Assembly (NCBI GenBank): GCA_032622095.1
Contig: CP136069.1
Location: 122,998,126-123,062,125 of the forward strand
DNA from: Siphonodentalium dalli
Taxonomy: Eukaryota > Mollusca > Scaphopoda > Gadilida > Siphonodentaliidae
DNA length: 64,000 nucleotides
Reading direction: 5' to 3'
Part shown: positions 1 through 64,000 of the stretch, piece by piece
How the letters are laid out: the number at the start of each line of letters is the position of its first letter
How positions within the stretch are numbered: the first letter of the stretch is position 1
Made by a program: the position numbers and the translations under genes
Notes under the pieces: generated by a model
Seen by the model: the letters and a program-made list of their open reading frames with translations, nothing else
Told to the model about the DNA's origin: nothing
Database searches by the model: none

Positions 1-764
1 GGTAGTCTGTACACTAGGGTCTTCTCCTTAGCAGATAGACATCTGTCCAAGGGAATGAGACAGCTTGCAACCTTCGAAACACTGTCGAAGTTGTCCACAT
101 ATGCCAATGCGTTCGCTGAGTTTGTGAGTTGACGAACCATCTATTGAGAAGTGACTAGAGCTAACTGGTTCGCCATGTGTACATGTCGTTATCCCGTGTG
201 GTATGAGACACATACATAGAGATTACCTTCTGTAAGCTAGACACCGGAAAATGAATTGTTTGAAACGTTATGATTAGAGGGACCCTACTCCCAGGAAGTG
301 GTGAATACTTTGTCGGTGTGAGCGACCTAGATCTATCAGACAAAGAAATGGAAGCTGGTACAGATAATTATGGACGTGACGTGGCATATCAGAATCTGTT
401 ATCAGGTAATTGTTCTGATATAACTATTCGGCGCACCTACGCTTACGGCCATTATCGGCGCTAAGTGGAGACTGGATTTCGAAATGCCACATCGCGATAT
501 TAATTGTGGTGTTTCATCTTTCCAGAAGGATACGAGCTATGTTATGCGTTATGACAAAAAGTTGAAATTAATATGTGAAAATATCGATTTCTTTTCAATT
601 TCTAGCCGCCAATTTAGCAGCGATCTTGGCTGTGAGTATCAATTGCCAAACCCTAATGAATACTTCATGTCACTATTCCATATCAACATGTAATGGTGGA
701 TAGAAATCGCGAAACAATAACGCCCATCGTAAGAAAGTAAAGTAATGTAGACTTGTTTTCAAAT
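1..764. other. No supported gene
   Basis: Only short frames (up to 69 codons) with ordinary noncoding composition. No repeat or conserved protein motif is recognised. Confidence 0.5.
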
Positions 765-1520
765 TTCGGTCGCCATTTTGGCCGCCATCTTCGATTTGGA
801 AAACAATTTCTTGCATGAGATGTAATGTAATTACTTCACCTCAGTATTTCCAACTCAATTGTAAGCATGGGTGGAGTTGTCTCGACAATAATGCCCAATG
901 ATGTGAATATGAGGGAATTTCGGTGATTTTTCAAAATCTGTCCGCCATTGTGGGCGCCATTTTGGATTTGGGGGACTTTTATTTGGATATGGTACAAGGT
1001 AAGTTCTTCGCCTAAGTGTTCCCAACTTACAATAGTAAGCAGGTGTGGAGTTGCCATGACAATAATGCTCACTGATGTTAAAATCAGCGATTTTCGGCGA
1101 TGTTTTATTTCTGGTGGCCATTTTGGCCGCCATCTTGGATTTGGGTAAATATTCCTCAACTCAGGTATAAGAGGAATCCTAGCTCGAGTATCTCCTGCAA
1201 ATATATATGCATGGGTGTTGTTATAATAGCAATAACATTCATTGATTCGAAACATAACATCGCGTTATTAACGGAGATTAGGCTTTGACCTATGATACCG
1301 GCATTTGGGAAAACGTGATATCGGACAAAAATATCCCGCAATGAATGCATATTATGGGCCTCATGTGTTCGCCAATGACTCCTCTATATGATAAATGTAT
1401 AACATGACGCAAAAATTCTAACATTTTCCCACAGAGACAAACGAAAGGTGGTAACATGTCAGAAAAATAGCATATTTTCACATTTCGGCGGCCATCTTGG
1501 CCGCCTTATTGGATTCTGGT
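765..1520. repeat. Degenerate ~173-bp tandem repeat with GGCCGCCATCTTGGATT
   Basis: The motif (C/T)GCCATTTTGGCCGCCATCTT-GGATTTGG occurs at about 765, 938, 1111 and 1484. Between the first three, the spacer segments align (TAAGCA-GGGTGGAGTTG..., ACAATAATGC...ATG). The fourth is one period further than expected, so one unit has lost its motif. The 139-codon reverse frame at 836-1255 shows the same internal repetition and is not a gene. Confidence 0.8.
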
Positions 1521-2465
1521 GTCGGATTTTTGGCTAATTTGTAAGGGTTGTATATTAGCATAACGAATCGAGCGGAAAACAAGACCGCATATGCTATCAT
1601 CTTTACTATAAGGGCGATCAAAGAGACCTGGTGCACTTTTTGTTCTTGTTAACAAGTGAACAATATTAGAGGAGACCTTAAGGAAGAAAATTAGTGGGGT
1701 GAAGTTAAGTCCTGGGTGGGGGGTGCAGAGGTCGACCAATATCTCCTGGACTATATAGTCCTTGGATTATTTGCTGTATTTTCCCACCTCGGTGGCTGGG
1801 GCAAAGTGTGTTATATATAGTATATGGACGCTTGTCTGGCGAAATTTGGACGTTATGAATCTACATTTTGCAAATAGCGTTCCCTTCAGATTGTTTTATT
1901 TTTCAGAAAATCAAATCAGCCTACCACAGAGGAATCGGAATTTGATATCTACCTTCTGGGGGACCACCGTGGCGCCCAACGTTGTACACAGTGCATATTG
2001 GCCTTGTCCTTTCATGAAGCGTATTGGTAGAATTAATAGCCTTCACGATCATCGAACTGCATGCTAATTATCTCGAGCATGTATACACCAACTATACTCT
2101 GCAGCCATAAGCTCCCATCGCGGTGCTATCATTATATCAACACTCGATATACTTAAATCAACGGTAGGCCTACCAATTAGTTCAGCTTTAAAACTAATTG
2201 CATGCGTGTACTTTAATTTATACAAGTACATATAAGTAGTCAATCAGCACTAATAATCTTGTCGTTATGGCAACAGGTGGTATATGCCAGTCATACTGAT
2301 AGGTGAATAACGATGCAGACGCGGGGTTTTCCCTTTTTACCACGAGAGCAGGATTGAAGTTCGGAACACCTACAAGAAAGATTATATGTACAATCACGGT
2401 TTATATATCAACCCCAAGACGACGTCCTTGTCCGATAGACAGCCTAAACCAGGCAAGCAACGGTG
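1521..2465. other. No supported gene
   Basis: A 101-codon + frame (1762-2067) and a 77-codon reverse frame have no recognisable domain. No repeat is seen. Confidence 0.45.
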
Positions 2466-2605
2466 AGCAAGAAAACCATAGTCAGAAATGGCAACGCCCT
2501 CAAGGTCATATTATTAGGCATATATAAATTATAATATAACACATATTGGTGTCATGAATGCACCACCTCAGAATTCCCTTAAAACAATTAACCCTTCATT
2601 ACAAA
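2466..2605. repeat. LTR-like dispersed repeat, copy 1 (diverged fragment)
   Basis: GAGCAAGAAAACCATAGTCAG, CAACGCCCTCAAGGTCATAT and CTCAGAATTCCCTTAAAA align with the left parts of the copies at 6637 and 62475. Everything after about 2605 is unrelated. Confidence 0.55.
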
Positions 2606-2901
2606 AACTACGGCTTATTATTGCAGGTTTCTCATTCACCACACCAGAAAGCCTCTAAATGCGGACCAAACATCTATACTAATCGAACTAAATACACGCC
2701 CGATAATTCGCAATACGACCTTTGGTCTACATTCCAACTGAGACATACGTCATCAGCAAAGTTAGCTGTTATACTATACATTGTGTTCCCGCAATAAAAT
2801 CTTCAACAGTGGCCCAGCCATTGTTCATACCTGAACATCGCAAGCAATTAAAACGGTCATAAAAGTTACAAACTGCAGCAATGAGACATCCGCGAAGATA
2901 C

Positions 2902-3076
2902 ATCCGCAAAAACTCGAAATGTGTTGTCCTGCGAGATATCCCCATCGCTATAGCTCCATTGACACGGCAAGGTTAGCCTTATGACAATTTCCTAAAATAA
3001 ATCGCATCGCGTAAAAACGAAACGTGTTGTCCAGCGAGATATTCCCATCGCCCCAATGGCACGGCCAGATCAGCGT
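2902..3076. repeat. ~104-bp tandem duplication
   Basis: The segment CATCCGCAAAAACTCGAAATG...GTCCTGCGAGATATCCCCATCG at 2902 recurs at about 3006 as CATCGCGTAAAAACGAAACG...GTCCAGCGAGATATTCCCATCG, followed by GGCACGGCC-like sequence. Confidence 0.6.
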
Positions 3077-4230
3077 AGCAGTAAACACCGATAGTATTGG
3101 GCGTAATGAGTACGCAGTTATATACATCTGACGTTGAAAATTAGAACAATGCTAACAAATAAATTTCGCCTCTGTATATTAATCACATTCTCTTATTGAC
3201 CACATAGTGTTCTCATTCGTTCTTTGGATATTGGAGTATTGGACCATTCCTCAAGTAACCATTTTCGTTACACATCGGAAACAGACATCAGCCTGCATGC
3301 ATGTGTCCTTTGGATCACGTACTTCAGATAACTTTCATTTTCACGCGCGTGTAGCTAAACCTTGCCCGTCTCAATACTTTCAGTTTGTACGTGAACGCAC
3401 TTTTTTGTGATACGGCAATAAATGCTACAATCTTCAATCATTTGTCAACCTACCGCATGTGTCAATACTATATTTTGAAATGTCGCAATATATAAATACA
3501 ATATGTATTAAATCACAGAGTGGATTCGATAAAAGTCTATATACCACACTGCCCGCTGGGGTAGCAATTGGGGGCACACGTCATTATATTAATAACGGGC
3601 ACGGGGGGCATCCGGTACATGCTATGCAACCATTTGTGACGAGTATATCATGGCACGATTAGCAGACGGTTACGACACAATGAACGGATTATGCGTCACT
3701 TTTATCGATTTTAATGCTGCGATAAAATACCAAATGACATTCTCGTATCGACATTACATCATTGGTAGTCTGTAATATACAAATACGATAATAATTGACG
3801 TCATTTCGAGCACTTTGGTGAAATTCGATTCCCATAAATTCTACTCTTTGCAGACACGCCATGTGGGCGGTCCTTATTACATGGCATATTCATTACGCCC
3901 CTTGTCAACTGGTATATATTCTGATACGGCTTTGGAAGGCTTTTCGATCACGAGAAATTTCGATTTACATACCCTCTCTTCGTATATATGGACATGCATG
4001 GTTATAGCTATATACGATTTCATCGTTTCAGATGCCACCGAAGCTAAAATGATATCATCTGATGTCACGTACCGACTGGCAAAGACGAACAAAATGCTTT
4101 TCGAGTCTGTGAAACGTAAATGTTGAACCAGTCCCGGTGAACCCAGAAGTAAGATTCGCCAATTCGAAATTAAACCATTGCGTGTAAACAACTATACACA
4201 TGATGTAGATACCCCAGGCCTGTTCTATCC
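3077..4230. other. No supported gene
   Basis: Opposing frames of about 100 codons overlap at 3815-4191. Neither matches a family I know, and each is the likely shadow of the other. Confidence 0.4.
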
Positions 4231-4551
4231 ACTAAAATCACCCATGCATAGACACATCAGGGGCGGTCCGGAATGGTCCGTGCTTTTATAGCTTCATTCG
4301 CGCCAAACATATTGTGCGATGGGGCATTTCGATGGTTAATTGCCAGGATTCGGTGGGCGATTCGCCCTTATTTCGGTCGTGAATGTAGTCGACGGTAGTT
4401 CCGTTACCTATATGTGTGGAGTTCTTATACAGTTTTACGAGGACGACATGGGGGGTACGGTCTGCATGTCACGTCACTATGGGCATTTTATGGCAAGTTA
4501 GGGTGTAATATAACGGCATTTCTGTGTGGCCGGTTGTGGTTTAGTCACACC
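4231..4551. mobile_element. Truncated copy of the 753-bp element family
   Basis: It shares ACTAAAATCACCC, CAGGGGCGGTCCGG, GTGGGCGATTCGCCCTTATT, GTGTAGTCGA-like and the terminal GGTTTAGTCACAC with the element at 60921-61673. The outermost left terminus is missing and no target duplication was found. It lies about 180 bp from the Harbinger-like MITE. Confidence 0.65.
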
Positions 4552-4733
4552 CATGCAGAACTGTGATGAAGACCGATTATCTTGGGTAATATATTTGTTC
4601 ACTATTTAATCATATTCCTTGATATACGGAAATGCCGGTGGTACACCTGGAAAAGAAGTGCTAAAGAGTCGCAACGGAAGAGATCTTCGCCAATAAAAAG
4701 CATATAGCCCACCCGATACCACAAGCTGTTTTA

Positions 4734-5081
4734 GTGCCACCGCAGACGCTGCGATTAAAATCGTAAGTGGGGAAAATCGCAGGTGGAGCACCCATTGCGC
4801 ATGTCCACGACAATATCGCAGCCATATCGTATATAGCGATCAAGCAATGTTTGATTTTTACCAGGAAAATCGTGGCGTGACCTTGGCAACGCGCGCGATC
4901 GTAGCTGTCACATGACCATGATCGCACTGGTCTCACAATTTACATGCTAGCACGTGCTTGATCACGTGGATAAAATCGTAGCTGCAAACATCGCAGCACC
5001 GTAGCGTCTGTGGGCAAACCACTTTTATCCACCTGCGATTTTCCCCACTTACGATTTTAATCGCAGCGTCTGTGGTGGCAC
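4734..5081. mobile_element. Harbinger-like MITE (348 bp)
   Basis: Terminal inverted repeats of 54 bp (4734-4787, 5028-5081) differ at one base and start GTGCCACCGCAGACGCTGCG. The flanks are TTA at 4731-4733 and 5082-5084. A 3-bp TTA duplication fits PIF/Harbinger (Tourist-type), although a TA duplication with an extra base cannot be excluded. The interior holds further short inverted blocks, including GCACGTGCTTGATCACGTG. Confidence 0.88.
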
Positions 5082-5288
5082 TTAGACGAAGGAAACTTGG
5101 TTTATGTAATAACAAGCTTTATGACTCAAATGTGTGCACAATAATGTGACAGTGTGTGATCGTAGCCTTAGCGCATCTTACTTGTGTCCCGGAATAAAAA
5201 TATACAACGTATCATGGGCAGCTAATTGGTACAATACACGTCCAGTCATCATCATAAACAATATATATGGCGAACAAGTCTGAGTTTA

Positions 5289-5641
5289 GTGTGCCTATCG
5301 TTTGCGGAATGAGGTTCCAAGATGGTGAATTTAGTGACGATATCCAGTATAGCAGGTTATCATCTGGTATGGGAGACATAGACTCAGATTGAAATTCCCA
5401 AATTGTGAATATTGTGATGTACATGCACCCATTGGGAACCTCGATTATGCAATGTGTCTTCTGCCAATTTGGGGATAACTAAATTTTTTATAGAAATTTT
5501 ATAATAAACTTTCCAGAGAAGATGAGGCCTAAGCAGAATGAGGTCCCCAGAGGGTAAATTTAGTTATGCTAGCCCGCTATGCGGGATAGCATCACTACAT
5601 TCACCATCTGGGGACCTCATTATGTAAATGACAGGCACACC
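5289..5641. mobile_element. Foldback MITE, AATGAGGTCCCC family, copy 1
   Basis: Outer inverted repeats (about 5289-5340 and 5590-5641) contain GTGTGCCT, AATGAGGT and AGATGGTGAAT. The right half has its own hairpin, AATGAGGTCCCCAG...CTGGGGACCTCATT at 5537-5621, with CTAGCCCGC/GCGGGATAG at its tip. A related copy lies at 7674-7912. No target duplication is evident. Confidence 0.7.
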
Positions 5642-6481
5642 ACAATCAGGCTTGATCATGGCGAAGCTCAACAGCAATGCGATCTGAATTATTGAAAGCC
5701 CCCAGTATCGTTTTGCACTCTCTGTCCACTCACAGGTACTTACAAGAATAACAATTTCACGATTGCCATTCGAATCACAAAAGCTGCATGAGAAAAGAAT
5801 TGTACGACATATTTGATCAATAATTATCCAGTATAACGATATAAATCCTGTATCCGATTTTTTATATATTGATCACACCTTTCGCAATGAGATTACATTC
5901 TAACAACACATGTACGGAGATTTAATTCTGGTCAGCATGACTGTCTGTTTTCATTCTCACAGGCGAGGCGACTGAAGTCCTACCCACTAACAGTTAGAGA
6001 TATAAAACATGAGACAACAATAATATGAAATTTTCAGACCTAACTTTGGTTTTAAATTGTCCTGATAATTTTCCAACCAATATTTAGAGGGTTTTTTTTG
6101 TAGACCAAATTTCGAATATTTTCATTCTTTCTGTAATTTTGTTTAAAACAAAATGGCCAACATTTGGAAAATTCCAAACCCAAAGGGGGATACGGATATA
6201 ATTAACCGGACACTGAACGTTCGGTCCGGTTTAAATTTACAATGGGACTTTCAAGCTGAATACCGCCATCCAATGGAGACCCCGATCAAGCCAGCATTCC
6301 CCTGTTGCCAATTCGTGCGGTTTCATGCGGCTTTACTCTAGATTTCGCCCCTTTTGTTAACGATCGAAACCTTATTAGAACCACCATAATACCACGCCAC
6401 AATTCCCATTGAAAGTACACAGCGACTCCCACACCCTGGCCTCCCCAACCATGCGCATGCGTCATGTATCTTATGTATTAT

Positions 6482-7031
6482 GTTTATTTGTAGATGGCAT
6501 AGCTTATCACAAACCAAAAATCAACATTATTGACGTAATGTTAACAACAATACACGAAATTGAAATTCCCAACGATACACCTTTTACCGGACTCGGCCTC
6601 CGGTCGCAGTTCGACTGTCATGACAGCATACGCTAACAAGAAAACCAATGTCAGAAATGGTAACGCGCTCAAGATCATATATTATATACCCATGATTGTA
6701 ATTATAGAATATAAAATATATTGGTTTTGCGAATGACCAACTCAGAATTCCGTTAAAATAACAATAACAACCAGCACCTAATTAACGAACGGGCGGCCGA
6801 CTCGGCCGTCTCCGACCACAACCCCCAGTGGGCTGCAGAACGAAAAATGTCTATAAAAGTTGAAATATAAGTCTTACAAATTATCTTTTTCATTTCGTTT
6901 ATTTGTAGATGGCATAGCTTATCACAAACCAAAAATCAACATTATTGACGTAATGTTAACAACAATACACGAAATTGAAATTCCCAACGATACACCTTTT
7001 ACCGGACTCGGCCTCCGGTCGCAGTTCGACT
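6482..7031. repeat. Exact 135-bp direct repeat, 415 bp apart
   Basis: 6482-6616 and 6897-7031 appear identical (from GTTTATTTGTAGATGG to CGGTCGCAGTTCGACT). The second lies inside LTR-like copy 2. The first sits just upstream and is followed by unrelated TGTCATGACAGC. The third relative near 62720-62865 is diverged, so this duplication is recent, or an assembly effect. Confidence 0.85.
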
Positions 7032-7160
7032 TTTAATCCTCCCAAAAATTCCCATTCTATAAATAAAACACCCATGCACCCAGGCGAAACAAGGATCTCT
7101 ACATTAGTATACACGCGGAGCGCGCGTAATAAATGTATCGTAGCTTCTCAGACAAAGAAA
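6637..7160. mobile_element. LTR-like dispersed repeat, copy 2
   Basis: It matches 62475-62965 over its length: GTCAGAAATGG, GCGCTCAAGAT, GCGGCCGACTCGGCCGTCTC, CACAAACCAAAAATCA, TTTTACCGGACTCGGCC, then a GCGCGCG-rich end. Both copies keep TATAAAAGTTGA (near 6855) and, about 200 bp on, CTATAAATAAAA (near 7060). That spacing suits promoter and polyadenylation signals of a solo LTR. No flanking retrotransposon genes are seen, so the assignment is tentative. Confidence 0.5.
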
Positions 7161-7673
7161 GATTGACGCCTTGTCATTTTTGCTAACCATTGCAATTATA
7201 CGGAACGGCCGGATTTTCAAACAGGTGCCCGGATATAGTTCATTGAATGCTCAATGGAACAACCGCGTCTCGATAATTTCTATGAGCCAACAGCAATAAG
7301 CCCTTATAAATAATTCAGAGGTTAACTTCGTCCGTAACCATGTATACTTACTTTTTTTAGAAACCGAACTCGATCGGATACAAATTTTTGATTTGAATGA
7401 GGGGGGGGACATTTTTTAAATACGCTAAATTATATAAAACAAACAATGTTTCCAGCAAACTATCAACAACATCGATTGTAGATCTTCACCATATATAGAT
7501 ACATGTATGTCATCACATCTGCTCTATTATATATAATAGTCACACTGCTGAACCGTCTGGCGGCCTCTCGGTGCAAGTGCATGGATACAACTCGATGTTG
7601 AATATATATAGGCATCTCAATATAGGCATTCCCGTAAGTTTAACTCAAGGCGGACTAGCGTCACAATTCACCC

Positions 7674-7912
7674 ATTAGTCAAATCGATTATGCATTGTAT
7701 CTTCTGCAAGTTAGATATAGAAACTTCCTAGAAGGGAAAAAGTAACTAAGACAATGTTAATTTGAGACTATATAGATACTTGCCAGAATATAAGGTCTAA
7801 GCAGAATGAGGTCCCCAGCTTGTGAATTTGCTAATGCTAGCCCTCTATGCAGATAGTATCACTAAATTCACTCTCCATGGACCTCATTCTTCAAATGACA
7901 GGCACGCTATTT
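7674..7912. mobile_element. Foldback MITE, AATGAGGTCCCC family, copy 2 (partial)
   Basis: It shares CTAAGCAGAATGAGGTCCCCAG, TGCTAGCCC, TATCACTA and GGACCTCATT...AAATGACAGGCAC with copy 1. The hairpin arms at 7807-7893 are more diverged. The small open frame at 7822-8019 runs through it and is not credible as a gene. Confidence 0.65.
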
Positions 7913-8229
7913 GCAGGCTTGTCGAAAACGATCGAACTGATCTCGAAAGTACTACATCTTTGCCGCATGCAGGAATGACTAAAAACCTACCAGAATGCAT
8001 GCCCAAATGGGATTTTTGATCCAACCCTATACGAGCTTTTGCTTGTTATGTCCCTGCTTTACACAGTCAGATTGCCCTCAGACAAAACTAGACATCGCGA
8101 GATGACTCTCTAACAGATAAATGCAACACCGTGGTAAACAACTGAGAGGCCTCCATTTACAACAAGGCGGATGCTGAGAAAAGAAACGTCAGCTTATCGA
8201 GTTATCACCACAAATATACATATGTAATT

Positions 8230-9375
8230 TGAGATATATCAAATAGAAGATGCTACCTATATAACGAAATGCAATAAAAGTATGTATACCCCCACATAGC
8301 TACGCCGCTGTGACCAAACCGACCGGACAGTGTTGCATACATTATAAGTATGCGTACACCCCAACCCCCTGTGCCACCCCTCTGTGACGATGTGATCAGC
8401 CTTGATGACATACACACGAAATAATCAAATACACCAGACAGTGTCCCATGCAATATAAGTACGCACACCCTAACCACATGTCACCAAGTCTCTACATGGG
8501 AGACATTGTGCCATATGGAAACATGCACATGAAATGTTCAAGCAGACATGGTCCCATGCAATATTAGTGCGTACACGTCAATCCCATTTCGCCGCGTCCC
8601 TACATGTAACCAGTCGTGAGAACGTGCACATGAAAATGTCAAACAGATCCGACAGTGTCACAATCAATATTAGAAAAAAGTACATACTGCTCCCCAACCA
8701 CCTGTCGCCGTGTCCACACATGTGATGACCGGACGTGAAAACATGCACATGAATTAAAAGATATCGCCTATATAATCAAACGTATGTAAACCCATCCCCT
8801 TGTACCACGCCGCTGTGACCAGCCATGATAACATAAACATGAAATGTTCAAACCGACCAGACAGTGTTTAATGCAATATAAGTATGCGTACACCCCAGCC
8901 CTGTGCCACCCCTCTGTGACGATGTAATCAGCACTGATGACGTACACATGAAATAATCAAATAGACCAGACAATGTCCCATGCAACATAAGTACGCACAC
9001 CCTAACCCCATGTCGCCACGTCTCTACATAGGACATATTGTGATATGTGAAAACATGCACATGAAATGTTCAAACAAACATGGTCCCATGCAATATAAGT
9101 GCGTACACGTCAATCGCCGCGTCCCGGTATTTAACCAGTCGTGAGAACATGCAAATTAAATTGTCAAATAGAACCGGCAGTGTCACAATCAATATTAGAA
9201 AAGCAGTACATACGTGCACCCCAATCGCCCGTCGCCGCCTCCCTACATGTGATGACCAGACGTGAAGACATGTACATGACATTTTCAATTAAACCCGATA
9301 GTGTACGTACTTACACCCCAACCCCCTGTCACTGCGTCCCTACTTGCGACCTACCGCGAACACACGCACATGGTA
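8230..9375. repeat. Higher-order satellite: ~107-bp monomers in a ~541-bp repeat
   Basis: Monomers share CAGTGTC(C/A)CA-TGCAATATAAGT, GCGTACACCCCAAC, CGCCGCGTCCCTACATGTGA and AACATGCACATGAAATGTTC. Five distinct monomers form a block that recurs: GACCGGACAGTGTT near 8319 matches GACCAGACAGTGTT near 8860, and later monomers stay in register. Just over two higher-order blocks are present. The 60-100-residue open frames on both strands come from the repeat. Confidence 0.8.
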
Positions 9376-10300
9376 TTTGTATTGAGTTTGTTTTAATTCA
9401 CCTATTTACTTTACTAAATGTCAGTAATAATATTAACTATTTTACTTTTAATTAACTATTTGCTTCTTCTCATCGTAAAAACGCCACTACAAAGTTTCCG
9501 TCCATGTACAAAATATCGTATCAATTTTTAATTCATTTCACGTAATAAACTTCATTTAAAATACTCATTACGTGGTTACCAAGAACAAGTATAAAACTGC
9601 ACATTACTTCGTTTAAAAGAGAGAGATGTATAACTAACATGTATAGTATAGACAGTATACTTTAGTAGAATACGTTATTTAATACATCAAACATTGTATC
9701 AGATTTAAAAAGTAAATTTTTTTTAATAATTCATGGACGATCTGATGCATGCATCTTTATTTTCTTTTTGCTGATTGTTCTCGGTATACAGTTGTACCAT
9801 TGGCACAGGCCAAGTTATATTGGGCTGGTTTGATCCGGTTCGAAGCTGGTTTACTACGATTTCATATGATAACAAAGAAAAGCAATGGTAATTTCGGGCT
9901 AACATTTACTCATATTGGTAAACCAAGAGTCACATGCGATATTTTTGACACAGTGGAATCCAAATTTCCCAAGTTATATACTCTCCCCGGCCTTTGGGCG
10001 AAATGAGAGGCCGACTACAATGAGAGGCCGACCATCGGTTGGGTAGTGTGATAGTCGAAGCTCGAACAGAGACACGCACTTACAAAGTAAAAACAACCAT
10101 TCTTTAATTGACAGCTGACGTGACGTAAAATTTCATGTCTTCATCCATGGGTTCTACGTGGTTTGCTATTCGATTATATGCCACGACAAAGCGGTATTCG
10201 TACAGCTGTGGTTTCAGAAATCGACATGTGTGACCCATGTGTGAACATCATATTGTGGGTGACGTTGACAAGCATATCACTATTTATTACCTGATCACAG
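9376..10300. other. AT-rich, no supported gene
   Basis: Very AT-rich to about 9730, then unique DNA. An 85-codon frame at 9749-10006 has no recognised motif. GAGAGGCCGAC occurs twice near 10010. Confidence 0.45.
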
Positions 10301-10613
10301 GTTGCCGGTCAGTTCTGGTTAAAACACAGACTCCACAGCTATGCACTACTGAGTATTGAGAGTTTGGGGGGATTTCCATTACCACCAGCAAAATTACCTC
10401 AACGTCACCCAATCACAACATCTACCAGCAGAGCGATTTATCCTGTCAGGCGCGTAAATAGCGCGAAAAAACATACTGCAAGCATTCAATGCAGAAATTA
10501 TTTTCAGCTGCACAGAGCTAACGCTTGCTGGTGGTAATATAGATACCACCCCAATACTCCAGACTCAGTATTGTATAGCTGTGGAGTCTGTGTTTTAACC
10601 AGAATTGGTTGTC
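10301..10613. repeat. Inverted repeat (~90-bp arms), MITE-like
   Basis: Arms 10301-10392 and 10524-10613 pair, containing GTTAAAACACAGACTCCACA and its complement plus ACCACCAGCAAA. The spacer is about 130 bp and is itself GC-richer. No target duplication was recognised. Confidence 0.75.
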
Positions 10614-11291
10614 GGTCTGATACCCCACGTGTGCAGAAGAAAGCTATACCCACACCCCGTCAACTGTATACATATATTGTCGTTTTGTGGATTTGTGGAA
10701 CGAAACGCAATCTAAAGGCCAACGTGATTTTCATGCCTCAAGATAAATATAGTAGGCCTAATTTACCGTTTTTTGTGACATTTAATTCTAAAAACCCGTG
10801 ATATAATAACATACAGACTTTATACCATTAAAATGCTTATACATCATAGAAAGGTATCAGCTTTTTTCAACTTCCACATAGTTATAGAAGTGGTGAGACA
10901 AACGCTTTGTGTTGTATGTTACAGTTACTAACTATTTTTCTAAAGGAATCTAATGTATATGGTGAAATTCTCAAAGCTAAGTGAGCGATCGCCTATAGTG
11001 TACGCCTCTAGGCCACAGATGATATGCATCTTGGCAGATAATATAATTTGCTCCTATATAGCTACTTAATGACAAAGTTCACGAATAAAGCTGTATATTG
11101 ATGTTTTGGGGGAAACAACATATCGAGATATGATCGGGTATATGTGGGCCTTTCGTGTGCATGTGTAGACACGCGATTATGAGAACGGGTATAAGAGGAA
11201 TAGTACTGCTGACTATTGCTATAGTACCCGTGGTTAGTACCGATGTTTACTATATATAGCAACATGCAACTGTAGTACTGTAATATTCATC

Positions 11292-11720
11292 TTACGTGCA
11301 GTAATGGTAGGATATATCAATGTCATGTTGCCATGCCTTTGAAATGTTTACTGAAGTGGGAGTTATCGCAAGAACATGTGCTACAATTCCTATAATTAAT
11401 TTGTTTATCATTTTCCCTGCCATATACATGTATGTTGTCCCAAAAGAGAATAGCCTTTTTCTGGTTTGCCAATGACAATTTACTTTCTTAACAGTGTCAG
11501 TTTGCGCGAAAGTCAGATCCAAACCAGCATAACAGAAACAGTTGTCTACGGTTATCAACACTATGTATATTCCCTGTACCAGTATTATACGACAGGTTAT
11601 AGTATATGCATCAATTATTGATAGATTCACACACGCAAACTCGTTGTGGGAGTAAATATCCATATCATCTGACAAAACAAATTCGTGTACAATGTTGCCA
11701 GCAACATTACGAACCAGCAA
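11292..11720 (-). other. 142-codon open frame, not recognised
   Basis: This is one of the longest non-repetitive frames in the window. The predicted protein is hydrophobic in patches (IILVQGIYIVLITV, KLIIGIVAHVLAI) and has several Cys, but no domain I know. There is no clear splice or promoter context. It could be an exon of an unknown membrane protein or chance. Confidence 0.15.
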
Positions 11721-11879
11721 AAACTAAATTCCTCTCTGTATATAAAGTAAACATCATCTGGGAACCAATGTGTATATCCAGATAAAGATCTATCTCTTAG
11801 TAAAGGTTCAAACCATCACAGCCGCAGTCGGTGGCACTGCGTGTGTGGTAGAAGGGATACCTATATTATATATTAACCC

Positions 11880-12150
11880 AAGTCAATGTTTTTTCGTTCT
11901 TGGTGACAATTTCTGGTTCTTCGTTTGGTTGAGACAAATTATATAATCTACATTTCTAATGGTTCTTTGTAGACCAAGAACCAATTGTTTCAACACATAT
12001 GCATGGTTCCATGTTGAACAGGTTCTGTGTTAGGTTTCACACAATTCCACGAAGAACCATCTGGTTCCTGGTCGCCAAGAACCTACACTATTGATTTCGC
12101 TATCGAGATAGTATGTATAACCAAATAACACTTATCTGGTTCTCCATATA
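11880..12150. repeat. GGTTCT / AGAACC-rich tract
   Basis: The hexamer and its complement recur about ten times (TCTGGTTCTTCG, CCAAGAACCAATTG, GAAGAACCATCTGGTTCCTG), giving many small self-complementary segments. The period is irregular, so this is a clustered simple motif rather than a clean tandem repeat. Confidence 0.5.
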
Positions 12151-12341
12151 TTCTGTAGTATAGGATATTCGATGTGTCATGCGATGGTGTCTCTAGGATA
12201 CAATACACCTCTACCTGATCATATTCATATAGTCGGGAATAGCGTTACATTTGTGTGTCATCAACAAAATGGATTAATAAAATACATCACTTAGACATTT
12301 GACAGTTGAAATTCTAATCATGGGGTGTATGCATGCACATA

Positions 12342-12611
12342 TCATGAGACCGATATAGACTTCCAGCGATGGCCAAGCTGGTTGGATTCCCGATAAGCGC
12401 GGATTGGTGTTTTACGCAAATGGAGTTTAAACCGATTCGTGTATCTGGCAATTTTGTCAATTGTTTTCTTTGTTCGGCCAATTGTACGTGAAATTAGCCC
12501 CTGCGACATACTATCGGTTAAAGCAATTGGAAATTCACATTTCCAGCCAAACGCGTCATCGCCAGCTGGTGCATTGTAATCAAATTGCTCAGTGCAATCT
12601 AATCTGATCAA
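12342..12611 (-). other. 89-codon open frame with weak KH-like pattern
   Basis: Residues from about 38 to 64 read LISRTIGRTKKTIDKIARYT, then NRFKLHL, which resembles the I-GxxG-xTI-I-xx-xG-I core of a KH RNA-binding domain, although the GxxG loop would be GRTK. The composition is more coding-like than its surroundings. Splice sites were not established. It could be a decayed exon or chance. Confidence 0.2.
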
Positions 12612-15600
12612 AGTATAGTATAATATTGAGCTTGAGCACGTGGTCTAAAATTACAATCAAACGTTACTAAAATACAGACCATAAATAAGTACAGTGTCAT
12701 GCAGTATGTAACTTTCAGGTATGTAATTTCTAACTATTTTTTTGGAGAGTACATTTTTTAACTTTTGTTTTTTTAAGTTTATACATCAGGGATTGGGGCA
12801 CATTTTTTTTTTTGCAACTTATGAAGTCCCTCTCCCGATACATTATAATAACAGTCATGTGTATAATCAAGATGACGATATTAATTTATTTACATGGTGA
12901 TAAGTTTTGAGACATATAATTTGTAGTGCCTTTCAGAGGTTATCAGACTATAGGTTGTTTCTTGGATGAGAGGAACTTTGTGTTTAAAGATTGTTAACAA
13001 ATTATGAATGTTTGGTACGATTGGCGAGTTCTAATATATAACCTGTTATTAGTATATGTATGTTGGAGTAAAATATAGTGATACACATGCATGTACTCAA
13101 TTCTGGTTTTTGTTGTGCTCTGGAAGACAGATAATTAATCAGAATGATAAAGTTGGATGGGATGCTGCAGATCCATGTGTGAGGTTCGAAAGTAAAATAA
13201 ATATCATTTAGGGATCGAAACGCTTAGTCGCTGCAAAATATTGCTGTGTTAAGTAAAACAGTTTCATTTGGGGGCGAGAAACACTATCCCGCCTGCACTC
13301 ATGTTGCCAAAGCATGTAGGAGCGCTATCAGCCAGTACTTGATGGGCTGTTCCTTTCGAACACGATTCAACACTTTCGAACTATTAAACACTTTCATATC
13401 TTGCCAGCTTGTACGTTTATCGAGTTATCTTTTAATATGTTGGGCATCCGCATGGTTTAATCCCAGGAATGTTCATCTATCGACAGCTGCTATAATATAA
13501 CCCATATCATATTAACTGCTGATTAGGTGCTGCATTAATAATATGCAACGTAATTCAAACCAGACGAGCCAATCGCCGTAATGAACTCCGTCACGGAATT
13601 ACAAATTGGAAATCCATGCACCCAGCTGTCCATAGGGACGTGGCTATGCGGTCACCTCGCGTTAGCGGGTTCAGCTTGATGTATCTAACTTGCTTGGACA
13701 AGAGCAGAATTTCCTATTCCGGTTAATTCCATTTGCACCCTCTTCCAACCGTTGGACCGTTGGAAATTTCCAACCTTACATGTATAACACCCCTTACTGA
13801 TTTCATTTAAGTCCAAAAACGTGGCAGAAAGTAGGAAAATATTCTACTTTTGATCTAAAAATCAACAAATTTCACACTATAATTTGTCCGGAATTTCCAA
13901 ATTTTCCATCAACCGGGGCGGGGGAATTATACATGTAATCAACTATATTAAGATGCACACATCGCTAAGACGCACAAAATATTTAATATAATACGATGGG
14001 ATAAGTATAAAAGCCGACACCGAAGAGCGTTCTATTATACATGTACCTAAACATAAAGAGCGTTCTAAATTTTGAGCTTTTGTGATCCTTTTCGATGTAT
14101 ACTTATGGATGATTTTGTGGATTGTCGGGATGCGAATGAAATATTTTGGGCGTCAGACAACAAATGTAAATGTGATATAAGTATGCCTCTTTTAAAAGTC
14201 GATATCAGACCAAAAATGCTCCCATGCATGATAAATGGGTTAATTTCAATGGGGCGAACTTAATATTTTCTCGTAACGAAAACGTACATATGTATACGCA
14301 TACAACTATTCATGTCTTACGGTGGTATATGTCACACGTATATGTGGACCTATACGTTCATTCATCTTGTCCCGTAAAGACAAATACAAAAAAATGACAA
14401 ATAAACAGCTTGATCTGAATCATCAGCATGTGAAACCCTCGCCTTGCAGAACAAGGGAAAAACTAAATACATCAATACTGTAATGTACGGTGCATGCATC
14501 GCAATCACCACACGAAGAGGAACCACGCCGCCTATAAATAATCCAATACAGGTGTAGCTACCTATCTATAAATGATAAATAAACCTACCTTTCTCCTTCT
14601 AATAGTCCAGAATCACCAAGAATTAAATCCCTAAACCTATAACGAGGCGGAAGAGGGGGCACTTCAAATGGTTCGAACGACTGAGAAACGCTCATGATTC
14701 CATCCGTTACAACGAAAACATGTTGTTTATGTTCGAGGTTTAGTTACCACTGTACTGGATGGAGTATTCCGAACAATTAGACGTTCCATCAGAAGCATTG
14801 ATTTTTTTACTCCGAGCTGTGGGAGGAGCTATTGGCGATTACTGTCAGGCCATGGCATCGCGGATGTTCGCACGCTTATTATAGTTGGAATAGAATGGTG
14901 ACAATAACGGGATTCAGATTTCATCCGTGTATGGGCACCGGAGAACGCGGGACAGTGAACAGGCCCGTGGGGAAACTACACCCAAAAAAAACCTCAAAAG
15001 TCAGATTTTGGGAAACACCATGAGCACCAACTGCCATATTACCCTCATAAATTCGTAAAATTGGTCCTCTGTCAACATATCACCCACGTAATGTGTCTTA
15101 CTTGCCATAAACCCAATATGTTTTGACATCTAACTAGACTTAATCAAAGAAGGCAATTTGACCAATGTACAATTGCATGTGTTATTTCAAAAATGTTATT
15201 GTTCATCAATTGGGAAGTCGACCAAGCCTTGTTTTCGAAAACAAAGGAACCTTACCAAGTTACCGGTAGTTCGTAAAATTATGGAGCTGAATTTTACTAC
15301 ACCGAGCATTGGTCCTTAAAAGCACGTGACATACACCCATCATTTTATTTATTGAAATGTGGTTCAAATATCTGCGAGAACACTCGCGCCATTCTGTGTC
15401 GGTCGGACAAAACTTTTGCGGTATAACTGTTAAATATATGGTATATTGTCGTATAGGTAAATTCAGTCTACTGTATATTTTGCAGTATAACGAAATCTAT
15501 GGTGCAGTATAACGAAATATATGGTGCACTTAAATCGAATAAAAGGTTTAAGATGTTTTTTTTATAATGTTTACTTTAATTACACACCAATTCACAAATT

Positions 15601-15659
15601 TGGCCGATTATTTCAGATATTCAGACACATTTTACTCCACGTTCGGGGAAAAGCATACT
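12612..15659. other. No supported gene over ~3 kb
   Basis: Short frames only. It contains poly-T runs (12805), the reverse AACGCTCTTTA-type motifs near 14025-14065 and a GTTGGACCGTTGGAAATTTC tract near 13750, related to the AATTTCCAAC repeats. Confidence 0.5.
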
Positions 15660-15965
15660 ATCCCAATTATAGGTACTCCATTGTACCAGTACAGGCTCCT
15701 GAACAGCCACCCCGGAGTACCTGGAGAGGTCAGATACTCCAAAGTGCCTGGACAGGTTATCCACATACATGCAGTACCTGAATATTGGTATTCCTGAGTA
15801 CCCGGACAGGTACTCCAGAATACACGGACAGGTACCTGGACAGGTACTCCACATAGTACCTGGATATTTGGTACTCCAGATTACCCGGACAGTTACCCCA
15901 TATTATCCGGACATGTAACATAGAGTATACCTGGACGGTCACTTCAGAGTATCAACATGTTGGTA
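15660..15965. repeat. ~24-bp minisatellite (GTACCTGGACAGGTACTCC)
   Basis: About twelve diverged units built around TACCTGGACAGGTA, itself a near-palindrome, so each unit can form a small hairpin. Overlapping frames on both strands are repeat artefacts. Confidence 0.85.
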
Positions 15966-16599
15966 CTATATACGGAACAAGTATAGTACCGGTGCCTACG
16001 TACGCACTCCATTGTACTTGGGGCTTTAAGAGTGTACGATGCAGATATCCACAACTAGTTCGTCGCTGGGCACACATACTTTAAACATAATCAGGGCATT
16101 GTATATAGGAAATGCATTGTCATTAGTATATATAATGCCTCGGTGGGTAATGGCACGGTTTTATCACACCACATCGCAATTAAGGATCGATCAAAGTTGT
16201 AAATAGGTCAAAATATGCATTGCTCGAACATAAATTATATAACAACCGTTCAGGTTTAACGTCTCAAATTACAACATAGCAATTATCGTGTTTGTCATGC
16301 TATAGGGTCAAAATACATGTATGTCGATTAAAGGCACTCAACCGGGACCGCCCCGTTTTGAAGACATCTTGTTTTCGGTAGGTTAGGGTAGAGGTGTGAA
16401 TAATCCTCACAATGACTACTAAGGCCTTTCCTAGTTGGTTTGATTCGGGTTTTGTTATGTTACCCCGCCTGTTAGAAAGAACGGAAGTTTGGGTTGCATT
16501 TCTGACTGTTTATTAGTTATGGGAAATATATACATGCCTTCGCAGTGGGCATATATGCCACGTCATGAGAGTCTGTAAAACAACTATCGTCGACGTTTA
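15966..16599. other. No supported gene
   Basis: AT-rich unique DNA with nothing recognised. Confidence 0.5.
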
Positions 16600-16823
16600 C
16601 ATGTAAAAATAGATCAACACTATTGTTATTATCATTATCAATAATTCTCCATTAACGATTTTTTCGCATACCAAACAAATGCTACACAAACATCAACATT
16701 ATACCGATCAAATTACAATTAGTTCAATAAAGTACAAGAGTCCAATAAAAACGTAAATGTAAACATTGGAAAATTTCAAAGCATTGAAAAATATTTTCTA
16801 GATTTTGGAAAACAGATTTAGAC
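16600..16823 (+). repeat. Dispersed AT-rich repeat, fragment (family at 30.1 and 41.0 kb)
   Basis: TAACGATTTTTTCGCAT, GTCCAAT and AAACATTGGAAAATTTCAAAG align with 40985-41110 in the same orientation and with 30180-30400 in reverse. It directly abuts the TTAA-flanked element at 16828. Confidence 0.45.
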
Positions 16824-16827
16824 TTAA

Positions 16828-17320
16828 AGGCACGTGTGGCCTTAATTGTCGAAAATATTCATATTTGTTCCAATCACCGTAAACAGAAAAACATTAAAAC
16901 GCATATAGTTTCGTTCATATATACCATGACCATCGCGTAAACAGCATGTTATCATAAAGATTTACTATATTTTACCAAGCAAGAGCTTGATTGTGTTACA
17001 GAAGACAGCACAATGCTGCTGGCTAATCACACACAAATGGCATAAACGCTCTTTATTCGTTCCATATCAGGAATTCACCCACAAAGAACGCTCTTTATGT
17101 TTACCATCATAATATAAACAAACACCAGAAAAGTTACTTTTTATGCCTTTGTTTACATAACAATGGTCAAAGATATGACAATAACATACTGTTTATGCGA
17201 TATTTCTTATTTGTATACGGACAAAGTCTGTCTACATTTTGTTGTTCTTTCTGTTTGTGGCGGTTTTTGACGGGTGGAAATATTTTCACAGGATACCCAC
17301 CGCCAAGGCCAACCGTACCT
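16828..17320 (+). mobile_element. TTAA-flanked element (493 bp)
   Basis: TTAA lies at 16824-16827 and 17321-17324. The termini AGGCACGTGTGGCCTT and AAGGCCAACCGTACCT are imperfect inverted repeats. Almost identical in length to its inverted counterpart at 40325-40818. It contains paired AACGCTCTTTATT motifs at about 17045 and 17090. The short frame through its right part (from 17195) is a by-product. TTAA targeting suggests piggyBac or Kolobok-type mobilisation, but the ends do not start with CCC. Confidence 0.8.
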
Positions 17321-17599
17321 TTAATAGTCAGGCTGTCCGAGCTGAAATATTGGACCTACCCGGAAAAAATTCTTAACAAGCTAACTTTGGTATCGTTGGA
17401 AAGAGGATACATTCGTGTATAGCATATTTGACGCAAATTATGAAGGTAATTGTGACTACGGGACTCTGTATGTGCGCTAAGTGATATAGGTAAAAGTGTT
17501 TTCAGAACATATATTCATATAACTGCAAGGTCATCAGATAATATATTTACATAAATATGGACAATGGAAAACGTATTTCTCATATCATGATGAAAGTTC

Positions 17600-17760
17600 C
17601 TTTAATTAAACGCTCTTTAATAGCTTTCATTGAACTAAATATAGTCAGTCTCGAATTTATCATTATTGCGTGAATTGCGAAGTGATGGGCCTACATGTAA
17701 ATTAACGCTCTTTATTTTAACCATATCCGGAACTGACTCATGTAGAACGCTCTTTAATGG
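17600..17760. repeat. AACGCTCTTTA motif cluster outside the TTAA element
   Basis: AACGCTCTTTA recurs at about 17608, 17705 and 17746; the last two bracket CCATATCCGGAACTGACTCA. This matches the pair at 17045-17105 (CCATATCAGGAATTCACCCA) inside the TTAA element. Reverse copies sit at about 14025-14065 (GAAGAGCGTTCTA, ATAAAGAGCGTTCT). It may be an older fragment of the same family. Confidence 0.5.
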
Positions 17761-17823
17761 TGAAAAACGACCAATTCAATGATTTATGTAAGATAACTAT
17801 CAAATATAACGTAGCGATTGTTT

Positions 17824-17849
17824 GGCTAGGTCTTCATGTAAGACGCACG

Positions 17850-17941
<92 letters not shown>

Positions 17942-17981
17942 ATATATATATATTTCGTGCGTCTTACATGAAGACCTAGCC
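17824..17981. mobile_element. 158-bp mini-element: 29-bp inverted repeats around (TA)n
   Basis: Perfect 29-bp inverted repeats (17824-17852 GGCTAGGTCTTCATGTAAGA..., 17953-17981) enclose about 100 bp of almost pure TA repeat. The flanks GATTGTTT at 17816-17823 and 17982-17989 are an exact 8-bp direct repeat, so it behaves as a transposed unit rather than a plain microsatellite. The long (YI)n frames on both strands are artefacts. Confidence 0.88.
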
Positions 17982-18930
17982 GATTGTTTCGTCAAGTGTG
18001 TAGTGGCAAATAATTTCCAGATATCGCAGGGGGGGGGGGGGGTCTTCCACTGTTTTCCATACAGTATGCCGGGGTGGGTGGGTGGTTCAGCTGCGAAAAA
18101 AGTAACTTTTTTCCTGAGTGGTCGCAATTTTTTCCTGCAATATAATTGCCTCAAAGTGTTCAGCATCATTGTTAATGTGTGTATGACACTTAGGGCAGTG
18201 CTTAGGGGGGGGGGGTAGTTAGTGTGGATATAGGCATGATGCTTCTCAGAAATCCAGATTACGAACCAACTCTCAGGAATTCGCCTTTTACATCCGATCA
18301 CATTGCCATGTACCAATGCCACTGGTTCCAGATGAAAATGGACAGTTATGTAGCACATGAATAAGGCAACAAAACAAAACATCTGTTTTTCCGGTTACCC
18401 GACCGACATGCCGAAATTGGGCCGAGCTGGACTTTTTTGTTTTAATTTCAACCCCAAAAAAACAAAAAATTATTTTGTTTAATGCATGTAATTGGCATGT
18501 AAACACATCTATATCGCTAAATATATACCATATACTATGTTTACATTAAGGAGCAATAATTTTAGATGGAATTTTCAAAAACAATTTACTTCTATTAAAA
18601 TACATGTCCATTTGTGGTTGCAGATGGATCCAATAAATATGCAGTCTTTAGAACCTGCCTGTGGCAATCTTGTTTGTTCAACTCCCATGTCTTGTCGGAA
18701 GAAGTCTTATCTGTTAGAGAGCAATATCTATTAAGTTCTGTATCAGAATTTATAGTTCCTCTCCCCAGTCAATCAAGGATTCACAGTGTTCATGCATAGT
18801 TACTAGTATGTATACAGACAGTATAAAGATGACTGCATGTCTACCTTATCAAACACCCTTCTGTGATATGCACTAAAAAGCACATGAAATTATCTACTGG
18901 TTTGTTTGGGTGTATAAAACTTACAATCAT
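17982..18930. other. No supported gene; G-tract segment
   Basis: A G run near 18030 is followed by CCGGGGTGGGTGGGTGG. The same G-run plus CCGGGGTGGGTGG order appears at 36951-36997, so the segment is probably a repeat fragment. Frames across it are not convincing. Confidence 0.45.
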
Positions 18931-20279
18931 GCATATTAGTCGGGGAGCCAATAAGGTCCACCTGCACCCCCGATGATTACAAATAACCTTATTTTTATTG
19001 TTCCCTATGGTATCCAGATAAAGAATCCGGATTTCACCGAAAAATAAAGGTGGCCCTACTAGGTGCTAGAGCCATTTGAATCCAAGATGGCCACCATTTC
19101 CTCTAATTCCGACCAGCTGTATTTAATCGTTGTAATAGATCGGTTGTTAGCAAAAGACACAGACAAAATGTATGCCATTTTGTTGGTATGATGTCCTTCT
19201 TCAAAATGACGGCAAATAATTTCGAAACAAATTCAAAATGGCCGCCGAAAAATGACGTCATATGCACGAAAATAGGAAATTTAATTAATATTTCACCATA
19301 TCTTCCATTTTTCTTCACATTAATCATTAGTAAATGGCAATGTTTTTGAGACAGTCATCAAGCATGATATTATAGCGTCATTTTAAGACATTTGCCATTG
19401 ACGAGGGTTCCGTAATAGATACAGAAAGAGGATTTGAAAAAGAGGGGTGAAATTTTCGATTTTTTTTGCAAGACGATTTGGATAGTCATTTTAACGACAA
19501 ACCACACAGGCTGTTAATAGAATGTCAACAACTATGTGCTTTATTTTATTGGACGGATGTTTTACTTCAATGGGAATGAAATTGGTGTATAAAATTTCCA
19601 AAATGGCCGCCGAAAATATGAAAAATGGTAAATATTGCTCCAGGGTGTCCTGCAATGGCTTACAAGTTGTGGTTGATATATAAAATTGGCTAATCTGTAT
19701 TATATACATTGAATACTAACATGTCTGATGCACCATGGATCATTGTTTCTATTGTCACCACTGACATCACCAGAAATATTGGATTTTTCTCTCACAAACT
19801 TGACATAAATATCGGCAAAAATTCACTTTTCAGGGTTGGACAATTGTTTTAAGTAAAATGCAACTATCATTGGTATCAAAGGTATTTATTGTTTTGGTAT
19901 ATCTTAAATGTGTCACACTACGGTGTTTATAGACCAAATTGGTCAAGATGGCTTCCAAAATGGCAACCAAATTTGTAAAAAGTAAATGTTTTACATATAT
20001 CCCGAACATTATTATCTGCGTTATCCGACAATGTAGTAGATTGTGACTCACTTGGTTATTATACGTGTTAGTTAATTAACTGACAACTACGTTCTATTAT
20101 GTTTGTCCCAGTTCCATATGGGGCATGACAAATTCATTTTAAAGTTGCAGTATGGAATTTTGCGGAAAATCTCTTTTGTGATTCTTGCCATATTATTGAA
20201 AGGAAATGGGCAGAACTTTGAAACGGAACTGAGATGAACCATAATATGTGGCTATTCTGGTCCATTATGATAAAACATC

Positions 20280-21170
20280 AACTGGATATAGGGTGGATGC
20301 CAAGATGGTAGCCAGGGAGTTACTATATGATCATAGGTGAGGTGAATAGGTATACAGGGAGTTATTGTATGGTCAATGGTGAGATGGGTACATGTATGTA
20401 TACAATGAGTGACTGTATGATCATAAATGTAATGAATAGCTATACAGGGAGTGACTAAATGGTCATGTGTCAGGTGTATGAGTATAGCCGGTGTTCCTGA
20501 TTGGTGACTCGTGGCGGTATGGTCATGTGTAGGTTATACGGGTATACACATGTGTTGCTATATGGTCATGGGCGAGGGGTGTGTGTATATAGCGAGCGGC
20601 TATATGGCCATGGATGATGTGCATATGTATACATGGAGTGAATATACTGACATGGCTGAGGAGTATTAGTATATCTTGAGTGGCTATTCTGCTATGGTGT
20701 GACAAATAGGGATACAGGGAGTGACATGGCCAAGGGTGAGGTGAATATGTATACAATGATTGACCATGATCATGTATGAATGTTTTGAATAGGTACACAC
20801 GGGGTGACTATATGGTCATAGGGCACGAAGGAGTATACCAGGTGCCATGGGTGAGGGTATGTGTATGAAGCGAGTGGCTATATGACCATTGGTGAGGTGG
20901 ATATGTATACCCGGGGTGACTCTATGGTCATTGTTGTGGTGTTGATGTATATATTGAATGTATATTTGACCGTGTGTGTGTGGAGAATAGGTATACATGG
21001 GATGACCGTATGGCCAATGGTGAGGTGAATGGGTATACAAGGAGTGACTATATGGTTATGGGTCATGTTTAGGATTATACCAGATGTGCCTGCCTTGTGA
21101 CTCATGGCTGTATGGACATCCGTGGTCATGGGTCAGGTGTGCGTTTATACAGTTGGTCACTATATTGTTA
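20280..21170. repeat. ~41-bp minisatellite, left array of the foldback element
   Basis: Diverged tandem units carry the recurring blocks GGTGAGGTGAATA, GTATACA, GGGAGTGACTATATGGTCATG. Unit length varies around 41 bp, and roughly twenty units are present. The reverse complement of the same unit forms the right array, so the two arrays could pair into a long imperfect stem. Short open frames here are artefacts of the repeat. Confidence 0.85.
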
Positions 21171-21344
21171 TGTCTGTGGTCTTTATGTATAATGACTGTG
21201 TGGTAATGGGTGGCTATCGCTTTTCACGTTTAAAGTTCCCCCATGTACACAAACACTATCAAGGTGGAGAACTCTTTGACATGACCTCTCTATTGATTAA
21301 CATATCCTTGAGTTATTGTGGAAAGCGATATCCACCCAAATTAC

Positions 21345-22210
21345 ACATGTACAACCCACCCATGACCTCATATGTACATACACACCACACAAATGACAAT
21401 ATAGTCACCCAATCTATACACGTACACCTGACCATACAGCCATATTTGGTTATACCGGTACAATAGTACATGCCACAAATGACGATATAGCCACGAGTCA
21501 CCATGCATGAACACCCGGTATACTCCTACACCTGACCATATAGTCACTCTATGTATACATATTCACCACATTCACGATCATACAGTCACTCATTGTATAC
21601 CTATTCACCTCACCATGGACCATACAGCCACTACATGTATATCTATTTGCCTTACCCATGACCATAGAGTCAATCCAGATATACATATACACCTCACCAA
21701 TGGTGAGCCCTTCCAAATATACCAATACCCGCACACACGACCACTCATAAGTTTCATACTTGCATATACACCTCACACATGACAATTCAGCAACTCACTG
21801 TATACTCATACACGCCATCCATGATCATTCATCTACACATTATACACCACCGATGATAATACATCCACAACATATATAAATATACGACCCACCCGTTACC
21901 AAAAGGGCACTCCCTATATAGCCACACGCTCGTCAATGACCATCCGGCTTATTCCAGGTATGCATATAACTTCAATCTTGACCATACAGGCATACTATGT
22001 GCACCTATACACATTACCCATAACCATAAAATCACTCCCTATTTATCTACGCACTCCATCCATGATCATACAGACAGCACAAATATACATATACAGCCAC
22101 ATGTCACAATACAGCCACACACGGTACACATATACATCCCACCGCGACCTTACAGTCACTCCATATATACATAAACACACGGATGACCATGTAGCTACTC
22201 TCGTTATATC
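21345..22210. repeat. ~41-bp minisatellite, right (inverted) array of the foldback element
   Basis: Units read ACCATATAGTCACT, TGTATACATAT, TCACCTCACCCATG, the reverse complement of the left array. Divergence between units is high, so the arrays are old or were never well homogenised. The inner ends are joined by a spacer whose edges GGGTGGCTATCGCTTTTC and GGAAAGCGATATCCACCC also pair. Confidence 0.85.
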
Positions 22211-22382
22211 TATACACATCTATACATCTTGGATTCAAATGGCTCTAGCACCTAGTAGGGCCACTTTTATTTTTCGGTGAAATCCGGATTCTCTATCTGG
22301 ATACCATAGGGAACAATAAAAATAAGGTTATTTGTAATCATCGGGGGTGCAGGTGGACCTTATTGGCTCCCCGACTATATGC

Positions 22383-24189
22383 CAGTGTGTATAAGGAACT
22401 TCAAAAGTTGGGGGCAATTTGAATGCTGATGTGTGGTACCTCAGTCAAGGTGTGACCTGTGGTACCATTTTCAGTGTGGTGTGGGACTTTATATTTCAAT
22501 GCAATGAGGGGTGCATGTCTGAGGAACATTTACACCCTGTGCAACGTGTCTGAGGCGCATGTGAGATATCCTGCCAGTGGAGGTGTGTCTTAGGTCCTGA
22601 GGCGTATGACCAAATACTTAAGTGAGGTTTGAATTAATATAATATAATACAAGTTATGTTATTATAAAGTCATAGACAATCCCTATTATGGTGTTCGTCT
22701 TGGACCTGTTGATATGTCAATATTGTGCTCCGAGTAAGATGTGCCACCACAACCTAAACTGAGAGAATAATTACAAGAGAGCTGCATAGTTGAGAGGCAT
22801 TTGTTTGTCCACATTGACTATAATTATCATATTATTGTGCTACATTAACTGTTTTCTTGCAATATACATGGACAGCCTTAACACAAGTATAGATAGTAAG
22901 CATTAATGTACTTCTTAACTGTTCGGGGGGGGGGGGGGAAATATTACCAACAAAAGAAATCCCTACCTACCTACCTGGAATTTTTTGGCACCGCAATAGG
23001 AAACAAATAAGTTTGTTTTTGCCTAAACTTTAATGTAAATAAAATGAAAAAAACTATTCATTTATAGCATTAATATTTACTCATTATACCTGATCAGACA
23101 GACATAATTAGAGGCAAAAACATGGAAATCTCATCATGCTAGAACTTATTGAATCCTATTTAAAGCAACATCCACTGTTAATTTTTGTTTGTTTTATTTA
23201 GTTGTATTTATTAATTGTTTGTTTATGGAAACAAAAATTAAATTTCACATCAAAGCCACATGGATGCTGATAAATCTGTTAAACGCCATGGTGTGAGATG
23301 GTATAAGATCTTGTGGATCCAGTATTATTTAGCATAAATGTTTTGCCAAAATTGATAGTTTTCATGTGATTACTGTAAATCAGTGGAAATTTGGTAAAAT
23401 GTTCAAAAACTTGTTTACATGCAAATACTGTCATGCACCAATTAGTCTACAAAAACAAACTGGACAACACTGGGTGCAGCTTTATACGATTCTTATCTGT
23501 TCTCAGACTGAAATGTATGTTTCATTAATTTTTTCATGCGGTTCTTCTCGATGTTGGAATGACTTAGAAAAACAATAAACGGAAATAGGGTAACTGTAAT
23601 ACTGACCATCAAGCTTAAATGGTGTGAGACTACAGATTTGGAGGTAAAAAGGGGGTGGGTACCCCGCATTAAATTGGAAAAAATATTTTTTCCTTCAAAT
23701 AGGGGGGGGGGGTGGTGTTTACACAAGAGCCGGAAAACAGTTTTTTTCAGCCTACTGTCATGTCATTTTTTTCGGACCCCCCCCCCCTGGATATCGCTGT
23801 TTTTTATTGGTGTTTTGTTCACTTCTGTTGAAACCTATAACGGTGCCGACATACGCAGAATGCTTATTGTATATTCAAACTGCATTGTACTTGGCTGAGT
23901 TTTTTTTATTCTCATACTAGTCTCTCGTTTGGCAGAACCAACCCCGTATGTAGGGGCCAGTAACTTTCAAGAGGACTTGTGCGTCATGTCATTTTATAGC
24001 ATGTGTCAATGTAAAGTGGAACCTATAAGGAAAATCGATTGGTAAAAGTTATGGCAAACTTGAGCTTTGGAGACTTTGATTGACTTCTATGATAAGCGAG
24101 GATATAACCATATATACTTATTGAATATTTAAAGGGGCAACAAAAATCACACCCATTGGAAAGGCTTTGATCCATAAAGAATGCAGGTG
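22383..24189. other. No supported gene
   Basis: Simple GTGTGG-rich DNA to about 22620, G tracts at 22923 and 23702, then AT-rich DNA. Frames of 70-86 codons have no recognised motif. Confidence 0.5.
22923..22940. repeat. Homopolymer G tract
   Basis: About fifteen consecutive G, followed shortly by (CTAC)n near 22966. Similar G or C runs lie at 18030, 23702, 31312, 36951, 37578, 39394, 53490 and 54013, often next to GGTGGGTGG-type sequence. Confidence 0.8.
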
Positions 24190-25315
24190 TTATTTCACTG
24201 ATAGGAAAAGTACCTTCAGTGTCAATGCTGAGTGTATGGATATACGGTTCGCTCTGAGAAAATGAGGCATAAACAAGACCAATTTAACTTCAAAGAAGAC
24301 TGTTTCATATGTGGAAAGGGTGCCATATTAGATCCCCATCATCTCGGTAGAAGATAAGTGCGAACAGTAGCGACTGTCCCTATTAGAGACAAAATTTAAA
24401 AAAACATTGACGTATAAGAGAGGATTCGTGGGCATTGAAGGTTCAGAAACGCATTGTAAGTTGCATTGATCTCGTTGCCGCAGAAGCCGTATATCATGCA
24501 TCTTGTTTCTCCGACCTCCGTGTTCTTGGGAGAAATCAATGAAGATCCAGCTGAGAGAAAACCACAGGGCAGAACACCAAATGTCGAAATGCAACGCTCA
24601 TTTCATTCGTTGTGTGTATGGCTGGAGTCTGGGTGGTACAGAACTGTATACGCTGTCCGAGTCACATACTTGTGGAGCTAGCAATTAGGTCAGAATCATA
24701 TTCAATAAAACACCTTAAACAGAAATTTGGAAGAACGGTATGGGGAGTATATATTTTTTTCTGAAGTCGAAGGGCGTAGCAACGCCATTTGCTTCAAAGA
24801 TATGGCCAAGTACTTTTTGGTATTGGAGTTGAAATGGATCACGTGTTCGGGTCAAGGTGCTTGTTGATGAACTGTCTAAATTGGGGTTTTAAATTATTTA
24901 CGACGAATTAAACAGGTACAAGCAATCGGTGATCCGGGTGAAAGTACACTCGTGGAGTCTTTTCCAGGTACCTTTTCTCAGTGGGTAGCAGATAACGTCG
25001 ACCACAGCGTCGCTACTATTGATGGTAAAGGTTAATTTCATGGCATTGGGATAACCGCAGTTTCAACTCCGAAAGACGATACCCTGCTTACACCTATATC
25101 AAAAGTGATCACTCGTCAAAAACGTATTATGGTTGAAGAACTAATCGAAGCCAATGGTGAGCCTATCATACACTATATGAAACCTACAAAGCTGGGATTA
25201 TCCACAATAAAGTACCGACCCATGCTTGAGTTTATAACAAAACCAATACAAATGCCTCCAGGTTTGATCCACAGGTCCCCAGAACAAAAATTTACCCCAC
25301 CCCAATAGTACTTAA
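24190..25315 (+). pseudogene. Decayed copy of a multicopy invertebrate protein family (CFICG / VADNVDH type)
   Basis: Pieces of one protein can be read in order on the + strand across several frames. They are RKSTFSVNAECMDIRFALRK; then FNFKEDCFICGKG (CxxC, zinc-ribbon-like, about 24281-24325); then EDPAERKPQGRTPNVEMQRS (from about 24540); then SFHSLCVWLESG and ELYTLSESHT; then YSIKHLKQKF and FFSEVEGRSNAICFKDMAK (about 24690-24810); then LVDELSKLGF, ESFPGTFSQW, VADNVDHSVATIDGKG (from about 24985); then ITRQKRIMVEELIEANGEPI and KPTKLGLSTIKYRPMLEF (to about 25240). Stops and frameshifts separate them, for example TAA in place of a codon after DGKG near 25032. I remember this motif order from large uncharacterised families in mollusc, coral and lancelet genomes, some apparently spread by mobile elements, but no function is established. 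The tail passes into the inverted repeat that starts near 25258. Confidence 0.65.
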
Positions 25316-26905
25316 TCCTATAGAAAGGTATCCAACTTGGCCCGGCCTAATTTGTTATCATTTACACAAAGTCCAAAATCAGGTTCAAAATACATAAAAA
25401 TAATGTGTGTTACATAAATACCTCGAATATAGATAGAAAGATATATTATTACTCTTCAATTTGATGTATCCCTTGTAAAAATTGGTTAAGAGCACAGGGC
25501 TGACGCAAACCGGCTGTAAACTTTCACTCGTTCGAGATGGTGTCCGCTAAACTGGATCAAATAGTCCGGTTTTAACACCGACTTTAGCTTCAAAAACACG
25601 TTCAACGGTAAGTAGAATATATATATTATACACAAATAGAAGCGGAATTGTTTACTGACCCACCCAAACCAATCATGCCGCACCACGGAATCGTATCTCT
25701 CGTATTCATTGAAACAATCAGTTTCATAAACCCGGAAGAAATTTGCAATTTTCAAACCGGCCAGTTTGTAAAATATTGTAAGCAAGCCGAAATGACGTAA
25801 TACTAATTTGTCATGGGCCAAATGTAAATCAAATATATTTTAGGACTTCTGTGTGTCTGTTAGCAATGGCCGGGGAAACTGCCGGACGGATTTCGACGAA
25901 ATTTGATACCTAGGGCTACTTTTGTCCGGGGAGTGTTTTCGACGGGTCAAACCGTTACCCCGACCTGACCTTGACCTTCAAAATGGTCAATTCAAGGTCA
26001 AATCGGGTAAAACGGACGGATTTCGACGAAATTTGATACCTAGGGTTACTTTGTCCGGGGAGTGTTTTGGACGGGTCAAATCGTGACCAGGACCTGACCT
26101 TGACCTTCAAAATGGTCAATTCAAGGTCAAATCGCGCCTTTCTCCGGAAAGCAGCGGGGAAACAGCCCGGATGAAGTCGGGTACACCAGCTAGTCAAATA
26201 TAACGAAGAAGTAGTATATATACGCTCTAAATATTTATGAAGTTATATTCCATATATGTATGTTTTCAATCGGCATTCGTGTTAATTCAGTCTTTGTGTA
26301 TTTATTTAATTTTTATAACTATATATTGTGTTGCATAAGAAGTATAAATAGTACTCATAGCAGACTCGCACAAAAAGGCTGGTTTTGGAAAATTTCAATT
26401 TGCTTCCGGGTTTATGAAACTGAATTTTTCAATAAATGCGAGAGACACGATGCTGAGATGTGGCGTGATTGGTTTGGGTGGACTAGTAAACATTTCCGCT
26501 TCTAATGATGTATAATATATATATTCTACTAACCGCTGATTGTGTTTTTGAAGCACAAGTCGGTGTAAAAATCGCACCCTTTGACCCAGTTTAGCGGACA
26601 CCATCTCGAACGAGTGAAATTTTACAGCCGGTTTGCGTCAGACCTGTGCTCATAACCGGAGTTTTTCTTAACCAATTTTTACACGGGATACATCAATTGA
26701 AGAGTAATGGTATCTCTTTCTACCTATGTACGAGGCATTTATGTAAGAAACATTATTTGTATGCATTTTGAACCTGATTGTGGACTTTGTGAAAATGATA
26801 AAAAATTAGGCCGGGCCAAGTTGGATACCTTTCTATAGGATTAAGTACTATTGGGGTGGGGTCAATTTTTGTTCTGGGGACCTGTGGTTTGAACACTGAT
26901 TTGTT
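25258..26905. repeat. Large imperfect inverted repeat around a Helitron-like insert
   Basis: The left arm (about 25258-25764) and right arm (about 26371-26905) are reverse complements with modest divergence and indels. Shared marks are CCACAGGTCCCCAGAACAAA, CCTATAGAAAGGTATCCAAC, TTGGCCCGGCC-like, ACCGGCTGTAAA and TTCATAAACCCGGAAG. The spacer is about 600 bp. The outer end of the left arm joins the decayed CFICG-family copy. Both arms keep a short open frame across QVPRTKI-PTPIVLNPIERYP, so the duplicated segment may once have been coding. Confidence 0.8.
25838..26193 (+). mobile_element. Helitron-like non-autonomous element
   Basis: The right end AGCCCGGATGAAGTCGGGT (a CCCG/CGGG hairpin) followed by ACACCAGCTAG and a T is typical of a Helitron 3' terminus. 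The body has two ~130-bp direct copies (25884-26013 and from 26014) starting GGACGGATTTCGACG, each containing GACCTTGACCTTCAAAATGG and TCAAGGTCAA. Against the usual model, TCAAATATA occurs at both edges (25829-25837, 26194-26202). That could be a 9-bp duplication or coincidence, so the left boundary is uncertain. Confidence 0.6.
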
Positions 26906-27368
26906 ATGCCATTGCGGTTGGCTTTCAAATCGAGAAATAAGACAAAGACCGAAATGGTCTGGATTCGTGGAACACATCTGTTCGCCAAACTGCTGAGAAC
27001 CTTCAGCCAAGTCAGAAGTTCTTTTTCTACCGATAATAGACCGCAACAGATGAGTCATGTGTGTTTTCCACTTTGAAGTATATTCAGAATTACGCGACAC
27101 AGTTGGGAATTGTGACTATGCGTGACGTTTGACCAGCCACTTTGGTTCAAAGCGGTTGAGATCGGCTTCCATCTGATGATGAGTTTCATGGGAAGCATTG
27201 GTACCACGATGAATGGATGTATCGGGGTTAGACGAGGCTTAAAAACGCTTATGGCTCAAACGTAGTTGCCACAATGCTTTCTGAGAAGGCATTTTCGCGA
27301 GCACTCAGAGCTCGTTTCCTTGTGGACTGAGCCCTTATACTAATAAGCTGTAAGATGAATTTATTTAG

Positions 27369-27662
27369 GAGGATTCAAATGAAATTTCCAAGTCGACATC
27401 CGATGACAGGGCATCAAACGCGACATCAGATACCGAAGTATCTGCAAAATCAAATGTCGAAGTACATTCAAATATTGAAGTACCCTCGACATCAAATGTC
27501 GAATAAGAGGCAATTTTAGGAATCGCTGCAACTGGTTCTGACAGTTTCGAAGGGGAGAAAGTTAGTCAGGCTGAAGTGAAAGCAATAAATGATCTGTATG
27601 AAAAAGTGTTTGATGGGCCCATCCCAGTTTCGGCTGTTTCCGATTCAATAGAAATGCTCTAA
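27369..27662 (+). pseudogene. Coding-like tract with one internal stop
   Basis: A 97-codon frame ends at TAA 27660-27662 and is broken only by TAA at 27504-27506. It follows a possible acceptor (TTATTTAG at 27361-27368). The N-terminal part is acidic and Ser/Thr-rich with an imperfect SNVEV / SNIEV / SNVE repeat. The C-terminal part reads GEKVSQAEVKAINDLYEKVF and looks helical. I do not recognise the product. It lies about 2 kb from the decayed CFICG-family copy and just beyond the large inverted repeat, so it may be another piece of the same broken locus. Confidence 0.3.
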
Positions 27663-29384
27663 TTAAAGAACTTATGTTGTACAACAAGCTTCGAAGTCGG
27701 TGCAGTGGTGTAACAGGCTAACAGCAAGCGCGCAGAACAGTCAATGGGAGACTATCCAATAATTCACCGCGGAGTGAACCGTGGATGCCACTGGTAGAGC
27801 GCCTCAATATTACTGTCGACATTGCAGCTGTTCTGATCAATATAACAACATCAATATTCTTCGAGGGTTATGGTTTAAATGCCGACTTCTTTATATTCTA
27901 ACAATTAACAATTCGATAAGTTAGGTTGAGAGAGTGTTCCAGACTGTGCGTGACATCTTTAGCGGCTCTCAATTGTTTGTTAATGATGGCTTTGCTTCCG
28001 AATTGGATTCTTTCGACGTGGCGATGTAATAGTATTACGCCCGAGTGCGCTAAACATACCACAGCGAGTGACGGAAATATGTTAATGGACAACTAACTGT
28101 GAGTGTATATCATATACAGATGACTTTTAATTCATGAGGGTGTCTACTTGTGTTGATTTTACCATCAAATAACACGTACGCAATGCTCAGTTCACAGAAA
28201 TGAGGCTAACGAGTTATTGTATTTCGATAAACCGGAATTAAGCGGAGACGAAACGAAATTATCCTGTTGCCGGTAAACTCACTTTCCGTTGATCTTTCTT
28301 ATTAATATTATCACAAATGAATATCAAGCATTTTGGCGCGTCTGGTGTATCGATAAGTTGCCTATTTCTCATCGCTGGCGAATATAATACTATTCATAAA
28401 GCATGCATGAGTATGTTGGACGCATGGTTGGTTTAACCCTTTCATCTTCAAAGTCCATTGCCAGCATGGAACTTTAATTATGACTGTTTTCGCCTTATAC
28501 TATAGTGATGAATTAAAGTTTAAAATTAGTAGATCGATGTTTTTTCATTACTCCATACTCATAACATAGATTGATTTAAAGCCTCTTTTTATTACGAGTA
28601 TCGGTACTAGTAGTTGCGACGGATATAAGGACTTTATTGAAGGCACACTATTTTTGGTGAAACATGCCGATAGGGCTATGTTGTATAGTATCTGTAGTGT
28701 CACCATTTATAATCAAAGTTCCGGTGAAAGTTGTTAGCAGTTCAATGTGTAGTTGTAAATAATTAAACATGGATTGATCTGCAAAGCCGAACTGAAGCCG
28801 AACTTGTCATTATATATCGCATGTATCTACTTATATACGCGTGCATATGTCACACATGATCTTCCAAGCGCGTGCACAAAGTGACATTGGATCTATTGAA
28901 AGTATATAAATCATCAGGGTGCCAAAACCTCATCGGTTTGAACATATCAATTGTGACCCACAGAAGTTGAAACTTTTACATCTTGAGAAAAACAGAGGCT
29001 GTTAATATACGAAAAACTTCACGTAACCGCAAATGTTGTTGTCAATGCGAGATCACGCGGTGGATGAACGAGACTTATAGATATAGTGTGACAGTTTTAG
29101 AGATCCTGCATGGGTGACTATGACATGTTTTCGAGATCCTGCTTGGGTAACTTTATGCGTGTTTTGGGAGATCCTGGGTAACTTTTTGCACGTCGCCACG
29201 CGACAATGACCAATATAGCATAAATAGTACTCTTGAAAGAAGTTCAGATTTAGCATGGTTCTTATTTATAATATTAAAGTGAGTATATATATACAACTGG
29301 TAAAGCATACTATATGCCTTATAATAGTTGTATCGTCAATAATTGAAAATAAGTAATAATATAATAATCGTTATTCCATTCCAG
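27663..29384. other. Unique DNA upstream of the FAM20B-like exon
   Basis: No coding exon was recognised. GAGATCCTG...GGGTAACTTT recurs three times at about 29100, 29144 and 29167. The upstream noncoding exon and promoter of the FAM20B-like gene should lie here or further left, but I cannot place them. Confidence 0.45.
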
Positions 29385-29722
29385 AACGGATATTATGAAG
29401 GTTCGGACAAGACTCTCGGTAGGCGTCGCCTTAGCAGTTTCTATCATTTTGTATATATCATACAAAATTCTAGAGCCAGAGTTTTGGCATTACCATGCCA
29501 GTATATCATATAATCTCCGCGAGGACAAAGACTCAGATAAGAACGAAAAGGAGGATAAATCTCTCATGGTGAAATTCGCGAGCAACGTGGAGAAATACAT
29601 CTCAGAAGTTGAATCATTCCATAAAGTTGACTTTGATTACAAGCTGAAGACATCTCCATGGGAACTGGCTGCGAGCTGGGTGAAGCCAAGAGAAATTGTC
29701 CCCGAAATATGCCCAGAACTAG
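29385..29722 (+). CDS. FAM20B: Coding exon 1 of FAM20B-like xylosylkinase (partial gene)
   Basis: The exon begins after a good acceptor (TTATTCCATTCCAG ends at 29384), starts translation at ATG 29395, and ends at a donor (CTAG|GTGAGG, cut after 29722), giving 109 codons plus one base of a split Gly codon. Residues 1-6 are short and basic, 7-26 form a hydrophobic signal anchor, 41-60 are charged stem, and 87-110 carry the block SPWELAASWVKPRE followed by PE..PELG. That block matches the conserved SPWE-AA-WV-PRE-PELG stretch I recall at the start of the lumenal region of FAM20B, the Golgi type II membrane kinase that phosphorylates xylose in the glycosaminoglycan linker. The acceptor ahead of the ATG implies an upstream noncoding exon, not located. 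The kinase-domain exons were not recognised in the 34 kb downstream, so introns are long, or the exon is an orphan fragment. The stem looks longer than in vertebrates. The frame stays open past the donor to 29757, but those last residues are probably intronic. Confidence 0.8.
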
Positions 29723-30094
29723 GTGAGGCACTTTTCATTCCGATATGCTTGCATTGATTACATTTTTATATATAAATATTATCATATCCATGTTTCACGA
29801 ATTGCGACGTGAGGCGTAGCTATATAAAGGGTGTCCCACTTCATGCACCTCCACCGAAAATTCACAAGCCACCACTGGGTCTCCATCAATCAACTGAAAC
29901 ATCAATATTCATCGCACAAACCAGAATGATCAGCAAACCGAGAGAATTAGGAATTGAAGGTCACAGTCAAGAACGTGGCGACAGAGGAGGGATTAAATTT
30001 GTTTTTACCAAAGTTGAGAGGGGTGCCCCCATCCAGGTCCTAACCTTGGTACTATGTTCAACAGTTGGAAATTTCATGGCTGAAACATCAGTAT

Positions 30095-30490
30095 AAAGAC
30101 ACAGTGGGTAAATGTGCAAAAACATAAAAGTATTTAAAACATCACCACTAAGAAGAACATGAAGAAATAGATCAACTTTGTTCTTACACCTAACTGTTAT
30201 TTCTCCGATAACGAAGTTTCGCGTGTTTAAGTCATTGTTATGTAAACAAAATTTAACGATGATCTGTCAATAAAAATCACTAATCGTGTAGTATTAGTTA
30301 AAAGTTTAGTCGCAATATGATATTCAAAATATGTTTCAATCTTTGACCTCTTACAATGTTTACCGTCAAGATTTTATTAAACTTTGGTATCTAATTGAAG
30401 TTTGATCGTTAAAGCCACTATAACAGTGATGTTTACTTAACAATGGTTTTGATATGCGAAATATCGTCATTGGAGAGTTATTAATAATGA
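30095..30490 (-). repeat. Dispersed AT-rich repeat, reverse copy
   Basis: GTGGGTAAATGTGCAAAAAC, AACATCACCACTAAGAAGAA, GAGAAATA-like and ATGTTTACCGTCAAG match the reverse complement of 40985-41345. It lies about 340 bp downstream of the stop of the read-through frame of the FAM20B-like exon, inside its presumed intron. Confidence 0.55.
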
Positions 30491-30702
30491 ACATTAGAAC
30501 AATGTCGATCTATTTTTGAATGTACTTGTTGATAGTTATTTTACGGACTTTAACCCTTTACCCAACAAACCGACCAAAACCGGCCAAATAAAGCTTCAAC
30601 AGCCTAAAATATCTTCGGTCTGTCTCAATAGAACCATACAAATATGGATATCATTGGAACCGGCTCCTTGACCACATTGTGATAGTTACAGTTATTCCCT
30701 GT

Positions 30703-30771
30703 GCCAATGCATTCTCTTATATATGCGAGTCGACCATAGGTCGCCTCGCATATATAAGAGAATGCATTGGC
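30703..30771. repeat. 69-bp palindrome (hairpin module), copy 1
   Basis: Arms GCCAATGCATTCTCTTATAT... and ...ATATAAGAGAATGCATTGGC pair over about 33 bp around an ATA loop, with a single mismatch near the centre. It is the reverse complement of copies 2 and 3. Confidence 0.9.
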
Positions 30772-30850
30772 CTAAACAAAATTTTTTTTTAACACTTTTT
30801 ACCATTTTTTCTTACATTCTTTAACAATTTTATAATTTTTAATGTGTTAA

Positions 30851-30919
30851 GCCAATGCATTCTCTTATATATGCGAGGCGACCTATGGTCGACTCGCATA
30901 TATAAGAGAATGCATTGGC
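30851..30919. repeat. 69-bp palindrome (hairpin module), copy 2
   Basis: Same module as copy 1 in the opposite orientation, with centre GCGACCTATGGTCGA. It is followed by ACAGGG, as in copy 3. Confidence 0.9.
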
Positions 30920-30949
30920 ACAGGGCCGTTCTGTTGGGTAAAGGGTTAA

Positions 30950-33900
30950 TAAAATATAACTTATTTAACATGAACCAACTTCGAAGACCTTGAGTCCCTT
31001 TAAACAATTGTTTGATCACCACGTTGTGTGTTTCCAACTCATAATAATTTATCCGCAAGCTCAAATTCTGTTCTTTTTCGGTGACCAATGTTCCAGCTAA
31101 CCTGTTCTCTACGGTTGGGAATTTTACAGCTGAGTGCTATTTGAGTCTAAAATTTCTAAGAAAGTAGGAACATCATTATATTTTGGTCTAAACACAACAT
31201 AACTTATACTAAATACTGTATCATAACAATTTGACCTTATTAACATATTCCATGCAGTCTCGAATTTCCAACTGTTGTTGTTCCAGGCAGGAATTTTCCA
31301 ACCAAAGTTGAGGGGGGGGGGGGTAAAAATACACCAACGTACCATTGTCGCCACATCCCTGCGACCATGCATGTGTTAGTACGTATAAAGGGCCTATATA
31401 GTGTATCGTTGTGTTGTGTGAAGGAAAAATACAGAAACGCCACACAGAATATGGGAGATCACTCTAACGCGAATAAGAGATTTTACCTTTTGTGCTGCAG
31501 AATCGATCAATTCGTTCTGAAGCAAAAACTATAGGAACAGTCTTAATTTAGATATTGATAGGATCTGAAATTTCCTAGTGCCCAAATTGATTGAGGAATT
31601 AAATTTCCAACTGTTGGAATATTTTTACCAAACTTGGCGGGTGGTCAGATTCCCGCAAACCCACCCCACCCACCACATATTATGCCTCATTCACATCGCG
31701 AGAAATAGTCTTGGACCTTTTTTTTGTCGGGGATTATTTTTTGCCTTCGATTTTAGTCGGGGAATATTCCGGGGAGATTGTCTGCGAAAATGTAATTTGT
31801 ATATTTGGTGCAAATAATTCCAATACTCAACCAGATGATGTATCCAGAATCAGAGACCGAGTTGAAATCGGGATAAGTTTCAATAAATTCCCTAAAACAC
31901 TGTTGAGAGCTATAACAATATAGTTTCCGATTATGTCTGTTGAGTCTGTGAAATAATAATAATGTAGCCCTTTGTGTGGGTTGATGTTCTGCTGTATATG
32001 TCATTATATCCTCCCATCACATTTGTTCAATTGTAAATCTAACAGAATTGCGATGCAAGCCATGAGAATTTAACATTCAGCAATGAATATGAAGCATCAT
32101 TTAAGGCAGTGTTGCAAATATAGTTATCCTGCGTCACTATGACTACTTTAAATACCAGAATGTGTCATTGTAACTCGCTGAAATGTGTGGGTTAGTGACA
32201 GTGACTCCAAATGATTGTGACTAACTAAGTATGTCACATTGACCTGATTTTTTTGTCAGTGTTTAATACTCCATCTCTTTGACAAGTAGCATTTACATGC
32301 TTGAATTGTTCGGTGGTTTTGATGGTGTTTGCACTATACTGCTGTTGTGGCACTGGCTTTTAATTCTGCTTATTAAATATGAGTTAACTGTATAGAGCAG
32401 AATGAGGAAACACTTGCGGTGACAACACACTTTCGGCCTTTGATATTGATACTTCTTATTGGTGTGAATAAATAAAAGGATCCGGTGAGAAACACACTAA
32501 ACTTGGGATTTGTTGATGGGGACAAAATCGTGTGTTCGGTGTCATCGTGGGGTACATGGTTATTTGATGCATGGGTGTCCCTTTTTGAACACTGAGGCGG
32601 GCTCAAAATGAACATTCAGTTATCAAATGTCCATGTAATCACAATGTTGACTTCATGGGATAAATTATAATATGCCATTGAAAATTAATGGGGAAACTTT
32701 TGTTTTGTACCGGACTATATTTCCACACGAGAATTCACATGTACACAGGTTGACGATTTGGTCCCCGACTATCACAATTCGGTCCATCTCTCGAGCGGGA
32801 CTATTGTTTTTAATTTGGTCGGTGATCAAGTACTATAGTTCCCGACCAATTGCATTTATATACATAATTTCTAGGTCCCGGACTATTTGTTTTGTTCTTA
32901 TGCTTACGTGGGTAGCGGGCTATCTGGTTCTTCTAGCTCTAGTAGCCTATCCGGACTCTCCACATCCTTCCGAACCTTCATTCTTCTGTTATTGGATCTT
33001 GCCTGAAAATAGATAAATATATCAAATAAATCCAATTGGATTCTTAACCATTTCTGTACTAAAATTTGCAAAGCCACAGTTATAGGCACAGTAAAACGTG
33101 TGGAACAATCAACACATATATGCACGATATACAGAACTGATGAGATACAGAAAAGATGCATGCATCTATAAATATTGCATATATGTTATAATTATATTCA
33201 TATATTTAGAGCCCATATCATATTTAGAGGATCCACAACGAAACGAGGTCTGGACCAAGCCTTTGGTGATGTTCAAACCTAATTTACTGGACGAGTTTTC
33301 TAAATTTCGTTATAAACTGGGGACGAGTTGTACGTTCTATTTATTATTTGATCCAAAACCTCAAGAAAACATACTTAAATCAATAAATTGGATGTGAAAC
33401 TAAAAGCGGCTTCTATAAGGATCTATAAGGCATGCGACGACGTTTCACGTAAATTAATGAAATAAATCAATATCAGTTACAGACACCGATCCTTCTTCAT
33501 TCCTCGTCCCCGATTCCGAATCACACTTGCGCTATACAATAATACATTTGGATATATACCTGGCACTGCTATATACCTGTTATGCGACGACCGTTGCATA
33601 ATTTTAGTTATTATATAATATGTGATGTGATGTGAAACACTCAAATAGAAATGGAGGATAATCTTGCTCAAAATAGTTATTTTTACAAATATTAAATCTA
33701 AACTGACAACACATGCCGTCATTATTATATACTAATTAAATTAAGTGACTCTCGATGGCGAAATCGTTTTCGTTATTTTGTCGCCGACAGTTGCGTCCCG
33801 ATTCGAGAAGTAAATATATATAATTGGGCGTAGTTCAGATAATGTTTTCTATTGAGTGGTACGGTCGATTTGCTTCAGATTTTCGTCGTTGTTGTTGAAT

Positions 33901-34527
33901 GCTACATTCATCCAGTTGGCATTGTGCCTGAATACTAACTTAACAGTTTAACGCACCCTAACAAGTGCATAATATGTCTTAAATGAATGGAATAAGTGTA
34001 GCATCATGTAATAATCAGAGAACCAAAATTTATGATTGTTGGAACTTCATATACTTTGTATGATCGAGGTCATCACAACTGAATTCGGTCAATCTGCAAC
34101 GTTTGATTTATAGTTATGCATGTCACTTTCATATCAACCACACTTACCTGCACCATATACATATAGGGCTGATTTTGGAAAACGTATGCAACATATACGT
34201 ACATACGAAAACAAATTCGCATATCAGAACAAAATGGTATTCTTCGCAAATATCGGCAGTACAAAAGTTACATTTCAGATTCTGTCCTATATATGGCCCT
34301 CGCAGACTCACGCAGATGCGCTCAACAATTGCGCGAAGTGCTTATCTATCAAAAGTTGCTTAAAGGCCCACACAGAGCAAACCCCACCCCGCCATTCTAA
34401 CAAAAAATACAGATATTCAAAATTGTTGCATAAATATCAGTCACATATTCTTGATTGCTGGCGTATATACGAAAGCGCATTGGAACCATCCGAAACACCA
34501 CCGCATGCACCCCCAAATCTACAAATA
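30950..34527. other. Presumed FAM20B intron; no exon recognised
   Basis: Contains AATTTCCAACTG-type repeats (31080-31680), a G tract (31312) and unique AT-rich DNA. Frames of 79-140 codons (for example 34120-34542) lack FAM20 kinase motifs. Confidence 0.4.
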
Positions 34528-34832
34528 CACAACTCGTTATAACGACTTGCAAGTCGTTATAACGACTTCCAACAATTCGTTATAACGACTTATAACTCAT
34601 TATACCGACTTGCAAATCGTTATAACGAAGTCCAGCAACTCGTTATAACGAGTAGCAACTCGTTATAACGAGTTGTGAAAGTCGTTATAACGACTTGTAT
34701 AAATGATAACAAGTATAGCGAGTTGTCGGAAGTCGTTATAACGACTCGTTTTATATCTACAAGTCGTTATAACGAGTTATCGGAAGTAGTTATTGTAGTT
34801 TTTATATCTACAAGTCGTGATAACGAGTTGTG
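34528..34832. repeat. Array of 18-bp palindromes (AAGTCGTTATAACGACTT type)
   Basis: About a dozen units spaced roughly 20-30 bp carry TCGTTATAACGA as a perfect palindromic core with flanks alternating between AAGT/ACTT and AACT/AGTT. The array begins CACAACTCGTTATAACGA and ends TCGTGATAACGAGTTGTG, so the ends are themselves inverted. Central units include degenerate forms (CATTATACCG, AGTTATTGTAG). Confidence 0.9.
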
Positions 34833-36328
34833 GCCCTAATGCACATTCGTAGCTGGCGAGTCCGATTGCTCTGAAAAATCACCCCCGTAGACTTGAGCAA
34901 TCGGGCTCGCGAGTAATATTGCGAAGCTCGATTGCTCGAGCGCATGTGCGGGGGGGGGTCTTACATCAACATGGGACACTCAGACTATATTATCTATACA
35001 AGTGATGTGCATTATGTCCTGAGTTCCCCCGACTTAAGGCTAACCATTTAAACTTGTTTGTGTCTTCTGTGTCTATATATCTGAAAGGTGCTTCACGATT
35101 TCATATATAATTTCCTCAACAGAGATCCTTCGCCTGAATCCAGCCCGAGTCTATTAGAAGGGACATCTATACTACCGGGTTTACCATACACCATATGATT
35201 AGGGGGTGCTGTTCTTCTTTGTTAAATGAACGCCATCTTCTTAGTACACCAAAGCTAAAAGCTAATACTAAACTGACAAACACATATTCTCTATGTCAAC
35301 AACCAGTAATCAAACTAAATGAACTCACATATCGAACTCGGGTCTGGTAACACAAAAAAACAAAACAATTAAAACATATATATACCATCTTGTTATTATA
35401 ATAACGTGTGTAATTGTATGGGGAGAGGGGCTATCTAAGTTGTATAACTTGTGCCCCAATCCCAAACGATACAATAAAATCTGTTTAAACTAAAAACAAA
35501 TCAGTCAAGACTCATCACAATACCGGCGATAGAACTACTTCCGATGTAACAGTTCCTACACAGTGGTCATACTCGTGCATGCTTCTTTCGATTGAACACT
35601 ATTCTCATATAGCTAGACATTGGTCATCAAACCAACTTTTATTTAAAAGGTCACACGTTCGACATACGCTTGAAAGTCGCGTTGTCCTCAGTGTGTAACT
35701 TGCAAAGTCATAACACTAAACGTGCTTAAATATTTATATACTTTAAATATCGTGCTATTACTAATTTTTGTCAGGGACCTGTGATCAGATATTTCGACAA
35801 ATTCAAATATCATATACTGATATATGCTGCGAAAAGACAGTCAAACGACGAGACAACCGATCTATATATTGTATATATACGTCCGTTTCACCCTTCATTT
35901 GTTGAATTCTTATAGCACAATACCATTGTTGCTATCGTTCCCTGAGTTTTGGTAAAGCTCTCCAAGTTCCAAGGAATGTTCAATGTCGCTCAGCGCACTG
36001 GTTGTGTGTCGTGGTCAACACACGCTCAATTGTGATTGCCAGATAATCCCATAGTGTACGGTCAATTGTGCTCTAAGTCGGTCAGAGCATGCAAATAGAT
36101 CTATATACCAGAATAAATGTTGTGTTCGACTCGGTTGATTCTGATAAAGAACTATTCTTATGATCGAACCCTTACTTAGTGACGGTTTGTTAACTTAGGA
36201 AATACTCGGATAAAAATTTCAACAAACGGCTTTGTTGAACTTATGTATCTGAACATTTCCCACCAAGGAATAGGAATTCTGTTCGTCAGTCTGATCGTCT
36301 CTCCTGGTTAATCTATACCATTTATGAA
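34833..36328. other. No supported gene
   Basis: AT-rich unique DNA. A small GAGCAATCGGGCTCGCGAG / CGAGTCCGATTGCTC inverted pair lies at 34857-34920. Confidence 0.5.
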
Positions 36329-36847
36329 CAGGTCAGCCACCTCCTGAATTCAACTATTATAGCTATATATAACTATTATAGTTGAATTTGACAGTGTTAA
36401 ATCCACCAAGTCCCTTTTTTTTTGTGTGGAAACTATGGGATCGCGCATCCGAGTGAACAACCAAATTATACTCGGAGCAACATTACAGCAAATTTTCAGT
36501 CTCCCGATAATAAAAAAATATTTGCAACCTTTTGCCCTGGCTTAATAGACAAGGTTGCCTCTCTAAATGACATTACCATAATTAATGCATGATCACTCAA
36601 TCGGTCATGCATAACACAATTTAGATCAATTGGAATGTACCTTATCATGTGCCATCATGACTAATTTTCCGCACGAATTGAATCATAATATTTCGTCACA
36701 TAAACAAACATGGTACGGATTTATATGACACTGTTTTTAATAATGGTTTTGAAATAAGATGTTAGGTTATACCTCTTATATCGAATTCACAAAACAACGA
36801 TATTCATATTTACCTATTATAGTTGAATTCAGGATGTGCCTGACCTG
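36329..36847 (+). mobile_element. CAGGTCAG-ended DNA element, copy A (519 bp)
   Basis: Terminal inverted repeats of about 34 bp (CAGGTCAG, then CCTGAATTCAACTATTATAG) are flanked by the 5-bp direct repeat ATGAA at 36324-36328 and 36848-36852. The interior aligns in reverse orientation with copy B, including the TTTTTTTGTGTGGAAAC segment and the GGATCGCGCATCCGAGTG segment. A single TTAA at the position where copy B carries the piggyBac-like MITE makes this a natural unfilled site. Confidence 0.85.
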
Positions 36848-39800
36848 ATGAAGTTATTGTCCTATGACGTGTTGGCCCGTGCATTGTCATGCCGTCCTGT
36901 GTTAATATGGGGTTTAAGAAGAGAGTTATTATCAAACTATATGATATGCAGGGGGGGGGTGGTAAACAAATTGCAGGAATGTATGCCGGGGTGGGTGGCC
37001 CGAGGGGCAAAAAACGCGTTTTTTACACCCTCATGCAATTTTTTTACTAAAAACCTTTTGTGCCCTTATATGACATTTGTAACAGTTTAAAACATATTAT
37101 AATAATTTATAACTGCAAAATCACCATACTTATGTTACTGGGACCTCATATGGGCCTTAGGAGAGATGACATTAAGCTATATGGCATGTTGCATATGGGG
37201 CGGTGGGGTGAACAAATTCCTTCCTGACACCCTTCGGAAAGAAGCTTCGTTTCAATGACCAAATGAGCTTGAATCGGCGCTAAATGAAGACTCTGTCTAA
37301 GATCAAAATGTTTGCGAAGTCCAACAAAGGGGGCCACAGGTATCTCCGATGCTGAATATAGAGAGATTCTTTATTGCGAATTGTGAAATTTTGTGTATTC
37401 TGCACAATGACCTAGGTTTACAGATGATCAGCAATTTATAAAACTTTTTTGTTCAATTAAAACAGCTTCGGAAACAGGTTAAACTGTTATTTGAACTAAT
37501 TGAGATAATTCCCAGTCATAAGAGTGATATCAGTAGACTTTTTTAATGAGATTTTAGACCCATTTTAGTGGAAATTTGGGGGGGGGGGTCAATAAATTGG
37601 GACTAAACAATTTTATTTTTTTGCAGGTTTGGGGGTGGTGGGTGCCCGAAAATGCCAGATGCAAAAAAACGGCATACCTTTCCTTCAAACTCAGATTGAT
37701 TCAGTTTGCTTCCGAAAATAACTTCGTAATACACCTCTCGTAAAGTACTGTTTCTTGTCAGCCAATTTGGAGCCGTAATCAAGTCGTGTGCCTGATGTTT
37801 ATTGCCGCCATTTTGATTGAATTGAACCTCTCATCTGTTTGATCATAGTTTTATCCACAATGCTCCTCCCTATACCGATTTTGTAACCCCATTCTCCGAC
37901 AGACAACATTGTTCGACAACGTATCTCTCCATCTGACAAGACGTACCCACATTCCGTCCGTCAGTCCCCATGTACCATCCGTTCTCTTTTCGTTTCAGGG
38001 TAACTTCAGTTCCACTTTTCAGTATATATACGAAATATGATAAAATCGTTTAATGAATTAATGTACCTCGAAATAAAGTCAAATTAAAAATTATTTTCAA
38101 GTCAAAAGATAAATTTTGTAGTTTCTAGCTTTAGTAACATTCCGTCGAAAAATACTTGATATGCTAATGCACGGCTCAAAAACGGACCTACCATGTTGTT
38201 ATAACATTATTAGTTCTCTAAACTTTCCACACAGGAGTGAGACACACGTTCTTTGTTGTTACTCATTCGCAAATGATTATGGGTTTAAAAAGGGTAAAAG
38301 AATGTTTTCAGGGAAAAAAACCAACAAGCACGTCAAGTAGAAAATAGAACGGGAAGAATATTCATCTCTTGGTCTAACATATAAGAACCACAAAAAGTCC
38401 ACTAAATGTTGCTTAGAAAATTAAAATATGATAAAAGCTTCAACCTGTTTTATCTTCCTACATATTCCATGCTACGAATTCATGAGTTTAAGTGAAGTGG
38501 TTCAATTAGAGCGACGAATACTAATTGTGTATAGTTCGGTGTATGTATACATGTAGTTATAACAATGATTGTGATTTTCGGGTGGCTGCTCCATGGGGAA
38601 TCTTGAAGAATTTAACATAAAATTGGCATATTCACACTCTTATATAATTAACTCTGGCATAAATAATCCTGGATACTTTGGTAACTCAATTCTAATGTAG
38701 TCATAATATAGAATTTATTAGTTTAATAGCTTATTACCAATTATGAATATCCGGATGGTATTAATATATGTTATTATAGTGTACTGATATAAGTCTACTT
38801 CGAACCCATGATTATGCTACAAAAACGAAAAACAAATAACCACAATAATTTACTTTCCATGACGATATGCTACTTTAAATGGTTGTATCATTTGTATTTC
38901 GTCCCTCTCACGGGTGCCCTTGCCAATGGCCATACACATGAACACCGAAATCGGGGGAAATTAAAAAAAAATTATTATGTCTTCACGGCTCCTGACACGA
39001 CTTTCATCAACAACAAAGATAACAACAACAAAATGTCTGTTGAAACTTGTTTTGAAGGCACGTTTGTGTTACACATATTTCACTATAAAATTAATTTAAA
39101 AGATAAATGTTCTATCGAAACACATGTAGACATTATAGATGTAATCTAAAATTATAGCAATAATATGTTGACTGATCTGTCTCATTCAAATGATTTAATG
39201 AGGCACCTTATCTTTAATAATATTCAAATCAAGGGAAATAATAACGTAATTTGTGGACACGAAATATTCCGTGTGACTTGCTTCTGAATGTTTAAATCTT
39301 GTTTTTTTTTTCAAAGCACAAAATGCCCAGTTGTAAATGTTCTGACCATATAGATTGTGGTGATGTTGACAGTTTGAAAGCTTGATATAGACACCCCCCC
39401 CCCCCCGAAACGAAGACCCTATATTCGCATCACTGCCCATAACACAACACTAGCGATAAATTCGCATACAGGACCTACCAACATTGCATCATCACAACTA
39501 ATCTACCAGAGTTGGTCAAAGGAAAATGCCTACTTACCATATTTCTGATTTTCAATTAGCTTTTCCACATCACACTATATATCCAGACTATTGAAAGTCA
39601 ACAATTAACAACAAGAATTTTACATCATACTCTTGAACACTTAATACTTATGTATTATGGGTCGATAAGATTAAACGAATTGATTGTGAATTATTCTCGC
39701 ATCCAATCGAAAAATCAGTTTTCAGCAACAAGAATATTAGAGCATAGTCTTCAACGTGTTCAGAACTCTGAAAAAAAATTCACATATCCAACTGTATCCA

Positions 39801-40179
39801 ATCGAAAATTAGAAATCACCAAGAATATTTTAGAACATATATAGTCTTGATGTGTTTCACTTTACTTTGGAAATCATTGTCTTACTGTGACTCACGTCAT
39901 ATATTCCCGACCAATGTGTAAAGCTTAAAGCTGATCGATACCTGTTTGGCAAGGAATGTCGATTGGTCCCATGCACGAGGAACAATATATGCAGATTCTA
40001 AATTATTTACCCCCGTCGTGTCCTGTCGCCTCGACTGCCTTTTGTCTGTCGTCTCATAAATGAACGCAATCATCGAAGTGGGTATACACGCGAACTAACA
40101 TACATTTTATAAAAGCATGTAAAACAACTATCATCAACAAGTACATGTAAAAAAGATAACTTTCGTTCTTAGTTTCATT
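36848..40179. other. No supported gene over ~3.3 kb
   Basis: G tracts at 36951 and 37578 with related flanks. A partial tandem pair (ATATGGGG...G-tract) lies at 36905 and 37195. Otherwise AT-rich. The 113-codon frame at 38808-39149 has no recognised domain. Confidence 0.45.
39604..39862. repeat. ~95-bp degenerate tandem repeat, three units
   Basis: ACAACAAGAAT...CTCTTGAACAC (39604), AGCAACAAGAATATTAGAGCATAG (39724) and TCACCAAGAATATTTTAGAACATA (39817) share a scaffold with (C/T)ATCCAATCGAAAA before the last two. Confidence 0.5.
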
Positions 40180-40188
40180 ATTAATAAC

Positions 40189-40976
40189 GCTGAAGGGGTC
40201 ACTCTCACCAAAACAGTGCTGAAGGGTACACAGGTTTTGAAATCTCATTGTAAATGACGTTCATTTTTCGTATCTGCCATGATTTCTGTTAGAGAATAAT
40301 TGTTTACGTTTCAGTGAACATTAAAGACACGGTTGGCCTTGGCGGTGGGTATGCTGTGAAAATATCTCCACCCGTCAAAAACCGCCACAAACAGAAAGAA
40401 CATCAAAATGTAGATAGACTTTGTCCGTATACAAATAAGAAATATCGCATAAACAGTATGTTATGGTCATATGTTTGACCATTGTTATGTAAACAAACGC
40501 ATAAAAAGTAACTTTTCTGGTGTTTGTTTATATTATGATGGTAAACATAAAGAGCGTTCTTTGTTGGTGAATACCTGATATGGAACTAATAAAGAGCGTT
40601 TATGCCATTTGTGTGTGATTAGCCAGCAGCATTGTGCTGTCTTCTGTAAAACAATCAGGCTCTAGCTTAGGTAAACTATAGTAGGTCTTTATGATAACAT
40701 GCTGTTTACGCGATGGTCGTGGTATATATGAACGAAACTGTATGCGTTTGAATGTTTTTCTGTTTACGGTGTTTGGAACAAATATGAATATTTTCGACAA
40801 TTAAGGCCGCACGTGCCTTTAAAATTAACTGAAACAATGTACTAATGGGCGCCAGACTTTCAGAAACACAGTTTAAGTAACGATGTTAGTGCCATGTACA
40901 CCCTTCATCACATTTTCAAACCATGTGTACCCTTCAGCACTTTTTGGTGAGAGTGACCCCTTCAGCATTAATAACT
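40189..40976. mobile_element. Mutator-like MITE, copy 1, split by another element
   Basis: Termini GCTGAAGGGGTCACTCTCAC / GTGAGAGTGACCCCTTCAGC are perfect inverted repeats. The flanks ATTAATAAC at 40180-40188 and 40977-40985 are exact 9-bp direct repeats. A 9-bp target duplication points to a Mutator-like origin. Removing the TTAA-flanked element leaves about 290 bp that aligns with copy 2. Internal marks are GCTGAAGGGTACACAGG and CTGTTAGAGAAT. Confidence 0.85.
40325..40818 (-). mobile_element. TTAA-flanked element, nested copy (494 bp)
   Basis: It is flanked by TTAA at 40321-40324 and 40819-40822. The ends AGACACGGTTGGCCTT and AAGGCCGCACGTGCCT are imperfect inverted repeats. It is the reverse complement of 16828-17320 along its whole length and contains AACGCTCTTTA-type motifs near 40550 and 40595. 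No coding capacity is seen. The insertion splits Mutator-like copy 1. Confidence 0.85.
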
Positions 40977-40984
40977 CTTCAATA

Positions 40985-41345
40985 ACGAGATTTCGCATAT
41001 TTGTAAAAATTACTTTTGCAGTTGAATTAGTGCCCAAAGTCCAATTAGATACCAAATTGTAATCAAACATGACGGTAAATATTGGAAAAGGTCAAACCAT
41101 TGCAAAATATTCTGAAAATCATATTCAGACTAAACTATTTGAACTTACTACGGGATTAGAGATGTTTGTTGACAAACCAATGTAAGAGTTTTGTTTACAC
41201 ACAATGGTTTCAACACTCAAACTGTCGTTATTTGAGAACGATCAACAATGAAATATAAGAACAAAGTTTATCTGTTTCTCCATGTTATTCTTGGTGGTGA
41301 TGTTTTATAGATTTTATATTCCTTTGCATATTTACCCACTACGAT
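40985..41345 (+). repeat. Dispersed AT-rich repeat, forward copy
   Basis: It matches 30095-30490 in reverse: TTCTTGGTGGTGATGTTTTA and TGCATATTTACCCAC near its right end. It starts immediately after the target duplication of Mutator-like copy 1, so that element inserted at or near its edge. Confidence 0.55.
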
Positions 41346-43248
41346 TGCCTTGGGTACCTTTAAAGCACACGTTACAGGTGTATTTTGTTTCTAGTTCACG
41401 TGCTGATATTCACACAATTGACGACAATGTGTTGTAGCCATTCTTACCTGGTGGTCCTGGTCGGGAACTACAAACTTACCCCTAATTCGTCCAGCTCTCA
41501 CCATTCAACACAATTCAGTAAAATCTATTGCTGATGCACAACTGTTTATTGTAATCGAGCGCACTCTCAACATTTTGATTTGGATCGCACCAGATGATGG
41601 TATACACTCAGAAGTTAACCCTTCAATAAGCCCCGTTCTTCGTTATTCGCCATCGAAAACACCGTGATGGACTGTGACATTCATATCAATGGTATTTTTT
41701 TTTAATTTATCAGAGTTTGGTCAACATATGCATCTTTATTAATCATGGTTGATAAACCTTGGTGGACTGCTTTTGAGACTTCATTGTTTACCTTATGAAT
41801 GTCCTAACATTGACCGTTGAGGTATTGTCACCAATGTGAACAAACATTGCCGCCATTACTGGTTTTGAACGATAATTACCTACCGCTTTGTAAGAAAATG
41901 TCCAATATCTCCCACGAATCCACACGATCGTCGATGTCGCGCTAAATATCCAACAATAAGTGTCACATGATGCACTTAAATGAGTTAACATTATAATATC
42001 ACCTGTTTATGAAGTTGTAAACGACCTTTTCTCTCAACATTCTCTCTCTAAATTCAAAATCATCTTCCCTCCGCATGCGCACTCAGCTTCCAATCCAATA
42101 CTTGAGGATAACCACAATCATTATGCTTTCTCATTTCTCGAATTGTTTTTTATTGCTTTGTCTTTTGTCTTTCTGCTTTGTTTTGTTTGTTTTCTTGGTT
42201 GTAAATTAGCTTATTTTGTATGTGTTCTAGTCTCCTGAGCTTCATATTTTGTATTCCTGTGGAACGACTAAATGCTTGCATATATGTTATGTACTAATGG
42301 GCATTTATAGTTCTGTATTCACTTTGTTTACACGTCTGCAACCCTTGTGGCATTGCATGAAGCTTTTCGTCTAAGGGAAGAAACCAGAACTATTAATACC
42401 GTTGAAATATGTGGCCTGGTCGACCGCCATAAATAATTGTATATTCACCTTCGCCTATTTACAGACATGTTTACACTCACCATCTTCCAGAAACTATACC
42501 GATATGTTGTTTTCTTTTTCAAAAAGTTTACCGCGACACACAATTTCTCAAACGTTTAAATCAAAGACTGCTTCGATGACTCAATGTTGACGAAATCTAA
42601 GTTCCAAATTCACGTATGATAAAATGCCAATGCAGTGCAATTCTCCAACACAGATTACGATATATCCAAACTGACTGCTTCCAATGCTGTTCTGTTCCAC
42701 ACACAAAAAGGTCTTTTTTTCCGGGTTTGAATAATTGATCTCAGCACTTCATGTGTCCTTTGTTGTCACCAGTTCTGATACTCTTTGTTGTCGCTCGCTG
42801 ACATCGCGTCGATATTCAGGTTGTTGTCTTTTATGTTGCATTGAACTTCAAACCGAGAGTTCCTATTAGGCGCACTTTGCTCATTGTCCTATATCCAATA
42901 TATAAATGCAATGTCGTGATATATAGATATGTTGGGCGTGTTATGTTCAGAGACTGTGTGTCCCCTGCCATCGATGATTTGTTTCTGTCTAATACTGCGT
43001 TGTTTCCGAGACCTCTGCATTTAAAGTATGTCTGATGTGTTATTATTGTGGCACTATCCAGTTTATGGTATGACAATAGTGTATGTCAGAGCAGCGTAAG
43101 CACATATCGTATAGGAATAGTACTGGCAACAACTATGTTAAAGTTAGTTAGCCAAATAGGTTATGGTACAGTGGTGTTAATTATTATATCCTAAGCCGTC
43201 AATAGGTTAAACTGATTTAAAATGTGTTATCATAAGTCAATTTGACTA
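41346..43248. other. No supported gene
   Basis: Unique DNA with short frames. GGTACCTTTAAAGCACACG at about 41353 resembles a terminus of the TTAA-flanked elements but has no partner nearby. Confidence 0.45.
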
Positions 43249-43868
43249 AGAGTCCACGAATGCACGTTGATTATATGGGACGTGGCTAGAGGAATAAGAG
43301 TCCGTGAATGCACGTTGATTATATGGGACGTGGCTAGAGGAATAAGAGTCCGTGAATGCACGTTGATTATATGGGACGTGGCTAGAGGAATAAGAGTCCG
43401 TGAATGCACGTTGATTATATGGGACGTGGCTAGAGGAATAAGAGTCCGTGAATGCACGTTGATTATATGGGACGTGGCTAGAGGAATAAGAGTCCGTGAA
43501 TGCACGTTGATTATATGGGACGTGGCTAGAGGAATAAGAGTCCGTGAATGCACGTTGATTATATGGGACGTGGCTAGAGGAATAAGAGTCCGTGAATGCA
43601 CGTTGATTATATGGGACGTGGCTAGAGGAATAAGAGTCCGTGAATGCACGTTGATTATATGGGACGTGGCTAGAGGAATAAGAGTCCGTGAATGCACGTT
43701 GATTATATGGGACGTGGCTAGAGGAATAAGAGTCCGTGAATGCACGTTGATTATATGGGACGTGGCTAGAGGAATAAGAGTCCGTGAATGCACGTTGATT
43801 ATATGGGACGTGGCTAGAGGAATAAGAGTCCGTGAATGCACGTTGATTATATGGGGCGTGGCTAGAGG
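43249..43868. repeat. 48-bp minisatellite, ~13 copies
   Basis: The unit starts GAGTCCGTGAATGCACGTTG and ends GACGTGGCTAGAGGAATAA. Internal units look identical; only the first (GAGTCCACG) and last (GGGGCGTGG) differ, as expected after recent expansion by unequal exchange. Since 48 is a multiple of 3 and the unit lacks stops in several frames, frames of 217-236 codons stay open on both strands (for example LIIWDVARGIRVRECT repeated on +). None shows other evidence of being a gene. Confidence 0.95.
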
Positions 43869-43889
43869 ATCTCTGTTGGGGGACAATGG

Positions 43890-44175
43890 GGGTGTCCAAC
43901 TTGAAATTCCCAACTTACTGCACCCCCTTGAACCAGATCAACGTTCCAAAAATTGCAATTTGCACCCTTACCCTTAGTTTTGGAATATTCCAACTGGTAC
44001 CTCAAGCTTTCCAATTGTTGAACATTTCCAAACCTGACGCCTGACATTAAGGTCATAAATTATTCAATTGATGGCCATTAAAGTCGAACACTTCGATCGA
44101 AAGTAGGCAAATTTACAACTGTTTCCAAAAAAAACATATTTTCAACTGTTGTGTCAACCATGAAATTTCCAACTT
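43890..44175. repeat. AATTTCCAACTG-type dispersed repeat
   Basis: Blocks such as GAAATTCCCAACTTACTG, TTGAACCAGATCAACGTTCC and GGAATATTCCAACTGGTACC recur. The same order (TTGACCCAGATCAAAAGTCC, GGAATTTTCCAACTGATACT) is found at 60345-60470, and looser relatives lie at 31080-31330, 31565-31680 and 54510-54650. It directly follows the 48-bp minisatellite. Confidence 0.55.
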
Positions 44176-44974
44176 GCAAATTAATTTATGGCATATATTT
44201 GCTCGTGTACTTTGAATCGAGCTTCACATTCATCACGTTCTAATCGTGAATAAGCAGAAGAACTGTAACTATGTTACTGTACTCTCGCATGATGGCGTGT
44301 TGTGATACACGCTGGTATGCAAATGACTTCATATCCCTATCGACAAGTAAATTAATTTCGTGAGGTTCATTGGCTCTATGCACATTTTGTTTTTGTGGTT
44401 GGAGTGTAGATTAGTCTGAATATCTTTAATTCTCTGTCAGAGATGTTAATCGGGGGCTCATTGCCTAAAATGTGCAGACATGAACATTATGGACAAGTTG
44501 TGGTATAAAGTGCACATTTTGAAAAACAATGTGGAAGGTATAACAAACAAACTGGATTGTAAACACAAATAAAGATTGCATCGACAGGTCACGCACATCC
44601 TGAATTCAACTATTATAGTTATGTTCAGCTATAATAGGTAAATATGAATATCGTCGTTCTTTTGTGAATTCGATACAAGAGGCATAGCCCAACATCTTAT
44701 TTCAAAAATAAAAATTATTATGATGGCAGTCAACTAACATTCAAATGGTCTAAATTGTGTTATGAATGACCGATTGAGTGATCATGGTAATGCCATTCAG
44801 AAAGACAACCTTGTGTATTAATTAAAATAAGCCCGCGCAAAAGGTTGCAAAACAATTTTTATCAGGAAACTGAAAATTTTCTATAATGTTGCTACGAGTA
44901 TAAATAGGCTGTGCACTCGGATGCGCGATCCCATTGTTTCCACACAAAAAAAAACAGGGAAATGGTTGATTTAA

Positions 44975-45373
44975 CCCTTTCAGTGCCAGGGGCCGATTTT
45001 TTATTTTTTTTGGTTGAATTTGTTTTGGGTATGGTTAAGCATGCTATAGCAAATTTAAAAACAAACTGGATAAAATCTTAGGGACATGTTATAACTCAAA
45101 ACTATCACCAAGTATTCATACTAATAATTTTGATGCCCATGAAAAACGTAAGATTCCCTGGTAAAAAACCTACAAAATAAGTCTGTTAATATAAGAAAAA
45201 ATTATTAAAATTGTAAAAAATTGTAAAAAATAATAACAAATGATAAAAAATTGTTAGGCCAATGCATTCTCTTATATATGCGAGGCGACCTATGGTCGAC
45301 TCGCATATATAAGAGAATGCATTGGCACAGGGTATATGAGTTGATACAAAAATCGGACCTGGCACTGAAAGGG
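44975..45373. mobile_element. piggyBac-like MITE nested in copy B (399 bp)
   Basis: It is flanked by TTAA on both sides (44971-44974, 45374-45377). The ends begin CCCTTTCAGTGCCAGG and finish CCTGGCACTGAAAGGG, extending to about 30 bp of imperfect inverted repeat that includes CCGATTTTT. TTAA targets and CCC-starting termini are hallmarks of the piggyBac superfamily. There is no transposase. A 69-bp palindrome lies at 45258-45326 near the right end. Confidence 0.85.
45258..45326. repeat. 69-bp palindrome (hairpin module), copy 3
   Basis: Identical to copy 2 as far as I can read, although it lies over 14 kb away in an element whose other sequence has diverged. It is preceded by TTAG and followed by ACAGGG. 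Confidence 0.9.
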
Positions 45374-45445
45374 TTAACTTTGTCAAATTGAACTATAATA
45401 GTTAAATATAGCTATAATAGTTGAGTTCAGGATGTGTCTGACCTG

Positions 45446-47689
45446 ATCAACCTTTACTTTCGTTATTTCAGTGTAACTACTTCATTTGTATGTACTGCGT
45501 TTATCGACACTCTTTGAAGTATAGGAGAACTCTGTGCACAAGTCAGGCTAATATTCTTATCACAGCGCCGCTTTTACTTGGGATTGAGTCCACTATATTG
45601 AATCTAAATTAGTGATTGTGTTGCATACTAATCTAGTTCGATATAATCAATCTGGTGGCCCATAGGGACACGGTTATTTCTCGTCATGGTGGCATTCTGT
45701 GGTTTTTATAACGAGCTACATTGTCTTCCTAGTCTGTGTTCGACCCTGCAGGAATATTTTTCTAATGAACTGTCATGTCAAACTAGTCTGGTATGATCGA
45801 TGAATGGCCTCTATATATCTGTTGTATAGTATGTTTCTCTATTCAAGTATGTGGCGACAGTGAGTTGAGTTTATCACTCTTAGCGTTAGTCATAAGTTTC
45901 AACAGTTGGGATTTTCATTATTTTTAATCAACAGCTGTCAGATATTTCTCAGAAATTTCGGATCGAAATTTGGTTAAGATTGTTCTGATATTTGACTCTT
46001 CCGACCAATTATTACATAATAAAATATGTCGTGTTTGGAACAATATCCAAATATATTCTTACGTTCAGTATAACATTTTAGTCTGAACTTGTCATCATGC
46101 AGTTGGAAAACAGTCAAATTGACCAAGTTATCGATAAATTGTTTTTTTTTTATTCATCTCGTAGATAGGTGCCAAACAATGAAAGATTGTGAATCAAACC
46201 AAATCGAAAACCTTATGTATACCATATAGATTATATAGGAGGGTAATACTTGATGTTTCTATTTCCTTGGACACGTGGTATGGACCCGAATTCAAGATGG
46301 CCGCCTGTAAACAACGTTATTTATAGAAAAAACATTGATTAATTCCACGACGTCATACGCGTGGTCTCTACAGAGGCCCGTCGGGTTATAGCCGTTCTAC
46401 GTTTGACCTATATTGAGGCCCGTCCGTTTCAAAGGGTTAAAGAAATGCCATGACTCTCAGTATACTGACATAAGCCATTTATATAATGCCGTCTTAATAA
46501 CACGGCTTCATGTAATGTACGATCTATTCCATTGTAGGCTTAACTGATTATTTTATTTCACAGTGCATTAAAGCTTATTCCGTTAACATGTTTTAGCCAT
46601 AATGTGAACATAGACCATGGAATTAATTTCTTAGCAGAAATCCTTAATACGTATGGGTATTGTGTGTGATCTTGTGGGGTAATTAGAAAATGTACTCTCA
46701 TAAACTGTAGCAATTGACTATGGCTAGGCTTCGGGTGTCATGCGATTATTGCCTGTGAGATTGAGAGCTGTGCACGGGGTTCCAAATATCTAGTTACAAC
46801 AATATTTTAAAAAAGAAATTTAATGTTACATCACTATTACCTTCGTTCCTCTATTTGGGGAAATGAAAATTTTGGTTTCCACGGGGAGGCGTAGTTGGAT
46901 ATCTAAGATGGCCACCTCGTCGACAACCAGGACCCTATATAGCTATAGTCACATCCATGTGTATGAAATGCCTCAAATGCGGGTGGGTGTGCACCACAAC
47001 TGCAACTTTTGAATAAATTATCATCAGTGTTCATAAATTGTCATTTTAGAGGTCTTCGTCTAACTCGAGAGATTCAAAGAAAATCCAATTCTTTATAAAC
47101 ATTCAAGTAAGTATATATGTTCTTGGACGTTTCCGTTCAAAGACGACTTGGTTCTACGGTGCGGAGTTACTGTTCAATATTAGTTCACACAATGTTGTTC
47201 GTCTTGATCGTGTTCATAGAATGTGCATAAACAAATATTCAAGGACTTCCAACTAGGTCTAAAACTGCTATGGCACTTTGTTTAGTTGGTATCCCACTTC
47301 TTATGGATTACATAGAAAAGAGTAAACTTTCAATGTTTCGGTCGTCTCACATTGCAAAAAACAGTTCGGGAAATTTTCCTGATGCGCTTGTTAGATGCTA
47401 CTTTCGGTAGCTCGAAAGCAACTTCATTTTCATCCGACCTGCGTACTCTGATCTATAATGTATGGTATACTTGCACACGTAAACCAACGTATGGTAATGT
47501 ATAAGTGGCCATATAACTATGGTGCATGTTTTGTAGGTCTAGGCTGGGGAAGTGGGCCATCTCGGTGCACAGTAATGTGTAAATATGTTCGTTTCTACTG
47601 TACTGTATACTGTTCTTTTTCTATGTTTTTGTTATGTCATTCATGTAACTCTTTATATGATGGAGGATAGAAATAAATACATTTATATA
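45446..47689. other. No supported gene
   Basis: Unique DNA. Isolated AAGATGGCCGCC (46294) and AAGATGGCCACC (46906) motifs recall the GGCCGCCAT repeats without a tandem context. Confidence 0.5.
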
Positions 47690-50000
47690 TAGCAAATTAG
47701 CGGGACCGATTAATTGGAGGCATTGTGACCACTGACCGGTCGCACTAGTTAGCTCCATTCCGTTTTCGACTATATATATAGCCAGCCATTGTATCGACCG
47801 CTCTCTTTAATACCATCAAGCAATGAAATTATCCTTGGGTCGAGGGGTGTTCATTAGCTCTCAAACACAAACCTCGTAGACAAAAGTGTTGGCGCAATTA
47901 GTGCCATATGAGAATTCTAATAACCCTTATATAACATGTCAGTCTGGCTACATGTGACCCTGTACTTACTGATGTGGTTGTCGCTACTAAAAAGGTTGTC
48001 ACTACCAAAAATAAATGCACATTTACTAATAGTTGATACAATGTCTATTATCCATCTTGCATGCTAGGGGGAGACGCACTCTTTGCATAAATCCAGACAA
48101 AAATGGCTAGAGCTAAAGAATTTCTCTGGATCTATCCGGCGAAAAATCTTAGAAGAGACAAATAAAACAATGGAGAGAGGTTGAAAATATTATTTTGTTT
48201 TTGTCCCTTTCGGTACCAAGAACTGCCAGAATAATTAGTAATTTCATACATCACTCCAATCACCAAATAACGTATTTTTTCGGAGAGGAGGTATCATGTT
48301 GCGTTAAATTGTTTTAATTGCATAATATAACATCATACCCCATATATTATAATGAAGAATAAAGCAGTCACACATATTCCTGCCCAATGAAATAAATGTT
48401 CATATGCAGTGTGGTCCATGCAAGCGGGGGGCAATCAACTGGATTCAGGCCACAGTGTAAGAGATATGGTGGTTAGTTTTAACATGGTTATGAACCCATG
48501 ACCCAGAACTCATCTCGCCCAATTTGTCATTGACCAGCATGCAGGCATAACATGACAATTCTTAAATGTAGAAAATTATTTATGGGTAAGTTGCCTTTCT
48601 GATTGAAAATAATCATTAAATTCCACGAATCAAGAAAAGTTAAGTCTCCTCTAATGATATCATTTATGAACTGCACTTTTGAAGAAAATTAATTTTACAG
48701 ATTTTCTTAGTACCAGAAAACAGTGAAATTCTAAATATTTTTCATGCCATAAAAGTAAAGTAAATGAAGTTATAGTTTCCAACGGGTCGATGGTTCTTAA
48801 ATATTGTGTCACAATAATCGCTTGCACCAAATTTCACAAATAAATTCCTGACAGATTTTGCGAAAATCCACTTGAAATACTAGGAAATTTTGGCAAAACG
48901 TACATCCGTGCGCTGCCTGAAGTTCTGAACCAACGTAACCCTGCTGAAACTTATATTTACATTTAATTTTAGCATGATGCGACTCCGGGATCATCGACCT
49001 GTGGCACTCATGTTCTTAATGCGACTGTATATATGCCAGTAAGTTTAATGGCATCTGAATGATTGTCCGCTCTTTAATACGATCGAACAATGAAATTATC
49101 TTGGCGACTATGTGTGGAACGGTGCTCCAGAATTCCCAAGGATCCAATGCTCGCAGGCAAACTTGTTGGTCGGCTATCAGTACCGCATGGGGATGCCAAC
49201 ATGCCTTATATAGCATGGCAATCTGATGATGATGATCTATATTTACTGATGTTGTAACTATCAAAAAACGACATAGATTTACTTATAGTTGAGACCATGT
49301 ATATTTTCACTCTTGCATAATAATGGGCTATCTTTGGACGACCCGAACCAATGTAACCCTGCTGATAATTACATTTACGTATTCCACAATGAGTAAAATT
49401 CCTGGTACATTTCCTAATAGCGACGCTAAGTCTTGTAACCATCGACCGGATGACAATTATTTGGGAATTTTATTGACATCTGAATGATTAAACAAGACAA
49501 GGCGTTTTAATGTGGTCGAACAATAAAATTATCTTGGCGTCTCCGGGTCGAGGGATGCTCTAGAACTCTCAAGGATACAATGTTCGCAGACAAAAGAGTT
49601 GGTGCGCAATTAGTCCCGACTGCGAATTCCAATAACATTTAGTATAGCATGACAATATAGTCAATGTCTTCAAATGTGCACAGTACATGGCACTATACTT
49701 ACTGAAGTTGTTGTCATCTGCCAAAAAGGACAAACATTTACTGAGACAATATATAGTATAGCATGATAACAAACAAATGTGACCTTGAAAAACGACACTT
49801 GTAACCATCATGCTGCCGATTACCGATGATAATCACGTTCTGTTGGCAGATAAATGGTCGCCCGCTCTCATTAATATGATTTAACAATGAAATTATTTTG
49901 TCGTCTCTGGATCAAGGGGATGATCTAGAACCCTCAAGGATAGTAGCATCGCAGGCAAAGTGCTGGTGCGCAATTAGTGGCGTCTGTGATAACAATACCA
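47690..50000. repeat. Degenerate ~430-bp tandem repeat, four copies
   Basis: Copies lie at about 47690-48070, 48885-49325, 49326-49775 and 49790-50000. Each has an AACAATGAAATTATCTTGG-type block, a GG-TGCTC-AGAA-TC block, GCAGGCAAA.TTGGTGCGCAATTAG, TATAGCATG-CAAT and TTACTGA-GTTGT. A non-repetitive stretch (48080-48880) separates the first from the rest. Small reverse frames here are by-products. Confidence 0.65.
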
Positions 50001-52878
50001 CCGGTCGCAAAAGGTGGACGATAGGTGGCGCTGTGCATACTGTTTTGATTCTCAGTATACCACCAATGGAAAATCAAATATAAAACTAACCACAACTTCT
50101 TAGCACGAGCTATCGTCTGTGGAATCGAATCTGTGGTGCTTACATGGTGGTGGTTACTTCTCGAATCACGGTAAATTCAGCCGTAATGGCTGAAAATTTA
50201 GACCAATTTCACAGGTGCTTTTTTCCGTAAAAAATACGGGATTTTCTGACAGTGTAGGATTCGTGCGAATTGCACATACAGTGCAGCCAAAGCGAAGAAA
50301 ACGAGAAACCCTCATCACCTCGATTAGTCCATGCAATCAAAATCTTCTAATCCCAAACTTCAAACAGTTCCAAATATATATGCATCGTGATATATAGTAC
50401 CAAAACTTCGGACTTGTTGCCTGCTCCTATTTTCCAACAGCGGTATTGACACCGTATATGATTTCATTTGGCACAACAGTCACCACAATTAGCACCGAGC
50501 TATATTTTTGGTCATCTCCGAATGACATGCCGAATGATGATTAATTGTAGAGGGAAAACATGAAATGGAACTTGCGATAAACACCATACACAAGTATAGC
50601 TTTCCTTACGTACTCCATACACCTTTGAACTCATTCAACGATTTCGTGACTATCGACGGTAAAAGTGGTTCAATCTCGTTGTTGTAAATAACATGCCGTT
50701 ATTTTAATGCCTGAGCTCAAACGATCTGAACGATAAAGAAACATTCAAACATGAAGCGGCCAGACATGAAGCTTCATATCTCTCCACATTATACTGCACG
50801 CCGTGTCAGTATTCAAAGAAAGATAATCGATTTAATGAAAAGGAATGTCTAAAGAAGCCATATATGGCCGATATCTCCCTCGCGATGACGTCTCGCGATG
50901 TTTGTTGTACCAACTGACACTCAGAGCGAAGCATGACGTTCGTGATGTGACTCTCATGTCAGTTGAAAATTAAAACGGCAGAGATACTTGTCGTTAAGAA
51001 AGTGAGTAAATATATAGGTGAAAAATATAATCTTCTTTTATACAGCCCCTCGTGTCTTTGGTCCATCTAGTAGGAAATTGTATCATCTCCGTATTCACGC
51101 GAAACCTTAGACGCAAGACCATAATGAAATGGGTTCGAGTGTAATAGGTTTATCTCGTGTTCGTATTCCTTGGATTTGCCTGGTCTATCAAGGTTGAAGT
51201 AATCAATAACTGAACACAATACGATCAATACATGGTGAAGTTTTTAAATGCTGGCATAAGGCCAAATGGTCGGACATGTTTCGTGTTCCTTTGCCAACCA
51301 CCGATAACGGTCGCTGACAAAGACGAAGTGTCCTTGCATCTGCTACAACGCATCTGCGCTTATTACTGGAATAGATGTGCTTTTGACCAAGCTTCACGCA
51401 GAGTTCAGTCCCCTACGCAGGACTTACCGCTGCCAGCACATAATGTGAAGAAATGTCACATTTATTTATTTGATGCTTTTGTAGGTTACAATTCATTCTG
51501 CATTATTCTGATAAACTGAGCTGTCCATACTCATTTGAAAATGTTACATTTAATTCAGAAAATACAAATGCCGGCAGCGGTCAGACATAGCGTATCGAGG
51601 GGACTGGTCTCTATTTTGCAGCTTGGCTTTTGGCCATGTATTCAGCCATGGTGTGTGCGTCTCTGGTTGGTCGTTACCGGCGTTACTGTGTTGAAGGGTA
51701 GTCATGTTCGACTGGTGTTGTTAGGTTGGCAACGGGATTACCAATGGCCGTAATGTTTTTTTGTTATTGTCTTATCGGGTCAGATTGTCTATTTGAGCTG
51801 AGTCTGAAATGGACACGCTTTTATACTAGAATTTTTGCAACAGGAACGCGAGGAAACCTCACGTCGTGTGGGTTTGAGGTTTCGGTGGATTTTAGAGACA
51901 GAACTATCCCATTGGAAAATATCGATGAAGACGGTTTCCTGTGACAATATCGATTATCGAAGGAAATAGTTCTCGAGTTACATGTACTGGGACTTATAGA
52001 GAGGCCAATGGAATGGAATCATATATACATGTATATACTATACTGCGTCCCGTTTGGGTTTATGTGGGTGTCTTTTTGTTGTTGTTTGTTAGCCCACGCC
52101 TTGTTTTTGACCCACTGCCATGGGTTCTGTTGTCTGTGGTCTTCTCTAGAATATCTTTAGCTGTTCCAACAATTTCTAATACTGGCGCTTTCTCGTCTTC
52201 GGTGAATGTAAGACCGCGTGCCAAGTATCGCAGACTCAACACGGGATGTCTTACGTTTTTACTTTCGGTATGTGTTTTTCTGTTATTCTGTCCGAGAATA
52301 CACTGCATCGACAGTGGACCATACACTAAATAAAATCGCTCCCGTGGCGATCACACACGGTAACGTCGTGCAGCCCTATATATAAAACGATGATTTTATT
52401 GTCGAAATGATACGGACGACCGATCGTCAAAAAACGCGACATCAAACTAAGCAGGGCATGGCTTATCGACTCAAACAATGGAGTGTGTTTTCCCTGTGTA
52501 GATCTGGAATATACCCATGTGCATATATATATATATATGAACGGGCTACCAGCATCTGGCAGCTCTACTGCTGATGAATCCTTGTAAAAACGCAAAAATG
52601 GCGATATTGTAATTTGGCACAATCGTTGCATGGGTTATCGGTATAAACAAAATAATTTTTGACTGAAAACTTGTTTCAACTTGAACAACAGGAAATATCG
52701 TTTTACAGGTAGTGTTTAAAATTGATCTACGGAGTCGTTAACCAGAACATAAATCAATAAATTCACTGCTATAAAGTGCACTATATATTCTCAATGGATC
52801 CCATATATTGTTAGTTTGAAGATGTGTCTCCATTTGTTCGGTTATTGAATATTATGTCGTGACCACTAATGCAGAACT
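50001..52878. other. Frame-rich segment, no recognised gene
   Basis: Between 51200 and 52630 several frames of 72-130 codons lie back to back on + (in different frames) and 88-101 codons on -. The reverse frame at 52060-52326 has a hydrophilic, coding-like stretch (GLTFTEDEKAPVLEIVGTAK). No domain is recognised and no consistent splice pattern was established; a decayed mobile element is possible. Confidence 0.25.
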
Positions 52879-52950
52879 AAGGTATAACTACAGTAATGTT
52901 CTAAGTAATCGACTTATTAACCACAGCAGAATTATGGGTAACTTTTCAGC
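52879..52950. repeat. Dispersed ~70-bp block shared with 60184-60258
   Basis: Both copies contain CTAAGTAATCGACTT.TTAAC, then CACAGCAGAATTATGGGTAA and CTTTTCAG with almost no differences, while the flanks are unrelated. The role is unknown. Confidence 0.7.
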
Positions 52951-55376
52951 ATATATACTGCACGTCACCACTGGTTGTTATTACTTTTTATTTCGCGATC
53001 TGACAAGTGTTCATCAATTTTACAGGATAATTCAATTATAAAGGGCGGCAGAGAAAACCACTCAATCGCTCGTATGTGTGCTTCTATCGCGTTTTGTCCC
53101 CAGATATTGGTTACCCCATCGATTTTTATCGATTCGTAATGGAAACTGAGCGGGGACGTATACGCATTGATCACCATCACAATTTCACCCATGATCAAGT
53201 GGCACTATTATAATGGTAGGTTCTGTTGATTTAACTATGATGGCCGTGGGTCAAAATCATGCATTTAGTTGTTTCTATATAAACTAAATACTTATTAATT
53301 GAGGAGCAGTTCCCTTATGAAATGTCCAGATAATTAGATTAACAAACGACCATAGGTTATTTATTGAACTTATGTTTAACAAACGACAATTTGAACTTAT
53401 TTGGATATTTTGCTCCGAGTGAGAACATTTCCATCCTTCTGCACTTGTAGTAGATCTTATCTGCCTGCCATCTGCTTTTATTACCTGACCCCCCCCCCCA
53501 ACTAATAAAAGACCATTCCAATGTATGCTATATTATAACTGGTGCATGGGAGAATCCATTTAGTATAGAAAGGGTTAATGGAAAGTACCGTTAAGTTTCT
53601 CAATTAAATTGTCATTTAGGGGTGTACATCAAGTCTAAATGATTAATTAACTGAGTCATTATCGACAGGAAATATAATTTGAGTAGGCAAATATTTGAAC
53701 AACTATTTTTAAAACGAATGTAAAACTGATAATAATATAAAGTGTTCTTTCGATTATTATGTAACATCGAACGGAGCCATTATTGAAATAAATGAAATAT
53801 ATTTATTCGTGTATTTGTCTCTCATAAATCTTGGAAACAATCATGGAATAATTGGCTCTGATCAGACTTGCCAACGGTTATGATTGGTTGACACTGATAT
53901 ACTTATGTATGTGATGGTAATGTGAGTAATGATATACGTTCAACTTCAAGAATAATGGCCCCCGTGGTTACAGTTGGCATAATATGCATTAGGCGCATTA
54001 TACCAATTTAAGCCCCCCCCCCCCCCCCCCTCCCGACGACGACGACGACGTTGATTCGAGCCTTGACAAACGCCGACTTATAATCCACGCTGAGGGTAAC
54101 CAAATTCGTTTTTCTGGGAAAGATCTGGCAGATCACGTGATACTCCGGAGGTGTTTATTTACGTGATTTGTCGCTTTTCGTCGTGATTATCTGGTCCGAT
54201 TACACATTATAATTCTGTTAGACCTAATCTATACGCGTAAGTTGACTGCTTCCGATATATTCCATCATCCGACCTTTTGATCTCCCCGATATAAGTGGTG
54301 TGATCGATAGGGCGAAACAGATAACACTGGTCTGTCGCCCACTTTCCTGCACGTACGCTAGCTAACCGTCTATCGTGACTGCATGGGGCCCATTCCACAT
54401 GCTTGTAAACAATGCTTGTTTATATCATGATCTGCATTGACCAGGGAGTTATGGTGGTCATTTTCTTTCTGTTTTGTTTTGTAGCCCATTGACAGGGACG
54501 TTCATATGGGGTTCCAACTGGGGGTGAGACCATAAAATTTCGAAGGACTTGGTCTAATAAAATTTCCAACAATATAGGATTTGGTTTTGAATAATAAAAA
54601 ATTCCAAGCTTAATGGCTTAAATAATTTGGGTTTCTAAGTGTTCTTTTTAAGAGCTTGGACAGTGTAAATAAAGACACTAGTAACAAGAATAACATAGCA
54701 TTGATCCATGCTTTATGTATTAAGTGCGCTGTGCATGCAGTACATCGTGTACATTATACATGACATTAATCAGAATATGGTTGAGGAACGAATACGAGTT
54801 ACATGTATTCGAATTCCAAGGAGTCACAAGTTGTAACTCACACAATGGTAACAATTATGATGCTGAATGATTGTTATATCGTTAAAGCTGTCCTCAGAAA
54901 GATGTGGAGGTTTGACATTGCTAATAGACTAGTGACCATGAAGCTATGGTTGGTAAACATACCAGTCTGAACTTGATGGAAATGCTTTGCCTTCAATTTC
55001 ATATATGTGTTCAGGTAATGAGCATTACTGGAATGTATTTACTCAAATGACTGTGTATTAACGTGTAACATTGACACTACATTGTCACGTACATTGCAGG
55101 TCAATGCAGGACAAATTTAAATGAACTGATTAATATACTGCTATGTGAGGAACTTAATGTATAAGTGCAATGTCCCTTGAACATTTAAAATAATAATTTT
55201 AAAAAAAACATGTTTAAGATGTATACATATCAACAAGTTAACAATATATTGAATGAAAGGCGCCACATGATTTGAGAAGTTCAAATGTCAAACATAATAG
55301 AATCCTGGTTCGGAATTCGGAGTAGGAAAAAAACAATTTGTACAATTCCAGAATTGATGCTTTTGATGCCCATTGT
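52951..55376. other. No supported gene
   Basis: Unique AT-rich DNA with poly-C tracts at 53490 and 54009 and an AATTTCCAAC-type patch at 54510-54650. Confidence 0.5.
54009..54052. repeat. Poly-C followed by (GAC)n microsatellite
   Basis: About eighteen C, then TCC and CGACGACGACGACGACG. Confidence 0.9.
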
Positions 55377-56003
55377 TATACCCCCCCCCCCCGCAACGAA
55401 GTTAGGGGGGTATACTGGAGTCAGCTTGTCCGTCCGTCCGTCCGTCGTCCGTCCGTCCGTCCGTCCGTCGTCCGTCCATGGACACAAATTTGTCCGGAGT
55501 TTTTCTCAGTCGTTTTTTGATCAATTTCCATGAAACTTGGCACAGACATCAACCACCATGGGAACCTGTGCACCTGCGATTATGACGTTTTTTGGTGGAG
55601 TTATCCCCCCTTTTTCGACTTAGAAAATGTTCGCAACATGTATACTTTTGTCCGAGCTTTTATTCCTATATTTTTCGGTCAATTTGTTTAAAACGTGGCA
55701 CAGATATTTATTACCATGGGAACCTGTGCACCTGCGATTGTGACGTATGTCCGACATTTTTTGTGTGGAGTTATTCCCCTTTTTCGACTTAGAAATATTT
55801 TCGCAACATACATAATTTTGTCCAAGCTTTTATTCCTACATTTTTCGGTCGATAAGTATAAGATTAGGGTTATGGTTGTACACCTGCAATGGGAACTGTT
55901 ATTTTATTATTTTAACTAAATGTTTACTGAAATGTGAAACATCTTAGTATTTTAAAAACAGGGGGGTATCCGTAGTCCCATTGGGACAGTCACACCTCTA
56001 GTT
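55377..56003. mobile_element. C-tract / TCCG-repeat lophotrochozoan element
   Basis: It starts TATACCCCCC(C)n GCAACGAAGTTAGGGGGGTATA, a self-complementary head, then GTCAGCTTG and (GTCC)n (about 55430-55480). Two ~165-bp direct units follow (55490-55648, 55649-55819) with CATGGGAACCTGTGCACCTG and TTCGACTTAGAAA, plus a third partial unit. It ends GGGGGGTATCCGTAGTCCCA...CACACCTCTAG. I remember this arrangement as abundant in bivalve and gastropod genomes. It has no coding capacity I would defend. Confidence 0.7.
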
Positions 56004-57961
56004 TCATTTGTATAGGGACGAACATGGCAAGCTCTTGTCATTAGCCGAATGGATCATTGTGGTTATCGCAGTTTCGGTAAACGTCAGACCCACATATGTA
56101 TATACCATATCTTTGATGATCTTCACATGTGAACATATCATTCGATTGTAATTTGTAAAACGTGGGCACTATGTTTTGGCCGAATGAGATAATCTATTCA
56201 ATAATCAAGAGGTTAATGTGGAAAATCACAACATCATAATCGTCTATTATGATTAAAATAAACTTTACGAAACAATATTTGAAGGACGTCAATTATGGAG
56301 GTCAATGTCTGGCCTTTCCCAATCTTAAAACCCAGCTCCTTTGTTCTACCCTTGTCTTCTATTTTCCGAATGGGCGCTTTATACCAGGTATCTAGAACGT
56401 CCATGTCTCCAACTGTATGCACAATGAGCCCCAACGGAGACTTCTAACAGAGAACTAGTTCTCTTCTAAACCCGCCCACCAAAACGAACATTTGCATAGA
56501 GCTTTTGTAACCCACGTAATTCATTTCCTTGTCGGTAGAGACGTGCTGCTCATTTGCATGTTAATGGGTACCTGTCGTTTTGAAACATGACACATCAGTA
56601 TGCGAGACTCCAGTTATAGAGTTACTGTTCTTCTTTTGCATACACCGACATGAATGCATTTTTCGTGTCAAAAAAGATCCCAAACTACATACGTGTCCAA
56701 AATGCAGATACTTCCGTCGACGATATATGTTATTTATCTATGCTCTGCCATGTAAGAGCAAAACACATATTTTGTATATGTTTGCGTACATCTACGTTGT
56801 GTTTCGAACAGAGTTGTACCAGAATATATGCCTACAATTGTGTTCACGACAAAGTGCACATGCAACCTCCACTAACACGAACCAAGGGTGTGGTTTTGTT
56901 CTTACTCGAGGACTATATTTTATACAGAAAAATGTTCTTATGTGTCTCACTTATCGAGATTTATCAGACTTATTCATCGGCACGACAGTAGTTCATCCTT
57001 GTATATTTCAAAACTGTGTTTTAAATCAGTTAATGGACTCGAAACTGGACATTCAGAAACTAGAAGAACTCTAATTAGCCTAATGCAGTAGCTATACCCC
57101 TCCGAAGCCGACGTTATAGCTCCCTGGCCGACGTCCTATGCACGCAAGGCTTTGGTAACTCAATTTTATTGATTGTACTCAAACAGTATACGCAGTTCAT
57201 TTTTAATATTCCTCTGTCTGAAATATTATGTACGGCAACTTACGCAAGGGATTAGTTACGACTCTTCGTGGATTAATAGTCGGCTGCTAAGCCCCAAGCA
57301 TTTGGTTTATTGCGCAATGCAGTTCGATAAATGTCAACAATTACAGTCGTATAATGGATTCCATGATACCATATTGTTTTCTGGCGTGCGTTACGTATAT
57401 AAATAGATTTTGGTTATTTGCTTTTGCATATGTTATAATTGTTATTCCCGGACGGACACCAATTGGCAAATTTGATTTCGCCGTCGCATGTTAATACGTT
57501 CACACTCTGGGGAAATTTGTCGGGCATGTTCATGCAATTCGTCACAGAGGGCCTATGGTGTTGTGTATACGAGTGTAAAATACCAATTATGCAATGGACA
57601 CATTTCTCATAATGAACTTCTACTGATAATAATTACGAATAGCTCAAAATAACAGTAGTAAATTTTTCGGACTGCCCATGCATGGGGATGATACGCCATG
57701 TGTCTCTATGCACAATCATAATTATACCACATCGTGTAAGAAGACAACTAACGAGATCTGACAAAACTAGTGTCCAATTATTTAAACTTTGGACTGATTT
57801 AGCGAGATCCTTATGCCTGCCAAGTTCCACGTTATTCACTTAAAGTTATAAATACAATTGACGTCTTTTGGTGTCCTTGAACATGCATATGAATCTTCTC
57901 TAACTAATTCTGGTATGTTGAGGGTATTTCTAATACGATTTTTGGGATACGCTATGACTAG
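56004..57961. other. No supported gene; 164-codon frame unrecognised
   Basis: The + frame at 56580-57074 (164 codons) overlaps a 113-codon frame in another register. Cys-rich at the start, but no domain is recognised. Neither frame shows splice or homology support. Confidence 0.3.
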
Positions 57962-58389
57962 ATCATGCCATGAATCTATACTTTTGCTAACGCCCGAAAA
58001 GATCATATTCCACCAGTACAAAACATTGGAACTTTTTGAAGTTCTGACAGGGAACCTTATATACAGTCGAAAAAAAATATTTCTTAATTATTATCTGTTC
58101 CTTAATAATGTATGTGAAGGTCTCAACTCGAAATTGCATGCTTTTATGTGATATTTGTGAGCAGAAATGCAATAAAAATCTGTCACAAAGTCACTTTAAT
58201 CGTGAAATTTCGAGTTGGGACCTTCACTTACAGTGAATTATATTGTTAAGGAACAGATAATAACTAAAAAATATATTCCCCATGTTATTTTTTCGAATTG
58301 ATAAGGTTCCCTGTCAAAACTTCAAGGTTTTGTACTGGTGGAATATGATCTCTAGAGGCTTTAGCCAGAGTAGAGACTCATGGCATGAT
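57962..58389. repeat. Long imperfect hairpin (~175-bp arms)
   Basis: Arms 57962-58135 and 58205-58389 pair across ATCATGCCATGA, GATCATATTCCACCAGTACA, AGGGAACCTTAT, TTATCTGTTCCTTAA and GAAGGTC-CAACTCGAAATT. The spacer is about 70 bp. No target duplication is recognised. Confidence 0.8.
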
Positions 58390-58783
58390 ATATGAACGCC
58401 GATACGTGACGACAAACATACAGACCGATGTCATATATTTTATATTGGGTGCACAATAATTTGGTAATATATTCTAATCGATAAAATTGGTTAATGCGTC
58501 CAAATTAGAACATTATGTTGTGCGATGACGGCGGCGGATTTTTGTATAGTTGAACACTTGTTTAGTATAGCTCATACCTGATCACTCGTGCATGCCAAAT
58601 ATATTTGATAATTGTGGACGATTTTACTCTTAGCCGCCCTACTTTCGGTCCAATTCGATACTTGGATATTATATTTAGACTTTGCCACCCGCAATGTGGG
58701 AACATTTTCTGCCCGAACACACGTATCAGCTTGACACAACATTGACCTGCCGCAAGAAATTTATTTAATAGTGGGTCAGTTGG

Positions 58784-59107
58784 GCTGAAGGGGTCACTCT
58801 GACCAAAAATGCTGAAGGGTACACAGGTTTTGAAAATGTACTGATTGGTACACAGCTTTTGAAATCTCGTTCTAAATGAGTTTTCATGTCCGCCATGATT
58901 TCTGTAAGAGAATTTTTTTTTACGTTCCAATGAAAAACTAAAATGAACTGAAAACAAACTGCTGATGGCGTCAGGCTTTCAGGAACACAGTTGAAGTAAC
59001 TGCGTTCGTGCCGATCACAGACCCTATGTACCCTTAATTCAGCACAGTTTCCAAACATGTGTATACACCCTTCAGCAATTTATTTTGGTGAGAGTTACCC
59101 CTTCAGT
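58784..59107. mobile_element. Mutator-like MITE, copy 2, uninterrupted (324 bp)
   Basis: It starts GCTGAAGGGGTCACTCTGAC and ends with the inverted counterpart (CCCCTTCAGT, last base changed). The flanks GTCAGTTGG at 58775-58783 and 59108-59116 are exact 9-bp direct repeats. The interior aligns with both halves of copy 1 and carries a small extra duplication (TTGGTACACAGCTTTTGAAA). Confidence 0.85.
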
Positions 59108-59808
59108 GTCAGTTGGGCCTGTTGTTTTGACAATATGTATGGTAGGACAAAGCAATGCTATTGGGGAAATGCACCGAAGGCTGTCTAAAATTGTAAATCT
59201 CGAGTTCGTTGGCAACCCCGAATCACAAACATGGCTGAATCAGCATGACCACAAACATCGCTGTATTGCATGACCAGTACTGTCAATATACATACACGAA
59301 AGTGTCGGTTCTGCATGATTGGTTTATATGGTTTATTGTGGTTCCTTGTTGATTCAGCCGCTGTGTGGCATATCACGAAGTTGTCAGTGTTATGTGTGAG
59401 GAAAAGGGGGGTTAATGTCACTCAAGTTCACGTAGAAACCACCGACCCAGAAAGAAGCTGATAACCTTCCCAAGATGCACAAAATCAATGTATAATCTGA
59501 AACAATAGCTATCATTTACACTCCATACCTCTCCATCGTGTACTGCATGCATACCAGGCTCATCCACACCTTTGATATGCCACATCACGCCCTTAATCTG
59601 ATTTTGATATATCCATCGATCCAGCCCACGCTGTGAGTATAGCTGAGCAACACACAAACATTCATTATATTACAAAATAACGATCTTCTAAATTCCTCGT
59701 TGACATCAAAACATAATAGTGTGTAAGCAATCTCACAGTGTGGGTTTAACACATGCGACCGGAAATGAACTCTATATGATTGTTGCCTGATGTCGGATCC
59801 CCTCCATA

Positions 59809-60770
59809 CAACTAATATGATCGCACGTGACACGTAGTAGAGCAACCACACATGCTGTGATTCGATTTTACAATAATTATAGGGTATATAATAATTAAAT
59901 GGTGTACCATACTTAATAACTTACAGTCCACTATTAGTATATCAATCGAAGATACATAGGCCCACGTGTTTGTACTATCAGCACAATAAAATACCAAATC
60001 TGATAGGGGAGGGGTAAATAATATTTCAGTAATATATCACTAACGGTTGTCCGGCTATTGAGCAAACCTCGTCAGTCTCCGTAACCGCACCTAAGGGGTC
60101 AAATGTCGAGGAGTCCAGAATGGTTCCCGGCGTTGCCCAGTTTGAGAAGTATTCAAACCTTTGCAAACCTTTGATGTGGTTTCTATACAGTAATGCTCTA
60201 AGTAATCGACTTCTTAACCACAGCAGAATTATGGGTAACTTTTCAGGATTTAGTCGGAAATATGGCTTGTTGCCATTCATCGGAAAGCTCTCCCCGAGTT
60301 AAAGCCATGCATAGACATGGCTGGGGTGTCTTCATTTGTGGGTTCCCCACCTTGGAAATTCCAACTACACACCCTTGACCCAGATCAAAAGTCCCAAACT
60401 ATGGGAAATCTCATTTGCACGTCACCTTTGGCTCGGAATTTTCCAACTGATACTTCTCAGTCTTGACTCCTCGACTTTTTACCCCTTAGGCGAGGTTACG
60501 GAGAATGACGTTGTTTGCTCAATAACCGGATAACCTGCTAGTGATATATAACTATATTATTATTTTAGCCCCCTATCACATTTGGTATTTTATTGGAATG
60601 ATAGTACAAACACGTAGGCCTATGTATCTTCGAGTTATATACTAATAGTGGACTGTAAGTTACTAATTGTAGTACTACACCTAATTATCACCATACAATT
60701 ATTGCAATATCGAATCGCAGCATGTGTGGCTGCTTCACTACGTGTTACGTGCGATCATATTAAATATGGA
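59809..60770. repeat. Long inverted repeat (~300-bp arms), DNA-element-like
   Basis: The left arm (about 59817-60122) and right arm (about 60455-60762) pair, with outer ends AATATGATCGCACGTGACAC and GTGTTACGTGCGATCATATT. Internal pairs include AGTCCACTATTAGTATAT and GAGCAAACCTCGTCAGTCTCC-type blocks. The ~330-bp centre holds an AATTTCCAAC-type repeat and a 75-bp block shared with 52879-52950. Confidence 0.8.
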
Positions 60771-60920
60771 ATAAATACTGTTTTCATCAAGGTGCACGAA
60801 TCAGGTTACCTCCCTTTGCGTATATCGGGAATAGAACCAGCTTAGCCATCGCTCATTAGCTTCTGTGGTGGGCTGATTCGGGTAAACGTCTATATTCTAC
60901 AGATCTATCTGTGTTCACTG

Positions 60921-61673
60921 TGGGTGTGACTAAACACCGCCCGGACCAGCCCGGACCGCCCCTGTGGAGAATAGGGGTGATTTTAGGTGCAATATATGTG
61001 CATTTTGTAATTCTGGCTGAATCTGGCAAGATTAGGGTTTAATATCGGTACTTCTGTTCGGCCGTGACCACCATCCGTGCGTATGTGGGTTTCTATGATA
61101 CCCACACACATATATGGTCACTAAAATCACCACTATACAACAGGGGCGGTCCGGGCTGTTAGCTTCGTTAGCGGTAAACTTATTCGGCGACGGCGACATT
61201 TTTCGGGTAAATTGCCCGGCTTTCGTTGGCGATTGGCCCTTGTTTTTTCGTGAGTGTAGTCGAGGGTAGGTCCGCAACATATATGTAAGGAGTTATTTGA
61301 AATACGAGGGTATTACGGGCGTCCGGGCTGCGAGTTTTTGTTATTGGGGGCAAATTTTAATTCTGGCTGAATCTGGCACGATTAGGGGTTAATATCGGTA
61401 CTTCTGTTCGGCCGTGACCACCCTCCGTGCGTATGTGGGTTTCATTGGACACTAAAATCACACCTAGACGCAACAGGGGCCGTCCGGGCTGTTAGCTTCA
61501 TTCGCGGCGAACATATTCGCCGATGGGTTAATAGCGACACTTCTGTGTGGTCGCGACCCCTGTCCGTGTGCGAGTGGCTTTCCATGACACCCATGCACAT
61601 ATATTGCACCTAAAATCACCCCTATATTCCACAGGGGCGGTCCGGGCTGGTCCGGGCGGTGTTTAGTCACACC
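60921..61673. mobile_element. Short TIR element with 8-bp target duplication (753 bp)
   Basis: The flanks GTTCACTG at 60913-60920 and 61674-61681 are exact. Termini of about 80 bp are inverted repeats: GGTGTGACTAAACACCGCCC on the left and GGGCGGTGTTTAGTCACACC on the right. An internal direct duplication (61010-61190 and 61358-61520, spacing about 348 bp) includes TCTGGCTGAATCTGGCA and ACTTCTGTTCGGCCGTGACC. An 8-bp duplication is typical of hAT or Merlin elements; the superfamily is unassigned. No transposase is seen, and the open frames here are repeat-derived. Confidence 0.85.
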
Positions 61674-61681
61674 GTTCACTG

Positions 61682-62474
61682 CTATTAGCAATGCTTATGC
61701 GATACATTGTCCAACTTTGACAATCACCGTGACAGCCGTCATGTTGATGTGTGTTGTTGAGTTCACTTGCATGGGCACCCCACCGAACATTCGATTTCCA
61801 TAATTGCTATGTTCGTTATAGCCAGAGCATTTCCACAAATGAGCCTGATGCGTGGGGCTTAGTTAATCAACATGCATCACCAGGGATATGTCCATTATAT
61901 CCCGTTAGTAAATTGGATTAGAAATGTCCTTAGATCTAGATATATATCATGCATAAACTTCATGTACATTGACATGTAGATGGATATTAGCCGTGTAGCA
62001 TAGGTTAGATTATAGGCTGTACATTACAATGCGTAGATGAGTCGATAACATTTTTTTTGGAATGTCTTCCTGACACGCAGTCAATGCTGTCTTTGTCGTC
62101 TGATGTTTATAATATGAATGGATATATAAGAGATGGCGCGATCAGCTTTTGTGCATGTTGCTTCATCGATTCACACAGGTTCACTGGCCATTTGGCATGT
62201 AACTAACTGTGTATATACAGAATCAGAGTCATACTGACCCATACTAATGGAGGCGTATTCATTACGGAAGAGTCAGGAGAGTTTTCTCCTGTGTTCGCGA
62301 ACAGATGAACCAATCTATTTGACATATAGCCTATACATAGAGCGAACGCTGGGTCGCCGTCTACAAGTGCCACATTTAATCCCAAGAGTCAATCAATTTG
62401 TTTGTGGTGTAAATCCTGTATCTCAGAGCTTCGCTGCAGCTGCCGTAGAAGAAAACTATTTCATAATATATACA
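61682..62474. other. No supported gene
   Basis: Unique DNA. The 79-codon frame at 62247-62486 runs into the LTR-like repeat. Confidence 0.4.
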
Positions 62475-62965
62475 AGGAAACCATAATCAGAAATGGTAGC
62501 GCGCTCAAGATAATATATTATATACCCATGATTGTAATTATAGAATATAAAATATATTGGTTTCGCGAATGACCAACTCAGAATTCCGTTAAAATAACAA
62601 TAACAACCAGCACATAATTAACGAACCGGCGGCCGACTCGGCCGTCTCCGACCACAACCACCAGTAGGCTGCAGAACGAAAAATATATATAAAAGTTGAT
62701 ATATATATTATCTTTTAAATTTATTTTATTTGTAATTGACATAGCTTGTCACAAACCAAAAATCACAACATTATTGACTTAATAATGTAAAGGACAATAA
62801 ACGAAATTGAAATTCCCAACTACACCTTTTACCGGACTCGGCCTCCTGATCGCGCAGTTCGACTTTTAAACCGGAAAAACCAAATATCTATAAATAAAAT
62901 GCCCACGGGACCACGTCTATCAAAAATTTGCAGAACAGTATACACGCGGCGCGCGTTAATGATTT
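62475..62965. mobile_element. LTR-like dispersed repeat, copy 3
   Basis: Homologous to 6637-7160, with TATAAAAGTTGATAT near 62695 and CTATAAATAAAATGCCC near 62890. The left part (AACCATAATCAGAAATGG) also matches 2466-2605. The ends of the repeat are not defined by target duplications. Confidence 0.5.
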
Positions 62966-64000
62966 CCTTTAAAATTGCTTGAAATTACCAAAACGTAGAT
63001 CGTCGTATGTATCTCAGTTAAATACGGTTTCGTTGTTTCAATGTAGTTTTCCGTATTTCACTGTAGCTTGCCGGCGGTTTTAACCGAGCGCGAATTTAAT
63101 AGTCAATACAGTTTATTTCGTTCGGTCTATATTGTTCAATTTGTTCTACTATTAAAAGTGAAAATGCAGCATAATTTAGCAACTTTGAGCATTAATAAGG
63201 CGCATATAATAAAAAGAATACATACAGTTGTTTTGTTTGAATACCTGAAACATCTCATTCATGTCTGGAAATAAATATCGATTTTCACTCGTGGCTGTCA
63301 GACAGTAATGAAATATTTTGACATTCAAACACAAACTGTAGGTCTTCTCTATATATTCAATCTGTCGTCGAAGTGATTTTGTTTTTATATGTGATAATGC
63401 ATGATAGACGGGGTGTCATCTGGGTTCGATTTTCTGGTATTTATATGATATTCCAGGTCCGGTATATACTAACGCCGATAGAATCAAGTTACTAATTTTT
63501 TTTACTTCCAGTTTCGGATCAGCAACCGGTCTCTTAAATAGTGACATTGAAAACGCGCATGGAAAATATGCACAGAAAAGTCACACGAATAATGACTTGC
63601 TATGTAAAGTTACATAAACTATACCATTTGTATAGCATTTGTATCTAGTTTGCGATGAAATGTTACTGATTATTTGTATTATTGCGCCCGTGATATTCAA
63701 ACCAAAAGCAATACGAATAGACTGATCCTTGTAACAATTGAACCAGTCGGTGGATTTATAGTAAATTGATACCATATAGTAACCGATCGTATCGAATATT
63801 TTTGAGTCCTTTAACCAGTCTGTAAAGTATTCTCATATAGGATACTGTTTTATGGTAATTGAACCTTCATAAATATAATTATCAGCGACAATGTGCATTA
63901 GCCTAATCTGATTATGTTTTTCGGGCATGGGCAAAACAACAGACATCAATCAATCCGAATTCCAGTGGTGTACTACCCTCATTTTGTTCAGTTGGATATA
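62966..64000. other. No supported gene
   Basis: AT-rich unique DNA to the end of the window, with short frames only. Confidence 0.5.

Follow-up and report, generated by a model that had tools for sequence, protein, structure and literature searches.

The window analyzed here, a 64-kb stretch at C9:122998126-123062125 of the host assembly, contains at 18937-22377 a 3,441-bp element that we consider, with a probability of roughly 0.7 for this reading and its full mechanism, to be a deletion derivative of a high-copy, nonautonomous foldback DNA transposon family. The full-length member of the family is roughly 5 kb long and hairpin-shaped and is present in hundreds of copies in the host genome. 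Under the proposed mechanism, a coding relative would make a cut-and-paste transposase, perhaps of the AcademX type, that recognizes the ends of the element and would move array-bearing copies in trans. The two arms would be copied onto each other by repair or by single-strand foldback between them, and copying that enters the arrays would change the length of the element.

The window copy is bounded by terminal inverted repeats (TIRs) of 153 nt each that differ at 2 positions (Table 1), matching the inverted repeats of about 150 bp proposed in a preliminary description; the limits given there, 18931-22382, were close, the true ends lying slightly inward. No second TIR copy was found elsewhere in the 64-kb window, where the remaining matches were short (28 nt at ≤82%). 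The longest stop-to-stop frame of the element (151 aa) spans array and TIR, and scans of the whole window against Rfam (gathering thresholds) and for tRNAs gave no matches. The block of 1.2 kb is indeed one-sided in this copy, as described before. The asymmetry had also been taken for a trait of the element, which it is not: nine copies parsed elsewhere are symmetric, and the window copy is asymmetric because about 1.47 kb is absent on its right side (the outer ~270 bp of the array together with the right block), with 7 other bases in its place.

Table 1. Parts of the window copy (positions in the window)
Feature	Position	Strand	Remark
Target duplication TAT, left, 3 bp	18934..18936	.	flank comparison
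Left TIR, 153 bp, starts TAGTCGGGGAGCC...	18937..19089	+	C-tract of 5 in window copy
Left arm block, 1.2 kb	19090..20290	+	coding potential: none recognized
Left array, ~22 diverged 42-bp units	20291..21212	+	
Central spacer, 129 bp	21213..21341	.	
Right array, ~21 inverted units of the 42-bp repeat	21342..22217 (end about 22220)	-	outer ~270 bp missing
Deletion junction, 7 bp	22218..22224	.	~1.47-kb loss: outer right array and entire right block
Right TIR, 153 bp	22225..22377	-	
Target duplication TAT, right, 3 bp	22378..22380	.	flank comparison

An exact 22-mer from the TIR end occurs at 834 places (405 plus, 429 minus) in the host assembly (2.23 Gb, nine contigs), and the reversed control sequence at 0. 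The first 100 of these ends, all on contig 1, form 33 inward-facing neighbor pairs within 20 kb (66 ends), with 34 ends unpaired and 1 neighbor pair within 20 kb in another orientation. By length, 5 pairs are below 2.2 kb (362, 645, 1098, 1876, and 2141 bp), 1 is 4,556 bp, 7 are 4,904-4,962 bp, 11 are 5,119-5,428 bp, 4 are 5,654-5,730 bp, and 5 range from 7,657 to 17,948 bp. With the TIR as query, 1105 candidates were obtained. Scoring covered the best 40, and 20 of the 39 scored places outside the window were fetched (fetched loci are denoted L0xx). Most fetched copies come from the best TIR matches, so that the sample leans to young copies.

Nine copies, the full-length members that the preliminary description had proposed to look for, could be parsed whole and have the symmetric order TIR, block, array, spacer, array, inverted block, TIR. 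Thus, the TIRs recur elsewhere with block, arrays, and spacer, the association on which the status of an element family had been made to depend, and this is a true element family. The first array is 912-934 bp in seven of the nine copies and 1,871 and 2,031 bp in the other two, the second is 1,084-1,147 bp in eight and 1,501 bp in one, and the spacer (129-131 bp) is 0.969-0.984 identical to that of the window copy. The inverted arms fill most of the element and enclose the 42-bp arrays in all nine, as in foldback elements, and the ends are constant (TAGTCGGGGAGCC...GGCTCCCCGACTA); the C-tract at TIR position 31 ranges from 5 (window copy) up to ~59 (L010). In two of the nine (L019 and L028), one of the TIRs is incomplete or interrupted. 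Five further loci (L014, L015, L025, L026, and L027) have both ends along with deletions, insertions, or rearranged blocks, and the copy in L024 extends beyond the fetched stretch. The copy at L029:602-3579 is a mosaic, 98% family-like in the TIR and in the block up to position 92 but 75-89% in the rest; it carries its own array of the 42-bp type, and we read it as an older subfamily with a young end. L017 and L018, 8.6 kb apart, are 99.6% alike over 4.2 kb and represent a local duplication. Outside the host, no copies were found in viral_contigs (three patterns) or in genome_contigs (one pattern), apart from one bacterial match in the latter that was taken as chance. Among the literature matches listed, the family is described nowhere; it may be catalogued elsewhere.

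Identical 3-bp flanks, a check suggested in the preliminary description, were present in 17 of the 19 two-ended copies examined, compared with 32 of 306 cross-copy pairings (18 of the 19 copies). The set comprised the window copy and 13 loci (13 of these 14 exact), four short derivatives (all exact), and a 7,657-bp relative described below; an exact duplication is missing in L015 and in the 7,657-bp relative (CAT/CAG). These short direct repeats have the constant length expected of DNA transposons, here 3 bp. They include TAT, ATA, AAC, ATT, GAT, GAA, GTA, AAT, and TTT, with A or T as the middle base in all 17. In TIRs that had not been used for selection of the copies, 14/2002 sites were variable relative to the reference versus 467/22759 in the block (Fisher p 4e-6). 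This low variation agrees with selection on the ends, but in a given copy the second TIR may have been overwritten from the selected one.

A single 42-bp unit, oppositely oriented in the two, accounts for the left and right arrays (wrap-around scores of 759 and 642, respectively; five letter-shuffled versions of the left array score 72-108), so that the earlier account of two opposed arrays with a shared unit stands, except that the unit is 42 bp, not 41. Its consensus, from 43 aligned units, is TGACTATATGGTCATGGGTGAGGTGTATATGTATACAGGGAG. TRF detects the arrays only in part (3.5 and 4.0 copies) because the units are merely ~65% alike. Mean pairwise unit identity is 0.655 in the left array, 0.647 in the right, and 0.648 between the two, and as units are equally alike within and between arrays, both look like draws from one old repeat pool. 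Such a pool would also be expected if an ordinary host satellite had been captured by chance, an explanation that we find hard to credit, given that the arrays occupy the same position in all nine parsed copies and are 0.962-0.973 identical there to those of the window; this identity shows that the arrays are inherited whole. A simple palindromic order of the units was rejected, the maximal diagonal identity being reached by 302/2000 permutations and the 4-unit run being equalled in 36/2000. The TIR, block, and spacer were likewise rejected as sources of the unit, with no alignment exceptional against 200 shuffles.

The two arms of individual elements preserve traces of exchange. Shared variants were counted in 19 block arms from 10 copies, leaving out singletons and 36 alleles present in at least three arms. 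Exactly two arms carry each of 50 minor alleles. For 34 of these, spread over 7 of 9 elements, the two arms belong to the same element, although same-element pairs make up only 9 of all 171 arm pairs; the other 16 include 6 that L010 and L019 share in their right arms. Private variants common to both arms of one element imply that one arm was copied onto the other, and in this sense the alignments show arm-to-arm copying within single elements. In a tree of the arms, the two arms are sisters in four of nine elements (L016, L020, L021, and L028; support 0.91-0.995) and nonsisters in five. In L016, near-identity (0.99) of the arms reaches ~450 bp into the arrays, compared with 0.72-0.85 there in the other eight copies, in which the outer 150 bp of the arrays show an arm identity of 0.81-0.85. 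L034 has 98.8% arm identity over 485 bp, array included. We infer from L016 and L034 that copying past the block into the arrays could create the 5.2-kb class. A recent palindrome derived from a single progenitor, with no later copying between arms, would fit the overlap of left-right block identity within copies (0.958-0.985) with the identity between copies (0.954-0.989; first 5 or 6 copies) as well as the left-left and right-right relationships retained by L010 and L019, but we hold it very unlikely as the only source of arm likeness in view of the 34 two-arm alleles shared within single elements and of the L016 arrays.

A possible source of mobility for the array-bearing copies is the 7,657-bp relative at C1:81039288-81046944 (L041/L043/L044), the only coding copy of this type seen. 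Family TIRs are present on both sides of it, as is block 1-528 (96.8% to the window block), and its arms are 98.9% alike over 710 bp; neither array nor spacer was found in it. One of its strands carries four open frames (729, 321, 125, and 509 aa), and it so matches the longer relative between the same termini foreseen in the preliminary description, with a candidate in place of a recognized transposase: the 321-aa frame weakly resembles DUF6589 (E 1.1e-4; 21.5 bits, where the curated cutoff is 27). Against Pfam, the 729- and 509-aa frames gave nothing credible, the 729-, 321-, and 509-aa frames had no match in NCBIfam, and the 509-aa frame, which by eye we take to recall FEN1/XPG nucleases, had none in PDB up to E 10. 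These frames may encode what moves the family. The weak likeness to DUF6589 combined with the 3-bp duplications suggests AcademX as the leading, unproven assignment.

The more elaborate possibility that an AcademX transposase and nuclease together drive the family, with nuclease-aided excision or repair of the palindrome making one arm the template of the other and so renewing arm identity, and with overrun into the arrays giving new size classes, we regard as speculative and rather improbable. Somewhat less doubtful, yet still unlikely, is a mover from a different superfamily that makes 3-bp duplications (Zator or a relative of PIF/Harbinger), the coding segment being an unrelated capture or a nested insertion. 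The Zator transposase is of the ISAzo13 type (PF07592). Such a mover would be in keeping with the A or T at the center of all 17 duplications, and two more long copies bear insertions, while the 7,657-bp copy itself lacks an exact duplication. Zator is reported to make 3-bp duplications and PHIS elements none or 1- to 4-bp ones (PMC10045372). Capture is nevertheless difficult to reconcile with the closely similar arms on both sides of the coding segment and with an interior that replaces the arrays, spacer, and inner block rather than interrupting them. We therefore retain the 7,657-bp copy as the candidate coding partner of the family.

Other candidates for a coding relative were rejected. 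The five long pairs on contig 1 comprise three nested or rearranged copies (L034, L035, and L036), one pair of 17.9 kb, and the 7,657-bp relative. L034 carries an insertion in its array (L034:2148-6517) with a 15-bp inverted repeat (CAGTCCTTCCC...) and TATAT flanks, the 766-aa frame of which matched nothing in Pfam up to E 0.1. In L036, the block is interrupted by an insertion at 888-896, and L035 is a rearranged copy. L042, part of the 17.9-kb pair, contains no element or L041 sequence in the 7.3 kb read. In L012, L013, L017, and L018, the element stops within the block and gives way to unrelated sequence in which no transposase was recognized; a 378-aa frame in L013 is reverse-transcriptase-like by eye. 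A search for a coding element that shares no more of the TIR than its initial 16 bp gave one match, judged to be chance because it is confined to TIR 1-19. Finally, the inner end of the TIR joined to nonblock sequence gave 6 matches, one being the window copy; the two others that were read, L032 and L033, are unlike the element.

The block was also examined for internal repeats and coding frames. One self-match of the block in the window (79 bp, 70%, E 1.2e-5) hints at a tandem repeat of ~360 bp; comparison of such units within the block gave a best score of 34.0, which did not exceed the maximum of 35.5 in 100 shuffles. In the right arm of the coding relative, block 140-523 occurs a second time at 88%, and 140-371 a third time, more weakly, at 68%. 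L021 has 27 frames that reach 60 aa or more; a Pfam scan of 10 of them gave no match near a curated cutoff. Motifs like CAAGATGGC / AAAATGGCCGCC, which we take to resemble a YY1 site, recur at window positions 779-1498 and 19084-20302 and in L032 and L033, stretches that otherwise differ.

The window contains several other repeats. In another large foldback, at 25262-26894, a 129-bp tandem pair is enclosed by arms with complementarities of 91% and 86%. Two stretches 23 kb apart, 16824-17330 and 40315-40822, form inverted repeats 361 and 153 nt long with 94-95% complementarity. A 48-bp unit is repeated thirteen times at 43247-43869 with 99% matches and is open through in three listed frames. 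The palindromic unit GCCAATGCATTCTC... occurs in three copies at 30697-30925 and 45252-45332. The stretch 31754-32771 has TAGTCGGGGA, which resembles TIR positions 1-10, at both ends in inverted orientation; a matching 3-bp duplication was not seen.

Among known systems, the FB/Galileo type named in the preliminary description agrees with this family in architecture but not in target duplications, which are 3 bp here rather than the 7 to 9 bp of Galileo (P superfamily) or FB or the 8-10 bp of Tetris. FB duplications are 9 bp. Tc4, a foldback of Caenorhabditis elegans, makes a 3-bp duplication; its target is CTNAG, unlike the varied duplications listed above. Galileo, a foldback-like element of the P superfamily in Drosophila, is described as having 7-bp duplications, a ~210-bp tandem unit in variable number, and copies with transposase sequence (PMC3573991). 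It resembles our family in its long inverted arms, some with internal tandem repeats, in two-arm copies without transposase, and in chimeric and deletion derivatives, and differs in that here the duplications are 3 bp, the unit is 42 bp, and the arrays are conserved between copies. Tetris of Drosophila virilis, a foldback, is reported to have 8-10-bp duplications and ~220-bp repeats that are ~94% alike and give rise to satellite arrays by expansion, with no autonomous copy found by the authors and repeat homogenization suggested (PMC4079207). Its arms also combine tandem repeats with an outer flank domain, whereas units in the present family are ~65% alike, most parsed copies keep a stable array length, and duplications are 3 bp. 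For AcademX, 3- or 4-bp duplications are reported (9 or 10 for AcademH), tied to the encoded nuclease or helicase (PMC10045372); the 3-bp duplications in 17 of our 19 copies fall within this range, and the coding relative has a candidate frame nuclease-like by eye, but the frames scanned in that relative gave no transposase match above a curated cutoff. No Academ foldback with arrays appeared among the literature matches listed, and PMC11071193 and PMC10799480 added nothing decisive to the comparison.

This foldback transposon family is real. Its class is ordinary; what sets it apart is the 3-bp duplication, the conservation of the 42-bp arrays, the arm-to-arm copying that can be measured, and the candidate coding partner. 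Private variants in both arms of one copy form a direct, countable record of inter-arm copying, so that how foldback arms stay alike becomes testable. In this single assembly the ends number in the hundreds, the boundaries are exact, and one coding relative shares these ends, whereas the authors of the Tetris study reportedly found no copy carrying a transposase.
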